Source: Melastoma dodecandrum
Lineage: Eukaryota > Streptophyta > Magnoliopsida > Myrtales > Melastomataceae
DNA length: 64,000 bases
Assembly: GCA_029817715.1 (NCBI GenBank)
Contig: JARUPY010000537.1
Span: 2,914,001 to 2,978,000, forward strand
Direction of reading: 5' to 3'
The first letter of the stretch is position 1. Each line of letters starts with the position of its first letter. This document shows positions 1-64,000 of this stretch, piece by piece. The position numbers were made by a program, and so were the translations under genes. The notes beneath the pieces are model-generated. The model ran no database searches and was not told where the DNA came from. It was given only the letters and a program-made list of their open reading frames with translations.

Positions 1-1180
1 CCTTAACATGATGCAGTAGTAACGGTGTCCCATGTGTATCGTGACGTGGCAATCCTACTTGGACAAAAAACCACAATGTCGGAAAAATATATATTTATGG
101 CCTCAACTTTGAACAAACTTTCTGTTTTATCATAAACTTAGTTTGTTATATAAGTTTATCACCAACTTTTATTTTTATTTTGATTTTGGTCAATCTGTTC
201 TCTTCTGAGGTGTCTTTGTACAATGCCTCAGAGCAGCTTTTATACTAAGCTGGGACCTACGTATGTACTGTAATGATATATTGCACATATATTACGTATC
301 CTTTGTTGCCTGTTTTCTTGTAAGTTCCATTTGAGCAAACTTGTCAACAATTCTCTTACAAATCCCGAGACTATTCGGAATCTTCTTTAACAGCTACTGC
401 TTGACCGAATCGCCCATTAACTTTCGCCGTAGGGATTCCTCATTTGTCTAATTGACCGTCGCTTGTTGTTTCACCGACCCTTATCGCCCGTCGCCCGGTA
501 ACCCTGTGCTTGATGAATGTTTCTCCCAACAAGCTTTCGCCTGGTGTATTTTCGTTGTCACCTCCTTACTGGGTTCGCATACCTTGGGCCTATATTCTAC
601 ACCGTTGATCCACAGATGAGGTCGAGATCTATGCCCTAGAATTCTTGTTGTTAAACACAATCTTGAATTTCTTCTAATGAAATCCAAACAAGGCCATAAT
701 ATAATTTGATCGGTTTCTTATAATAGTATAGTTTCAAGCTCTCAGTCATTCACCTCATAATCCACTTTGCCCGTAGTAACAGCCCCTAATAGAATGTCAT
801 CCGACCTCATCGATTTTTCCATCAGCAGTAGCAACTATCGTTTAACTTCGGCTTTCAGTTCACTTGATTTGTCCATCAAAATTAAAAAAAAACATATGAG
901 AGGTTTCAATATTATTTCCATTTTTTGTAATTTTTAATTTTTAGTCGATAAATGAGAATTGTCTATTAAGGTATATTTGGCTTACGCGAGAAAAAAATTA
1001 AAATTGGACAAAATCAAAATAAAAATAAAAGATTGTGATAAAATTATATAACAAATTAAGTCAACGATAAAACAAAAAGTTAACTCAAAGTTGATGCCAT
1101 AAATTAATATTTTGCCTGTCCAGGTAGGATTGCCACGTCAAATGCACGTAGTACTCCATTACTGTCACGTCATGATAAGG
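1..1180. mobile_element. Long-TIR DNA element, non-autonomous, truncated by window start
   Basis: The first 193 bases match the reverse complement of about 1007-1180 almost end to end. The shared blocks include GACGTGGCAATCCTAC, TATGGC-TCAACTTTGA and TTTTATTTTTATTTTGATTTTG. This gives two terminal inverted repeats of roughly 175-195 bp around an 810-bp core. The core holds no convincing gene; the minus-strand open frame at 481-687 resembles nothing I know. Long TIRs without a transposase fit a non-autonomous Mutator-like element or large MITE, but the family is inferred. The outer boundary is not certain because the left copy starts at the window edge, so no target-site duplication can be read. 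Confidence 0.7.
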
Positions 1181-3160
1181 CATAATGCCGTTACGAATTG
1201 GCTAGGATACAACACGTAGTTGCAGACATGTTCATATAACAAAGTAAAATAGTTAAGCAATACTAATCAAAGAGTGAGATAATACTTATCAAAGACCAAT
1301 TAATTGTTTTCTATATATTGGTAAAAGGGAAAATGAAGAGAGACTCACTAACAATTCTTCAATTAAAATATTTGAGAAAGTTTTTTGGCAATTGAACCAA
1401 AAAAATGCTCCGCAAGACGAATGATAGGTGATTTATTATTCACTAGTAATTTAATGCATGAAAACATCATTATTTTTTCGTGATTATTATGAGTATTTGT
1501 GAATGATATTATAACTCCTAGTATAACTGACGATACTCTTCGCCTGCCCGAGACTTTTCGTTTACTAAAGACCGTTCATATAACGAGACCTTTCATCTAC
1601 TTTTGTCGATAATTGGATACAATAAATAACATATACTTTGAAATTTTAAAATGCATTAATCAAATGTTTGCATTTGGATTAGTTGTCAGAACCTCTAAGG
1701 TTTCAAAAGTTATTAAAAATCATTCCATTGGTCTGATCGACGACGTATACGACAGATCACTCTGGGTTTTGTTCGATAGACTCTATAGCTAATAGAAATC
1801 GCACAAAGGTTATGTTCTTACCGGAGGTTAAGTCTTCCGTCGTAAAGTTACCCTTTAGGCATTAATACTAATTCAACCCCTCTTAATTTTAATTTTTAGG
1901 CCAACAAAATAATGTCAAATTATTTCAAGTAATAATAATAATTCTTTTGTGTAATAATGCATTAAATTACTAGTGAATTAGTATTTGAAAGGGGGTGAAT
2001 TAGTATTAAAACACAAATAATGATTTTTAACTCTTTTTCACTAATCCCGTAGGGGAAATTAGTTTAATGTAAAACAGAACCTTTTCTGTAAGCCTCTATA
2101 ACTATAAAACGTATGTGTTGCATCACGATTTGATTTGATAGACACAAGGATTCTATAGTTGTTCGGCAAGCTTGCCTATGCCCACATTTCACTCGAGATT
2201 TGGATGGATCTCATTGATTTTAAACGAAATAGCGATACTGAAGGTGACACGAGTTCAACCTTCTACAACACAAACCAGAATATTCTACACTTACAAGTGG
2301 CTTCTTTGCACACGTGAACGTGACTAACAAGTAATCTATTGTTTGGACGTTTTTCTCGGGCAATGTCCTCGCCTACACAGCACCCCCATTGCGACTTTCG
2401 CCTACACAGCAACCATCATAACCGAGTCTTTGCAAGCACATAACACACCATAGAGGTTGGTCAGCCCCTCATTTTTTGTGCTCCTGCAGTATCCGTTCTT
2501 CTCTTCGGCCCACTGCATGTTGGTACGCCTGCCTCCGGCCGCACCTCTCCTTTAACGTATAGAAGACGTAGCATCTTAGATTATAAGGTAGCATGATGTT
2601 TGCATCTTATATTCCGATATTCTACTCCCAAAAGGTCAGGCTTCTGCATAGCTCATCATCAAAATCATACCAACATGATTCCCTTGTCTTGCAACACGTG
2701 ACCTAGGTGGACTGCTTTGTGAACAAAATAGATGATCCGTTCTTACGCTTGATGGGTCAAAGATAGCCTACATGACCTTCACTTGGTGCGTCTAAAACTG
2801 CTTCACTACATGTTCTTCGCTTGGTGAGTCTAAACCAAAGATTTCATACGTAACCGATACCACATGCAGATCAAGAAATTAGCTTCATGGTCTGGACCCA
2901 AAAGTTCTTATCTAGACGCTGTGTCATTGGAGAAGTCAGTCTAAGCGGGAGATGGTTTCAAGCCTGTGTCGATACGATGTTTTCTAGTTGAATGATATTG
3001 CCAACTATAAGATCGACAAGATTGAAATTTTAAGGTGTGTAGTTGGACTTCGGTAACCTTGTTCATTGGGTATGTATTGACTTATTTCACTTAAGGCCAA
3101 CTGTAACACCTATCCTATGTAACTGTGTGACATTTCGATTAGAAGACGAGAACAAAACGT
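1181..3160. other. AT-rich non-coding stretch with LTR debris
   Basis: Nearly 2 kb without a supportable gene. Both strands are dense in stops. Apart from the LTR remnant listed separately, I see only AT-rich sequence. Confidence 0.6.
1985..2675 (-). mobile_element. Degraded Sirevirus-type LTR remnant
   Basis: The segment opens with GGGGGTGAATTAGT and continues with a GACACAAGGATT-CTATAG-TTGTTCGGC block, then a CCTATGCCCAC block. It closes with GCTCATCATCAAAATC and CCAACA. The same signposts occur in the same order in the solo LTR at 7970-9864 and in the Sirevirus LTRs. At about 690 bp it is much shorter than either, so it has internal deletions. The left boundary is approximate and I see no clean target-site duplication. 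Confidence 0.55.
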
Positions 3161-3164
3161 TGAA

Positions 3165-4250
3165 GACACAAAAGTGACTTTTGGTCAAACTTTAGCAGGT
3201 ATACTTATCTAATTCATCTCCCTTACTATTCTTATATTAGAGAGAAGATGTCCAGACCCTGGGCTTGTCATCCATATAATTTATCTCTTTTATTTTCTTT
3301 ATTTTTGTGTTGATTTGGATTGTTGAATCTCTTCGCCCATATAATTTTCTTTGTGTTGTAGAGATTTAAAATGTGTAATTCAAGTGTGAAATCTTAAAGT
3401 GATTATCATGTAACGATCTTATCCAATTCAAACCGGTTCTGGTTCCACCTCTTTGATTTCATTTCGAAATATTTTTCAAGAACGCTCCACTGAAGGTGTT
3501 TTAATCGAAAGAATGCCCCTTGGACTATGTTGTGTAGTGTTTCTATTAACTCGTTTATATTCTCATATTTCTTTTCACTTTGATTGCTCTATATATATAT
3601 ATTTGTTTGATCTTGCTGATATAATTGTGCTGTAGCTTGTTAATTCTTTGGTTGTTTTGTTCCTTGTCAGATATGATTTGAATAGTTCTAAAGAAAAAAG
3701 GGATTATGTGAGACTTCAAAATAGGTATTACTTTTGTTGCTTTTCATTTCTTAGTCAGTGTCGGCGTTATGTAGGAATTGACTATTGTTCATCATGTGCC
3801 TTGCCCTTTAGACAGGAGTACGAAGATTTGAGGAAAGAATGTCATAAACTTCTTAGACTATGCGAGAAGAACTCGAATCCGAAAGAGGATCGTGGAGATA
3901 ACAGCATGGAAGGCAGTAACGATTTTAATTAGATTTTGAAAGAAGATCTTGTTCATTGGAGAAGGAAGCTCTGTCTTCCTTTCAAACAAAGGGTCAGGCT
4001 TGCTATGAGGTCCTTCAGTGCACCAACACAGGCCTGCAGCTGTGGCAGACAGACGTAGAGATCACAAATTGGATACTTCGATGAACAATATAGGGGAGCA
4101 TTTTCCAAAAGAATGGGAATAAGGATTTTCATAGAGGAGAAATGATGATGGAAAGAAATATGGAGAAGCCTGAAAATTAGGCATGTCAACCAGTAAGTAC
4201 AAGTACTGATTTGGCATGTGGACTAAAAGCAAGTGTGTGGCAACTCACGC
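3165..4250 (+). pseudogene. TBC/Rab-GAP gene fragment, copy 1 (two internal exons)
   Basis: Two exons of a plant TBC-domain (Ypt/Rab GTPase-activating) gene. A 54-bp exon at 3671-3724 follows TTGTCAG and precedes GTATT; it encodes YDLNSSKEKRDYVRLQNR. A second exon starts at 3812 after CCCTTTAG and encodes QEYEDLRKECHKLLRLCEK. This matches the linker in plant TBC proteins just after the LLGVYDL motif. The catalytic TBC core is absent. The second exon is broken by TAG at 3930-3932, where copy 3 has CAG, and by a deletion of about 36 bp right after it. The preceding sequence from 3165 is intron shared with copies 2 and 3. No catalytic function can be expected. Confidence 0.75.
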
Positions 4251-5600
4251 TCCTCGTATGGTGCTGAAAGAATACGAACGACAAACTCAAAGCAAAATCA
4301 ACCGAATGTTGTTGTCTGACCACTATTCTACATTTATACGCTATTATAGTAACTAACAATGTCGATCTTCTATTTGTAACTATTCAAATGAATTTAAATT
4401 AGGCTAGTAGTTTAATGGACATTGTACTGCAATAGATGGAAAGTATCTTGACATAGAACAATGAATGTAATATGTTAGTGCAACAATCATATTGATCACG
4501 AAAAATTGTTTCTAAATTGCGACAACATTACGTCTATCATGTTACTACATGGAATCAATTAAAGATTGATTGATTTCATCCCCAGCAAGTAACAAATGGT
4601 TAGAAGGTTCTGTAGACGTGTAACCTTCTGTAATCTGGAGAAGAATGTTAGCAACATGAACTTAACAAAGCTTTTATAACCACTAAATAAACACAGAGCG
4701 TTTAGGTTCAAAGAGTATTCAACTTCAATGAGTTCTCTCTTCCTCAATAAAATCTCTCCCCCTTTTCATCACATCAAGAAGAAAGGTAGAAGACTTTTGG
4801 GAGTACATATTGTAGATATTGATTTTATTTAGCAATATCAAACAACAATTGTGCATAGCGCTTGCATAAGAGAGATAGTAGAAGGTGTCATAGCACTTAC
4901 AAACATCAAAACCATACCACCAAATCATAAAAGGCATAGTATCTAGCTCAAAATACAATAGTTTTAATATCGTTTAGAAAGAGATACAACTATTGCAGCA
5001 GCTTCTCCAACTATTACAACTAGTTTTAATAGGATCACTCTACCTTTATGATAGGACCGTCAAAACACATTCTTGCAGCAGCTTCTCCAATCGATTGTTG
5101 GTGCGAATGAGGCCAGTCATCTGGTTCTGCATCAAACGGAACTATTTAGAGAGTATATCAACTTGGCTTTAAAGCTCAGTCATGCGTGACAACATTGTGT
5201 GGAAGGAAGCTCCTTCGCTAGCAAGGGTAGATGCCTTAATAGAAGGCTCTTGATAGGTTGAGGTTGCAACAACAGAAGCATTGACAAGAGGAGGAGCCTT
5301 CGCTGCTGCAGTACCTTTGCTTCTAGTCCTAGTAGTCAAGACCCTCTATTAATAGTTTATGGTCGAAACTTTTGTTAATGATATACTCTATTCTTTCTTG
5401 GAAAGTTACTGTACATATTTTGCATAGATATATTTTAATCAACTGAAAACTACACTAAAGGAAACTTCCATTAGTTTACAACGTTTCCAAAAATCACATT
5501 TTTGGAATATTTTAGTATGATTTAATTTGAATTCCGAAATTATCACAATGTAAATATATTCTTAACTAAATCATTGACAATAAAATAAGAGTTGAATAGT
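4251..5600. repeat. Spacer shared with 59.4-60.5 kb
   Basis: No gene. The sequence from about 4380 to 5600 runs parallel to 59410-60560, including AGTTTAATGGACATTGTACTGC, the GTAACCTTC-GTAATC region and the AGCTCAGTCATG block near 5172. Pieces of it recur at 28661-28840 and, inverted, at 48440-48680. It is part of a dispersed duplication module that links TBC fragments to resistance-gene scraps. Confidence 0.7.
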
Positions 5601-5610
5601 TAACAACGTA

Positions 5611-5705
5611 CATCTGCTTTTCCTCCGCAGAATCCGGCACGGCTTGGATTGTCGGTATCTTCTCAGCCCACACCCGGAACTCGTCGGAGATGCCGTGGAT
5701 CTGGT
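5611..5705 (-). pseudogene. CNL coiled-coil fragment (about 30 codons)
   Basis: Read on the minus strand this gives a stop-free peptide beginning IHGISDEFRVWAEK and ending PDSAEEKQM. It aligns with INGISDKLKTWDVK...LDSAEEKQM in the N-terminal coiled coil of the CNL genes at 43.3 and 53.0 kb. Nothing else of a resistance gene surrounds it. It is a gene scrap carried in the spacer; the counterpart at 60.6 kb is more damaged. Confidence 0.65.
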
Positions 5706-7960
5706 CATCCCTCACCTTTTAATATTTATTTATTTTTTGTTGTTGCTGAGAATAGAACAAGTTCACGTGGCCACCACTTCCTTTTAAAGTCATCCCAATT
5801 GAATGTCTAAATTCAATTGATTTTTTATGATTTGTATGAAATTATTTTACTTCAGATATTAGTCTGATTTGATTTAAAACTTTTCATTTGGATTTAAACT
5901 CACACCCTTATCAGGCAGACGAGCTTACCTCTTATTCTCCATTTTTAGGTGTTTCAGTTTTTGTTAGTAATTATCGCCACGTAATAAATTTTTTGAGCAA
6001 ATTTTCATTCCCTTCCAACTTTTTCTAATCAAATTTATTTATATTTTAAACGTCACAATTTTTTATTTAAATAGAAAAACATAGAATCATTTTAAATTGG
6101 GTATGGTCCTCGATCGGAAGTCGATGAAAAATAAGGAGATGCATATTTTACATGGTTCGGCCAAATCGACCTATATTTATTGACGGATAAGAATGCGATA
6201 AGAAATAGTCAGTGTACATCAACGGACACCCTTTTTTTAATGAAACACTCTTTCCACTTTTGTATCATATTTTCCAATTTGTTCCGTGATTGTTTTAGTA
6301 TCATTGGCCTTAATGATGAAATAATATACTAGTTTAATAATCTAATATTACTCGATATACCTTAAAAAATATATTTCCGCTTCTTCCATATATTTCACCA
6401 ACGAAGCAATTCATCGATATAATTAAAAATTTGACTGTGGGGCATAAATCCTAACAGAACAGAGGACCTTTCAATATGATAACGGCAGGAAACATAGGAT
6501 AGGGAACACATGATCTATCCTAAAAAGGATTAAATCCTACTTTTCTTCTTAGCATTAAGTGATTTCGCAGGTATAAATTGTTGTGATCATTTTAAATCGA
6601 TATATGACCTTATCTTGACATGTTTATATCTAAGAAATTCAAGTATGGAACCCAAGTAGGACTTGTTTTTAGAAGACATCTTCTTCTATAAGTTACTACG
6701 ATATAAGCATTTTGTTTAGTTTGGGTAGATTTTACTAAATTGTTGATGAAATAGGTTTGAATTATGTTTTCAGTCAAATTTAGAGTTTATACATGTATTA
6801 GAACTCATCAAGCGGAAGGTTTGAGTTACAATTAAATCTTAAGTATGCTGCCTTTAGTCGTGTTTGATCAGCCGAAGCGTGATCTGCAATATGAACTATG
6901 GTTGTTATAGATTCCCACAGTAGTAGAAGGTTAGTTTGAAACCTTACGTATTATGCACACAAGTATTTGCAATTTGGATCAGCCGAACCGTTATATATAA
7001 GATCTGCTTCAAATCCTGAATCTTGAGAAGATATCGTCTAGAGTTGAGAATAGATCAAATTTGTTGTGGTGAAAAAGCTATTTATATATGAAATCCAGCT
7101 ATACTCAATTAATTTATGAAACTAAAACTCTTTTAAACTCTCCTCGCGACTCATTAATTTAGATGGAATGATATATTATGGACGGGATTTGATATAAGAA
7201 ATCAATTCATATAATCTGATTCATGTTTTTCAGGTCCTATAAATTTCAGTGCCCCCGACAAAGAGAGAAACAAAGCAACCACCAATTACCACGTATCCCA
7301 CATTCAATAGGTAACGTGTGTTTATATGCTTGATTCAAGATGGAATTTTGTATGTGTTTGACTTATTAACAAAAGTTTGTGGGATTTATGTTGAGAATGA
7401 CTCCTTGATGATGATGATACAAGGTAAAATATCGATCAGTGTCAATCATATTTTCTCCAACTTTCGTTATAGCCTTAGATCGATATTTTAAATCCTTTAT
7501 GGCCTTATTCGAACATCTTTTATTCAGATAGCTGCTGCTTCTGTTTTATTCTTCTATATGTGTGAATTGTTGTTTAAGCCAAATTTAGACTTTATACATA
7601 TATTAGAACTCATCAAGCGGAAGGTTTGTTTTCTCTTACTCACATAACATTGATTTACAATTAAATCCTAAGTATGCTGCCTTTAATCATATTTGATCAG
7701 CCGAAGCGCGATCTGCAATTTGAACTACGGTTATTATAGATTCCCACGGTAGTAAAAGGGTAATTTGAAACCTTAAGTATTATGCACTCAAGTATCTACA
7801 ATTTGGATCGTGATATACAAGATCTGCTTCAAATCCTGAATCTTGATAAGATATCGCCTCGTGATAAGAAATTAATTTATGAAATCAAGCTGTATTCAAT
7901 TAATTTATGAAACTACCACTCCGTTATCCTCGTGACTCATTAATTTAGTTAATATACGGA
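5706..7960. other. Non-coding block-1 sequence downstream of the chalcone synthase relic
   Basis: No supportable gene in 2.2 kb. The part at 5757-5950 has counterparts at 28935-29120 and 60795-60975. The part at 7830-7964 matches 61015-61160. An internal direct repeat is listed separately. Confidence 0.5.
6776..7860. repeat. Internal direct repeat (6776-7035 and 7575-7860)
   Basis: Both arms contain TTAGAACTCATCAAGCGGAA, then AAGTATGCTGCCTTTA, GATCAGCCGAAGCG, GATTCCCAC-GTAGTA and CAAGATCTGCTTCAAATCCTG or close variants, in the same order. Each arm is about 260-285 bp. The 540 bp between them include a TATAAATTTC box near 7228 that could be promoter-like, but no gene follows it. Confidence 0.65.
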
Positions 7961-7969
7961 ATGATATAC

Positions 7970-9864
7970 CGTTGGCCCAAAGATTACACTAAGAGGGGGG
8001 TGAATTAGTGTTAAGTCCAATTAAGGAATTCTTAAACGCTTTTTCACAACCCACACAACGGAAGTAAGTTGCTGTAATTTACAGAGCCTTCAAGCTTCTG
8101 CAATTACGAAACGTATGAATCGGACTTCGAAATGAGTCGTAGGACACAAAGGATTTTATAGTGGTTCGGCAAATACGCCTACGTCCACTTTCGGTCACTT
8201 TTCACTAATAACTCGTACAGAGATTACAGTGTAGAAGGTAAAACCTTCTGTGGTGCAAGAAACAATTTTTTTGACCACGGGGCGGTTAGCTTAGCTTAAC
8301 CAGTGCACGAAACTCTCTTGCTGAGTTTAGGATGTGTCTAGGTCGAATCACAAGGAAATCAACCAGACTTGCACGAGCACAGAACGTTGGGTGGAAGCTT
8401 CAGCCTTCTGTGACGTTATAGCGGACAGTTCCTTCTGTGGATCAGCGAACAAATTCGATGACGCTTTCTCCAAGTGTTTGGACGCCTCTGATATGCTTCT
8501 CTTTTTGTATTTTTGGTTTAATCTGCAAAACAAATAAGGATAGCACGTCTACAGTAGGTTTCAGTCCCTCACCACTTACGCCTGCTGCAACAACCTTCTC
8601 TTCGACCTGCTGTACGCCCACCCGGTTATACTGACAGCACTCCTAGCCAAGTCCTTCGGATTTGCAGCCAACGACGCTAACGGAGCGGCTTCACCAAAGC
8701 ACACCGGCTGCAAACGCACAGATAACAAAATAACCAACTACAGAAGGTTGGAGATCCCTCACCACTGAACCACTGCTACGGACTCCTTCTCTCCGACCAA
8801 CTCTGTACGCCTACTCGCCACCAACGAACCTTTCCCCAGGCCCTGATGCACGCAGTCCGACGTCACGGACAAAGTTCCGGTCTGGTCCTTTAGATCCGTA
8901 CGCAACGAAGTCACCGGAGCGGCTTCACCCACGTTCAACCTGCTGTAGTTACCACCTGCGAGAACTCTCGCCTGGAGTCTACAATCCTGCACACTCAAAC
9001 ACATGTTAGACAACCACAAACGTTGCCAAATATCAACACTTACGCTCTAATCGATTCTGTTATCACTCTTGAAATGTTTTTATGTTTTTCTCTTTTATAG
9101 TAGATTCGTCTTCCTGTAATTAAGGAAAATTATTTTACCATAAACAAAATGTGACCAGATTCATTTCCCTCGTCCATCAGGTGATTGGGAATGTAATTTA
9201 TTTGATTTTACGTTAAACATTCTATCCAATCATCGGAAATCTCGTTACAGAAGGTTAGACCAGATTTTTGTTGATAACCTTCTATAATTGGAAACGAAAA
9301 TATTTTTGTTTCCATCTTGAGAAATATGATGATGGGGTCGTGCAAATATCTGGTTGGAACTTCCAGATTCAATTTTGTCTTAATTAGACAATTAAATCCC
9401 TAGATAATGCGTTACAGAAGGTTTAGCCGATCACAGCAACTTAACCTTTTATAAAAGGAAATATTCAATCAAATACTTCCAAACTTATATAATTCGTTCC
9501 AGTTAATGTTTACAATGTATCTGGACGAAATATTAATCCAAATAATATTCCAAAGAATATTCTCTTTTTGAATAATTCTCTTTTTGAATATTCTCTTTTT
9601 GAATAATAATCCAAAGAATATTCTCTTTTTGAATATTCTCTTTTTGAATAATAATCAAATAATTATTTAATTAAAATATCTATTTATGGAAATATTCTCT
9701 AAACACGTCTCTTGATCTGTAATGATCATTGGAGGGTGAAGAAAATATTTTAATGATATTTTCCTCTCTTACGAAGTGTATCTTCGTTACAGGAGGTTTC
9801 AGCTTCTGTAAAGTCATAGCAGGTCAAACCTGCTGTTTGACTCATCATCAAAATCTTGTCAACA
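7970..9864 (-). mobile_element. Solo LTR of a Sirevirus-related element
   Basis: On the plus strand it begins CGTTGGCCCAAAG-ATTACACTAAG followed by GGGGGGTGAATTAGTG, and ends CATCATCAAAATCTTGTCAACA. Reversed it starts TGTTGACAAG, the usual LTR start, and ends CCAACG (last base changed from A). The same head and tail occur in the full Sirevirus at 10.9-22.5 kb. A 5-bp target duplication, TATAC, flanks it at 7965-7969 and 9865-9869. The undisturbed site with a single TATAC is seen in block 2 near 61154-61160. No internal domain remains, so recombination between two LTRs is the likely origin. Confidence 0.85.
9550..9655. repeat. Short tandem array in the solo LTR
   Basis: A 15-16 bp AT-rich motif, TATTCTCTTTTTGAA with minor changes, is repeated about five times, interrupted by TAATCCAAAGAA. 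Confidence 0.75.
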
Positions 9865-10051
9865 TATACCATGTCCCAGAGGTCAGAGAGCCACGTGTCG
9901 CTGTGTTCCTTATTTGTCTGAACGTACCAAGATGCAACTCCATGTTTTTATGATTGACTAAATGCAGCAGATCACATGTGATTTAGATCAAACATTTATT
10001 TAGAAGAAAGTAAAATTTATTCAGATTGCTGCTGCTTCTGTTTTTATTCTT

Positions 10052-10948
10052 CTATGCTTCCATAGCCACGCTGTGGAGGACGACCGTCTCTACCGTCATC
10101 CCCAGCCCGAACCCAAATAGCACCCCCCACTCCAGCCCTTCCCCAGTCGTCCCCCTCTTCCCCTTGATCGACCTCCTCCTCATCTCGTCCATTATGAACA
10201 GCACGCACGCGCTCGACATGTTCCCGTACTCGCTCAGCACGTGTCTCGTTGCCAGTAGCTTCTCGGGATTCAGCCCCAGCTTCTGCTCCACTTGGTTCAG
10301 GATTGCAACCCCACCATGGTGGGCTATCCAGAACAGGGAGTTCCAGTCCGACATCCCCAGTGGCTCGAACGCCTCGACCAGGCACTTCTCTATGTTCTCC
10401 GAGATGAGCCCAGGCACGTCCTTGAGGAGGTGTAAGGTAAGCCCCACCTCCCTCAGGTGCCCGTTGATGGCCCCGTCACTCTCGGGGAGGATGGTCTGTT
10501 CGGCGAAGACCAGCTTGAACATTGGCTTCTCAATCCCTGGGATGGGGTCCGCTCCCACAATGACGGCTGTCGCTCCGTCTCCGAACAGGGCGTTACCCAT
10601 GAGGTTGTCTAGTTGAGTGTCATTGGGGCCATGAAAGGTGAATGTAGTGATCTCAGAGCAGACAACGAGGACACGGGATCCAGGACCTCGCCGAAGGACG
10701 GTGCCCCCGGCGAAGAGCCTTGCATGTACATCATGAGGCGCTTCACGGAGGGACGTAGACCGAGGAGCTTGGTGAGTTGGTAGTCCGCACAGAGAATGTC
10801 GACGCCGCTGGTTGTGCAGAAGATGAGGTGGGTGATCTTGGACTTGAGCTGTCCCCACTCCTTGATGGTTTGGACAGCAGCCTCCTTCCCGAGCTTAGGG
10901 ATCTCGACGACAACCATGTCCTGCCTCTCGTCAATGGAAGGTGCCTTG
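10052..10948 (-). pseudogene. Chalcone synthase family pseudogene A, main part of exon 2
   Basis: Type III polyketide synthase fragments on the minus strand. The 5' portion reads [14 protein letters not shown] and [20 protein letters not shown]. The 3' portion includes the His region WIAHHGG (normally HPGG), the Asn region [14 protein letters not shown], and GFGLG where the family has GFGPG. It ends LHSVAMEA. A one-base deletion near 10717 removes the codon of the catalytic cysteine (family motif QGCFAGG). About 27 bases just downstream are also missing. The remaining exon-2 sequence, [10 protein letters not shown], lies at 22487-22570 beyond the retrotransposon. No exon 1 is recognisable. 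The enzyme normally condenses p-coumaroyl-CoA with malonyl-CoA; this copy cannot. Confidence 0.92.
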
Positions 10949-13160
10949 TGTTGGATCGTTCAGGAACACTAAGAGGGGGGTGAATTAGTGTTTATAACTT
11001 TTTCGCCCTTTCTTAGTGTAAGCGGAAGCGTACTGTATCACAACAGAACGTTTCTCAGAATGAGAACAGCTTTGCTGTAACCGTTACGACTTAATCGTTT
11101 GATTCTCGTACGAGTGTTTTCGCGATCGTAAGGGACACAGTAGTTTATAGTGGTTCGGCCTTAATCGACCTACGTCCACTTTCCACCGTAGAGGTGATTC
11201 CACTATTTGAAAATAATGGGTGCAAAGAGCCCTTGCACTAGGCGTAAGTTTTTCTCACAAAGTGAGATTTAGAATCCCGTACAACAGATGATTACTCCTG
11301 GCAACGGTCAGCTCCTCACACAGTGGACGTCTGCTCATATCCAGCAAGATGATGCTTAGCCTCAGCAGTTGGTAGCTCAATGGATTCCACACAGCTCGTT
11401 GTCGCTTAGGATAATCCTGACTTATCAAAGAACACAAACAACGTTATGTTAGTATATAATCCTCACAGATGATTCCTTACAGTGAAGAACGACTTCTCGG
11501 AGAGCAGCCCGTTTCTGATTCACAGCAAAGGAATGCTTCGGCACTTGTTTGCTCAGAAGATGATTTCCACAAAGATTCCGTCCCTTCTCAGAATGATCCT
11601 GTCTATAAGAGCAAGAGAGACAACCACAAAGATAATCACACAGATCGCCACACAGATCACAAAGAGAAGAGCCACAAAGAAAACCACAAAGACCACTTAG
11701 AAGGTATCTGTCCTACACTCAGTTCGGATGTGCACGGTTACCACAGCCTTAACTCACTACACTGCACACCCAGTGCCTAGGGTGGAATTTTCCGATCCGT
11801 TGGCTTCCACGCAACCTGCTTTACTAACCCTCTGTATCAGGCGTTCAAGACTTCTGCACAGCACCCCTGTGCTCGGGAGGAACTCTTTCCACTCCGGCGG
11901 CGTTCTCACCTCCTGCTCTACCCTGCAGGCACGAGACTTCTGGCGCGCACCCGCAAGTGCTTGTCTAACTGCTCAAACTCCGTAGGCTCGAGACTTCCCT
12001 GCGAAAAGACACGACAAGAACGGCTTCTTGCCGATGGGTTATCAACCGATTACTGAATTTAGAGCAGGTATTCACATAGCTTCCCTCAGACGATTCGCCG
12101 GCTGCTCGTTGAACGCACCGAGGACACCTAGTCCCTCTCACGACGATCAAGGGATCTGAACTCAACCCCTCGACACCCTCGCACGCAGTTTGCGACCAAT
12201 AAGAACCAGGAGACACTTAGCACCTTCCGCTCTCTGTCGACCACTCAGACCACTCAGCCACTCAGCCCACTTAGAAAAACGTTCGAAAACGTCCAGTGAT
12301 TATGTGAGGGTCGTCTGGTATATAAAGAGACGAAACAAATAATAGATTTCCTAAAAACGAATAATTTGTTTCCAAAAATCAGACTACAGCAAGCTGGAAT
12401 CATGGAACAACAACTATATGCTCAACGGTCACAATGACCAAGAGGGAAGGAAATCATTAATGATATTCCACATCCGTATAATCTGATCTAAACTTTATCA
12501 TATTAAATAATGATTATTAAAATCATTAGACACGTAAATATGGAACAATTAAATCCCTTAATGATTGAGATAGGATAGGAAATTATGTTTCCTTTTCCAA
12601 AATCTTTCTCAAATGTCATTGTTTGATTCTCACACGTGATTATCATAATCCGATAATATATTTAATCATTAAAGATAGTTTAATTGCAATAAGCAAATTT
12701 GGAATAACATTCATTCGTCAACGCAATAACGCAGAATAGTTTCGCTATAATGCAGCAAGATATTTCTCAAGTGTAACGACACACTTCCCAGGTTGCAGCG
12801 TAACAGTATTGAAGAATATCAAAGAAATATTTTGTTTCCAAAATTAAACTTGGAAAGCAAATATCGTAATATTTAGATGCCTAAACATTATAAATGAGAT
12901 CAATGAGCCAGATTAAATGAATTTGGACACTCAGATGAATATTCTGAATTAGTCCAAAATAAATCGAGGATATTAAAGAATATGTTTCCATATTTTTAAT
13001 ATTTATGCGCAATGTCACAGTAACACTCTACTGTAACGCAGCAGTCTGTGACTGTTACTTGCTGTGGTTCAGCAACACAGTTCTCAAGCTCATCACTAAG
13101 AATAAGCGAAGTGCTACAGCAACTATCTTCTCAAGCTCATCATCAAAACCAGGACTAACA
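10949..13160 (-). repeat. 3' LTR of the Sirevirus (2212 bp)
   Basis: Paired with 20263-22486; it is 12 bp shorter, which is explained by one missing repeat unit at 11620-11700. A TATA-like motif, read on the minus strand as TTTATATACC, lies near 12319-12328 and may mark the LTR promoter. Open frames inside the LTR, such as 11469-11780 on the plus strand, follow the tandem repeat and are not genes. Confidence 0.93.
11620..11700. repeat. Imperfect CACAAAGA-type tandem repeat inside the LTR
   Basis: Units based on CACAAAGA/CACACAGATC repeat about seven times. The partner array in the other LTR is at 20935-21027 and has one extra 12-bp unit. Confidence 0.75.
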
Positions 13161-13300
13161 TTCTCCCCCTTTTTGGTGATGACAAAACACGAAGCGCATA
13201 GGGAAAAGATGATAGAGCTAGAAACACAAACTCAACTCCCCCTGAAATTAAGCAAACTCCCCCTGAGAGTAAGCAACACATTTCTCCCCCTTTTTGTCAT
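13161..13300 (-). promoter_or_regulatory. Multiple polypurine tracts next to the 3' LTR
   Basis: Directly against the LTR, 13161-13175 reads on the minus strand as CCAAAAAGGGGGAGAA, the classic plus-strand priming site. A second copy, CAAAAAGGGGGAGAAA, lies at 13282-13297. Two shorter CAGGGGGAG tracts lie near 13235-13244 and 13255-13265. Repeated polypurine tracts upstream of the 3' LTR are described for Sireviruses. Confidence 0.85.
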
Positions 13301-13498
13301 ATCAAAAAGAAATGGAGGATAAAATTCAAACTGCGTATTTACTTGTGCTGCAAAAATTGCAAAGCACCCAAGCGAAGTTCAAACAGTTTAACACCATTCA
13401 AAAGAAACATAGTGGAGAGATACTCAATCCACTTCAAAGTTATTCAAAATAAAGAACTAGAGTTCTCAACATAAGAAACCACAACAAGGAGAGTCATC

Positions 13499-15226
13499 TC
13501 AATCCTCGTGCGGGAGTTCCTTAACAACAGCCATTATCTCCTCAGTCAGTTTCTCCAGCCTAGTCAACCTTTCCCCAAAGCCGTCCATCCTCTCCAGGAG
13601 ACAACGCCTGGTAAAGTTGATCTCATTCCAAATTGTGGCCATGAGCTTGGAGTAAGAGACATCAGCCTGTGCACCAGTAGTGGCCTTCTCGTATTTAACA
13701 TACCTCTGCTTTTCAGCAGGAGCTGCTTTACCGCGAACAGAAACAATGATCTCTCGCTTTGAAGGCTTCTTAACGAAAGAGCCATCAACAAACTGGTAGC
13801 CCATGCTTTCAACGGAGGCAGCTCCAATAACCTGAGTTGTCCAGGTGTCCATTTTGTTCAGAGGAGTAGCAACAAGATCATAATGCTTCAGGAGAGCTGT
13901 GATCACATTCGTGAACGGAAGTCCCCTATTCTCATCCTTAATGCACGAAGCCATATGGCTGAAGATGATACTTCCCGGATTTCCAGGAATGCCCTTCTTT
14001 AGATGGACCAGCAAGTTCCAATCACGAGGCATAACAGAATCAACACTCCCCATCCTTGGTGCCAAACAAGACATCACCACTTTGTGCAACATTCTGTTGC
14101 TGAAGCTCAAAGAGGTGTTCTGTAGATAGCCAGAGGGTCTGATAGGGACTCCGTCATTGATGAGCTGATAGGCTTCCAACTTGCCTTCATTGATCACCCT
14201 CAGATTGTTGACAAGATTTGCATTAAAAATGCGGCATATGTCAAAGACAGAGTAAACAAGCATTTTTCCATCAACGATGGCCCTAATGAACTTGATATTC
14301 GAATCCTCCTTGTAAAAAGTCAGATTCTCATAGAATTGTTTCACTTTGGAGATAGACCCTATCTCATTGAACTCACAAAAGGTTTTCCAACTAAGCTGAT
14401 CAAACAGGTCAGCAATGGTCACCTGATGAGCAGTAAACCAATCAAAGTCTACCCTCTTACAAGCAGTAACATTCCTTGTTTCCAAATTTCTATTTGGCAT
14501 CAAGTCATCAGCAAGAATGCGATTCAGTTCAGCCATGGAGACATATTGATCAATCTCAGGCAGGAAGACATTAGAATCTGTAGCGAGCTTTTGCTTTTTA
14601 GATCTAGAAGGACCAGATTTTGGAGTACCTGATAAGGAGCGCTTTCCTCTGGTGCGAGAAGCAACATCGGGAGCAGAAGAGCGTGCTTTCTCTGGGAAAT
14701 GGACATCAATCACTTCAATCACATCCCCAGCATTCTTAGAGAGATCCTTCTCTTCAGGCAACTCTGTCTCCTCATCCTGAGACATTTCTTTGTTGCTCGA
14801 GATTTGATCTTCCTCAGAGATAGTATCCACCTTAGTAGGTGCGGAGTCCTCTTTTTTAGGAGTATCTTGGGTTTCCTCCAGAAGGTCACCCGATTTTTCA
14901 ACATCAGGGAGAGTTTCCTCATCCACCGATTTTTCAGACTTGTCATGCACAACAGCATCGGCCTTGGCCGGAGAGATTTTGTCAGTGGAACTGACCTTCA
15001 CGCTAACGGAGGGCTCCTTGGAAACTTTGACAGGAGTTGTCTTAGCCTTCCCAGCGGTGCCGACCTCAGTAGGTGTCGGAGCAACCACCGATTGAGCGGG
15101 TGTCTCCCCCTCAGAAACAGGGGGTTGTTCCTCAGAGCGAGAAACCTTTGATGTTGTGGCCGCAGCCTTGGACCGTTTCTTGGGGGTTGCCTTCCCCTTG
15201 GCGGACATTGCCGATTTTGGTGCCAT
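13499..15226 (-). CDS. Sirevirus third ORF, 575 aa, resembling 'putative plant transposon protein' domain
   Basis: An uninterrupted 575-codon ORF between pol and the 3' LTR, same strand as gag-pol. The start is AACCATGGC, a strong plant initiation context. Residues 1-215 are low-complexity, rich in K, S, P, E and T, with a basic nuclear-signal-like cluster PSRSKKQKLA near residue 210. From about 220 to 500 it is globular: YVSMAELNRIL, FDWFTAHQVTIADLF, a VFDICRIFNANLV stretch, and MPRDWNLLVHLKKGIPGN. The C-terminus (ERLTRLEKLTEEIMAVVKEL) looks like a short coiled coil. The globular part recalls the plant retroelement-associated family annotated as Transposase_32 / putative plant transposon protein; I place it from memory. 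Some Sireviruses carry an envelope-like ORF here, but I see no signal peptide or membrane segment. Function unknown. Confidence 0.8.
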   Translation of the reverse strand: MAPKSAMSAKGKATPKKRSKAAATTSKVSRSEEQPPVSEGETPAQSVVAPTPTEVGTAGKAKTTPVKVSKEPSVSVKVSSTDKISPAKADAVVHDKSEKSVDEETLPDVEKSGDLLEETQDTPKKEDSAPTKVDTISEEDQISSNKEMSQDEETELPEEKDLSKNAGDVIEVIDVHFPEKARSSAPDVASRTRGKRSLSGTPKSGPSRSKKQKLATDSNVFLPEIDQYVSMAELNRILADDLMPNRNLETRNVTACKRVDFDWFTAHQVTIADLFDQLSWKTFCEFNEIGSISKVKQFYENLTFYKEDSNIKFIRAIVDGKMLVYSVFDICRIFNANLVNNLRVINEGKLEAYQLINDGVPIRPSGYLQNTSLSFSNRMLHKVVMSCLAPRMGSVDSVMPRDWNLLVHLKKGIPGNPGSIIFSHMASCIKDENRGLPFTNVITALLKHYDLVATPLNKMDTWTTQVIGAASVESMGYQFVDGSFVKKPSKREIIVSVRGKAAPAEKQRYVKYEKATTGAQADVSYSKLMATIWNEINFTRRCLLERMDGFGERLTRLEKLTEEIMAVVKELPHED

Positions 15227-15464
15227 GGTTGATGGGAGTCGAGAGATTTTTAGGGTTTTGAGAGAAGAATGGGTTTTGAGAGAAAATGGGTAAGAATGAG
15301 GATGTTTCGATTTGTTGTTTAAAATGAAAAGAGCGGTTGATGTATTTGGAATTTTTTTTTAAATTTTAGAAAGTGGAGAACGTGGAGGAGATAGGATTTA
15401 AATCACCCATATTTTGGCAACAAAAAATTTTCTACCAAGAGAGAAGATATTCTTACGTTTTATC

Positions 15465-18400
15465 TTATGAGGGAGGATTACAAATCCCTAACTCATTTCG
15501 TAGATAGTTAAACCTCTCCTTATCAAGTGGTTTAGTAAATATGTCAGCAAGCTGTTGCTCAGTATTAATGTACTGAATATCAACATTGCCGTTTTGCACG
15601 TTATCACGAAGAAAATGATGTCTCAACTCAATATGCTTAGATCTTGAGTGATAAACAGGATTTCGTGATAGATTAATTGCACTTGTGTTATCACACATTA
15701 TCGGAATACTACCAAAATGAAGATCGTAATCTTCAAGTTGTTGCCGCATCCAAAGCAACTGGGCACAGCAACTAGCTGCTGCGACATATTCTGCCTCTGC
15801 TGTAGATAAAGCAACCGATGTCTGCTTTTTAGAGAACCAGGAAATCAACATATTTCCTAGTAATTGGCAAGTACCAGATGTGCTTTTTCTATCAATGCGA
15901 CATCCAGCGTAGTCGGCATCTGAATATCCTATAAGATTCAGCAATGATCCTCTGGGATACCATAAACCTAAGCTGACAGTTCCTGCGAGGTATCGAAAGA
16001 TCCTCTTAACTACAGCAAGATGTGACTCTTTTGGAGCTGACTGATATCTAGCGCATAAGCATACGCTAAACATGATATCAGGTCTCGAAGCAGTAAAATA
16101 GAGTAATGATCCTATCATGCTCCTATATGATTTGGAATCTACTTCCTTTCCATCCTCATCTTTCTCAATTTTGGTATTACTACCAATCGGAGTTGACAGA
16201 GGTTTAGCATTCTCAAGATTAAATTTCTTGAGCAACTGTTTGATGTATTTTTCTTGATGGATAAAAATTTCATCTTTGGTTTGTTTGATTTGAAGTCCAA
16301 GAAAGAACGTTAGTTCTCCCATGAGACTCATTTCAAATTCTCCTTTCATTAGATCAGAGAATTCGGTACATAATTTTTCATTAGTTGAACCAAATATAAT
16401 GTCATCGACATATATTTGAGCAACTAAAAGATCAGCATCCCGTTTCTTAAGAAACAAGGTTGTATATATTTTTCCACGCTTATATCCTTTCTCAATGAGA
16501 AAAGAACTATGTTTTTCGTATCATGCTCTTGGTGCTTGCTTAAGCCCATACAAGGCTTTCGAAAGCTTATAAACATGATTACGATACTTTGGGTCTGTGA
16601 ATCCAGGAGGTTGTTCAACAAACACTTCTTCTTTTAGATCACCATTAAGGAATGCACTTTTCACATCCATTAGAAATAATTTAAAGTCATTATAGCAAGC
16701 ATACGCTAAGAGTAGTCGTATTGCCTCAAGACGTGCTATAGGAGCAAACGTCTCATCATAATCAATACCCTCCTCTTGAGAGTAACCTTTTGCTACAAGT
16801 CTAGCTTTATTCCTTACAACATTTCCAGACTCATCAACTTTATTTCGATAAACCATTTTGTTCCAATAATGGAACGATCATTGGGTCTAGGTACTAAACT
16901 CCAAACTTTGTTTCTCTCAAATTGGTTCAATTCCTCTTGCATTGCAAGAATCCAATTTGGGACATCAAGCGCATCATCAATGCCTTGAGGTTCATCTTGA
17001 GAGATAAAAGCAGAGTGTTCACAGTACAGACTTGCTGTATGTCGGGTTCGCACTCATGTGTGCAATGATCTTATTACTTGGTTAATAGGATGCCTTTTCT
17101 TATATAAAGAAGGAACACGATCCTCTATTTGTATATCCTGGAAGTCACCAGAAGCATTTTCAGTAAGTGCAGTAGGCACTTACTGTACATCTGCTGCAGT
17201 GTTTCCGTTCGGATTAGTTTCAGCAATCGTTTGCTGTGATGTTTCATTTGATACTGTTGTTGAGGATTGTGCTGCCGCATCAACAGCAACTTCCTCCTGT
17301 GTCTAAGAATCATCAACCTTAACATTGATGGACTCTTCAACAGTTAGAGTTCTTTTATTAAAAACTCTATATGCTTTGCTCGTTAGGGAGTATCCTAAGA
17401 ATATACCCTCATCAGATCGAGCATCAAACTTTCCGATACCATCTTTGATGGGTCTCAAGATATAGCACTTACTTCCAAATGGATGAAAGTATGAGATATT
17501 AGGCTTTCTGCCTTTGTATAACTCATAAGGAGTTTTACCTAATAAATGCCTCAACTGAATACGATTTGAGATGTAGCATGCTGTACTTACAGTTTCAGCC
17601 CAAAGATATTTAGCAACCTCACTTTCTAGCAACATGGTTCTCGTCATGTCTTGTAAGGTTCGATTCTTTCGCTCTACAACTCCATTTTGCTGTGGAGTGT
17701 CTGGAGCAGAGAAATTATGGTTAATACCATATTCTTCACAAAATGAAGTAAAGTCATGGTTTTCAAATTCGGTACCATGTTCCGTCCTTATGCTTCGTAG
17801 AGAAACACCTTTCACATTTTGAAGTTGTTTGACTAAAGTTTCAAAGATTGCAAACGCATCACTTTTGTGAGCTAAGAATTTAACCCAAGTGAATCTGGAA
17901 AAGTCATCTACCACAACTAGTCCATAACGTTTACCTCCAAGACTTTGAGTTCTTGTTGGACCAAATAAGTCCATATGAAGTAATTCAAGCGGAGTCTTGC
18001 TTGAAATCATATTCTTGCTTTTAAAAGATACCTTTGTTTGTTTGCCAATAGCACAAGCATTACATATCTTGTCATTGTCAAACTTGATTTTAGATAATCC
18101 CTTAATAGCATCTTTTCTGGCTAGCTTGGACAGCAAGTCATAGTTTGCGTCTCCCAACCTTCAGTGCCATAGAGTAGCTTCGTCCTTAATGGACATGAGA
18201 CAATTTTCTCCAGCAGAGATGTTCTTAAAGGACAGGATATAGATGTTTTTCTTGCGTTTACCAATGAAACACGTAACATCATCCCGTGAAATAGTACATG
18301 TTTTCTCATTGAAGGCAACATGGTAGCCCTTATCACACAATTGACTAATACTAATCAAATTGTGTTGAAGTCCTTTGACATAAAGAACTCCTTCAATGGT

Positions 18401-18604
18401 GAGGGAGTCAGAACAGCAAATGGTTCTTGTTCCTTTAACCATCTCTTTACCATTATCACCAAAAGTGACAGCACCACCATCCGGAAAAACCAGTGTGGAG
18501 AATAAGGAGACATCTCCTGACATGTGCCTCGAACAGCCACTGTCTAAGTACCATACATGGTCCTTAGCGATGGACTTGAAGCATCCCTGAAATAGAGAAA
18601 TAAC
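15465..18604 (-). pseudogene. Sirevirus pol: protease, integrase, reverse transcriptase, RNase H (disrupted)
   Basis: In frame with gag across its TAA. Protease: WYLDSGCSRHM at about 18520-18550. Integrase: zinc-finger region around ATLWH, first catalytic Asp in LLHMDLFGP, last Glu in QQNGVVERKN. The second catalytic Asp is replaced by Glu (RTEHGTEF, codon 17780-17782), and the second zinc-finger His appears lost (LGDANY). [30 protein letters not shown] and YVDDIIFGS. RNase H: YSDADYAGC, STAEAEYVAA, MCDNTSAINLS and KHIELRHHF. Damage: TGA at 18161-18163; TAG, TAA and TGA at 17303, 17180 and 17054 in the integrase-RT linker; a one-base frameshift near 16858; TGA for Trp in QAPRAWYEK at 16521-16523. 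It cannot make a complete polyprotein. Confidence 0.93.
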
Positions 18605-20128
18605 TTAAGTAAGTCGTTCCTTCCATTTGACAATAGAGCCATCAACTTTTGAAGAAATGCCACGCATATCATTTCGCCGCACATGGCAATTTTTAATGAA
18701 ATGATCTGGCCTTCTACAGTAGTAGCAAAGTCTAGGTAGCCTTTGAATAAAATAAGGAGACTCGCCATTCCTAACATGAGGAGGAACATATTTCCCGTGA
18801 TGTGAATGTTTCTCATTTCCAGAAGCATGCATCTCATGCATACATAAATCATTTTTGTTATTCACAGCATCAAGTTGCTGCTGCAATTCCTCAATCTTTG
18901 ATTTGGATTCAGAAAGTTTCTTTACCGCCTTCTTAGCCTTTGCTGATAACTCTTCCTTAAGAGAAGCGTTCTCAGCATTCAAGAATTTATTCTCCTTCTT
19001 AAGGGCTTTATTGTTTGCGGATAAAGACTCAATTTTATCATAGAGTTCTGAGAAAAGATTCTTAATATCTTCAGCAGATAGATCAGAAGGTGAGAAAGAT
19101 TGTACCTTCTTAGTTTCAGCATCAGTTTGTGCCATATAGCAGATGTTTGTTGTTTCGTCATCCTGATCTGATTCCTCATCACTATCACTCCATGATGTCA
19201 TCATGGCAATTTTCTTATATTTTGAAGGTTTGCCCTTCTCATTCAAAAGAGGCCAATCTGGTCGCATATGACCAGGTTTGTTGCACTCATAGCATACACC
19301 ACCTTTACTTTGGTGTGGTTTAATATTCTTCTTTTTAATATCTCGCTTTCCCTTAAAGCGATTTTTGCGAATATACCTTTTGAATTTCCTTGCCATCAAG
19401 GAGACTTCATCCTCAGATGAAGATGAAGATTCATCCTCATATTCATCGGACATTTCGACATTTCCCTTAAATGCAACAGCATTGGATTTCTTTTCTTCAG
19501 CAAACTTGTTCTCATTCTCATAAGCGACAAGAGAACCAAGTAGTTGTTGAAGACTTAAGCTCGTTAAGTCCTTTGCTTCTTCGATTGCCGTTTTCTTGGC
19601 TTCCCAAGTTTTAGGCAAAGAGCGAAGTATCTTTCTGACCAACTCAGAATTAGAAATAGTTTTGCCAAGTGATTCCATGGCATTAGTGATTTCGGTGAGT
19701 CTATCAAACATTTGATTTATTGACTCATCCTTTTTCATCTTGAATGCTTCGTATTGAGTTACTAATGCATTCACTTTAGATTCCTTGACTTGTTTTGTTC
19801 CATCATAGATCAAAGCAAGTCTATCCCACATTTCTTTCGCCGTCTTACAAGTAGAGACGCGATTGAATTCATTTCCAGCAAGAGCGCACACTAAATAGTG
19901 CCTTGCTTTAGTATTGAGAGAGATAGTTCTCTTTCTTTCATTTTCATGCCGAATGTCGTTCGGATTAGGTGGAGGAACCGTAAGGTCTCCTTCCATAATA
20001 ATATGCCAGCAATCGGCTTCTTTTGCTCCAATGAACAACTTCATTCTCATTTTCCAATATGAGAAGTGTTGTCCTGCAAAGAGCGGTGGACGTTCGGTCG
20101 AATGACCATCAGTCAAGAGCATCGACAT
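18605..20128 (-). CDS. Sirevirus gag, 507 aa
   Basis: Capsid/nucleocapsid protein that packages element RNA. It begins about 120 bp after the PBS. Residues 60-210 form the UBN2-type gag domain (TAKEMWDRLALIYDGT, MFDRLTEITNAM, LRSLPKTWEAKKTAI). An acidic-serine tract (DEYEDESSSSSEDE) follows. The first zinc knuckle near residue 280 reads CYECNKPGHMRPDW: the fourth ligand Cys is now Trp. The second, near residue 466, CYYCRRPDHFIKNC, has all four ligands. Between them lies a long Lys/Glu/Leu-rich coiled coil. The frame ends at TAA (18605-18607) and continues in the same frame into protease. SIRE1-type elements also separate gag and pol by a stop thought to be read through, so this TAA may be native. 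Confidence 0.9.
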   Translation of the reverse strand: MSMLLTDGHSTERPPLFAGQHFSYWKMRMKLFIGAKEADCWHIIMEGDLTVPPPNPNDIRHENERKRTISLNTKARHYLVCALAGNEFNRVSTCKTAKEMWDRLALIYDGTKQVKESKVNALVTQYEAFKMKKDESINQMFDRLTEITNAMESLGKTISNSELVRKILRSLPKTWEAKKTAIEEAKDLTSLSLQQLLGSLVAYENENKFAEEKKSNAVAFKGNVEMSDEYEDESSSSSEDEVSLMARKFKRYIRKNRFKGKRDIKKKNIKPHQSKGGVCYECNKPGHMRPDWPLLNEKGKPSKYKKIAMMTSWSDSDEESDQDDETTNICYMAQTDAETKKVQSFSPSDLSAEDIKNLFSELYDKIESLSANNKALKKENKFLNAENASLKEELSAKAKKAVKKLSESKSKIEELQQQLDAVNNKNDLCMHEMHASGNEKHSHHGKYVPPHVRNGESPYFIQRLPRLCYYCRRPDHFIKNCHVRRNDMRGISSKVDGSIVKWKERLT

Positions 20129-20248
20129 TCTGTTCAGTACTCAGCAGCACCGTACTGTGCTTAATGTAAGACTTTCAGCAACAAGCTGTTTTGGTTCAGC
20201 AACAGAGTTTTGTACTAGCAATCACACAGAAAGCTTTCCAGCAAACCT

Positions 20249-20260
20249 GCTCTGATACCA
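20249..20260 (-). other. Primer binding site for initiator tRNA-Met
   Basis: Reads TGGTATCAGAGC on the minus strand, two bases inside the 5' LTR end. This is the standard copia primer site complementary to the 3' end of initiator tRNA-Met; it is not a tRNA gene. Confidence 0.95.
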
Positions 20261-20262
20261 AT

Positions 20263-22486
20263 TGTTGGATCATTCAGGAACACTAAGAGGGGGGTGAATT
20301 AGTGTTTATAACTTTTTCGTCCATTCTCAGTGTAAGCGGAAGCGTACTGTATCACAGCAGAACGTTTCTCAGAATGAGAACAGCTTTGCTGTAACCGTTA
20401 CGACATAATCGTTTGATTCTCGTACGAGTGTTTTCGCGATCGTAAGGGACACAGTAGTTTATAGTGATTCGGCCTTAATCGACTTACGTCCACTTTCCAC
20501 CGTAGAGGTGATTCCACTATTTGAAAATAATGGGTGCAAAGAGCCCTTGCACTAGGCGTAAGTTTTTCTCACAAAGTGAGATTTAGAATCCCGTACAACA
20601 GATGATCACTCTTGGCAACGGTCAGCTCCTCACACAGTGGACGTCTGCTCGTATCCAGCAAGATGATGCTTAGCCTCAGCAGTTGGTAGCTCAATGGATT
20701 CCACACAGCTCGTTGTCGCTTAGCATAATCCTGACTTATCAAAGAACGCAAACAACGTTATGTTAGTATATAATCCTCACAGATGATTCCTTACAGTGAA
20801 GAACGACTTCTCGGAGAGCAGCCCGTTTCTGATTCACAGCAAAGGAATCCTTCGGCACTTGTTTGCTTAGAAGAGGATTTCCATAAAGATTCCGTCCCTT
20901 CTCAGAATGATCCTGTCTATAACAGCAAGAGAGACAACCACAAAGATAATCACACAGATCGCCACACAGATCACAAAGAGAAAAACCACAAAGAGAGCCA
21001 CAAAGAAAACCACAAAGACCACTTAGAAGGTATCCGTCCTACACTCAGTTCGGACGTGCATGGTTACCACAGCCGTGACTCACTGCACTGCACACCCAGT
21101 GCCTAGGGTGGAATTTTCTGATCCGTTGGCTTCCACGCAACCTGCTTTACTAACTCTCTGTATCAGGCGTTCAAGACTTCTGCACAGCACCACTGTGCTC
21201 GGGAGGAACTCTTTCCACTCCGGCGGCGTTCCCACCTCCTGCTCTACCCTGCAGGCACGAGACTTCTGGCGCGCACCCGCAAGTGCGTGTCTAACTGCTC
21301 AAACTCCGTAGGCTCAAGACTTCCCTGCGAAAAGACACGACAAGAACGGCTTCTTGCCGATGGGTCAACAACCGGTTACTGAATTCAGAGCAGGTATTCA
21401 CTTAGCTTCCCTCAGACGATTCGCCGGCTGCTCGTTGAACGCACCGAGGACACCTAGTCCCTCTCACGACGATCAAGGAATCTGAACTCAGCCCCTCGAC
21501 ACCCTCGCACGTAGTTTGCGAGCAATAAGAACCCGGAGACACTTAGCACCTTCCGCTCTGCGTCGACCATTCAGACCACTCAGCCACTCAGCCTACTTAG
21601 AAAAACGTTCGAAAACGTCCAGTGATTATGTGAGGGTCGTTTGGTATATAAAGAGACGAAACAAATAATAAATTTCCTAAAAACGAATAATTTGTTTACA
21701 AAAATCATACTACAGCAAGCTGGAATCGTGGAACAGCAACTATATGCTCAACGGTCACAATGACCAAGAGGGAAGGAAATCATTAATGATATTCCACATC
21801 CGTATAATCTGATATAAACTTTATCAGATTAAATAATGATTATTAAAATCATTAGACACGTAAACATGGAACAATTAAATCCCTTAATGATTGAGATAGG
21901 ATAGGAAATTGTGTTTCCTTTTCCAAAATCTTTCTCAAATGTTATTGTTTGATTCTCACACGTGATTATCATAATCCGATAATATATTTAATCATTAAAG
22001 ATAATTTAATTGCAATAAGCAAATTTGGAATAACATTCCTCCGTCAGCGCAATAACGCAGAATAGTTTCGCTGTAATGCAGCAACATATTTCTCAAGTGT
22101 AACGACACACTTTCCAGGTTGCGGCGTAACATTACTGCAGAATATCAAAGAAATATTTTGTTTCCAAAATTAAACTTGGAAAGCTAATCTCGTAATATTT
22201 AGATGCCTAAACATTATAAATGAGATCAATGAGCCAGATTAAATGAACTTGGACACTCAGATGAATATTTTGAATTAGTCCAAAATAAATCGAGGATATT
22301 AAAGAATATGTTTCCATATTTTTAATATTTATGCGCAATGTCACAGTAACACTCTACTGTAACGCAGCAGTCTGTAACTGTTACTTGCTGTGGTTCAGCA
22401 ACATAGCTCTCAAGCTCATCACTAAGAATAAGCGAAGTGTTACAGCAACTATCTTCTCAAGCTCATCATCAAAACCAGGACTAACA
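20263..22486 (-). repeat. 5' LTR of the Sirevirus (2224 bp)
   Basis: Direct repeat of 10949-13160. The matching TATA-like motif is near 21650-21660. Differences are scattered substitutions plus one 12-bp unit in the CACAAAGA array. Confidence 0.93.
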
Positions 22487-22570
22487 CCATGTACTCACAG
22501 ATGTTGGGGTTCTCCTTGAGGATCTCCTCCGTCAAGTACATATACCTCTTCTTGATCATCGACTTCTCGC
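22487..22570 (-). pseudogene. Chalcone synthase pseudogene A, start of exon 2
   Basis: Read on the minus strand: [20 protein letters not shown] then PNICEYM, the standard start of chalcone synthase exon 2. It continues at 10948 on the other side of the retrotransposon ([11 protein letters not shown] across the CCATG target duplication). A purine-rich acceptor-like AG lies at the exon edge near 22571. Exon 1 is not visible to the right. Confidence 0.9.
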
Positions 22571-24420
22571 CTCTCTCCCCAAGCATATCATATCACATCA
22601 CACACTCATTTAATAGAAGAAAACAAAACGACCATGGACTCGTGCAGTCACTAAGTCAGGTACATAACACACGTGTAAGGGCTATGGATCTAATACTCTT
22701 CGGTAGAAATTTTCATTATTCATAATTCCCAGATGTATGGCGTCGATCGAATAAAGAATAATAATCTCAGGGTTGTCCAAGCATGTTTTGTTAGATTTAG
22801 AATATATTTTAGCCCGTCAGTCCGTAAAATAATGATATATCAAATAATAAGCATCTATGTGCATAAGTTGACCTTATTTAATTTCAACACATGCTCCCCG
22901 CCCAATCTAAACTTTTTCCCATAATTAATATTTCTGTAGTTATATCGAATGAGCATCTTCCCGATGCTCATTCGATCGTGGGTAGTCAGTCTACATTGCT
23001 TTGACCTCCGCTGCAGCAACTGGCACGGCACAATGACACAGGTTGCACATTCTCGTTTCGATACTTGAACGACGCATCTCATGAAGCGTCTGGCCTGCCA
23101 CAAGCTACTTCCGAGGTGACGGGTCTCGTCACGAGATGCATCATCGCAACTGACCGTCTGTGATAATTTCTTCTATGTGTCCATGAATTGGTACTTTCTC
23201 TAAGAAGAAATAATTGTTTTGTCCCTAAGGAAGTGATGTTATCATTTTTATGACCAACCTGAGACATTTTGTAAATTTAGTGGAATGAATCCCAATAACT
23301 TAATCGGTCATTTAGCAATAAATTATCCAATTTTAATTATTATTTTTAACTATTGGATCAACTATATCAGATAATTTTATTATAATTTAAAAATCAATTG
23401 CTAGGAACTCATTTAAAATAGATAGTTAGATAGTAGAGAATTTCAGATAATTATATTTTTTTGTTTCATTCTAAGCTTCTTTACACAAATAAATAAATCT
23501 TAAGAAAAACTGGCACATCTAATAAAAGTTGGTTAGTATTTCTATTGTATTTGAAATTCATATTGGTTGATATAAAAAAAAAGAAATTCATATTGGCATT
23601 TTGGCATAATATTTTACGAAAAATAATCTTTGTTCTTTTGAAAAAATTAATTTAACATTTTGACCATTTTTTGCATTTAGTAGAGAAGGAAACACTTAAA
23701 AGAAGTAAATAGTTTATATTTTTAAAAAAATTTCTATACACCCTTTAAAGCAAAAACTCGTTCGGATACGTTTATTACACCCTTTAAGGTTAAATATCGA
23801 GTGTAGGTATAATCAGGAATTCGATACTTAAGTAAGTTACCAAACCCTGCCGAATGTATAACAAGTTCGACCTTCGAATCAGAAAGACGATAAAGAACAT
23901 GACACATGATGCAACTGCGCATTAATGAGTCGAGAGCATGATCAGTTTTGCTAAACCTTGTTTCGATGCAACATCGGCAACCAAGGCTTCCAAATATTGT
24001 TAATTTAATATTCCTTTAATAGTAAAAATTGATGATCTCCTTTTGTTCGAACAGTTAATTACTACATATATGTATTGTAATTTAAATTCAAGGTGATATT
24101 GTGAAAAAGGTCGAATCACTTGATATTACCCGTGACAGGGTTAATATCAATGTTGGTTATATAATACCACCTCGTTGAGGCCCCCCTTTTTGCATTCATT
24201 AACGTTTCTATCGATAATATTTCTCGAAGACCAATTAATTATAATATTTTCTATATATTGGTAAAAGAGAAAATGTAGAAAGACTCACTAACATTTCTTT
24301 AATTAAAATATTTGAGAAAAATTATTATATTATCGTGATAATTTTCTCATTTGGTATTGTTTGAACGTATGAGAAACATTAAAATATATTAGAATCATAT
24401 ATTTTTAGATTGAAAAAATT
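22571..24420. repeat. Non-coding block conserved in block 2 (62.7-64.0 kb)
   Basis: From about 22733 to 24115 the sequence is collinear with 62697-64000, including ATGGCGTCGATCGAATAAA, GGTAGTCAGTCTACATT and GCAACATCGGCAACCAAGGC. The section at 22975-23275 also recurs at 34060-34370. No full-length gene is visible. The rest is AT-rich. Confidence 0.75.
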
Positions 24421-24501
24421 GTGTATATAAATTGGCATCCCTCGGATTACACCAACCTCAGACAAAGGAAAACACAATACAAACAGGTTGCTTCGGTGGA
24501 T

Positions 24502-24621
24502 ATGGCCGTTAAGAAATCAATGCTACTCTCGTCGACACAGTCGATGATTTTGATCCTGGTAATGACGGAGTTGATGGATGTGGCCTTTGCAGGGAAATGT
24601 GATTTCCTTGTAACAATATAA
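24502..24621 (+). pseudogene. Secreted cysteine-rich peptide gene, first-exon relic
   Basis: The ATG at 24502 opens MAVKKSMLLSSTQS followed by a hydrophobic MILILVMTELMDVAFA and GKCDF. This is a convincing signal peptide with cleavage after the AFA. After the first cysteine the sequence departs from the two related copies at 25.7 and 34.7 kb and stops. Those copies have the mature part but a broken signal-peptide frame. The family may be thionin-like; that is a guess from Cys spacing. Confidence 0.5.
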
Positions 24622-25738
24622 TTTTCATAATTAGTAAAAATATATAATTTTCTACTTTTAATGGTCAGATAATATATTTTATTAATTAAAATAATATTCT
24701 ATGAAATATTCTAGATTTGAATTAATAACATAATTAAAAATTAATTAATCATTAAAATATCTAGATATAGAATCATTGACAACTAATAATACCTTTCCAT
24801 CATAATGATTAGATGATGTACAAAATATTTTTGTTATAGTTTTCCTATTTTGAAAACATATCTTCATTAGAGAAGATTGGTGTCAGGCTTAGCTATTGTT
24901 GTATAGCGGGTTTCTTTGGCCCTAGGGTGGGTTTCTCTGGCTCTAATAATACTATTGTACAATAGTCAATGTCAACTGTCGTAAAAGCTCAATCTTTTAG
25001 ACGAAAGCGTGACATATTATATATTTTCATTTTGAACAAATATGACACATCTTTGAAAGCAGGTACGATCACTTTTTCGCATGTGATAAACGAAAAGGCC
25101 GTGCAAAATATGATAGATAGTTTCGAACATGTAAAAATAATACGCAAAATTTGAGTTTTAGAAGTTCGACTTTGTTGGTAAAGAAGTTAAACTTAAACTT
25201 ATATTTCATAAATTTTTTCCCACCTATTATTTGGACATAACAACATTTATTTCTTGCTCATTAATAATAACAAAAATCTTGAATCCCAAGCTCTACATTG
25301 AGATTCCAAAACTTTGCTGCCATTTATATAAAAAAAATCTATGTTGGGATTAGCTAACTTTTAAATATTATAATAAAATATTATCTCCAATTGAAGTAAA
25401 CAAAAAATATGTATAGAGCAATTAATATAAAAAAACGATTCATTCTTCCACTAAGAAAACTAATACCGATTTAAATTATTAATATGTTGCTAACCTATCG
25501 AAAAACCGGCTATTAATGAAATAATTAATTTAGCTCGTCGAGATTCGACAACAATAAAATATTATTTTGATACTTACATAAAATAAATAACAAGTCATTT
25601 TTCATGTCTTTTAAACATTTAAATCTATTACGTTATTTTTATATGGATAATTGTATCTATATAAACTAATCCTGCACCTTTCAGACACCGACATCTCACA
25701 AAGAAAGCCACAATACAAACAAATCTCTTCCGTAGATA

Positions 25739-26212
25739 TGGCTATTAAAGAAATCGATGCTAGCATCAACGCTGTTGAGGATTCTGATTCTGGTAATGAT
25801 GCACTCTCAATGTAGCCTTCCCGGGAGACTGCGAGCGAAGATGTCACTTCAAATGTGTGGATCGTAAAGGAAGTGCCTACGAATCATGCTACAATAGATG
25901 TGTACACGTCAGATGCAAGATGCCAACCCTGGGTCTCGATTCTTCTTACATTCCAGTTTCTGATCCGATGTTCCAGTGTAGTGCGGAATCCGTTTCTTCT
26001 AAATGGACGAACGATCGCACCGGTATGTTTCAATTTTCCCCAAAAAGAAAATCATGAATGGCCGAATTCGTGTCATTTTGAAACTTACACTTTGTTTTTG
26101 CCAGACGATTTTAAATTCTTTCTTTGGCTCCTGTTTCTCAGATGCTGAGAAGACCCATGATTGCGTCAACTCCTACGTTACTAATTGCGATATAATTCAC
26201 CAGAAGAACTAG
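25739..26212 (+). pseudogene. Secreted cysteine-rich peptide pseudogene, copy 2 (two exons)
   Basis: The ATG at 25739 is out of frame with the mature region relative to the 24.5 kb copy, and the first frame stops at 25813-25815. The mature region carries a CxxxCxxxC cluster (CERRCHFKC) and a second SCYNRC cluster, then KMPTLGLDSSYIPVSDP. A GT-AG intron of about 120 bp (donor CACCGGTATG near 26018, acceptor TTTCTCAG near 26141) separates a last exon encoding EKTHDCVNSYVTNCDIIHQ. Its 5' leader (CACAAAGAAAGCCACAATAC) is conserved in copy 3. Confidence 0.6.
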
Positions 26213-26923
26213 TGAATTGTTGTGCAATATAAAACTTCGACCGAGACTGAGTAATAATCATCAATGTTTCGTTATAATACCACCTCGTTGAGCCCCCCTC
26301 CCTTTACTGCATCAACGTTTCAAGCAATCACTTTCCAACGCTTTTCTCACTTTTTCACCATTTCTTATTCTTCTTCTTCTTCTTGTAAACTTTGTATTCA
26401 AGAAACAACGGTTGTTAGTGTTCCCCATCTTTATTCGTTTGTTTCACATTTGTTTTTATTTCATCGGGGAACACATTTTTATCGAAATTCATTTTCAAAT
26501 CATTCTTAATGAGAGAGTTACATGTGACCAAACAATCGAATAACTTTAAAAGTCATGCACGTTAAATATATTTATTCGAAACAAACCACAACTCTAATCC
26601 CAAACATAAACCAAACCATCGTAAAATGGAGGATATAATCCAAACATGACAACAAATTCAACCCTTGGCATCATCCTTCACCAATCAAAATTATTGTCCA
26701 ACCGAAATCAAAATTCCAAGTCACACAAACAAAATATTAAGCCAAGTACCAAACATTTGTATCAATGTCATTCGACAAAGAGAAAATTAAGTCATAATCT
26801 TCCAAAATTAAGTTACTAAGATATTGATGACAAGTAACAACGAGCTTGATTTGGGTGAAATATTCTCATAATTTCTTAAACATGAGGAAACGACAATAAA
26901 ACATTCCTTTGCTCCATCATCCG
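26213..26923. other. Non-coding DNA between the Cys-rich relic and LRR pseudogene A
   Basis: No gene. The part 26215-26580 matches 35160-35580, with a short TTC microsatellite near 26370. Confidence 0.6.
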
Positions 26924-28660
26924 TCATCTAATTTCAATTAGTGGGATGAGTCGGAGGTGGGAATGCCAATATTCCCCTTCCACCTTCCTGCATTTCTCCA
27001 TCAACAGCGGACAACAAAAAATGTCGAGGTATTCCAGGGAGTCAGGGAGTCCGTCCTCCGGCAACCACCTCATCCTCTTACAATCAATAATTTTCAGAGA
27101 TTGAAGGGAGGTGAGGTGGTGTCTGAGTCCCCCACCCACCCTCTCCAACTTCTCCATTCCTCCAATACTCAATTTATATAGTGATGAAGGGAGGAGACGA
27201 CTCCAGTCTGAATCTGGAGGAGGAGGAAACACTTTCATCTCATCCATCCATTCCATCCTTCCGTGAATGGTCAATTCTCGTAACGCGGTGAGATCCCTCA
27301 GCCCCCACTCCCCAATTGATTGATTCAGCTTTCGGCATTCCCAAATCACAAGCGATTGCAGATACGGAGGCAATCCTCCTCTAGGTAGCCTTGTGATGCC
27401 TTCACAGTATTGAATAGATAGTTCCTTGAGAAAGGTGAGGCGATGCATGTCTTGAGGCAAATAATTCACATTTGGACAACTGTTAAGCAGAAAACTGGAG
27501 AGGTTGCAGGGCAGATCAGGGAAGCTCGTGATGCCTTGGTAGTCATGAATAAACAGTTCCTTGAGGGATGAGAGGCGATGCATGCCTTGAGGCAAATTAT
27601 TTACATTTGGACAGTTGTTAAGCCAAAAACTGCACAGGTTGCAAGGCAGATCAAGGAAGCTCGTGATGCCTTGGCAGTTCCTAATAAATAGTTTCTTGAG
27701 GGAGATGAGGCGATGCATGTCTTGAGGCAATGACTTCACTTTTGGACAGTTGTCAAGCTCAAAAAGGGACAGGTTGCAGGGGAGTGTAGGGAATATGTCC
27801 AATTCTGGGCAATTTCGGAGAAAAAGGTCGGAGAGGGCGGACATGTGTTGCAAGCTGTCTGTCAAAGTCGTGAGGCTTGTGCAATTCCTAATGTTCAATT
27901 CTCGCAGAGACCGAGAGACGAGACTATCTTCAGGAGCTATATCCTTTATCGACACGAGTCCCTAGAGATCATCTAGAGTAAGCTCCTCGAGTGAATCCGA
28001 AAGTTTAAACAGAGACTGCGGCAGGCTCTGACAATTTTTAAGACTAAGTTTTCTCAACGAAACAGGCAGTCCCTCGCTTGGGAAGGAAGATAGCATCTCG
28101 CAATAGACAATTCTCATCTCTTCCATCTTGGTCATGGATGTAAGGCCAGCCAGACAATTCAACAATCCCCCATCGCAACCACTAATACAAATCTCGACCA
28201 GAGATGGAAGGCTAAGTCTGCACCCTCCTTTTAGTTTGGTACAATTCACCACATGCAATTGGCGGAGACAGGGGAACGGCCGGTCATTCTCGTTTTCTCC
28301 ATGGGACAACCACTTCTCCCAAGATATCATATCTACAAAACTCAAACTCCTCAAACTTCTCGACCGACTTCTTTACCTACAACAAAGTCGGATAGTATTT
28401 CGAGATTGGTCAGATCACCAATACGTGGAGGCATCTCCAACAAATTATTTGTGCCTGTTATGTCGAGGTGGAGAAGTTCGGTCAGCTTGTGGATGTTCTC
28501 AGGCAACTCCGTGAGCTTACGACACTCGAAGTAGTAGAGATTGCAACTCGACTAAGTCACATATTGACTCTGGTAGCACTTGGATTGTTGTGTGAGAAAG
28601 GTCGATGCAACGTAAAAGCTTCAACTCTCCAATTCGGTTGGGCAGGTCGCTGACTAGCAA
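26924..28660 (-). pseudogene. LRR pseudogene A (C-terminal part of a CNL resistance gene)
   Basis: Only the LRR half of a CC-NB-ARC-LRR receptor. Repeats follow the pattern LPQDMHRL-SLKEL-I, with PDLPCNLSSF stretches and the terminal LEYLDIFCCPLLMEKC-WHSHLRLIP. TAG at 27962-27964 replaces the CAG present in copy D (LQGLVSIKD), splitting an otherwise single frame from 26924 to 28354. Upstream of about 28350 an internal deletion fuses the LRR with an earlier LRR segment (28350-28660) matching 41750-42055 of CNL C. At 28661 the gene is cut off by the dispersed module. CC and NB-ARC domains are absent. Confidence 0.88.
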
Positions 28661-29130
28661 CTTGGCGTTAAAGCTCAGTCATGCATGACAACAATGTGTG
28701 GGAGGAAGCTCCTTCTCTAGCAAGGGTAGATGCCTTAATAGAAGGCTCTTGATAGGTTGAGGTTGCAGCAACAGAAGCATTGGCAAGAGGAGGAGCCTTT
28801 GCTGCTGCTGCACATTTGCTTCTAGTCCTGGTAGTCCGTTTCTTCTCTTTGGAAGTTATTCACAATGGCCAAAGTCCAAAATGATGGATATGATGCATCC
28901 CTCACTCTTAATATGTTTTTGCAGATATTAGATCGATTTCACGCGGCCGACCACTTCCGTTTAAAGTCAGCCCAATTGAATGTCTAAAGTCAAATGATGG
29001 TAGGATTTTTATGATTTGTATGAAATTATTTCACTTTAGATATTAGTCCGATTTTATTTAAATTTTTTTCATTTAGATATAAACTCACACCCTTATCAGC
29101 TAGACGAGCTTAGCTCTTCTTTCTTTTTTA
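28661..29130. repeat. Partial copy of the dispersed spacer module
   Basis: Matches 5160-5330 / 60088-60240 (GTTAAAGCTCAGTCATG, GAAGGCTCTTGATAGG) and then 5757-5950 / 60795-60975 (CAATTGAATGTCTAAA, CTCACACCCTTATCAG). It abuts the broken 5' edge of LRR pseudogene A directly. Confidence 0.75.
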
Positions 29131-29479
29131 TAGGTTTTACAATTTCGCCTTTAATAAATTCAGATAATAAAAACTTGGCCTAATTAGCAAATATATCCTG
29201 TACTATACCCCATTTTTCCGATTTATCGCATCTTCTAAAACGTATCGTACAATAACCCCATGTAAGGCCGTTACTTCAAACGTATCCTCCGTTAGGTCTG
29301 CTCTTAATGGCATCCGACGTGTCGGACACGTGGCATGTCTCCGTTAATAGTATCAGTTTACTTGGAAAACCCCATTTTACCCCCACCCCTTTCTGACCCC
29401 TTTTACGTTCAATCGAGCCTATATGCCCTAATTTACACCCAACCCCTTGGCTAGTGCCCTAATTTCTTCCTTTACCCAA

Positions 29480-29740
29480 TTTCATCTGACCTCTTGACGC
29501 CTTCACCCAGCGATTTCACCCGATTCCGTCCCAGCCCTTCACACCTTCACCGACCCGATTCCGTCCGATCCCTTCACCCTCACGATTCCGTCTGACCCAT
29601 TCACCCCTTCACCCACTGATTTCCGTCTGACCCCTTCTCGTCTTCACCCACCCCATTCCGACTGACCCCTTCACCTCTTCACGCCGAATCCACCCTAGTT
29701 TCACCCACTGATCTCACCCCTGAGCCGATTCCACCCTAAT
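29480..29740. repeat. Imperfect GATTCCGTC-CACC repeats before the MULE transposase
   Basis: About seven loose copies of a 30-40 bp phrase built from CGATTCCGTCTGACCCCTTCACC. Unspaced stops in all frames argue against coding. Confidence 0.6.
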
Positions 29741-29874
29741 TTCACAGTCTTCACTACTGGTAAGTTTTTTCTCCCTTTCCCTTTACATTTCGTAATGTAG
29801 GTTTGTTTGACTTGGTAAGTTAGTCTGACTTGGTAAGTTAGTCTGACTTGGTATTGTTGATCTATTAGGGAGAG

Positions 29875-32624
29875 ATGGATGTGCAAGGGGGTGATTTGAT
29901 TTTTCATGTAGGTGATACACTTAGTTTAAGCTGTCGAGTGAGGTACTGTGGGGGAAAATTAACTAAGTTCGAAGACGTAGATGTTGACAAGATAGGATAT
30001 TTTACCATTATAAACTTGGCTAGAAGGGCTGGATATGAACCAAGTAGGATGTGGTTCGCTAAGCCTCGAAATAGCTTAGCTAAAGTGTTGACAGAAATCT
30101 TGACTGATAGCCAAGTTAGTGAGATGGTTTCTTTTTTGGTTGAAGCTAAGTATATTCACATATACATTGAGGGTGATGAGAGAAACATGAGTGATCCGGA
30201 GGAGGAGGATCGGTTCAGACTATGTTGGGTCTAAGGATGATGTGGGGGATGGAGATAGTAAGGGTCAGGGACAGATTGTAGCTAGTGGGATTAAGTCAAG
30301 AATGTATGACCCCGAATGTGATCATAGGAGCTTAATGTTTGATATTGGTTTGATTTTTGACGACATATAACAATTTAAACATGCAATTCAGGATTACGCC
30401 ATTTGTAATGGTGTAGATGTTCATTGGGATAGAAGTGATAACAAAAGAATGGAGGTCGCGTGTGGTAAGGGTTGTCCTTGGCGAGTGTATGCTGGGTGGT
30501 TGCAACGGGAAAGTACCGTTGTTGTGAAGTCGTGTAACACGGAACATAAATGTACAAGGTCGTTGAAAAATCGTCAAGCTAGTGTTACATGGCTGGCGCG
30601 CGAGTTCATCAAGAACAATTGACCTCTTGTGTCAATCACAGAGAGAGATATTATGGTCGATTTGATGGAAAAGCATTCCCTTCAGGTTAACAAACTCCAA
30701 GTGTACCGTGCTAAGTGGCATGCTCAGGAATTGTTAAATGGTTCAATTGAGGAGCATTACAAGAAAATTATGAGTTACATTGCTTTCTTGAGTAAGATGT
30801 GCCCGAAAAGCACATTTAAGCTTGAGCTTGAGTTTACTCCAAGTGTAGGACTGTTCAACACATTCAAATGGTTGTATGTCGGGTTTGATGAATTACGTAA
30901 GGGGTTTAGACAGGGTTGTAGGAACATTGTTGGGTTTGATGGTACTTTCCTGAAGCATGCTGCTGGAGGAACTCTATTGTCCGCGGTTGGTCGGGATGGA
31001 AACAATCACATGTTTCCGATAGCCTGGGCAGTCGTTGAAGGGGAGAACACGTTGTCTTGGATGTGGTTCTTAAGTGTTCTATTTGCTGATTTGGGTGAAA
31101 ATGATGGCAATGGCTGGACCTTCATCAGTGACAAACAGAAGGTAATGTCATTTCCTTAACTTCAATTATATAATGGCTTTTCAATTATATAACATATCTT
31201 CTTCGTTGTAGGGTTTTGATTCATGTTGTGGCTGAATTAGAAGCATTGGCTGAGCACCATAACTGTGCTCGACATATTTATGCGAACTGGAAAAGCACAC
31301 ATCGTGGACAGTTGCTAAAGAAGTGCTTTTGGGCCACTGTGAAGAACACGAACGAAGCAGCCTACAAACAAAACCTGAACAACATGAGATTGCTATCAGA
31401 AGAAGCAGCAGAAGACTTTCTGAAGCAGGCTCTGGAACACTTTTGCAAGCTATGAAGACTACCCTAAACCATTTGGGTCCTGATAGTGAGTGATTAAGAT
31501 TGAAGGTCAGTTATGTTTATTGCAGGTCTTCTTTAACCCAACTGTTAAGTGTGATGTGACAGATAATAACATTTGTGAGACTTTTAATTGCTACATTACA
31601 TTGCCTAGAAATCGGCCAATTGTAGAAATGTTAGATGACATTAGATCTGCTCTTATGCAGTGGATGTACCATAAGAGTATGTTGTTTGATGAGAGGTCTG
31701 ACATTGTATGCCCTGACATTAGAGCCAAGATTGAGAAACTGAAGGTAAATGCTGGAAAATGGGTACTGAAACCTTGTTTAGGCCAATTGTTTGAGGTTAT
31801 GCATAGAAGTGAGAAGTATGTCGTGAACTTGCTTAGGTCTAGTTATACATGTAGGGAGTGGGAGTTGACTGGGATCCCTTGCTTTCATGGAGTGGCCTCC
31901 ATAAATTTCATGAAACATGACATTGAGGCCTATGATAGTCATTGGTATAAGAAAGATACATATCTTAAGGCATACAAGTACACATTACGACCTTTGGAAG
32001 GGGAGACGGCATGGCCTAAAGCTGAAGGGGAACCTATTCAGTCTCCACCATTCAAAATCACGCCAGGGAGACCAAAGAAGAACAGAAGAAAGGGAGTTGA
32101 TGAAGAGCCAAAGAACCTGCACAAGTTACCAAGGAGGGGTTTGGAGATGCAATTCAGTAATTGTAAGGGGTATGGACATAATAGGAGGAGTTGCAAAGCC
32201 CAATCTGGACCTACATCTTCGATAGAGCCTGGCGACTCTATACAACATCAAAATGCTATGTTTGTTCATCCTAGAACCGAAATTGTAAGTTATTATTTTT
32301 TGTAATTCCTGGTTTGGTTGATTGGAGTTGGGAACTTTTATGTTTCTTCAGTTGCAGGGCATGTATTCAGCTGCTGCAGGGAGAGGAGCCACCAGGAGAG
32401 GAGGAAGAGGCAGGGGAGCAACAACAACAATAGGAAGGGGAGCCACAGGAAGGGGAGCCACAACGAGAGGCAGAGGTAGACTGGGGCCTACGATAGTCCA
32501 GCCCCCTGTAATGGACCAACCCCAAAGTAGCTATAACGTGGGCACAAGTGGCACGCAAGAATCAGGTGTTGCAGGTCCAAGCTTCAGTTATGGAAATGCG
32601 CACACTGATGGAACAAGCATGTGA
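29875..32624 (+). pseudogene. Mutator-like (MULE) transposase pseudogene, copy 1
   Basis: A MuDR-type transposase. In order: an N-terminal PB1-like part (MDVQGGDLIFHVG); the MuDR zinc domain (MEVACGKGCPWRVYAGWLQ); the MULE core with first catalytic Asp in GFDGTFLKHAAGG, a second Asp in WTFISDKQK, and AEHHNCARHIYANWK. A SWIM finger follows (YTCREWELTGIPCFHG, first Cys lost), then a knuckle (FSNCKGYGHNRRSCK, first Cys lost). The tail is Gly/Arg-rich. An 80-100 bp deletion near 30208, TGA at 30620-30622 and frame changes near 31150-31500 disable it. GT-AG introns may lie at 31141-31210 and near 32286. I found no convincing terminal inverted repeats. Confidence 0.87.
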
Positions 32625-32879
32625 AGCCTTCCTGTTGAACAGTTCAAGTCTGGGAATGTGCCTTCGTCTTGTACTGTGGAATTCTCTGTGTTGGGTATTT
32701 CACTTGTTAATGTTGTACACTTGGAATCTGGAAATGTGGAACTGTTAGAATCTTCCTGTGTTGCTTCTGAACAAATCTGGGAATTTGTAAGTTTTTAACC
32801 GGGAATGTAGCAACTTTTTAACTCTCCCTTGCTTATTAAAACATCCTTGGATAACATTCATTAACAGTTTTTGTAACTC

Positions 32880-33810
32880 ATACAGATGAATTTCTCTTAG
32901 GATAACATTACATTTCGTAATGTAGGTTTGTTTGACTTGGTAAGTTAGTCTGACTTGGTATTGTTGATCCATTAGGCAGAGATGGATGTGCAAAGGGGTG
33001 ATTTGATTTTTCACGTAGGTGGTACACTTAGTTTAAGCCGTCGAGTGAGGTACTATGGGGGAAAATTAACTAAGTTCGAAGACGTAGATGTTGACAAGAT
33101 AGGATATTTTACCATTATAAACTTGGCTAGAAGGGCTGGATATGAACCAAGTAGGATGTGGTTCGCTAAGCCTCGAAAAAGCTTAGCTAAAGTGTTGACA
33201 GAAATCTTGACTGATAGCCAAGTTAGTGAGATGGTTTCGTTTTTGCTTGAAACTAAGTATATTCAGATATACATTGACGGTGATGAGAGAAACATGAGTG
33301 ATCCGGAGGAGGAGGAACAACATTTGGACGTAGAGGATGAGTCTATTGAAAATTTGGGGCCTGATCAGTTGGAAAAGGAGATGGATTTAGATAGTGAGAT
33401 CGGTTCAGACTATGTTGGGTCTAAGGATGATGTGGGGGATGGAGATAGTAAGGGTCAGGGACAGATTGTAGCTAGTGGGATTAAGTCAAGAATGTATGAT
33501 CCTGAATGTGATCATAGGAGCTTAGTGTTTGATATTGGTTTTGACTTTTAACGACATAGAACAATTTAAGCATATAATTCAGGATTACGCCATTTGTAAT
33601 GGTGTAGATGGTCATTGGATTAGAAGTTAACAAAAGAATGGAGGTCGCGTGTGGTAAGGGTTGTCCTTGGTGAGTGTATGCTGGGTGGTTGCAGCGGGAA
33701 AGTACCGTTGTTGTGAAGTCGTGTAACACGGAACATAAATGTGCAAGGTCGTTGAAAAATCGTCAAGCTAGTGTTACATGGCTGGCGCGCGAGTTCATCA
33801 AGAACTTTTA
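32880..33810 (+). pseudogene. MULE transposase copy 2, 5' part only
   Basis: Repeats 29780-30600 including the leader (GTAGGTTTGTTTGACTTGG). The first ORF, 32982-33551, keeps the acidic stretch EDESIENLGPDQLEKEMDLD deleted from copy 1, and ends in a frameshift at about 33545. The zinc-domain sequence follows out of frame to about 33810, then homology stops before the catalytic core. A small deletion near 33625 and a TGG-to-TGA change near 33670 add to the decay. Confidence 0.85.
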
Positions 33811-34680
33811 ACATAGTAAAGTCGTTAGTAAATTACTAAATTTTTAATTTTTTTTTATCGTTTACTACTTTTTGAACAAAATTCAGTAAACAATTACTAA
33901 ACTTTTTAGTAATTTACTAAACCGAACAATACAGTCCGAACCTAAAACCGAACCAGCTTTCGGTATGAAATTACAAATTTACCCCTGCGGTAAAATTACT
34001 AAAACCATTCCCAAGTTCCATTTGTAAAACCATTCTCAATTCGAACCCCGACTTCATTTCGATCGCGGGTAGTCAGTCTACATTGCTTTGACCTCCACAG
34101 CGGCAACTGGCAAGGCACAATGATACAGATTGCATGTTCTTGTTTTGGTACTTGGATGATGATGCATCTCATGAAGCGTTCGGCCTGGCACAAGCTACTT
34201 TCCAGGTGACGGGTCACGTCAGGAGAAGCATCATCGCGACTGACCGTCGGCGATGATTTCTTCTATGTGTCCATGAATCGCTACTTTCTCTAAGAAGAAA
34301 TAATTGTTTTGTCTCTAAGGAAGTGATGCTATCATTTTTATGACCAACCTGGGTTCAATAGAAGACTTTTTGTAAATTTAATGGAATGAATCCCAGTAAC
34401 TTGGTCGGTCATTTAGCAATAAAATTATCCAATTTTAATTACTGTTTTTAACTATTGGATCATATACTTTAAATCAATTGCTCGTCGACAAATATAACAT
34501 ATTATTTTCATACGTGCATTATAAATAAGAAGCCATTTTTAATGTCGTTTTAAATGTTTAAATCTATTACATTACTTTTATATGGAAAATTGAATCTATG
34601 TAAACTGTTCCTGCACCATTCTGACACCGACATCTCACAAAGAAAGCCACAATACTACAAACAAATCTCTTCCGTAGATA
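33811..34680. repeat. AT-rich DNA plus second copy of the conserved non-coding block
   Basis: 33811-34050 is AT-rich with repeated TTACTAAA. 34060-34440 repeats 22975-23340 (GGTAGTCAGTCTACATTGC, ATGAAGCGT-TGGCCTG). 34490-34680 repeats 25545-25738, the leader of the cysteine-rich relic. Confidence 0.7.
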
Positions 34681-35157
34681 TGGCTGTTAAAGAAATCGAT
34701 GCCACCGTCGACGCTATTGATGATTGCGATTCTGGTAATGATGCACTCTATCGATGTGGCCTTTGTGGGAGACTGCGAGCGAAGATGTCATTTCAAATGT
34801 GTGGATCGTAAAGGAAGTGCCTAGGAATCCTGCTACAATAGATGTGTACGCGCCAGAAGCAAGATGCCAACCCTGAATCTCAATTCTTCTTACGTTCCAG
34901 TTCCTGATCCGAAGATCCAGTGTGGTATGGAATGCGTTTCTTCTAAATGCACGAACGATCACACCGGTACGTTTCAATATTCCCCAAAAAGAAAATCACG
35001 AAAGGCCAAATTCATGTCAATTTTGAAGCTTACACTTTGTTTTCGCCGGACGACTTTAAAGTCTTTATTTGGCTCTTGTTTCGCAGATTCTGAGAAGAAC
35101 CATGATTGCGTCAACTCCTACATTACTAATTGCGATATAATTCACCAGAAGAACTAG
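34681..35157 (+). pseudogene. Secreted cysteine-rich peptide pseudogene, copy 3
   Basis: Same two-exon layout as copy 2. A one-base insertion after ATGGCTGTTAAA puts the signal peptide out of frame with the mature part. The mature frame reads DCERRCHFKCVDRKGSA, then TAG where copy 2 has TAC, then ESCYNRC and IQCGMECVSSKCTNDHTG. The last exon (after TTTCGCAG near 35087) encodes EKNHDCVNSYITNCDIIHQ. Copy 3 keeps cysteines (QCGMEC, SKC) that copy 2 has lost, so it is closer to the ancestral mature peptide. Confidence 0.6.
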
Positions 35158-35727
35158 TGAATTGTTGTGCAATATCTATGTTTCAAAATAAAACTTCGCC
35201 CGAGACTGAGTAATAATCGTCAATGTTTCGTCATAATACCACCTCGTTGAGCCACCCCTTACTGCATCAACGTTTCTATCGATGTTAGTGTTCAAGCAAT
35301 CATTTTCCCACGCTTTTCTCACTTTTTCACCATTTCTTCTTCTTCTTCTTCTTGTAAACTTTGTATTCAAGCAACAACGGTTGTTAGTGTTCCCCACCTT
35401 TATTCGTTTGTGATCGCATTTATGTTCATTTCATCGGCGAACACATTTTTTATCGAAATTTATTTTCAAATCATTCTATTTTTAGGAATGCGAGAGTTAT
35501 ATATGACCAAACAAACAATTGAATAACTTTAAAAGTCATGCACGTTAAATATATTTATTCGAAACAAACCACACCTCTAATCCCCAACATAATCCACACA
35601 TGACAACAAATTCAAGCTATTAAGATAATGATAACAAGTAATAACGAGCTTGATTTGGGTGAAATATTCTCATAATTTCTTAAACACGAGGAAACGACAA
35701 GAAAACATTCCTTTGCTCCATCATCCG

Positions 35728-36788
35728 TCATATGTTCCTGTAATCAATTTCAGTTCGTGGGATGAGTCGGAGGTGGGAATGCCAATATTCCCCTTCTCTG
35801 TTCCTACATTTCTCCGTTAACAGCGGATACCAAGAAATGCTGAGATGTTCCAGGGAATCAGGGAGTCCGTCCTCCGGCAACCACCTCATCCTCCTACAAG
35901 AATAAATATACAAAGATTGAAGGGAGTTGAGGTGGTCTCTGAGGCCCCCACCCACCCTCTCCAACTTCTCCATTTCCCCTATAGTCAGTTTAACGAGGGA
36001 TGAAGGGAGGATACCACTCCAATCTCCGTCCGAACAGGAGGAGGAAACACTTCCATCTCATCCATCCATTCCATCCTTCCCCCAATTCTCAATTCTCGTA
36101 AGGCGGTAAGATCACTCAACCCCCACTCTCCAATTGGTTGGTTCAGCTTTTGGCATCCCCAAATCACAAGGGATTCCATATTCGGAGGCAATCCGCTTCT
36201 AGGTAAGCTTGTGATCCCTTGGCAGTCCTCAATAGATAGTTCCTTGAGGGAGGAGAGGTGGTGCATGTCTTGAGGCAATGACTTCGCCTTTAGACACATG
36301 TCAAGACTAAAACTGGACAGGTTGCTGGGGAGATTAGGGAAGCTCGTGATGCCTTGGCAGGCATGAATAGATAATTCCATGAGGGAGGTGAGGCGATGCA
36401 TGTCTTGAGGCAATGACTTCACTTTTGGACAGCTGTAAAGCTCAAAACCGGACAGGTTGTAAGGGAGTGTAGGGAATATGTCCATCTTTAATTCTGGGCA
36501 ATTTCGGAGAATAAGGTCGGAGAGCGCGGACAGGTGTTGAAAGCTGTCCGGTAAAGTCGTGAGGCTTCTACAAGAACTAATGTTCAATTCCCGCAGAGAC
36601 CGAGAGACGGGACTACCTTCAGGAGCTACATCTCTTAACAACACGAGTCCCTTGAGATCCCATAGGGTAAGCTCCTCGAGAGAACCCGGAAGTTTAAATA
36701 GAGACTGCGGCAAACTCCGACAATTGTAAAGACAAAGTGTTCTCAACGAAACAGGCAGTCCCTTGCTTGGGAAGAAAGACCTCTCCAT
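35728..36788 (-). pseudogene. LRR pseudogene B (C-terminal CNL fragment)
   Basis: LRR region only, related to A, C and D: PSKGLPVSLRTLCLYNCRSLP, repeated LPQDMHRLTSLMELSI modules, IGEWGLSDLTALRELRI, and the end LPDSLEHLSISWYPLLTEKC. A frameshift near 36030 (VFPPPVRTEIG against VFPPPRSDADW in C) separates 35985-36788 from the last 80 codons at 35728-35973. Homology ends abruptly at about 36788. Confidence 0.87.
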
Positions 36789-37689
36789 AGATGAAAATGA
36801 ACAGCTGTCAAAATTAGAAAAGAGGATATTTCACGAGGATGGACATTATCGTTGCTAATTATTTTCGTTTTTCATGTAGAACTAATATAATATAAATAGG
36901 ATTTTTACTTAGATACATCTTTACATATCGACAAATATGTTCGAGGTAAGTTGTCTTAGCCGTCACTTCCTGCATGTCCGATTGTCTTGGCCTTAATTCA
37001 TGTAGAATAGAGTGGTAATTCCATTCCTTTCCTAACCTAATTCTGTAAACCAAACACACCGTTAAGAACACGCGGCGAAAAGAAAAGCATATGAATTTAG
37101 AGAACAAATCAATCTTTTTTTTAGATGAGAATCAATTTTCCCGTATTGTTAAGTGATTTATAATCGACAAGTTAGGTTGGGAATTGTTGTAAGCCTTCTC
37201 CGGCTCAAACTCAATAATGGAGCAAAGGAATTGACAACAATATAAAAGACTTTGAGCGCGACAGGAACGGACAGCTAGCCCCCATGGAATGGAATAGTCA
37301 AAATCATAAAAGAAAGAACAAAAAAAGAGGACAAAAGCTGCAGACTTACTATTTGTTTCACTACTACCCTAGCAATTATTTTGATTGGCCCTGCCTGCTT
37401 TTACTCTTCCCTCTGCCTAATGACATAGAAAAGGTAAGCTTATACTGTGTGAAAGGTAAGCTTTTATTACTTTACGGAATAATATATTTCGTATTTTATA
37501 TTATTTAATTATTATTTTAAATTATTTAATTAATTATTTGAATATTTAAATATATTTATATGATATTTTATATTAATTAAAATACTATTTATTTTTATGT
37601 GAGTTAATTTACTCTTTTCAAGGGGAGAAATCGCTAGCCAGATGTCATAACGACACTTCATGCTGCATGTGCAGTATTAGCGATTCATC
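36789..37689. other. Gene-free AT-rich interval
   Basis: About 900 bp with only short open frames that resemble nothing. TATTTAATTATT-type simple sequence occupies 37495-37590. Confidence 0.55.
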
Positions 37690-38483
37690 CACGTGAGGTG
37701 TAGTGACGGGACTGTTAAAAACTACAACACACCATCCTTTATTTCGAGCTCTAATCAGCATATGCCTTACGTAGAGAAATTGCATTAAGCACATTAAGAC
37801 CTCCCAAACCCCTTCCAGGAGAAATAAAAGCATCAAAAGCCATAACCTATAAAGCTACCTATCCAACATCGACTCCGGCAAAAGAAATGATAAAGTATCA
37901 CGGACTAAACCAATTTCTTGAATATTAAAATTCGTTTTTTAAAGTCAGAAACTCGCCACCAACAGTGATGTTAGCTAACAAAACCATCAATTGCAGTACC
38001 AGAAATAAGGAATCGAAGAGCCACAGCGACCCCATGTGATCGAAATGATGGAAAGAACATCCAACTTACCATCCAATGTGATTTGATAGAGGGATCTTTT
38101 CAGGCAGCTCCAAATTTCGAAAACAATCAAATCAACAGGATTCTGAACTCAATTTCATTTTCCTACCAGAAGAAGCTCAAAGACTTGGCCTTGTCGGAAC
38201 CAAGAGGGGAGAATCCGGCGGCAGGCGGCGGTCATCGCCGGAGACCCAATCAAGAGGGACAGATCCATCGTCGGGGGTACGGAGGCACTCTCGCTTGAAC
38301 CTGACCTCGGGGAGCTTCAGGAAGAATGCGGCGAAGATCGTCTCGACGTGGCGGTTCCACCCGACGAACGGGTAAGGCTAGCAAGGCTGGGGCAGTGCAG
38401 TGTCTTGAGGACGGGGAGGAAGGCTTCGGCTGCCCCGCCGAGGACCTCGAGGGAAGGGTGGGAGCGAGGGGTGGCGGACATGG
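37690..38483 (-). pseudogene. EMB8-like alpha/beta-hydrolase pseudogene (5' part)
   Basis: Minus strand. MSATPRSHPSLEVLGGAAE begins near 38483. After a frameshift near 38395 the next frame reads PFVGWNRHVETIFAAFF, LPEVRFKRECLRT and LDWVSGDDRRLPPDSPLL to about 38180. A separate piece at 37690-37775 reads YVRHMLIRARNKGWCVVVFN then SPVTTPH, lacking the usual RGCGD. These are the N-terminal segments of plant 'embryogenesis-associated protein EMB8'-like esterases/lipases (YheT-type fold). The catalytic parts downstream are absent. Assignment is from remembered family sequence, but several consecutive motifs agree. Confidence 0.75.
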
Positions 38484-38631
38484 CTGTGGAGAAGTGGCGG
38501 AGGGGTGTCGGTGGGGTTGCAGAGGGGCCGCCGCCGCCGCTGCAACAGCACAGCCTTAGCATTGGTGGGGAAAAGTCAGGGAGTTCATTGGTGGTTGGAA
38601 TTAATATTTCCGCTAATATTCCTCTGTTCAA

Positions 38632-41600
38632 TCATCTCCACATGTGAATTTGTGGGATGAGTCGGAGGTGGGAACGCCAATATTCCCCTTCTCCCTTCCT
38701 ACATTTCTCCGTTAACAGCGGACACCCAGAAATGAGGAGATGTTCCAGGGATTCAGGGAGTCCGGCCTCTGGTAACCAACTCATCATCTCACAAGAATAA
38801 ATCTCCAAAGATTGAAGGGAGGTGAGGTGGTCTCTGAGCCCCTCACCCACCCTCTCCAACTTTTCCATTTCCCCAATTACCAAATTAACGAGGGATGAAG
38901 GGAGGATGCCACTCCAGTCTGCATCCGAACGAGGAGGAGGAAACACTTTCATCTCATCCATCCATTCCATCCTACCCCGAATGTTCAATCCTCGTAAGGC
39001 GGGGAGATCCCTCAACCCCCACTCCCCAATTGGTTGATTCAGCTTTTGGCATCCCTCAATCACAAGAGATTCCATATTCGGAGGCAATCCTCCTCTAGGT
39101 AGGCTTGTGATGCCATGACAGTCCACAATAGATAGTTGCTTGAGGGAGGAGAGGCGATGCATGTCTTGAGGCAAATTATTCACATTTGGACACTCTGCAA
39201 GCACGAAACTGGACAGGTTGCAGGGGAGATTAGGGATGCTCCTGATGCCTTGACAGCGTACAATAGATAGTTGCTTGAGGGAGGTGAGGCAATGCATATC
39301 TTGAGGCAATGACTTCACCTTTGGACAATTGTCAAGCAAAAGAATGGACATGTTGCAGGGGATTGCAGGGAATATGTCCATCTCTAATTCTGGGCAATCA
39401 CAGAGGGAAAGGTCGGAGAGGGCGGACAGATGTTGCAAGCTGTCAGTAAAAGTCGTAAGGCTCGTGAAATGAATAATTTCCAATTCTCGCAGAGACCGTG
39501 AGACGGGACTACCTTCAGGAGCTATATCCCTTATCGACATACGTCCCTGGATATCCTCTAGGAAAAGCACCTCGAGAGAATCCGGAAGTTCAAATAGAGA
39601 CTGCGGCAAACTCCGACAATTTAAAAGCCGAAGTGTTCTCAACGAAACAGGCAGTCCCTCACTTGGGAAGGAAGATAGCTTCCCGCAATCACGAATAGTA
39701 ATCTCTTTCAAAGATGTAAGCCCAGATAAATCATCCGGCAGCTCCACTATTTCTTCACAACCAATTATTTGTAAATTCTTCAGCTTAGGAGGCAGTTGTT
39801 CCTCGCCATTCCCGTCCGCGAATGACTTAAATGGAGGACAATTCTCAATCATCATCTCTTCCAGCGAAACCCAAGAGGTCTGGAATCTCCGATCAAAGTG
39901 AACCAGCTGGGGTATTGATCGCTGAATTCGCACACCGCAAGTATATGGATCGCAATAAGTAATATAGATATGAGTAGAGTTATCGTTCCAACGAGAATAT
40001 CAATTAAAATCCTTTAGCATACACAATTGCAATTTTTATGTAGCCAAGCAAATATGAAAAATTGAGATTTTAAATCTGAAAATTAAACTAGTAAGAAATA
40101 AATATCAAAACAAAGAATCGGAATTCAATAGACGGAAAAGCCTAGGATATCCCCTCCTTGTTTCGTTAAACCTCTTCACTCGTTTATCCCAAATTTGTAC
40201 TAATTTTGTTTACTAACCGGATTCTTATGTCCCTAAGTGCCTCTCCCGAGTTTACAAAGGATTATTCTAAACCACCATAAACCTATATCCCTATAGTGAA
40301 TTACGAAGGCCAGAACACATTAAGATTCAATCCTTTATCGGCTACCTAGAAGTATATCTCCCGATACTACTTACTAGCTAATTCACTCCCGCGATATTAA
40401 CCAAGGCTATTTCGTTCCCGTTCTCTCCTAAAATTCCTCTCCCGAGTTTAAATTAGGATAACAAATCAATACAATTCGGTGATCAGGCAAATTGCACGCA
40501 TTAAGATCAAATGAAATAAATAAACATCCAAAGCACAAATTTGTTCTAGAACGAGTTCAGGAAATTCAACTACGCAATTCGGTTCAACATAATCCTAGCA
40601 AAGAAAGTTTAGCCGGACATTGTTTTCGAGACACAATTCAAAGAAACGAAAAGCATCCTAAAACAATAAGCTAACTCCCTTCTTCTCCCTCTGGTCGAAT
40701 CCTTCTCTTCTGATCCCCTCTTCTCGTCTTTTTGGAACAAAGTCTTATTATAGTCCTAAAGAAATAAAACCTAGAGAATCTCTGAAAATCTGGAATAAAA
40801 TATTTTTTTTCTCTTCAATTAGTCCTCCTCCCACGTGTAATCTTCAAGTCTTTCCCTTTGCCAAAATCTTTCTAGATATGCCGAAATCTTCTTGTTTCCA
40901 TTTTTATCTGAAATAAACCAAAAATTCGGCAGTATCCCAATTCTCGAGAATAATATAAAATAACAAGAAATAATGTGAAATAAACGCAATATTTTACAAA
41001 TCAAACAAATCCTAGGTATGAAATTGACATAAATAACTCTACTTTCATAGAGGTATCAGGTATGTTTTCAATTTCCATCTTGGTCATGGATGTAAGTCCA
41101 GCCAGACAATTCAACAATCCCCCATCGCAACCTTTAATATCAATCTCAACCAGAGATGGAAGGCTAAGACTGCACCCTCCTTTCAGTTTGGGACAATTCC
41201 ACACCCGCAATCGGCAAAGACGGGGGAATGGCTGGTCTTTCTCGTTTTCTCCTTTGGAAGACCACTTCTCCCATGATTCCATGTCTTCAAAACTCAAACT
41301 CCTTAGATTCAGAAAAGACGACTTTTCAGTCCCGTAAAACTCGGCACCTATCGAAGAGACTGAATCCAGACGGCTTATGTTCAAACCTTTAAGGGAGGGA
41401 AGTTGCCCCAAGGGAGGCAGCGAATCTACACTTCCACAATCTGAAAGGGCTATCCTAACGACATTTTTCAAATAGAGAGGATTATCAAACCAGGATGTGA
41501 ATCGTTTTGCCACATAACCACGTATGGTGAAGGACTCGATATTTTCCGAAGGTTGCAGATTTTGGAGGAGCTTGAATTGATGGTCACTTTCCCTTGAAAC

Positions 41601-43333
41601 TCCAGAACAAGATCCCCAGTCGAGGCTTAAGTCCAGAACCCCTTCCTTTCCAGGTAGATTAGCAACTCTTGCATCCTGAACGTCATCTACGTCCATCAGA
41701 TTACGTATGTGCAACCCTCGGTGAAGGCACTTGAGGGGTCTCAGTTGCTTCAAGTCTCGACCGACTTCTTTACCTACAACAAAGTCGGATAGTATTTCGA
41801 GATTGGGCATATCACCGATACGAGGAGGCATCTTCAACAAACTATTTGAGCCAGTTACGTCGAGGTGGACAAGTTTGGTCAGCTTGTGGATGTTCTCAGG
41901 CAACTCCTTGAGCTGCCAACACATTTGAAGTATTAGAGATTGCAACTCGACCAAGTCACAAATTGACTCTGGTAATACTTCAATTTCTGTATAGGAAAGG
42001 TCGATGCAACGTAAAAGCTTCAACTCTCTAATTTGGTCGGGCAGCTTGCTGACTCTAAAGCCACGTAAGGACAACATCCGTAGTTTCTTCATATTGATTA
42101 TCAAGTCACATATCACCTCCCCTGAGATGGAGACATTTGGATCTCTGAATGTTGAAATTTGGAAAGCCGAAAACATTCTTAACTTCTTCATTTCGCGATA
42201 CACATCAAATCTCTTCCAATGAAGGCTTTCATAACTTTGTGTGACCATTGAAGCATGGCGCACTTTGCCCGGTGACTTCACATGACAGCTGGATCCATCT
42301 TTATACTCATCAGAGAAGAAATATGAGCCATCATCAATCGACTTTGCCAGGTCATTTACCAAATCGTGCATTGAATAATAAGACTTGTTATCCCTCACTT
42401 TCTGAAAAAGAGAGACGGCTTCTAACCATCGGAGATTTTCCATCCCCACTTTTTGGTATGTTTGGCCGGTCCCTTTTTGAAGCAAACCATGTATGATCCA
42501 CAGTCGAATTACCTCGTCCTCGTCCTGGGAACTTTTTCCCAGAAAGATTTTCGCGGAGAGAGTTCTGGAGCAGATTCAGGTCCTTCCCCACACTGGACGA
42601 AGCCGGCGCAACGTGATCTAGGATGCTCTTCGTGATGGCGGCCAAGTCAAAGGCATCAGAAACACAGGCCCAGGCTTTGACTTCAAAACCTGCTTTGTGG
42701 TACAGCTCCTGTGCCAGGGTAGTTTTACCGAGTCCGCCCATCCCCACAATCGAAACGACGGTTGTCGCTGGTTTCTTCGGATCCGGCCAATCGAGCAAGC
42801 AGCTCCTTGATTTGCTTCTCCCTGCCAACGAATTTGGGCTCAGGCAAGGAAGTGGTGATGAAATGAGGTCTGTCATTGGGAGGCACGCTCCTCAAATTCT
42901 GAACTAATCCGAGGATGGGAATGCTGCTGCAGATTTCTTCTAATCTTCGGCTCACCTCCTCGATCTCGTTGGCCATGTGATGATCCGAGAACAGGGTGCA
43001 TGGGCTGAACCGAGAGCAGCAAGCGATCAGGCAGTAAGGAAGCTTAGTCGACCGCGACAAGGCCCGTACCTTTGTTGTCTCCCGCTTGGCCTCAACAGAG
43101 AACTCCTCGAGTAGATCTTCCATGTCGTAGGTAACATCCCTGAGGTCAGAGAGCCACGTGGCTGTAGCAGCGTCCCCGTTCATCTGCTTTTCCTCGGCAG
43201 AATCCAGCACGGCTCGGATGGTACGAAGCTTCACGTCCCATGTCTTGAGCTTGTCAGAGATTCCGTTGATCCGAGCATACTCGGTGAGGAGGTGAGAACC
43301 GATCAGGTTGAGGACAGGGGAAAGGAAATCCAT
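38632..43333 (-). pseudogene. CNL resistance gene C, split by a solo LTR and lacking half its NB-ARC
   Basis: Start at 43331-43333 (MDFLSPVLNLIGSHLLTEY). The coiled coil includes YDMEDLLEEFSVEAKRE; the P-loop GMGGLGKTTLAQ is present but a small deletion just before it (near 42770) shifts the frame. After SGKKF near 42530 about 0.49 kb is missing compared with D: kinase-2, RNBS-B, GLPL and RNBS-D. The frame then recovers in LLQKGTGQTYQKVGMENL, with intact YSMHDLVNDLAKSI and LRRs. At 41058 the LRR is interrupted by the solo LTR; removing it and one target copy keeps the LRR frame open to 38632 (RSHLRLIPQ). The receptor cannot bind nucleotide normally. CNLs act in intracellular pathogen detection. 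Confidence 0.92.
39916..41058. mobile_element. Solo LTR inside CNL pseudogene C (1143 bp)
   Basis: Begins TGATCGCTGAATTCG and ends TAGAGGTATCA (TG...CA termini), flanked by the 5-bp target duplication GGTAT at 39911-39915 and 41059-41063. The empty site is visible in CNL D near 50260 (ATTTTCATC context, IKNIPQLVHF). It has the CGCAAGTATATGGATCGCAA and GAGTTATCGTTCCAACGAG phrases common at the ends of plant LTR elements. No internal domain is present. Superfamily is not determined. Confidence 0.88.
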
Positions 43334-45377
43334 TCGGCTTCTTCTTTTCTTTTTTTGGAGAGGAAGGCTTGTTTTAGTCATTCGAATGCTGGGAGGAAAT
43401 AATCGTTTCAATAAAAAGGGAGTCACCGTCAAGAGTTCACTTTATATTATTCTTTTCTTTTTTAATACGTCTTTCTTGTTTTTGGGCAAAGAATTTGTGC
43501 CCATCTGGACAACACTCAATTATTCGAGAGAATAATCTTTTTTCCTTTTCCTTTTTTAAATTTATTTTTACAATTTAAAACACTTTAATTTTACTAAAAT
43601 TTGAAAGCATATAATCATAATTTTTTTAACATCTAATTAATTTCATAATCTAATCAAGTTCCAATATTTTCTTACCAAGAAAAACAATTGGAGATAGCGA
43701 AGAAAATCTCTCAAGCCGCTGTGTTTGTTAGTAGATGATGTATAATACGCCAGTTTTGAGCTGCCATTTATCCGGTCCAATGTCGACCGATCTTGTAACA
43801 ATGATACGGAGCGCAATGTCCGACTCAATTAATTTAGGTATAACCACAGGTATCGCGACTTGTTCGTGATATCCCTTATGCTGTAACACCAAATACTATA
43901 ACTATGAAAAGAAGGACATGGTCTGGGAAAAGGAATTGAGGCATCATCATCATTGAAACTCCTCTGCAGTCATGTATGCAGCAGCCACAGCTTTTTTTTT
44001 TGGCACAACCAGCTATATTATAACCAGTAACTGTACGTGTTCCTATCCTGAACACCAAACCTGCAACAACAGCAAGAGCGACAACATAATGAGGTGCTGA
44101 TGTATACTCCAATGTTCTCTCGAAGCCCCTCAAATTTTGTTCTGGCCCTAACTATAATAGACATGCTCCGTCGGCTAAAAGCAAGTCAGGGAGATAAAGT
44201 TCTAGATCATCAACTTCACCCTACTTAATCTCGCTCAATAAAGCTCTAGGTTTTGAGATCGTGACGAAGACGACATCTAAAAGGCTTATAGTCAAGTTTT
44301 TTATTGAGGTACATTAAAATATTTCCGTTTTCCACATTTTTTTCACTTTCTAAATTCGGTTATGATAATCTTGATTTGGATTAATTTCCGTACATAAGAC
44401 ACTTCTAAAACAATTCTCCGTCTTTCATTATTACTCTCTTAGCATTTGCATTGATGATGTTTAAACCGTAGAACTATATAATATGTGCAAAATAAGCATT
44501 TAAAAATTCTAGAAAAACTTAAATTAAAAAATTAAATATTTGTTACAATATTATAACGACGATAGTTGCTTTTCTGTAAGTACCAACAAATAATTAAGCT
44601 GACAGCTGCCCTGCACATACTATTGTGTACTAATTTTTTGGATTTTTCAGTAAAAATTTACTATAATTTGAGGGTTTTTAATGATTACGTACAATGTACT
44701 TAATTTTGGATTATTTTAGTACAAACGTACTGAAATTTGAGGATTTTTAATAAACGTACCCTCTATAAGTTTTATTTATTTATTTTTTAGTACAAATGTA
44801 CTAAAATTTTAAGATTTTTAGTACATGTCCTCAATTTTGTATTCCCACGGTCCTTTAGGCTTAGTACATTATTACTACCAAAGGGGCGTTTATGAAACTT
44901 CGAGTAATGAACAGGAAAATGTACTAAATTTGAACGTTGCTTCTTAGTAACGTACTAAATAATGATAAGTATAAGTTTAGTACTAAATATTACAACTCCA
45001 AGTATCTTTTTTTACCCAAAGGTATTCATTTATTAAGCATTTATGCAATTATTTACGTTGTATAATTTCACATTAGAAAAATACTTCTAAGCGAGAAATG
45101 AAGAAAGAAAACTCTATTCTCAAATACTCGTCCTAAATAGACGAGTGTAAACACCGAAATAATTCATTCACGTAAATTTTCAGCCCGTAAAGTAACTCTA
45201 TTTTGCTCGAGAAAAGATCTGGCACTCTTTTTCCAACTCAAACACACTTTTTTAAAATAATATTATAAATTTTTTTAAATTTTGTGTTGATTAAAGAATT
45301 AAATACATTTTAACATCCAACATGACATGAATGGTAAATAAGCGTTCTCACCTTATGCGAGAGAGACTCTTAAATAA
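43334..45377. repeat. 5' flank of CNL C, duplicated at CNL D
   Basis: 43334-43495 looks identical to 53015-53176, and about 44540-44730 looks identical to 54260-54450. The flank continues to about 45000 with more divergence. It includes repeated phrases AGTACAAA-GTACTAAAATTT. No gene. This would hold the promoter of CNL C and D; I cannot assign a TATA box with confidence. Confidence 0.7.
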
Positions 45378-45495
45378 TTAACACCAAATATCCACGAGGC
45401 TGACCACCACCTCCGCCTCCCGCAGCAACACTTGTGCACCCAACCGGCGACGCAGCCACAGCCACCTCCCCCTCTCCCTCTCCCTCCCTTGTCTT

Positions 45496-48410
45496 TTGAT
45501 GCTCCAGCCGGCCGCCAGCGTCGGCGGCGGCCTCATCGTTACATGGATCTCCGTCGTCGAGGCTAGCGCTGGCGGCGGCGGGAGGATCTCCTCTCTGATC
45601 GGCGGCGGCGGGGCCGGCGGAGGAGGAGGTTTCTGGTCTTCGACGGCCGGTTCCAATGTCGGTCTAGCCGTCGCCGTCACGGCCATGGCTGGGATCGCCT
45701 TGGCCGCTACCCTCGTCTACTCTCGTAGGTAAAGAACATCTCTCCGATCAAAAGAAGATGTTGGTTGTTTGATTCCTCGGTGCTGTTGTTGGTATTGATG
45801 TCGAATCGGTTTGAGAAGTAAACCCTAGTGGAATTCGGGAGAGGAGAGTGTGCTTGTGTGTGTACTTGTGTCTAGATGCTGACCGAGCAAAGGAAGGAAC
45901 AATCCTTAATGGGATCTTTAAGGAGAACCAATACATGTCTAATTCTTTAACATCGACGTCATTGTTGAGTAATTCTAGGTCATAGTCATCGTCGCGTAAT
46001 TCTGTAAGTAATTATGCTGTTTACTGGATTGGTTGTAGCAGAGAGATAAACAGAGTTTTAAATCCAATTGTAGGCTGAATTTGTGATGTTTAATTATCCA
46101 TGTTGGCATTTCCACTGCTCTCTGGTGATGATAATTGTGTTACTTAGTATTTTCTTGTCATGTATTTTGTTTCTGACATCATTGCGTGTGTACAAGACCA
46201 TGCTTTTTAATTCATTTTTCTTTATCAAATGCATACCTTTTTCTACCACACTAGCCAGGATAGGTTGATGTGATGTGATGTGAATTCTCCTTTCATTTTC
46301 TTGTTTTTTTTCTGACTCTCACAATCGGTTTTCCTCTTTCGGAGGAAGTCTGAAATCTCCCTGGTCACGTTGAAGAAGAAAACATGCCCTCTTGCCTAAA
46401 CAGTGGAGGAGTCTGTTTGGACAAGATGGTAAACTCTCTGATGGTGGTGTTAGGTTTTTGAAGAAAGTTCGAAACGGAGTAAGACATCAGTCTTACACTA
46501 AGTTAGTGATCGATATATTTAAGAGTATTTTTCATGGCAGTTGATGCATCTTATTTTTGGTTTAGGGAGTTGATCCGAGTATAAGAGCGGAAGTTTGGCC
46601 ATTTCTACTTGGAGTGTGAGTATTTATTCTGTGTTTCTCCTGGTGATAATTCTCTGCAGTTCTTCTTGGTAGTTCTGGATTGCCTTTCTAGAGTGCTTTT
46701 CTTGTTATAGAAAAGGGATTCATTCTTCCTTTATGATTACAAGCCTTTGGAACGATAATCATCTCCCCTAGCCGATTAAGGCAAATATTTTGCTATTAGG
46801 CCTTGAACTGTTAATGTAGTTTATCATAGAAGCACTTTTTCCTGCTCAATGCTTGCCCTTTGATCGATTGATCTGAAACTCAGTGTAGATGGTAAATTAG
46901 TATAATTAGAGGTACTGTTGAAGTGGATCCATTAACAGCGGAGTTAAACACTGTTAGAAGGTGTGGCTATCCCCAAAATATAGTACGTAAATCACAATGT
47001 GGGTGAAATTCCTTCGAAACATTTTCACATAATGAACAACCCATGATACAATCAAACTTCAAAAGATGCAGTGTCATTATCGGAGACACTGTGTCCATTT
47101 CCTTCCAGATTGGCCACCAAATTCAAAATGGTGAGGCTTTACAAAGCTTCTACTCAATGAATTCAGGTAATTTCGAAGACCAAGGTTCTGCTAGATCTAT
47201 TCAACCATTATTTTGGAATAACTATGAGGAGTTCGCCTAGTTGTCGGGACCAGTGAGGATAGTAAGATAGTTTGATGATAAACTTAGCATCTCTTGTAAC
47301 TCTTTATGTGACTTCCTGCTAGTATTTTGAGAGCGTGGCTTCCGAAATTTTAATAATGGGTTATCTCCTTGTGAAACTGCTGCCCAGTAACTTATGATAT
47401 CACCGTGCCATATGTATCTTCTTAGGTTTTCATATGAATCTTTACACAGTTTGTAAATCAGATAAATTAAACTATGAGAACATTAGGCAAACTGCATCTT
47501 CCTTCGTGAGTACAAAGTAACAAACTTAATATCCTTTTTTGGGTTTTTTTTTTTGGGGGGGGGGTTGCTCAACCCAGTTCACTGAGCCCCTACTTAGTCT
47601 TAATTCTTGCAATTTGAGATGAGTGGAGTTCAAAGTCGTAATCAAATAAGATACAAGGAAAGCATTGGGCAATGTTTACCATGATCATGGGAATGTCATT
47701 GCTTTTTAAATCAGTATGAGAACCCAATCCCCTTTGCTCTGCTTCTTCCACTTTTCTGTGTCAAACTTTAGCTGGTATGCTGGTATGCTTATCTAATTCA
47801 TCTCCCTTACTACTCTTATATTGGAGAGAAGATGTCCAGACCCTGGGCTTGTCATCCGTAGTTTATCTCTTTTATTTTCCTTTTTTTTGTGTTGATTTGG
47901 ATTGTTGAATCTATTCGCCCATATAATTTTCTTGGGCTTCTTTGGTTGTGCTGTTGTGCTATGAGATCCTCCAGTCCTCCAATACAGTATGCAATGACAA
48001 CTGGAGTAAGGATTCGGTCCTTCAGTGTGCCAACACGGGGCCTGCAGCTGTGGCAGACATACCTGGAGATCACAAATTGGATACTTCGGTGAATAATACA
48101 GGGGAGCATTTGCAAAAGAATAGGAATCAGGATTTTCAGAGAGAAGATATGATGGTGGAAAGAAATATGGAGAAGCCTGAAAATCTGGCATGTCAACCTG
48201 TAAGTACAGGTACTGATATGGCATGTGGACTAAAAGAAAGTGTGAGGCAACTCACGCTCCTCATATGGTGGTGCGGAAAGAACACGAATGACAAACTTAA
48301 AGCTAAATCAACCGAATGCTATTGTCTCACCACTATTCTACATTTACATGCTATTATACTAACTAATAATGTCGAGTTCTTCTATTTGTAACTATTCAAA
48401 TGAATTTAAA
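45496..48410 (+). pseudogene. TBC/Rab-GAP gene fragment, copy 2 (exons 1-3 plus part of exon 5)
   Basis: Exon 1, 45496-45724, encodes a Gly-rich N-terminus and one hydrophobic segment, NVGLAVAVTAMAGIALAATL. Donor is TCTC|GTAGGT. Exon 2, 46345-46478, gives SLKSPWSR, then TGA at 46371-46373, then RRKHALLPKQWRSLF and LSDGGVRFLKKVRNG. Exon 3, 46566-46615, gives GVDPSIRAEVWPFLLGV. These are the N-terminal motifs of plant TBC-domain proteins that stimulate Rab GTP hydrolysis. Intron sequence then joins at 47955 straight into the middle of exon 5 (YEILQSSNTVCNDNW), skipping exon 4 found in copies 1 and 3. The catalytic TBC domain is missing. Exon order and phases otherwise work, so this is the gene's own 5' end, not a processed copy. 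Confidence 0.78.
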
Positions 48411-48680
48411 TAAGGCTAGCAGTTTAATGGACATTGTACTGCGGTAGACTAAATATATCTATACAAAATATGTACAATAACTTTCCAAGAAAGAATAGTG
48501 TATATCACTCAAAAGGTTTCGACCATAAACTATCAATAGAGGGTCCTGACTACCAGGACTCGAAGCAAAGGTACTGCAGTAGCAAAGGCTCCTCCTCTTG
48601 CCAATGCTTATATTTCTGCAACCTCAACCTATCCGGAACCTTCTATTGAGGCATCTACCCCTACTAGGGAAGGAGCTTGG
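48411..48680 (-). repeat. Inverted piece of the dispersed spacer module
   Basis: After AGTTTAATGGACATTGTACTGC (direct, as in copies 1 and 3), 48440-48680 is the reverse complement of about 5210-5455 / 60130-60345. It contains CCTCTTGCCAATGCTTATAT and GAGGCATCTACCCCTACTAG. Confidence 0.75.
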
Positions 48681-48998
48681 CGCACGTGAATCAATTCCGT
48701 TAAAAAGTTTGATGACTCCTAAAAAGCATTTTACATATATTTTTTAAATACATATTTTTTTATTCTTCGATATAAACTTGAAAGGGTGCTAATAACGAGT
48801 TGTGAAGCCAAGATAATATAATAGCAAGACCGAATGGGGGAGAGAAAAGGGGATTGACATGTAAACAACAGTCTCTTCGCATCCTTCACCAATTATTGTC
48901 CAACACAAATCAAAATTGCTAGTCAAATTTTTGGATGTAACACCACTCATTTGACCAAAACATGTGTATCATTCCTCTGCTCCATCAACCGTCATATG

Positions 48999-51900
48999 TC
49001 AATTCGTGGGATGAGTCGGAGGTGGGAATGCCAATATTCCCCCCTTCCTGCATTTCTCCGTCAACAGCAGACACCCAGAAATACTGAGATGTTCAAGGGA
49101 GTCAGGGAGTCCGTCCTTCGGCAACCACTTCATCCTCTTACAATTATAAATATCCAAAGATTGAAGGGAGGTGAGGTGGTGTCTGAGTCCCCCACCCACC
49201 CTCTCCAACTTCTCCATTTCCCCAATAGTCAATCTCAATAGGGATGAAGGGAGGAGACGACTCCAGTCTGAATCTGGAGGAGGAGGAAACACTTTCATCT
49301 CATCCGCGCATGTCATCTCACCCGCAATCCTCAAATTTTGTAAGGCCATGAGGCCCCTTAACCCCCACTCCTCAATTGGTTGACTCAGATATTTGCATCT
49401 TGAAATACGAAGTGATTCCAGATATGGAGGCAAACCTTCTCTAGGCAAGCTCGTGATGCCTTCGCAGGTCAAAATGGATAGTTCCTTGAGGGAGGTGAGA
49501 CGATGCATGACTTGAGGCAAATAATTCACATTTGGACAACTGCCAAGCAGAAAACTGGACAGGTTGCAGGGCAGATCAGGGAAGCTCGTGATGCCTTGGC
49601 AGTTCTTAATAAATAGTTCCTTGAGGGAGGTGAGGCAGTGCATGTCTTGAGGCAATGACTTCACTTGTGGACAATTGTCAAGCTCAAAACGGGACAGGTT
49701 GCAGGGGAGTGCAGGGAATATGTCAATCTCTAATTCTGGGCAATCATGGAGGAAAAGGTCGGAGAGGGCGGACAGGTGTTGCAGTCTGTCAGTCAAAGTC
49801 GTGAGGCTTCTGCAAGAAATAATTTTCAATTCCCGTAGAGACCGAGAGACGGAACTACCTTCAGAAGCTACATCCTTTATCGACACGAGTCCCTGGAGAT
49901 CCCATAGGGTAAGCTCCTCAAGAGAATCCAGAACTTCAAATAGAGACTGCGGTAGGCTCTGACAATTGTAAAGACCAAGCTTTCTCAACGAAACAGGCAG
50001 TCCCTTGCTTGGGAAGGAAGAGAGACTTTCGCAAATACTAATAATCATCTCTTTCAGAGATGTAAGCCCAGATAAATCCTCAGGCCGCTTCACTATATAT
50101 CCACAACCACTTATTTCTCGTTGCTTTAGCTTAGGAGGCAGTAGTTCCCATCCATCCCTGGCTACGAATGACTTAAATTGAGGACAATCATCGATCCACA
50201 TCTCTTCCAGTGAAACTCAAGAGGTCTGGAATCTCCTGTCAAAGTGAACCAGTTGGGGAATGTTTTTAATTTCCATCTTGGTCATGGATGTAAGGCCAGC
50301 AAGACAATTCAACATTTCCCCATGACAACCATCAATATCAATCTTAACCAGAGATGGAAGGCTAAGACTGCACCCTCCTTTCAGTTTGGGACAATTAAAC
50401 ACCTGCAATTGGCGGAGACGGAACGATCTCTTTCATTGTCTCCATGGAACAACCACTTCTCAAAAGATTTCATTTGTTTGAAGCTCAAACTCCTCAGTGA
50501 CTGAAAAGATGGCTTTTCGGTCCCGTAAAACTCGATACCTATCGAAGAGACTGAATCAAGACCGCTTATGTCCAAACTTTCAAGGGAGGGATGTTGTCCC
50601 AAGGGAGGTAGCGAATCTACACTTCCACGGTCTGAAAGGGTTATCCTAACGATATATTTCAAATGGAGAGGATTATCAAACCAGGATGGGAATCATTTCG
50701 CCCCATAGCCACGTATGGTGAGGGACTTGATATTTTCTGAAGGTTGCAGATGTTGGAGGAGCTTGAATTGATGGTCATTTTCCCTTGAAACTCCAGAACA
50801 ATATCCCCAATCGAGGCTTAAGTCCAGAACCCCTTCCTTTCCAGGTAGATTAGCAACGCTTGCATCCTTAACGTCATCTACGTCAATCAGATTACGTATG
50901 TGCAACCCTCCCTGAAGGCACTTGAGGGTTCCCAATTGCTTCAAGTCTCGACCGACATCTTTACCTACAATAAAGTCGGATAGTATTTCGAGATTGGTCA
51001 GATCACTGATACGTGGCGGCATCTTCAACAAACTATATGTGCCTGTTATGTCGAGGTGGAGAAGACTGGTCAGCCTGTGGATGTTCTCCGGCAACTCCTT
51101 GAGCAAACGACAGTTTTGAAGTAGTAGAGATTGTAACTCGACCAAGTCACATATTGACTCTGGCAGCACTTGTATTGTTGTGTGAGAAAGATCGATGGAA
51201 CGTAAAAGCTTCAACTCTCCAATTCGGTCAGAGAGCTCGCTGACTCGAAAGCCACATAACGACAACATCCTCAGATTCTTCATATTGATTATCAAGTCAC
51301 ACATCACCTCTCCCGAGACGTAGACATTTGGCACGTCGTATGTTGAAATTTGGAAAGCCGAAAACGTTCTTAACTTCTTCATTTGGCGGTAGACGTCAAA
51401 TCTCTTCGAATTAAGGTTTTCATAATGTTGTGCGACCATTGAAGCATGGCGCACTTTGCCCGGTGACTTCCCATGACAGCTGGAGCCATCTTTATACTCA
51501 TCGGTGCAGAAATATGAGCCATCATCAATCGACTTTGCGAGGTCATTGACCAAATCGTGGATCGAATAATAAGACTCATCATCCCTTACTTTCTGAAAAA
51601 GAGAGACGGCTTCTAACCATCGGAGATTTTCCATCCCCACTTTTTGGTATGTTTGGCCGGTCCCTTTTTGAAGCAAACCATGTATGATCCACAGTCGAAT
51701 TACCTCGTCCTGGTCGAATATGTAATTCTTAGGGAATACCGCGCAAGCCATGAAGCACCTCCTCAAGTGGACGGGGAGGTGGAGGTAACTTAGCTTCAAT
51801 GCAGGTGGAATGTTTCCCTCTTTGCTCCAAATATCGTGAGTTAACAATCCCTTCCATTCCTTCTCATCAATTTTGAAGCGAAGAAGTCTTCCGATCGTCT

Positions 51901-53014
51901 TTACAGAAAGAGGCAACCCCTTACATTTTTCAGCTAATTGAACTGCAATGTCCCGAAGAAGAGGGTGTTGTTCAAAGTTTTTCTCGCCGAGAGAGTGATA
52001 GGCGAGCAAAGATACACAATTCTCCAATGGCAGCAAGTCCAACCTCATCGCATGAGTGTCTCCGACAGATTTGGCGACGTCGAGGTTTCTTGTAGTGAGC
52101 AATATCCTACTTCCTTTACTTCCAGAATATAGGGGCTTGACCAGTGATTCGAGATCATTATAGTCGTCGTTCCAAACGTCATCCAACACAATGAGGAACT
52201 TCTTTCCGGAAATTTTTTCCCGGAGAGAGTTCTGGAGCTGATTCAGATCCATTCCCACACTGGATGAAGACGGCACAAAGTGGTCCAGGATGCTTTTCGT
52301 GATGGCGGCCTTGTCAAAGACGTTAGAAACCCAAGCCCAGGCTTTGACTTCAAAACCTGCTTTGTGGTACAGCTCCTGTGCCAGGGTAGTTTTACCGAGT
52401 CCGCCCATCCCCACAATCGAAACGACGGTAAAGGGTCGGAAGGAGTCGCTGGTTTCTTCGGATCTGGTCAAACGAGCAAGCAGCTCCTCCATTTTCTTCT
52501 CCCGGCCCACGAACTTGGGCTCGGGCAAGGAAGTGGTGATGAAACGTGGCAGGTCATTGTGAGACATGCTCCTCAAATTCTGCACTAATCCGAGGATGGG
52601 AATGCTGCTACAGATTTCTTCTAATCTTCGGCCCACCTCCTCAATCTCGTTGGCCATGTGATGATCCGAGATCAGGGTGTGCGGGCTGAACCGAGAGCAA
52701 CAAGAGATCAGGCAGTAAGGAAGTTTAGTCGACCGTGACAAGGCCTGCACCTTTGGTGCCTCCCGCTTGGCCTCAACAGAGAACTCCTCGAGCAGATCTT
52801 CCATGTCGAAGGTAACATCCCTGAGGTCAGAGAGCCACGTGGCTGTAGCAGCGTCCCCGTTCAACTGCTTTTCCTCGGCAGAATCCAGCACGGCTTGTAT
52901 GGTACGAAGCTTCACACCCCATGTCTTGAGCTTGTCAGAGATTCCATTGATCCGGGCATACTCCTCGAGGAGGTGAGAACCGATCAGGTTGAGGACAGGG
53001 GAAAGGAAATCCAT
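48999..53014 (-). pseudogene. CNL resistance gene D, near-complete, two stops and one frameshift
   Basis: Start at 53012-53014 (MDFLSPVLNLIGSHLLEEYA); an upstream in-frame ATG at 53113 is less likely. From the start: coiled coil with FDMEDLLEEF (about 1-120), P-loop GMGGLGKTTLAQ (about 205), RNBS-A VKAWAWVSN, kinase-2 KKFLIVLDDVWND (about 275), RNBS-B GSRILLTTRN, GLPL CKGLPLSVK (about 365), RNBS-D CFMACAVFPK, and IHDLVNDLAKSI (about 486) where C has MHD. LRRs follow. TGA at 50693-50695 (CGA in C) ends the frame after 773 codons. A small deletion near 50420 and TGA at 50217-50219 (TGG in C) break the LRR further. The last part, 48999-50201, ends out of frame in ILAFPPPTHPTN. All NB-ARC motifs are intact, so a truncated CC-NB-ARC-short-LRR protein is possible. 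Confidence 0.93.
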
Positions 53015-54729
53015 TCGGCTTCTTCTTTTCTTTTTTTGGAGAGGAAGGCTTGTTTTAGTCATTCGAATGCTGGGAGGAAATAATCGTTTCAATAAAAAGG
53101 GAGTCACCGTCAAGAGTTCACTTTATATTATTCTTTTCTTTTTTAATACGTCTTTCTTGTTTTTGGGCAAAGAATTTGTGCCTACCCTTTCTTATTGGAA
53201 AACACTCAATTATTCCAAGGCACTTTATGGTCCTTTCCTTTTTTATTTATTTTAAAATTTTATATTAAAATGAAAATTTCAAAACACTTCAATCTTCCCA
53301 ACATGTGAAAACATGTAATCATAATTTTTTACATCAATAAAAAGGGAGTCACTACTTTATATTATTCTTTGCTTTTTCCATACGACTTTCATGTTTTTGG
53401 GTAAAGAATTTGTGCCCATCTGGACAACACTCAATGATTCGAGAGAATCATCTTTTTCCAAGGCACTTTATGCTCCTTTTCCTTTTTTATTTTATTTTTA
53501 CAATTTTGTTCTAAAATGAAAATTTTAAAACACTTTAATTTTACAAAAATTATATTCATAATTTTTTGCATCAAATTAATTTCATAATCTAATCAAGTTC
53601 CAATATTTTCTTATCAAGAAAAAAATTAGAGATAGCGAAGAAAATCTCTCAAGCCGCTGTGTTGTTAGTTAGTAGATGATGATGTATAATACGCCAGTTT
53701 TGAGCTACCATTCATTCGGTCCAATGTCGACCGATCTTGTAACTATGATACAGGGCGCAATGTCTGACTCGATTAATTCAAGAATAACAACAGGTATCGC
53801 GACTTGCTTCGTGATATCCCTTATGTTGTAACACCAAATACTATAACTATGAAAAGAAGGACATGGTCTGGAAAAAGGAATTGAGGCATCATCATCTTTG
53901 AAACTCCTCCTTAGTCATGTATGGAGGAGTAACTGTACGTGTTCCTATTATGAAAACCAAACTTCACCCTACTTAATCTCGCTCAATAAAGCTCTAGGTT
54001 TTGAGATCGTGACGAAGACGACATCTAAAAGGCTTATAGTCAAGTTTTTTATTGAGGTACATTAAAACACCTCCGTTCGGTTACTATGATCTTGATTTGG
54101 ATTAATTTCCGTACATAAGACACTTCTAAAACAATTTTTTCTAAAACGATCTTTAGTCATTGCTCTCTTAGCATGTGCAATGGTAATGTTTAACCGTAGG
54201 ACTATATAATATGTGCAAAATAAGCATTTAAAAATTCTAGAAAAACTTAAATTAAAAAATTAAATATTTGTTACAATATTATAACGACGATAGTTGCTTT
54301 TCTGTAAGTACCAACAAATAATTAAGCTGACAGCTGCCCTGCACATACTATTGTGTACTAATTTTTTGGATTTTTCAGTAAAAATTTACTATAATTTGAG
54401 GGTTTTTAATGATTACGTACAATGTACTTAATTTTGGATTATTTTAGTACAAACGCACTAAAATTTGGGGATTTTTACTAAACATACTCTGTAGTAAGTT
54501 TTATTTATTTAGTTTTTAGTACAAATGTACTAAAATTTTAATATTTTTAGTATATGTCCTCAATTTTATATATTGAAGGACCTTTAGGCTTAGTAATTAT
54601 TACTACTAAAGTGCAGGCATTTATTGAATTTCGAGTAATGAGCCGGTAAAATGCACTAAATTTGAACGTTGCTTCTTAGTAATGTACTAAACAGTGATAC
54701 GTACAAGTTTAGTACTAAATTGTTAAAAG
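53015..54729. repeat. 5' flank of CNL D with an internal duplication
   Basis: Duplicate of the CNL C flank. In addition, about 53090-53200 recurs at 53335-53440 (AAAAAGGGAGTCAC, TTTTTGGG-AAAGAATTTGTGCC), an internal direct repeat that C lacks. No gene. Confidence 0.7.
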
Positions 54730-55740
54730 AACTGAGCCAAGCAAGTACATGCGCATACAAGAACTCTTCTCCGGATGTAGATTAAAAATGTAAGAGCGCA
54801 TACAAGAACGCTGTGGTATGGACGACACGAGGATCTGGGCCCGCTCCCCAAGACCCAACCGATCGACGTCACGACTCGAGCGTCAGACGCTGCGGGAGGG
54901 AATTGGGTGATCTCTCCCTGGGTTCCTAACTGGGCCTGTTCGAGCCCCCGCCGACCGTTTCTGTTTTCCTAAGAGACGGCGGGCTAAAGGCGGAGCATGA
55001 TCCGAAGAAGGAACTTTCCGGAGGAATCCGGAGCGGCTCGTGTCGTCAGTCCCTCATCCAAAATGGCTCTGTAAAAAAAGGTTGTTGTTGCTTTACCTAT
55101 GTAAACTACTACGGAGTCGCCACCGACTTATTTTGAAGCTGTTTAAGTCGAAAAAACAGTTGCTTCGGGGATTCCTATTTATTAACTCTTACATTCTAAC
55201 ATGCGAAAAGGTGGCGTTTGCTTCAAAAGTTTGCTTTTGGTTCACGGGTGTTGGACCCGATTCGGGCATGACTCCGGACTTGTGTCAATGTTTTATGGGC
55301 TTTGGACCCGATTCGAGCTTTTTGGGCCCGAACTCATGTGTGTTTGGCAAACATCATGCGACGATAAACCGATGGGCCTAAGGCATGCGGACAAGCACAA
55401 ACAATTATTGAGATCAAAGGGAGCGGGGAAGGGTGGTGATCGTAGGCCTATGCACTTGGGCCGACGACCTGTTACATGTGGAAATAAAAAAAACGGGAGG
55501 CCCGCACCTCCCTCATGTACCTGAGGGCCGCCGGGATGGCTATACATCGGTCGGGCAAGTTAGTTGAGGCCGCTTTCGAGATGAGTTTCCACCACGGGTT
55601 TCCTCGCGAGCCTCCAAGCTTCGAAATTCGTTTTGTCAAACTCCCGTGAAGCTCGATTGATTTTCATGTAAATCAAACTAGAATGCGATGGCCAGAAAAT
55701 TCTAATTAATTTGAAACAATTAAAATTAACTATTGTAAGT
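54730..55740. other. Unassigned, more GC-rich, possible LTR-element DNA
   Basis: Contains GGAGTCGCCACCGACTTATTTTGAAGC and repeated TTGGACCCGATTCGGGC phrases, reminiscent of plant Ty3-type LTR/leader DNA. I find no paired LTR, PBS or domain. The open frames at 55040-55524 look non-coding. Confidence 0.35.
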
Positions 55741-55755
55741 CGGAGTGAGACTTAC

Positions 55756-55971
55756 GGGGCGTTATGTGGCCTGTTGATGTCGATCTTCCGTGGTGTTGGA
55801 AGATAACGGGGCGTTGTGTGGCCCATTGATATTGATCTTCAATGATGTTGAAAATGGATGTCTGGGGCGTTGTGTAGCCCGTTGATGTCGATTTTCCGTG
55901 ATGTCGGAAGATAACGGGGCGTTGTGTGGCCCGTTGATATTGATCTTCGGTGATGTCGAAAATGGATGTCC
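55756..55971. repeat. Higher-order tandem repeat, 2 x 108 bp (alternating 52- and 56-bp monomers)
   Basis: Four monomers each start GGGGCGTT-TGTGGCC. Monomers 1 and 3 (55756-55807 and 55864-55915) are 52 bp and end GGAAGATAAC. Monomers 2 and 4 (55808-55863 and 55916-55971) are 56 bp and end GAAAATGGATGTC. Like monomers match better than neighbours, so a 108-bp dimer was duplicated. Confidence 0.9.
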
Positions 55972-57400
55972 CTTGTAATGATTTCCTCGTTGTTTTACAT
56001 GCAAAACAAAGGAAAGAAGAGAGAGGAGTTTGAATGAAATTCAATCGAATTAGATAAGTAAGGTATGACTTACCGTTTGATGATGAGGAATCGTGTCAAC
56101 TTGTGATCTTTCGAGAAATCCTCAAATAAATAGCTTGAGAGGTTCCATGTCCGGTCCGTTGATTCATACATGTTATGAATCCTACGAGAGTGAAAGCATA
56201 TCGAAAGTACAATGTTCGAAATATATGACCAAAGAGACAAACGTAGGTAGTTATGCCATCGAAAGAAATGTTTGGCCAATCTTCGAACGTTTACTTGAAT
56301 TGTGACAAATGGACGATAATTAAAAAATTCATAACTTGCCGTAAACTTCTCCAAAATTTATGAAATTTTACCAGAAAATAGAAAACTTAAATATAATCCA
56401 TGATGTAAAAATTTAGAAAAAAATAACATGTGATGTGCTTCCAGTAAGGCAAAGAGTGGGGCCGTTCAAACTGGACATGTTCCAGTCTGACAGCTTACAG
56501 GGGTGAGATTGACCCCCGTTGACCGTGTGCTGAACTTGTTCAAAATGAGAAATATAAATCATGAAAGTTATATGAGCAAGTTATGCCTTCTGATGCATAG
56601 ACTACTCATTCTGCCGCTGGAAGGCAAGAGGCAAGGGAGGGCTTTGTCTTCCCTGAATTATTAGACCAACTAGATGGAGCTTAATGTAAAAACTCAAAAG
56701 AGGAAAGTTGTGGAAAACTGAAATATGGTTATGGAAACATAAATTTCATAAACTTCCAATACGTGGTTTGAAAACTACAAATTTTTCTTTACAGAAGTAT
56801 TTGTCTTCTGCAGGGTGCAATGACATTTTGTGTTCACTGCGTTCCACTAACAATTTGACCAGGTTTTGTTGCTTGAATGAAAATTGTCAAAACATGAAAG
56901 CTTTAGGCCACTAACAGAGACATCTGATGCAATAATTTTTAGGTAAAATAGAGCTTTGGTGTTAAAGTTATGTCAAGAAAACCGAATCAGCCTTCCTGCT
57001 CGTGTGTAGACAGAGGCTAAATCACAGTCCAACTTTGATGGACAAAAACCCAACTGAAGAGACCTCAAATAGAAAGTGATACCGAGTAGTTTCATGTAGA
57101 TCCAAGCTGTACAGACAAAGTTATATCCAACGGAGTGTAACTGCCACATCGTAAATGCACGAAACAGGTCAGTTTTATTCTCCGGCGTTCAAAAGGGAAA
57201 AGCACTAGCAAAATGTGCTTGTTTAGAAAACTTTTCAACAGAGAAGTTGTTCTCCATTAAGAAAGAACGCTAAAGAGTCAAAAATCAGCTCAATCCATAT
57301 ACTGAGAGAAGAGTTATGCATAAATTACGAAGTAATGACAGCAGCGAAGTTCCAGCACACGTATATCCCAAGAATCAGTCATAACTTAGGCTATACATGC
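55972..57400. other. Gene-free, unassigned interval
   Basis: No supportable gene and no match elsewhere in the window. Short open frames near 56093-56354 and 56708-56914 have no recognisable motif. Confidence 0.45.
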
Positions 57401-57685
57401 TCAATTTAGACACATAACTATCCACACGACTAGAAGAGAGAAAGGAAGAGAATGGACCTGACTAGGCTCGATTCTGTTGCTGGACGGAAGAGCAGCGGCC
57501 CCCAGGAACGGACTGCCGACGACGTACTTGGGGGAATGTTTGATCTTCGGAAGGTTTTTCTTGTTGTTCTTCCGGGAAGGTCTCCGCTCCCTCCTCCTTT
57601 TCTTCCTTCTCCCCTTCTTCTTCAACTTTGGCACCGAAGAAGCATGTAGCACTTGGCCATGGGTGCCATCATGTGCCTTCCTCAT
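57401..57685 (-). other. Unrecognised Lys/Arg-rich open frame (94 codons)
   Basis: The frame has a basic block, KLKKKGRRKKRRRERRPSR, then KHSPKYVVGSPFLGAAALPS and a hydrophobic end, LPFSLLVVWIVMCLN. I do not recognise it. The plus strand is open too. It may be chance coding in a GC-richer insert. No promoter or intron evidence. Confidence 0.25.
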
Positions 57686-58424
57686 AATTGCTCTTCATCA
57701 TATTATTCCCCATCATGTGGTTCCCCTTAATTTTTCCAATCTTACCTTTAGCAACGGTAGGCCCGCAGCAGTCCCTTGGCCAACCCCAGGTCACCATGTA
57801 CGAGGATCCCCGCTAAGCATCCATAAGAAGACCCTCTTCAACAAGTAATGAACGATAGCCCCCCAGAAGTATAGATAGAGGCAAAGGCAGTTATTATTAT
57901 AGCCCCTCTGGGATGTAAAATATATCTCTTCTCAATCCCTCATTTCCGTGCCGGGCAGGTTTCACTTCACTTTACTTACTTAGTCAATTTTGAGAAAGTG
58001 AAGAGTCAGCATTCGGAAATTAGCCTTCTGGAAGGAGAATGACCCCTTGGACCTCCGACCAATGAGGTGATGACATTTCGAAATAAATTAGAGAGATTAT
58101 TCAAATTCATGGTCCGTAGGACCAACACCATTCGAAGGTAGGTGGCCCGCCCCTCTCACCCTTTCGTATACTAGGGGATTTCACTTGCCGGTATGGTCTA
58201 ACGATCCGCAGATGTAGCTCGCTGTCTACTAAACGAGCCGTCACTGCCCGCCCGGCTTCTATTCAGCAATATAGGGTGCCCCTGCATAACTTCCTGCAAT
58301 ATGGAAGCGGTCTCTTAACTTTTTGGGGTAATAATTCTTCATCATATTATTCTCCATAATTGCTCCGGGTATGGGGATAGTCATCATGTGGTTCCCCTCA
58401 CAATTTGGGGGATCTACACACCTC
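57686..58424. other. Unassigned GC-richer segment, organelle-like in style
   Basis: Base composition and phrases such as GACCTCCGACCAATGAGG and CTTTCGTATACTAGGGG differ from the surroundings and resemble plant organelle spacer DNA. About 33 bases near 57758-57790, read on the minus strand, encode PGVGQGTAAG, the peptide in ATP synthase subunit c of plastids, but the match stops at both ends. The segment ends exactly where the TBC intron starts. Confidence 0.3.
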
Positions 58425-59413
58425 TTTGATTTCATTTCGAAATATTTTTCAAGAACGCACCACTGAAGGTGTTTCAATCGACAGAATGCCCCTTCGACTA
58501 TGTTATGTAGTGTTTCTATCAACTCGTTTATATTCTCATATTTCTTTTCACTCTGATTGCTCTATAGATATATTTGTTTGATCTTGTTGATATAATTGTG
58601 CTGTAGCTTGTTAATTCTTTGGTTGTTTTGTTCCTTGTCAGATGTGATTTGAATAGTTCTAAAGAAGAAAGGGATTATGTGAGACTTCAAAATAGGTATT
58701 ACTTTTGTTGCTTTTTATTTCTTAGTCAGTGTCGACGTTATATAGGAATTGACTAATGTTCATCATATGCCTTGCCCTTTAGACAAGAGTACGAAGATTT
58801 GAGGAAAGAATGTCAGAAACTTCTTAGACTATGCGAGAAGAACTCGAATCCGAAAGAGGATCGTGGAGATAACAACATGGAAGGCAGTAATGATTTTAGT
58901 CAGGTTTTGAATCCTATAGTGGAGGAAGACGATGCAAGTTCCAGAAGATCTTGTTCATTGGAGAAGGAAGCTCTGTTATCCTTTCAAACAAAGGGTCAGG
59001 CTTGCTATGAGATCCTCCAGTCCTCCAATACAGTATGCAATGACAACTGGAGTAAGGATTCGGTCCTTCAGTGTGCCAACACGGGGCCTGCAGCTGTGGC
59101 AGACATACCTGGAGATCACAAATTGGATACTTCGGTGAATAATACAGGGGAGCATTTGCAAAAGAATAGGAATCAGGATTTTCAGAGAGAAGATATGATG
59201 GTGGAAAGAAATATGGAGAAGCCTGAAAATCTGGCATGTCAACCTGTAAGTACAGGTACTGATATGGAAAGAAAGTGCGAGGCAACTCACGCTCCTCATA
59301 TGGTGTGGAAAGAACACGAACGACAAACTCAAAGAAAAATCAACCGAATGCTATTGTCTCACCAGTCGAGTTCTTCTATTTGTAACTATTCAAATGAATA
59401 TAAATTAGGTTAG
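58425..59413 (+). pseudogene. TBC/Rab-GAP gene fragment, copy 3
   Basis: Best-kept copy of the linker exons. A 54-bp exon at 58642-58695 gives the same YDLNSSKE motif, but its first codon is TGT (Cys) instead of TAT. The long exon from 58783 runs open to 59413: QEYEDLRKECQKLLRLCEK, VEEDDASSRRSCSLEKEALL, NTGEHLQKNRNQDFQ and ATHAPHMVWKEHERQTQRK. Family proteins continue from the VWKEHER-like segment into the catalytic TBC domain; here the sequence diverges after LLSHQSSSS and stops. Upstream intron sequence begins at 58425 with no earlier exons. Confidence 0.75.
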
Positions 59414-61180
59414 TAGTTTAATGGACATTGTACTGCGGTAGACGGAAAGTATCTTGACGTAGAACAATGAATGTAATCTGTTAGTGCAACAATCATATTG
59501 ACCACGGAAAATTGTTTCTAAACTGCGACAGCATCACATCTATAATGTTACCATAGGGAATCAATTAAAGATTGATTGATTTTGTCTCCAGGTTCTACAG
59601 ACGTGAAACCTTCTATAATCGGAAAAAGACTGTTAGCAACACGAACTTAACAAAGCTTGATTGTTGAGCTTCATAGAGTATTCAACTTTAATGAGTTCTC
59701 TCTTCCTCAACAAAATCTCTCCCCCTTTTCATCACATCAAGAAGAGAAAGGAAGAAGAATTTCGGGAGTAGATATTATGGAAAATATTGGTTTTATTTTG
59801 CAATATCAAAAACAATTGTACATAGCACTTGCAGAAGAAAGATAATAGAAGGTGTCATAGCACCTATGAAAATCAAAACCATACCTGCAAACCATAAAAG
59901 GCATAGTATTTGGCTCAAAATACGACGGTTTTAACATCTTTCAGAAAGAGATACAGAGGATCACTCTACCTCTATAATACGACTGTCAACACATTTCTTG
60001 CAGCGGCTTCTCCTATCGATTGTTGGAGTGAATGAGGTCGGTCATCTGGTTCTGCATCAAGCGAAACTCTTTGGAGAGTGTATCAACTTGGCGTTAAAGC
60101 TCAGTCATGTATGACAACAATGTGTGGGAGCAAGCTCCTTCCCTAGCAGGGGTAGATGCCTTAATAGAAGGTTCCAGAAAGGTTGAGGTTGCAGCAACAG
60201 AAGCATCGGCAAGAGGAGGAGCCTTTGCTGCGAGTCTTGGTAATCAGGACCCTCTATTGATAATTTATGGTCAAAACGTTTTTAGTGATATACACTGTTC
60301 TTTCTTGGAAAGTTATTGTACATATTCTGTATAGATATATTTCAATTAATTGACAACCATACTAAAGGAAACTTCCATTAATTTTCAACATTTCAAAAAT
60401 CACATTTTTAGAATATTTTAGTATGATTTAATTTGAATTCCAAAATTATCAGAATGGAAATTTATTCTTAACTAAATCATTGACAATAAGATGAGAGTTG
60501 AATAGTTAATTTTAAAATATATTTCAAAAGTAATGTTCGTGTTCACATGAACATCGTACATCTGGTTTTCCTCCACAGAATCCTTCACGGCTTGGATCAT
60601 CAACAGACTCGGAGCTTGTCGGAGATGCCGGTCATACTCAGCGGAGGAGTTGAGAGCAGATGAATTTGAGGAAATCCGTTTCTCAATGATGGAAGTTATT
60701 CGCAATGGCCGAAGCCAAAATGATGGATATGATGGGAGGATGGCTTATCCCTCATCTCTTATTATTTTGTTTTGTTTGCAGAGATTAGATCAATTTCACG
60801 TGGCCGACCACTTCCTTTTAAATCAGCCCAATTGAATGTCTAAATTCAAATGATGGAATGACTTTTTATGATTTGTATAAAATTACTCCACTTCAGATAT
60901 TAGTCTTGATTTGATTTTAAGTTTTTCATTTAGTTATAAACTCACACTCTTATAAGCCAGACGAGCTTACCTCTTATTTCTTATAAACTACGGTAATAAA
61001 AGGTTAATTCGAAACCTTTTAGATCGTGATATACAAGATCTGCTTTAAATCCTGAATCTTGAGAACATATCGCCTCCTAATAAGAAATTAATTTATGAAA
61101 CTACCACACCATTCGCCTCGTGACCCTTTAATTTAGTTAATATACGGAATGATATACCATGTGGTAGGCAACCGTCCCAG
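59414..61180. repeat. Block-2 spacer, collinear with 4.4-6.0 kb and 7.8-8.0 kb
   Basis: No gene. Parallel to block 1 throughout, with small indels. The stretch 60985-61160 matches 7830-7969, so about 1.9 kb of block 1 (about 5960-7830) has no counterpart here. Confidence 0.75.
60558..60662 (-). pseudogene. CNL coiled-coil fragment, second copy
   Basis: Minus strand. Pieces GISDKLRVC and MIQAVKDSVEENQM lie in different frames; they correspond to GISDKLKTW and IRAVLDSAEEKQM of CNL C. Same position relative to the spacer as 5611-5705, extended slightly upstream (LLRxEYDR in another frame). Confidence 0.55.
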
Positions 61181-61315
61181 AGGTAAGAGATGGCAACTCC
61201 ATGTTACGATCCCCCGATTGACTAAATGCAGCAGAGAACATGTGATTTACGACAAACATTTATTTAGAAGAAAGTAAAATTTATTCAGATATCTGCTGCT
61301 GCTGTTTTTATTCTT

Positions 61316-62511
61316 CTATGCGTCCACAGCCACGCTGTGGTGGACGACCGTCTCTACCGTCAGCCCCGGCCCGAACCCGAATAGCACCCCCCACTCCAGC
61401 CCTTCCCCAGTCGTCCCCCTCTTCCCCTCGATCGACCTCCTCCTCATCTTGTCCATTATGAACAGCGCGCACACGTTCGACATGTTCCCGTACTCGCTCA
61501 GCGCATGCCTCGTTGCCAGTAGCTTCTCAGGATTCAGCCCCAGCTTCTGCTCCACTTGATTCAGGATTGCAACCCCACCAGGGTGGGTTATCCAGAACAG
61601 GGAGTTCCAGTCCGATATCCCCAGTGGCTCGAATGCCTCGACCAGGCACTTCTCTATGTTCTCCGAGATGAGCCCAAGCACGTCCTTGACGAGGTGTAAA
61701 GTAAGCCCCACCTCCCTCAGGTACCCCTTGATGGCCCCGTCGCTCTCGGGGAGGATGGTCTGTTCGGCAAATACCAGCTCCAACATTGGCTTCTCAATCC
61801 CTGGGATGGGGTGTGGTCGGATCCCACAATGACTGCTGCCGCTCCGTCTCCGAACAGGGCATTGCCCACGAGGTTGTCTAGTTGAGTGTCATTGGGGCCA
61901 CGAAAGGTGAATGCAGTGATCTCAAAGCAGACAACGAGGACAGGATCCCCTGTTGTTCTCGGCGAGGTCCATGGCAAGGCGAAGGACGGTGCCCCCAGCA
62001 AAGCAGCCTTGCATGTACATCATGAGGCACTTCACGGAGGGACGGAACTGAGGAGCTTGGTGAGTTGGTAGTCCGCACCAGGCATGTCGACGCCGCTGGT
62101 TGTGCAGAAGATGAGGTGGGTGATCTTGAACTTGGGCTGTCCCCACTCCTTGATGGCTTGGACAGCAGCCTCCTTCCCGAGCTTAGGGATCGACAACCAT
62201 GTCCTGCCCCTCGTCAATGGAAGGTGCCATGTATTCACAGATGTTGGGGTTCTCCTTGAGGATCTCCTCCGTCAAGTACATGTACTTCTTCTTGTTGGGA
62301 AAAATCAATCCCACATCGTTTAGAAAAGGCATGGGGTAAGGGTTTATATATGGTTGGGACCCTTCACCTAATTGCTAGCTTTTAGGTGGGAAATCTCGAC
62401 ACGGTTTCTAAGATGGTATATCCGATGTGGGATTACGGGGAGGTGTTGGGAAAAATCAACTTTAGGTGTCGGGATTCCCGACACGATTTCTAACAATCAT
62501 CGACTTCTCGC
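61316..62511 (-). pseudogene. Chalcone synthase family pseudogene B, exon 2
   Basis: Paralogue of copy A in the same order. [20 protein letters not shown] at 62220-62292; [20 protein letters not shown]; the His region [16 protein letters not shown]; intact [12 protein letters not shown]; end HHSVAVDA at 61316. The catalytic Cys segment [14 protein letters not shown] is present, unlike copy A. Disabling changes: a 5-bp loss after DMVV near 62190, a 1-bp loss at KLLGLRP near 62057, a 1-2 bp loss near 61950 and a frameshift near 61815. A miniature retroelement sits at 62293-62495 within the codons for MIKK. No exon 1 is seen. Confidence 0.92.
62293..62495. mobile_element. Miniature LTR element (TRIM-like), 203 bp
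   Basis: Starts TGTTGGGAAAAATCAATCCC and ends CGACACGATTTCTAACA, inserted in chalcone synthase B. The first LTR-like unit ends TCGACACGGTTTCTAA near 62410. TGGTATATCC follows at the PBS position (TGGTATCAGAGC expected), then purine-rich GGATTACGGGGAGG. At 62444 a shortened second unit begins again with TGTTGGGAAAAATCAA. LTR, PBS, PPT and LTR order in 203 bp fits a TRIM. No clean target duplication is readable. Confidence 0.65.
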
Positions 62512-62632
62512 CTATCTCCCCAAGCATATCTTATCACATCACACACTATGACTTTCTTTTCTAACAATCATCGACTTCTCGCCTATCTCCCCAAGCATAT
62601 CATATCACATCACACACTATGACTTTCTTCCA
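62490..62632. repeat. 71-bp tandem duplication at the TRIM edge
   Basis: CTAACAATCATCGACTTCTC at 62490 recurs at 62561 with the following CCAAGCATATC-TATCACATC and ACACACTATGACTTTCTT. The second unit carries the TRIM's terminal CTAACA, so the duplication happened after the TRIM inserted. Confidence 0.85.
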
Positions 62633-64000
62633 TCTACTGCTACTACTACCAACTATGACTTTCATTACAAAAGAAATGGAATGTCAGTTCCCAGCTGTAT
62701 GGCGTCGATCGAATAAACAATAATAATCTCAGGGTTGTCCAAACATGTTTTGTTAAGATTTAGAATCTATTTTAGCCCAGTCAGTCTGTAAAATAATGAT
62801 ATATCAAATAATAAGCATCTATGTGGGTTACATGTGCATAAGTTGACCTTATTTAAGTTCAACACATGGTCCCGCCTTATCTAACTTTTGCCCTTAATTA
62901 ATATTTCTTTAGTTATATCGAATGAGCATCTTCGTGGGTAGTCAGTCTACATTCCTTTGACCTCCGCGGCAGCAACTGGCAAGGCACAATGACACAGGTT
63001 GCATATTCTCGTTTCGGTACTTGAACGATGCATCTCATGAAGCGTCTGGCCTGGCACAAGCTACTTCCGAGGTGACGGGTCTCGTCACAAGAAGCATCAT
63101 CGCGACTGACCGTCTGCGATGATTTCTTCTCTGTCCATGAAATGAATCGCTACTTTCTCATGGAAGAAATAATTGTTTTGTCCCTAGGGAATGAATCCCA
63201 ATGACTCGGTCGGTCATTTAGCAATAAAATTATCCATTTTTAATTATTATTTTTAACTATTGGATCATATACTTTAATTAACTATATCAGATAATTTTAT
63301 TTTAATTTTAAAATCAATTGCTGGAACTCATTTAAAATTCGATAGTTAGATAGTAAAGAATTTCAGATAATTATATTTTTTTGTTTCATTCTAAACTTCT
63401 TTACACAAATAAATAAATCTTAAGAAAAATGGGCATATCTAATGGTTAATATTTCTATTGTATTTGAAATTCATATTGGCATTTTGGCAGAACATTTTAC
63501 AAAAAATAATCTTTGCTCTTTAAAAAAATTAATTTAACATTTTGACCATTTTCTTGTATTTAGAAAGGAAGGTAACTCTTAAAAGAAGTAAATATTTAAT
63601 ATTTTAAAAATAAATTATATACACCCTTTAAAGCAAAAAACTCATTTGAAATATGTTTAGTACACCCTTTAAGGTTAAAAGTCGATGTAGTGTAGGTATA
63701 ATAGGAATTTGGTACTTAAGTAAGTTACCAAACCCTGCCAAATATATAATATGTTCTACCTTCGAATCAGAAGGATGATAAAGAACGTGATAACGTGATG
63801 CAGCTACACATTAATGATCGAGAGCACAATCAATTCTGCTAAACCTCATTTTGATGCAACATCGGCAACCAAGGCTTCCAAATATTGTTAATTTAGTACT
63901 CCTTTAATAGTAAAAATTAATCATCTCCTTTTGTTCGAACAGTTAATTACTACATATATGTAATCTAATTTAAATTCAATGCGATATTGTGAAAAAGGTA
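62633..64000. repeat. Block-2 copy of the conserved non-coding block
   Basis: Collinear with 22733-24115 to the end of the window. No gene. Contains the third copy of the GGTAGTCAGTCTACATT ... GACGGGTC block at 62935-63125. Confidence 0.75.

Follow-up and report, generated by a model that had tools for sequence, protein, structure and literature searches.

A Transposase_32-bearing third gene of a Sirevirus family in Melastoma dodecandrum and its relative in a Ty3/gypsy element

Introduction

Many SIRE elements carry a sense open reading frame (ORF) downstream of pol and ahead of the 3' LTR: in the available text of a large survey, this is true of 74% of the elements, and the ORFs fall into 19 groups with little or no mutual similarity (PMC6317226). 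The same text leaves undecided whether they represent one fast-evolving ORF family or many acquisitions. Furthermore, Transposase_32 is reported for an Athila ORF of sunflower (PMC11728184).

Here, we investigate such a gene, called ORF3 in the following, within a 64-kb stretch of the Melastoma dodecandrum genome (the window). A preliminary description had proposed it as a candidate for an undescribed function, which is too strong a word given the two reports above. Like the eORF-3'F genes of SIRE elements and Sireviruses, ORF3 is located in sense between pol and the 3' LTR of a Ty1/copia element, diverges fast and shows a coiled coil; it differs from them by its identifiable Transposase_32 domain and the lack of a membrane-like segment. 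It is also set off from pol by a 238-nt spacer, whereas in SIRE1 only a stop codon lies between the two (PMC2829016, available part). ORF3 belongs to a known gene class, within which it diverges fast; it is selected at depth and linked across superfamilies, its domain also occurring in a Ty3/gypsy element from this genome.

Results and Discussion

Element structure and protein features

ORF3 is carried by a minus-strand Ty1/copia element, whose features are listed in Table 1. The two LTRs are 96.1% identical (74 mismatches over 2212 sites, a single 12-bp gap, K2P 0.0343), which corresponds to an insertion age of about 1.3-2.5 million years for rates of 1.3e-8 to 7e-9 per site. The earlier assignment to the Sireviruses holds, i.e., we find the copia order of domains (gag with CCHC, Pol_BBD, integrase before RT), four polypurine boxes and the primer binding site TGGTATCAGAGC, presumably of tRNA-Met type. 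Several polypurine boxes are described as a Sirevirus hallmark in the available text of PMC2829016. No CGG-N0-4-CCG motif was found in the 5' LTR; the corresponding CGG-CCG repeated-motif boxes are present in many Sireviruses and missing from some according to the same source, such that this result is compatible with Sirevirus membership.

Table 1. Window coordinates of the element and its parts.
Feature	Position	Strand	Basis
3' LTR	10949..13160	-	LTR pair comparison
3' LTR array 2, TCTNNGTGG	11567..11701	-	motif search
3' LTR array 1, TCTNNGTGG-like 9-bp units (5' LTR counterpart about 21565-21593)	12241..12275	-	motif search
Polypurine-tract cluster, four boxes of GGGGGAG type	13161..13290	-	ahead of 3' LTR
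ORF3, 575 codons, Transposase_32-bearing accessory gene (env-like / eORF-3'F)	13499..15226	-	ORF listing, PF20167 match, genome copies
ORF3 C-terminal coiled-coil-like helix, aa 531-575	13502..13636	-	shuffle test and helix in weak structure model
Transposase_32 domain PF20167, aa 278-448, best conserved long stretch of ORF3	13883..14395	-	profile match, A/B comparison
ORF3 basic cluster resembling a bipartite NLS, aa 191-215	14582..14656	-	composition; putative NLS
ORF3 basic N-terminus, aa 1-30, 9 K/R, 0 D/E	15137..15226	-	composition
pol-ORF3 spacer with TATA-like and CT-rich/telobox-like stretches	15227..15464	-	putative promoter
pol with Pol_BBD, integrase and RT matches; 5 stops, 1 frameshift	15465..18604	-	comparison with another copy
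gag, open, 511 codons, ending at TAA 18605-18607	18605..20128	-	ORF/domain search, copy comparison
Primer binding site TGGTATCAGAGC	20249..20260	-	after 5' LTR
5' LTR	20263..22486	-	LTR pair comparison
5' LTR array 2, TCTNNGTGG motif, 12-bp tandem units	20938..21027	-	motif search

As described before, the third ORF is open over all its codons on the minus strand, with start context AACCATGGC; plus-strand translation of the same interval yields 6 stops. Its protein is composed of a basic tail, an acidic and fast-evolving linker, an NLS-like cluster, Transposase_32 and a coiled-coil-like end, so that the N-terminal, nuclear-signal and coiled-coil features named in the preliminary description are all recovered. 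The coiled-coil score of the C-terminus is equalled in 3 of 300 shuffles, and helix 311-356 of a weak predicted model matches this end. Simple hydropathy agrees with the earlier statement that signal peptide and membrane helix are absent: the highest Kyte-Doolittle mean over 19 residues is 1.25, the maximum within the first 40 residues is -0.86, and no signal-peptide-like or membrane-like stretch is observed. The product is a soluble-looking protein. Conservation in family B (see below) is not evident for the TATA-like and CT-rich/telobox-like stretches of the spacer.

Transposase_32 and a Ty3/gypsy relative

The likeness to a 'putative plant transposon protein' noted earlier could be confirmed via Pfam, where Transposase_32 (PF20167) is the sole match of ORF3 (47.8 bits for a curated cut-off of 45, profile positions 3-173 of 177) and likewise of its C-terminal part for E-values up to 10. 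The cut-off is also exceeded by L029, L030, L034 and P0001, a Melastoma candidum protein that aligns with copy L030 almost without differences. Within the genome, PF20167 yields at least 150 matches of 127-151 bits, every one above the ORF3 matches, while no match was obtained in 14 control genomes. We examined the context of one of these, L033, where a sense ORF of 359 codons with PF20167 comes after RT, RNase H and integrase domains arranged as in Ty3/gypsy elements. We call this putative relative Athila-type based on its gene order, the missing chromodomain match and the sunflower report rather than on a tree.

A profile-profile comparison of the Sirevirus set with the Ty3-type set results in a probability of 91.7 (E 7.6e-7, 172 columns). 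Judged by these profiles, the Transposase_32 of the Sirevirus ORF3 is homologous to the domain in the sense 3' ORF of the Athila-type element, which occupies the same place in the one element examined. The Ty3-type ORFs also have basic starts (MAPK in 4 of the 5 examined) and coiled-coil-like ends, the latter being weaker in L035 and L038 (14 and 16 of 300 shuffles), and all five remain below 1.6 in hydropathy (highest 1.56, L037) with no clear membrane segment. Given the profile match, the like ends and the lack of membrane segments, we therefore consider the domain to be shared by the Sirevirus 'env-like' gene and the Ty3/gypsy 3' gene. In contrast to ORF3, the Athila-type ORFs are shorter (359-388 codons), have no long acidic linker and reach 131-147 bits for PF20167 (three scored) compared to 48-52 bits for the Sirevirus ORFs.

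A deeper homology search with the ORF3 profile gave only the four Melastoma candidum proteins already found as its database relatives, and the Ty3-type query seven database proteins. Within the open-licence literature, no link between PF20167 and Sireviruses was found; 'putative plant transposon protein' appears there in GWAS contexts, in no case together with Sirevirus.

Decay of the element and the gag/pol stop codon

The preliminary description contrasted an open ORF3 with a dead gag-pol. Damage is indeed present in pol with its 5 stops, one frameshift and the exchanged catalytic aspartate of the integrase, which is altered, as is one gag zinc-knuckle cysteine, in the window copy alone (1 of 20 copies). 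The contrast as such fails, however, since the window copy has a gag just as open, and one of its stops belongs to the whole lineage. That is, the in-frame TAA separating gag from pol was found in all 18 copies that keep the site among 20 fetched (the window copy and L010-L028 without L015 and L027) and is thus no damage of the window copy. L015 and L027 have a 519-bp deletion in common; it takes out the gag end together with the TAA, without shifting pol out of the gag frame. In the window element, too, pol is in frame with gag on the far side of the TAA.

For pol downstream of the TAA, dN/dS is 0.14 and 0.085, and pol could be expressed by readthrough or by splicing past the stop. Unusual gag/pol junctions are known from Sireviruses (PMC2829016, available part). 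A stem-loop at the TAA was discarded (z -1.29; 17 of 200 shuffles fold equally well). The TAA is followed by a pyrimidine-rich stretch ending CAG/G that resembles a 3' splice site. The stop is also found in L034, the one family-B copy examined, but its presence in both families is no proof of long-term conservation, because synonymous divergence between them is low around the junction (pS 0.07).

To assess the openness of ORF3, we simulated decay over the LTR age (K2P 0.0343), using a mutation model built on changes private to single copies. The expected numbers of stops are 1.12 for ORF3, 1.34 for gag and 2.74 for pol, resulting in a probability of 0.31 for a stop-free ORF3 (about 0.22 with indels) and of 0.14 for at least 5 stops in pol. 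Among the matches listed, ranked by score and hence censored, family-A ORF3 shows 23 stops in 28,981 codons with 31 of 51 rows stop-free, family-B ORF3 44 stops in about 42,500 codons (49 of 78 rows stop-free) and RT 48 stops in about 39,700 codons (121 rows, both families). Counting was manual and took in stops but not frameshifts, and the codon totals of RT and family B are approximate. The 51 family-A rows are those out of 79 with at least 83% identity and at least 500 codons covered, leaving out shorter rows and three family-B rows (56-57% identity). The 20 fetched copies have 3 ORF3 stops in 11,500 codons, a count left unused since these are the best, i.e., biased, ORF3 matches.

The split of stops between ORF3 and RT is as expected from the stop-proneness of the sequences (P = 1.0 for 23 versus 48, and 0.25), i.e., post-insertion stop rates fit neutral decay. 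As ORF3 gains stops at the expected rate relative to RT, there is no sign of copies being kept for ORF3 after insertion, and a special retention in the window copy was rejected. The earlier step from an intact frame in a dead element to a kept function is corrected accordingly.

Selection on ORF3 and its history

Selection is visible at greater depth. Comparing the window copy with L016, dN/dS is 0.35 (0.24-0.54) for ORF3, 0.21 (0.12-0.37) for its C-terminal 360 codons and 0.61 (0.35-1.21) for its N-terminal 215 codons, with 0.25 (0.14-0.44) for gag and 0.14 (0.09-0.20) for pol. Values against the 19 other copies are similar (ORF3 0.36, C-part 0.24, N-part 0.59, gag 0.26, pol 0.15), and over all 190 copy pairs we obtain 0.47 for ORF3 and 0.74 for its N-part. 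A dN/dS near 1, which would speak against a functional ORF3, is therefore absent from the whole gene and its C-part, while the interval of the N-part takes in 1. Among the 20 copies, ORF3 variants common to at least two copies comprise 27 nonsynonymous and 20 synonymous changes, a ratio hardly below the 118:73 of single-copy changes, such that recent constraint is weak; the respective values for pol are 12:55 and 165:112. Changes on the lineage of the window copy count among the single-copy ones here. On the deeper comparisons, ORF3 was under selection while the family multiplied, and the reading as a functional gene holds, recent constraint being weak. In contrast to the chance-level openness of a single copy, ORF3 is a multi-copy, selected trait of the family, and we are highly confident that a multi-copy Sirevirus family has it as its third gene, and that it is no relic peculiar to the window copy.

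Between family A, that of the window copy, and family B (one family-B copy each for gag, pol and ORF3; L034, L041), the ORF3 proteins are 55% identical overall, with 72-80% for the first 25 residues, 27-32% for the acidic linker and 71% for Transposase_32. Identity in pol is 94% (dS 0.37), and gag has a pS of 0.23 over 434 codons. Fast ORF3 evolution as the sole cause of this divergence was rejected, since its synonymous sites, too, have nearly reached saturation (pS 0.52-0.86 in all windows along the gene); for the same reason, ORF3 and gag-pol have different histories. Probably, ORF3 was decoupled from gag-pol by recombination, either via an ORF3 swap or via homogenisation of gag-pol. The patchy synonymous divergence along pol (pS 0.07-0.69 for L034/L041 against L016) points to recombination between Sirevirus families. 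This bears on the question raised in the available text of PMC6317226, namely very fast evolution versus independent acquisition.

Possible function

ORF3 is under selection, free of membrane-like parts and linked to a Ty3/gypsy gene; it resembles a helper that binds DNA rather than an envelope of viral type. The predicted core fold of a Transposase_32 relative points to VANC21, a DNA-bound anti-silencing protein, and this tentative, model-based match favours DNA targeting by ORF3. Foldseek gave no match for E-values up to 0.001 against the PDB (both models) or viral models (one model). VANC proteins of the Mu-like VANDAL transposons are, like ORF3, element-encoded and fast evolving, and as in VANDAL elements, a short motif, picked after the fact, is arrayed in tandem in noncoding DNA of the element itself. 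Unlike VANDAL, the present element is a retrotransposon, and no DUF1985 sequence match to ORF3 was detected; a DUF1985 search of the genome was silent as well, as were the control genomes, such that it is uninformative on absence.

Under a VANC-like mechanism, the ORF3 protein would enter the nucleus, form multimers via its coiled coil and bind, via Transposase_32, short repeated motifs in the LTRs of its own family, for which the TCTNNGTGG arrays are the best candidate. It would there loosen silencing, as VANC does for VANDAL transposons, and could act in trans on every copy with the motif. By analogy, we regard this mechanism as possible, at somewhat less than even chances. A Sirevirus third gene with VANC-like anti-silencing action is, taken as a whole, our best explanation, held tentatively: shared variants show weaker constraint, and one array is common to families A and B despite their very different ORF3, both of which lower our confidence. 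Such a function is testable in terms of LTR-array binding. More broadly, Sirevirus and Athila 'env-like' ORFs might partly be one family with Transposase_32 as a VANC fold, i.e., sequence-specific anti-silencing factors that circulate among Mu-like, Ty3/gypsy and Ty1/copia elements and act on LTR tandem arrays. The common array lowers the probability of this as well, which we consider rather doubtful.

A nuclear accessory factor with no anti-silencing action would also account for the basic tail, the NLS-like cluster, the coiled-coil-like end, the missing membrane-like segment and the dN/dS of ORF3. Such a factor could assist import, direct integration to chromatin, or help assembly as a chaperone of capsid or integrase, its coiled coil attaching to gag or integrase. 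The available texts predict a nuclear location for the sunflower Athila relative (PMC11728184) and contain an earlier proposal of a chaperone role (PMC7264820). Taken alone, this reading leaves the match to a DNA-bound fold unexplained, and we hold it for conceivable with some doubt. A role in suppressing RNA silencing, or in binding RNA in some other accessory way, is unlikely: fast ORF3 evolution would fit an arms race, but no RNA-binding domain was matched, and the DRBM-like comparison in the available part of PMC11728184 concerns a different additional ORF of Tekay type. A passenger ORF without function, open by chance, would explain the window copy, the stop gain relative to RT and the low constraint in shared variants; it is very improbable in view of dN/dS intervals below 1 for ORF3 and its C-part and of the many stop-free rows in both families. 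Even less probable is an envelope-like or movement protein for cell exit, for which the position ahead of the 3' LTR, the coiled coil and Sirevirus env-like genes with transmembrane and coiled-coil domains (PMC3414828, available part) would speak, since hydropathy reveals neither a signal-peptide-like start nor a strongly hydrophobic segment in ORF3, its N-terminus is basic and the five Ty3-type relatives behave alike.

Insertion site and further repeats

The element splits a coding exon of a chalcone-synthase gene on the same strand (window 10052-10948 and 22487-22560, with ...NPNICEYM ahead of the break), and its edges show the 5-bp near-duplication CCTTG/CCATG. As the open stretches of the gene are in different frames, it looks broken even aside from the insertion. 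Elsewhere in the window, three copies of a 135-nt unit stand in tandem at 27383-27787 (identity to the first copy: 81% for the second, 76% for the third), and a 182-nt direct repeat with 93% identity is found at 5156-5337 and 28655-28836, spaced by 23.5 kb.
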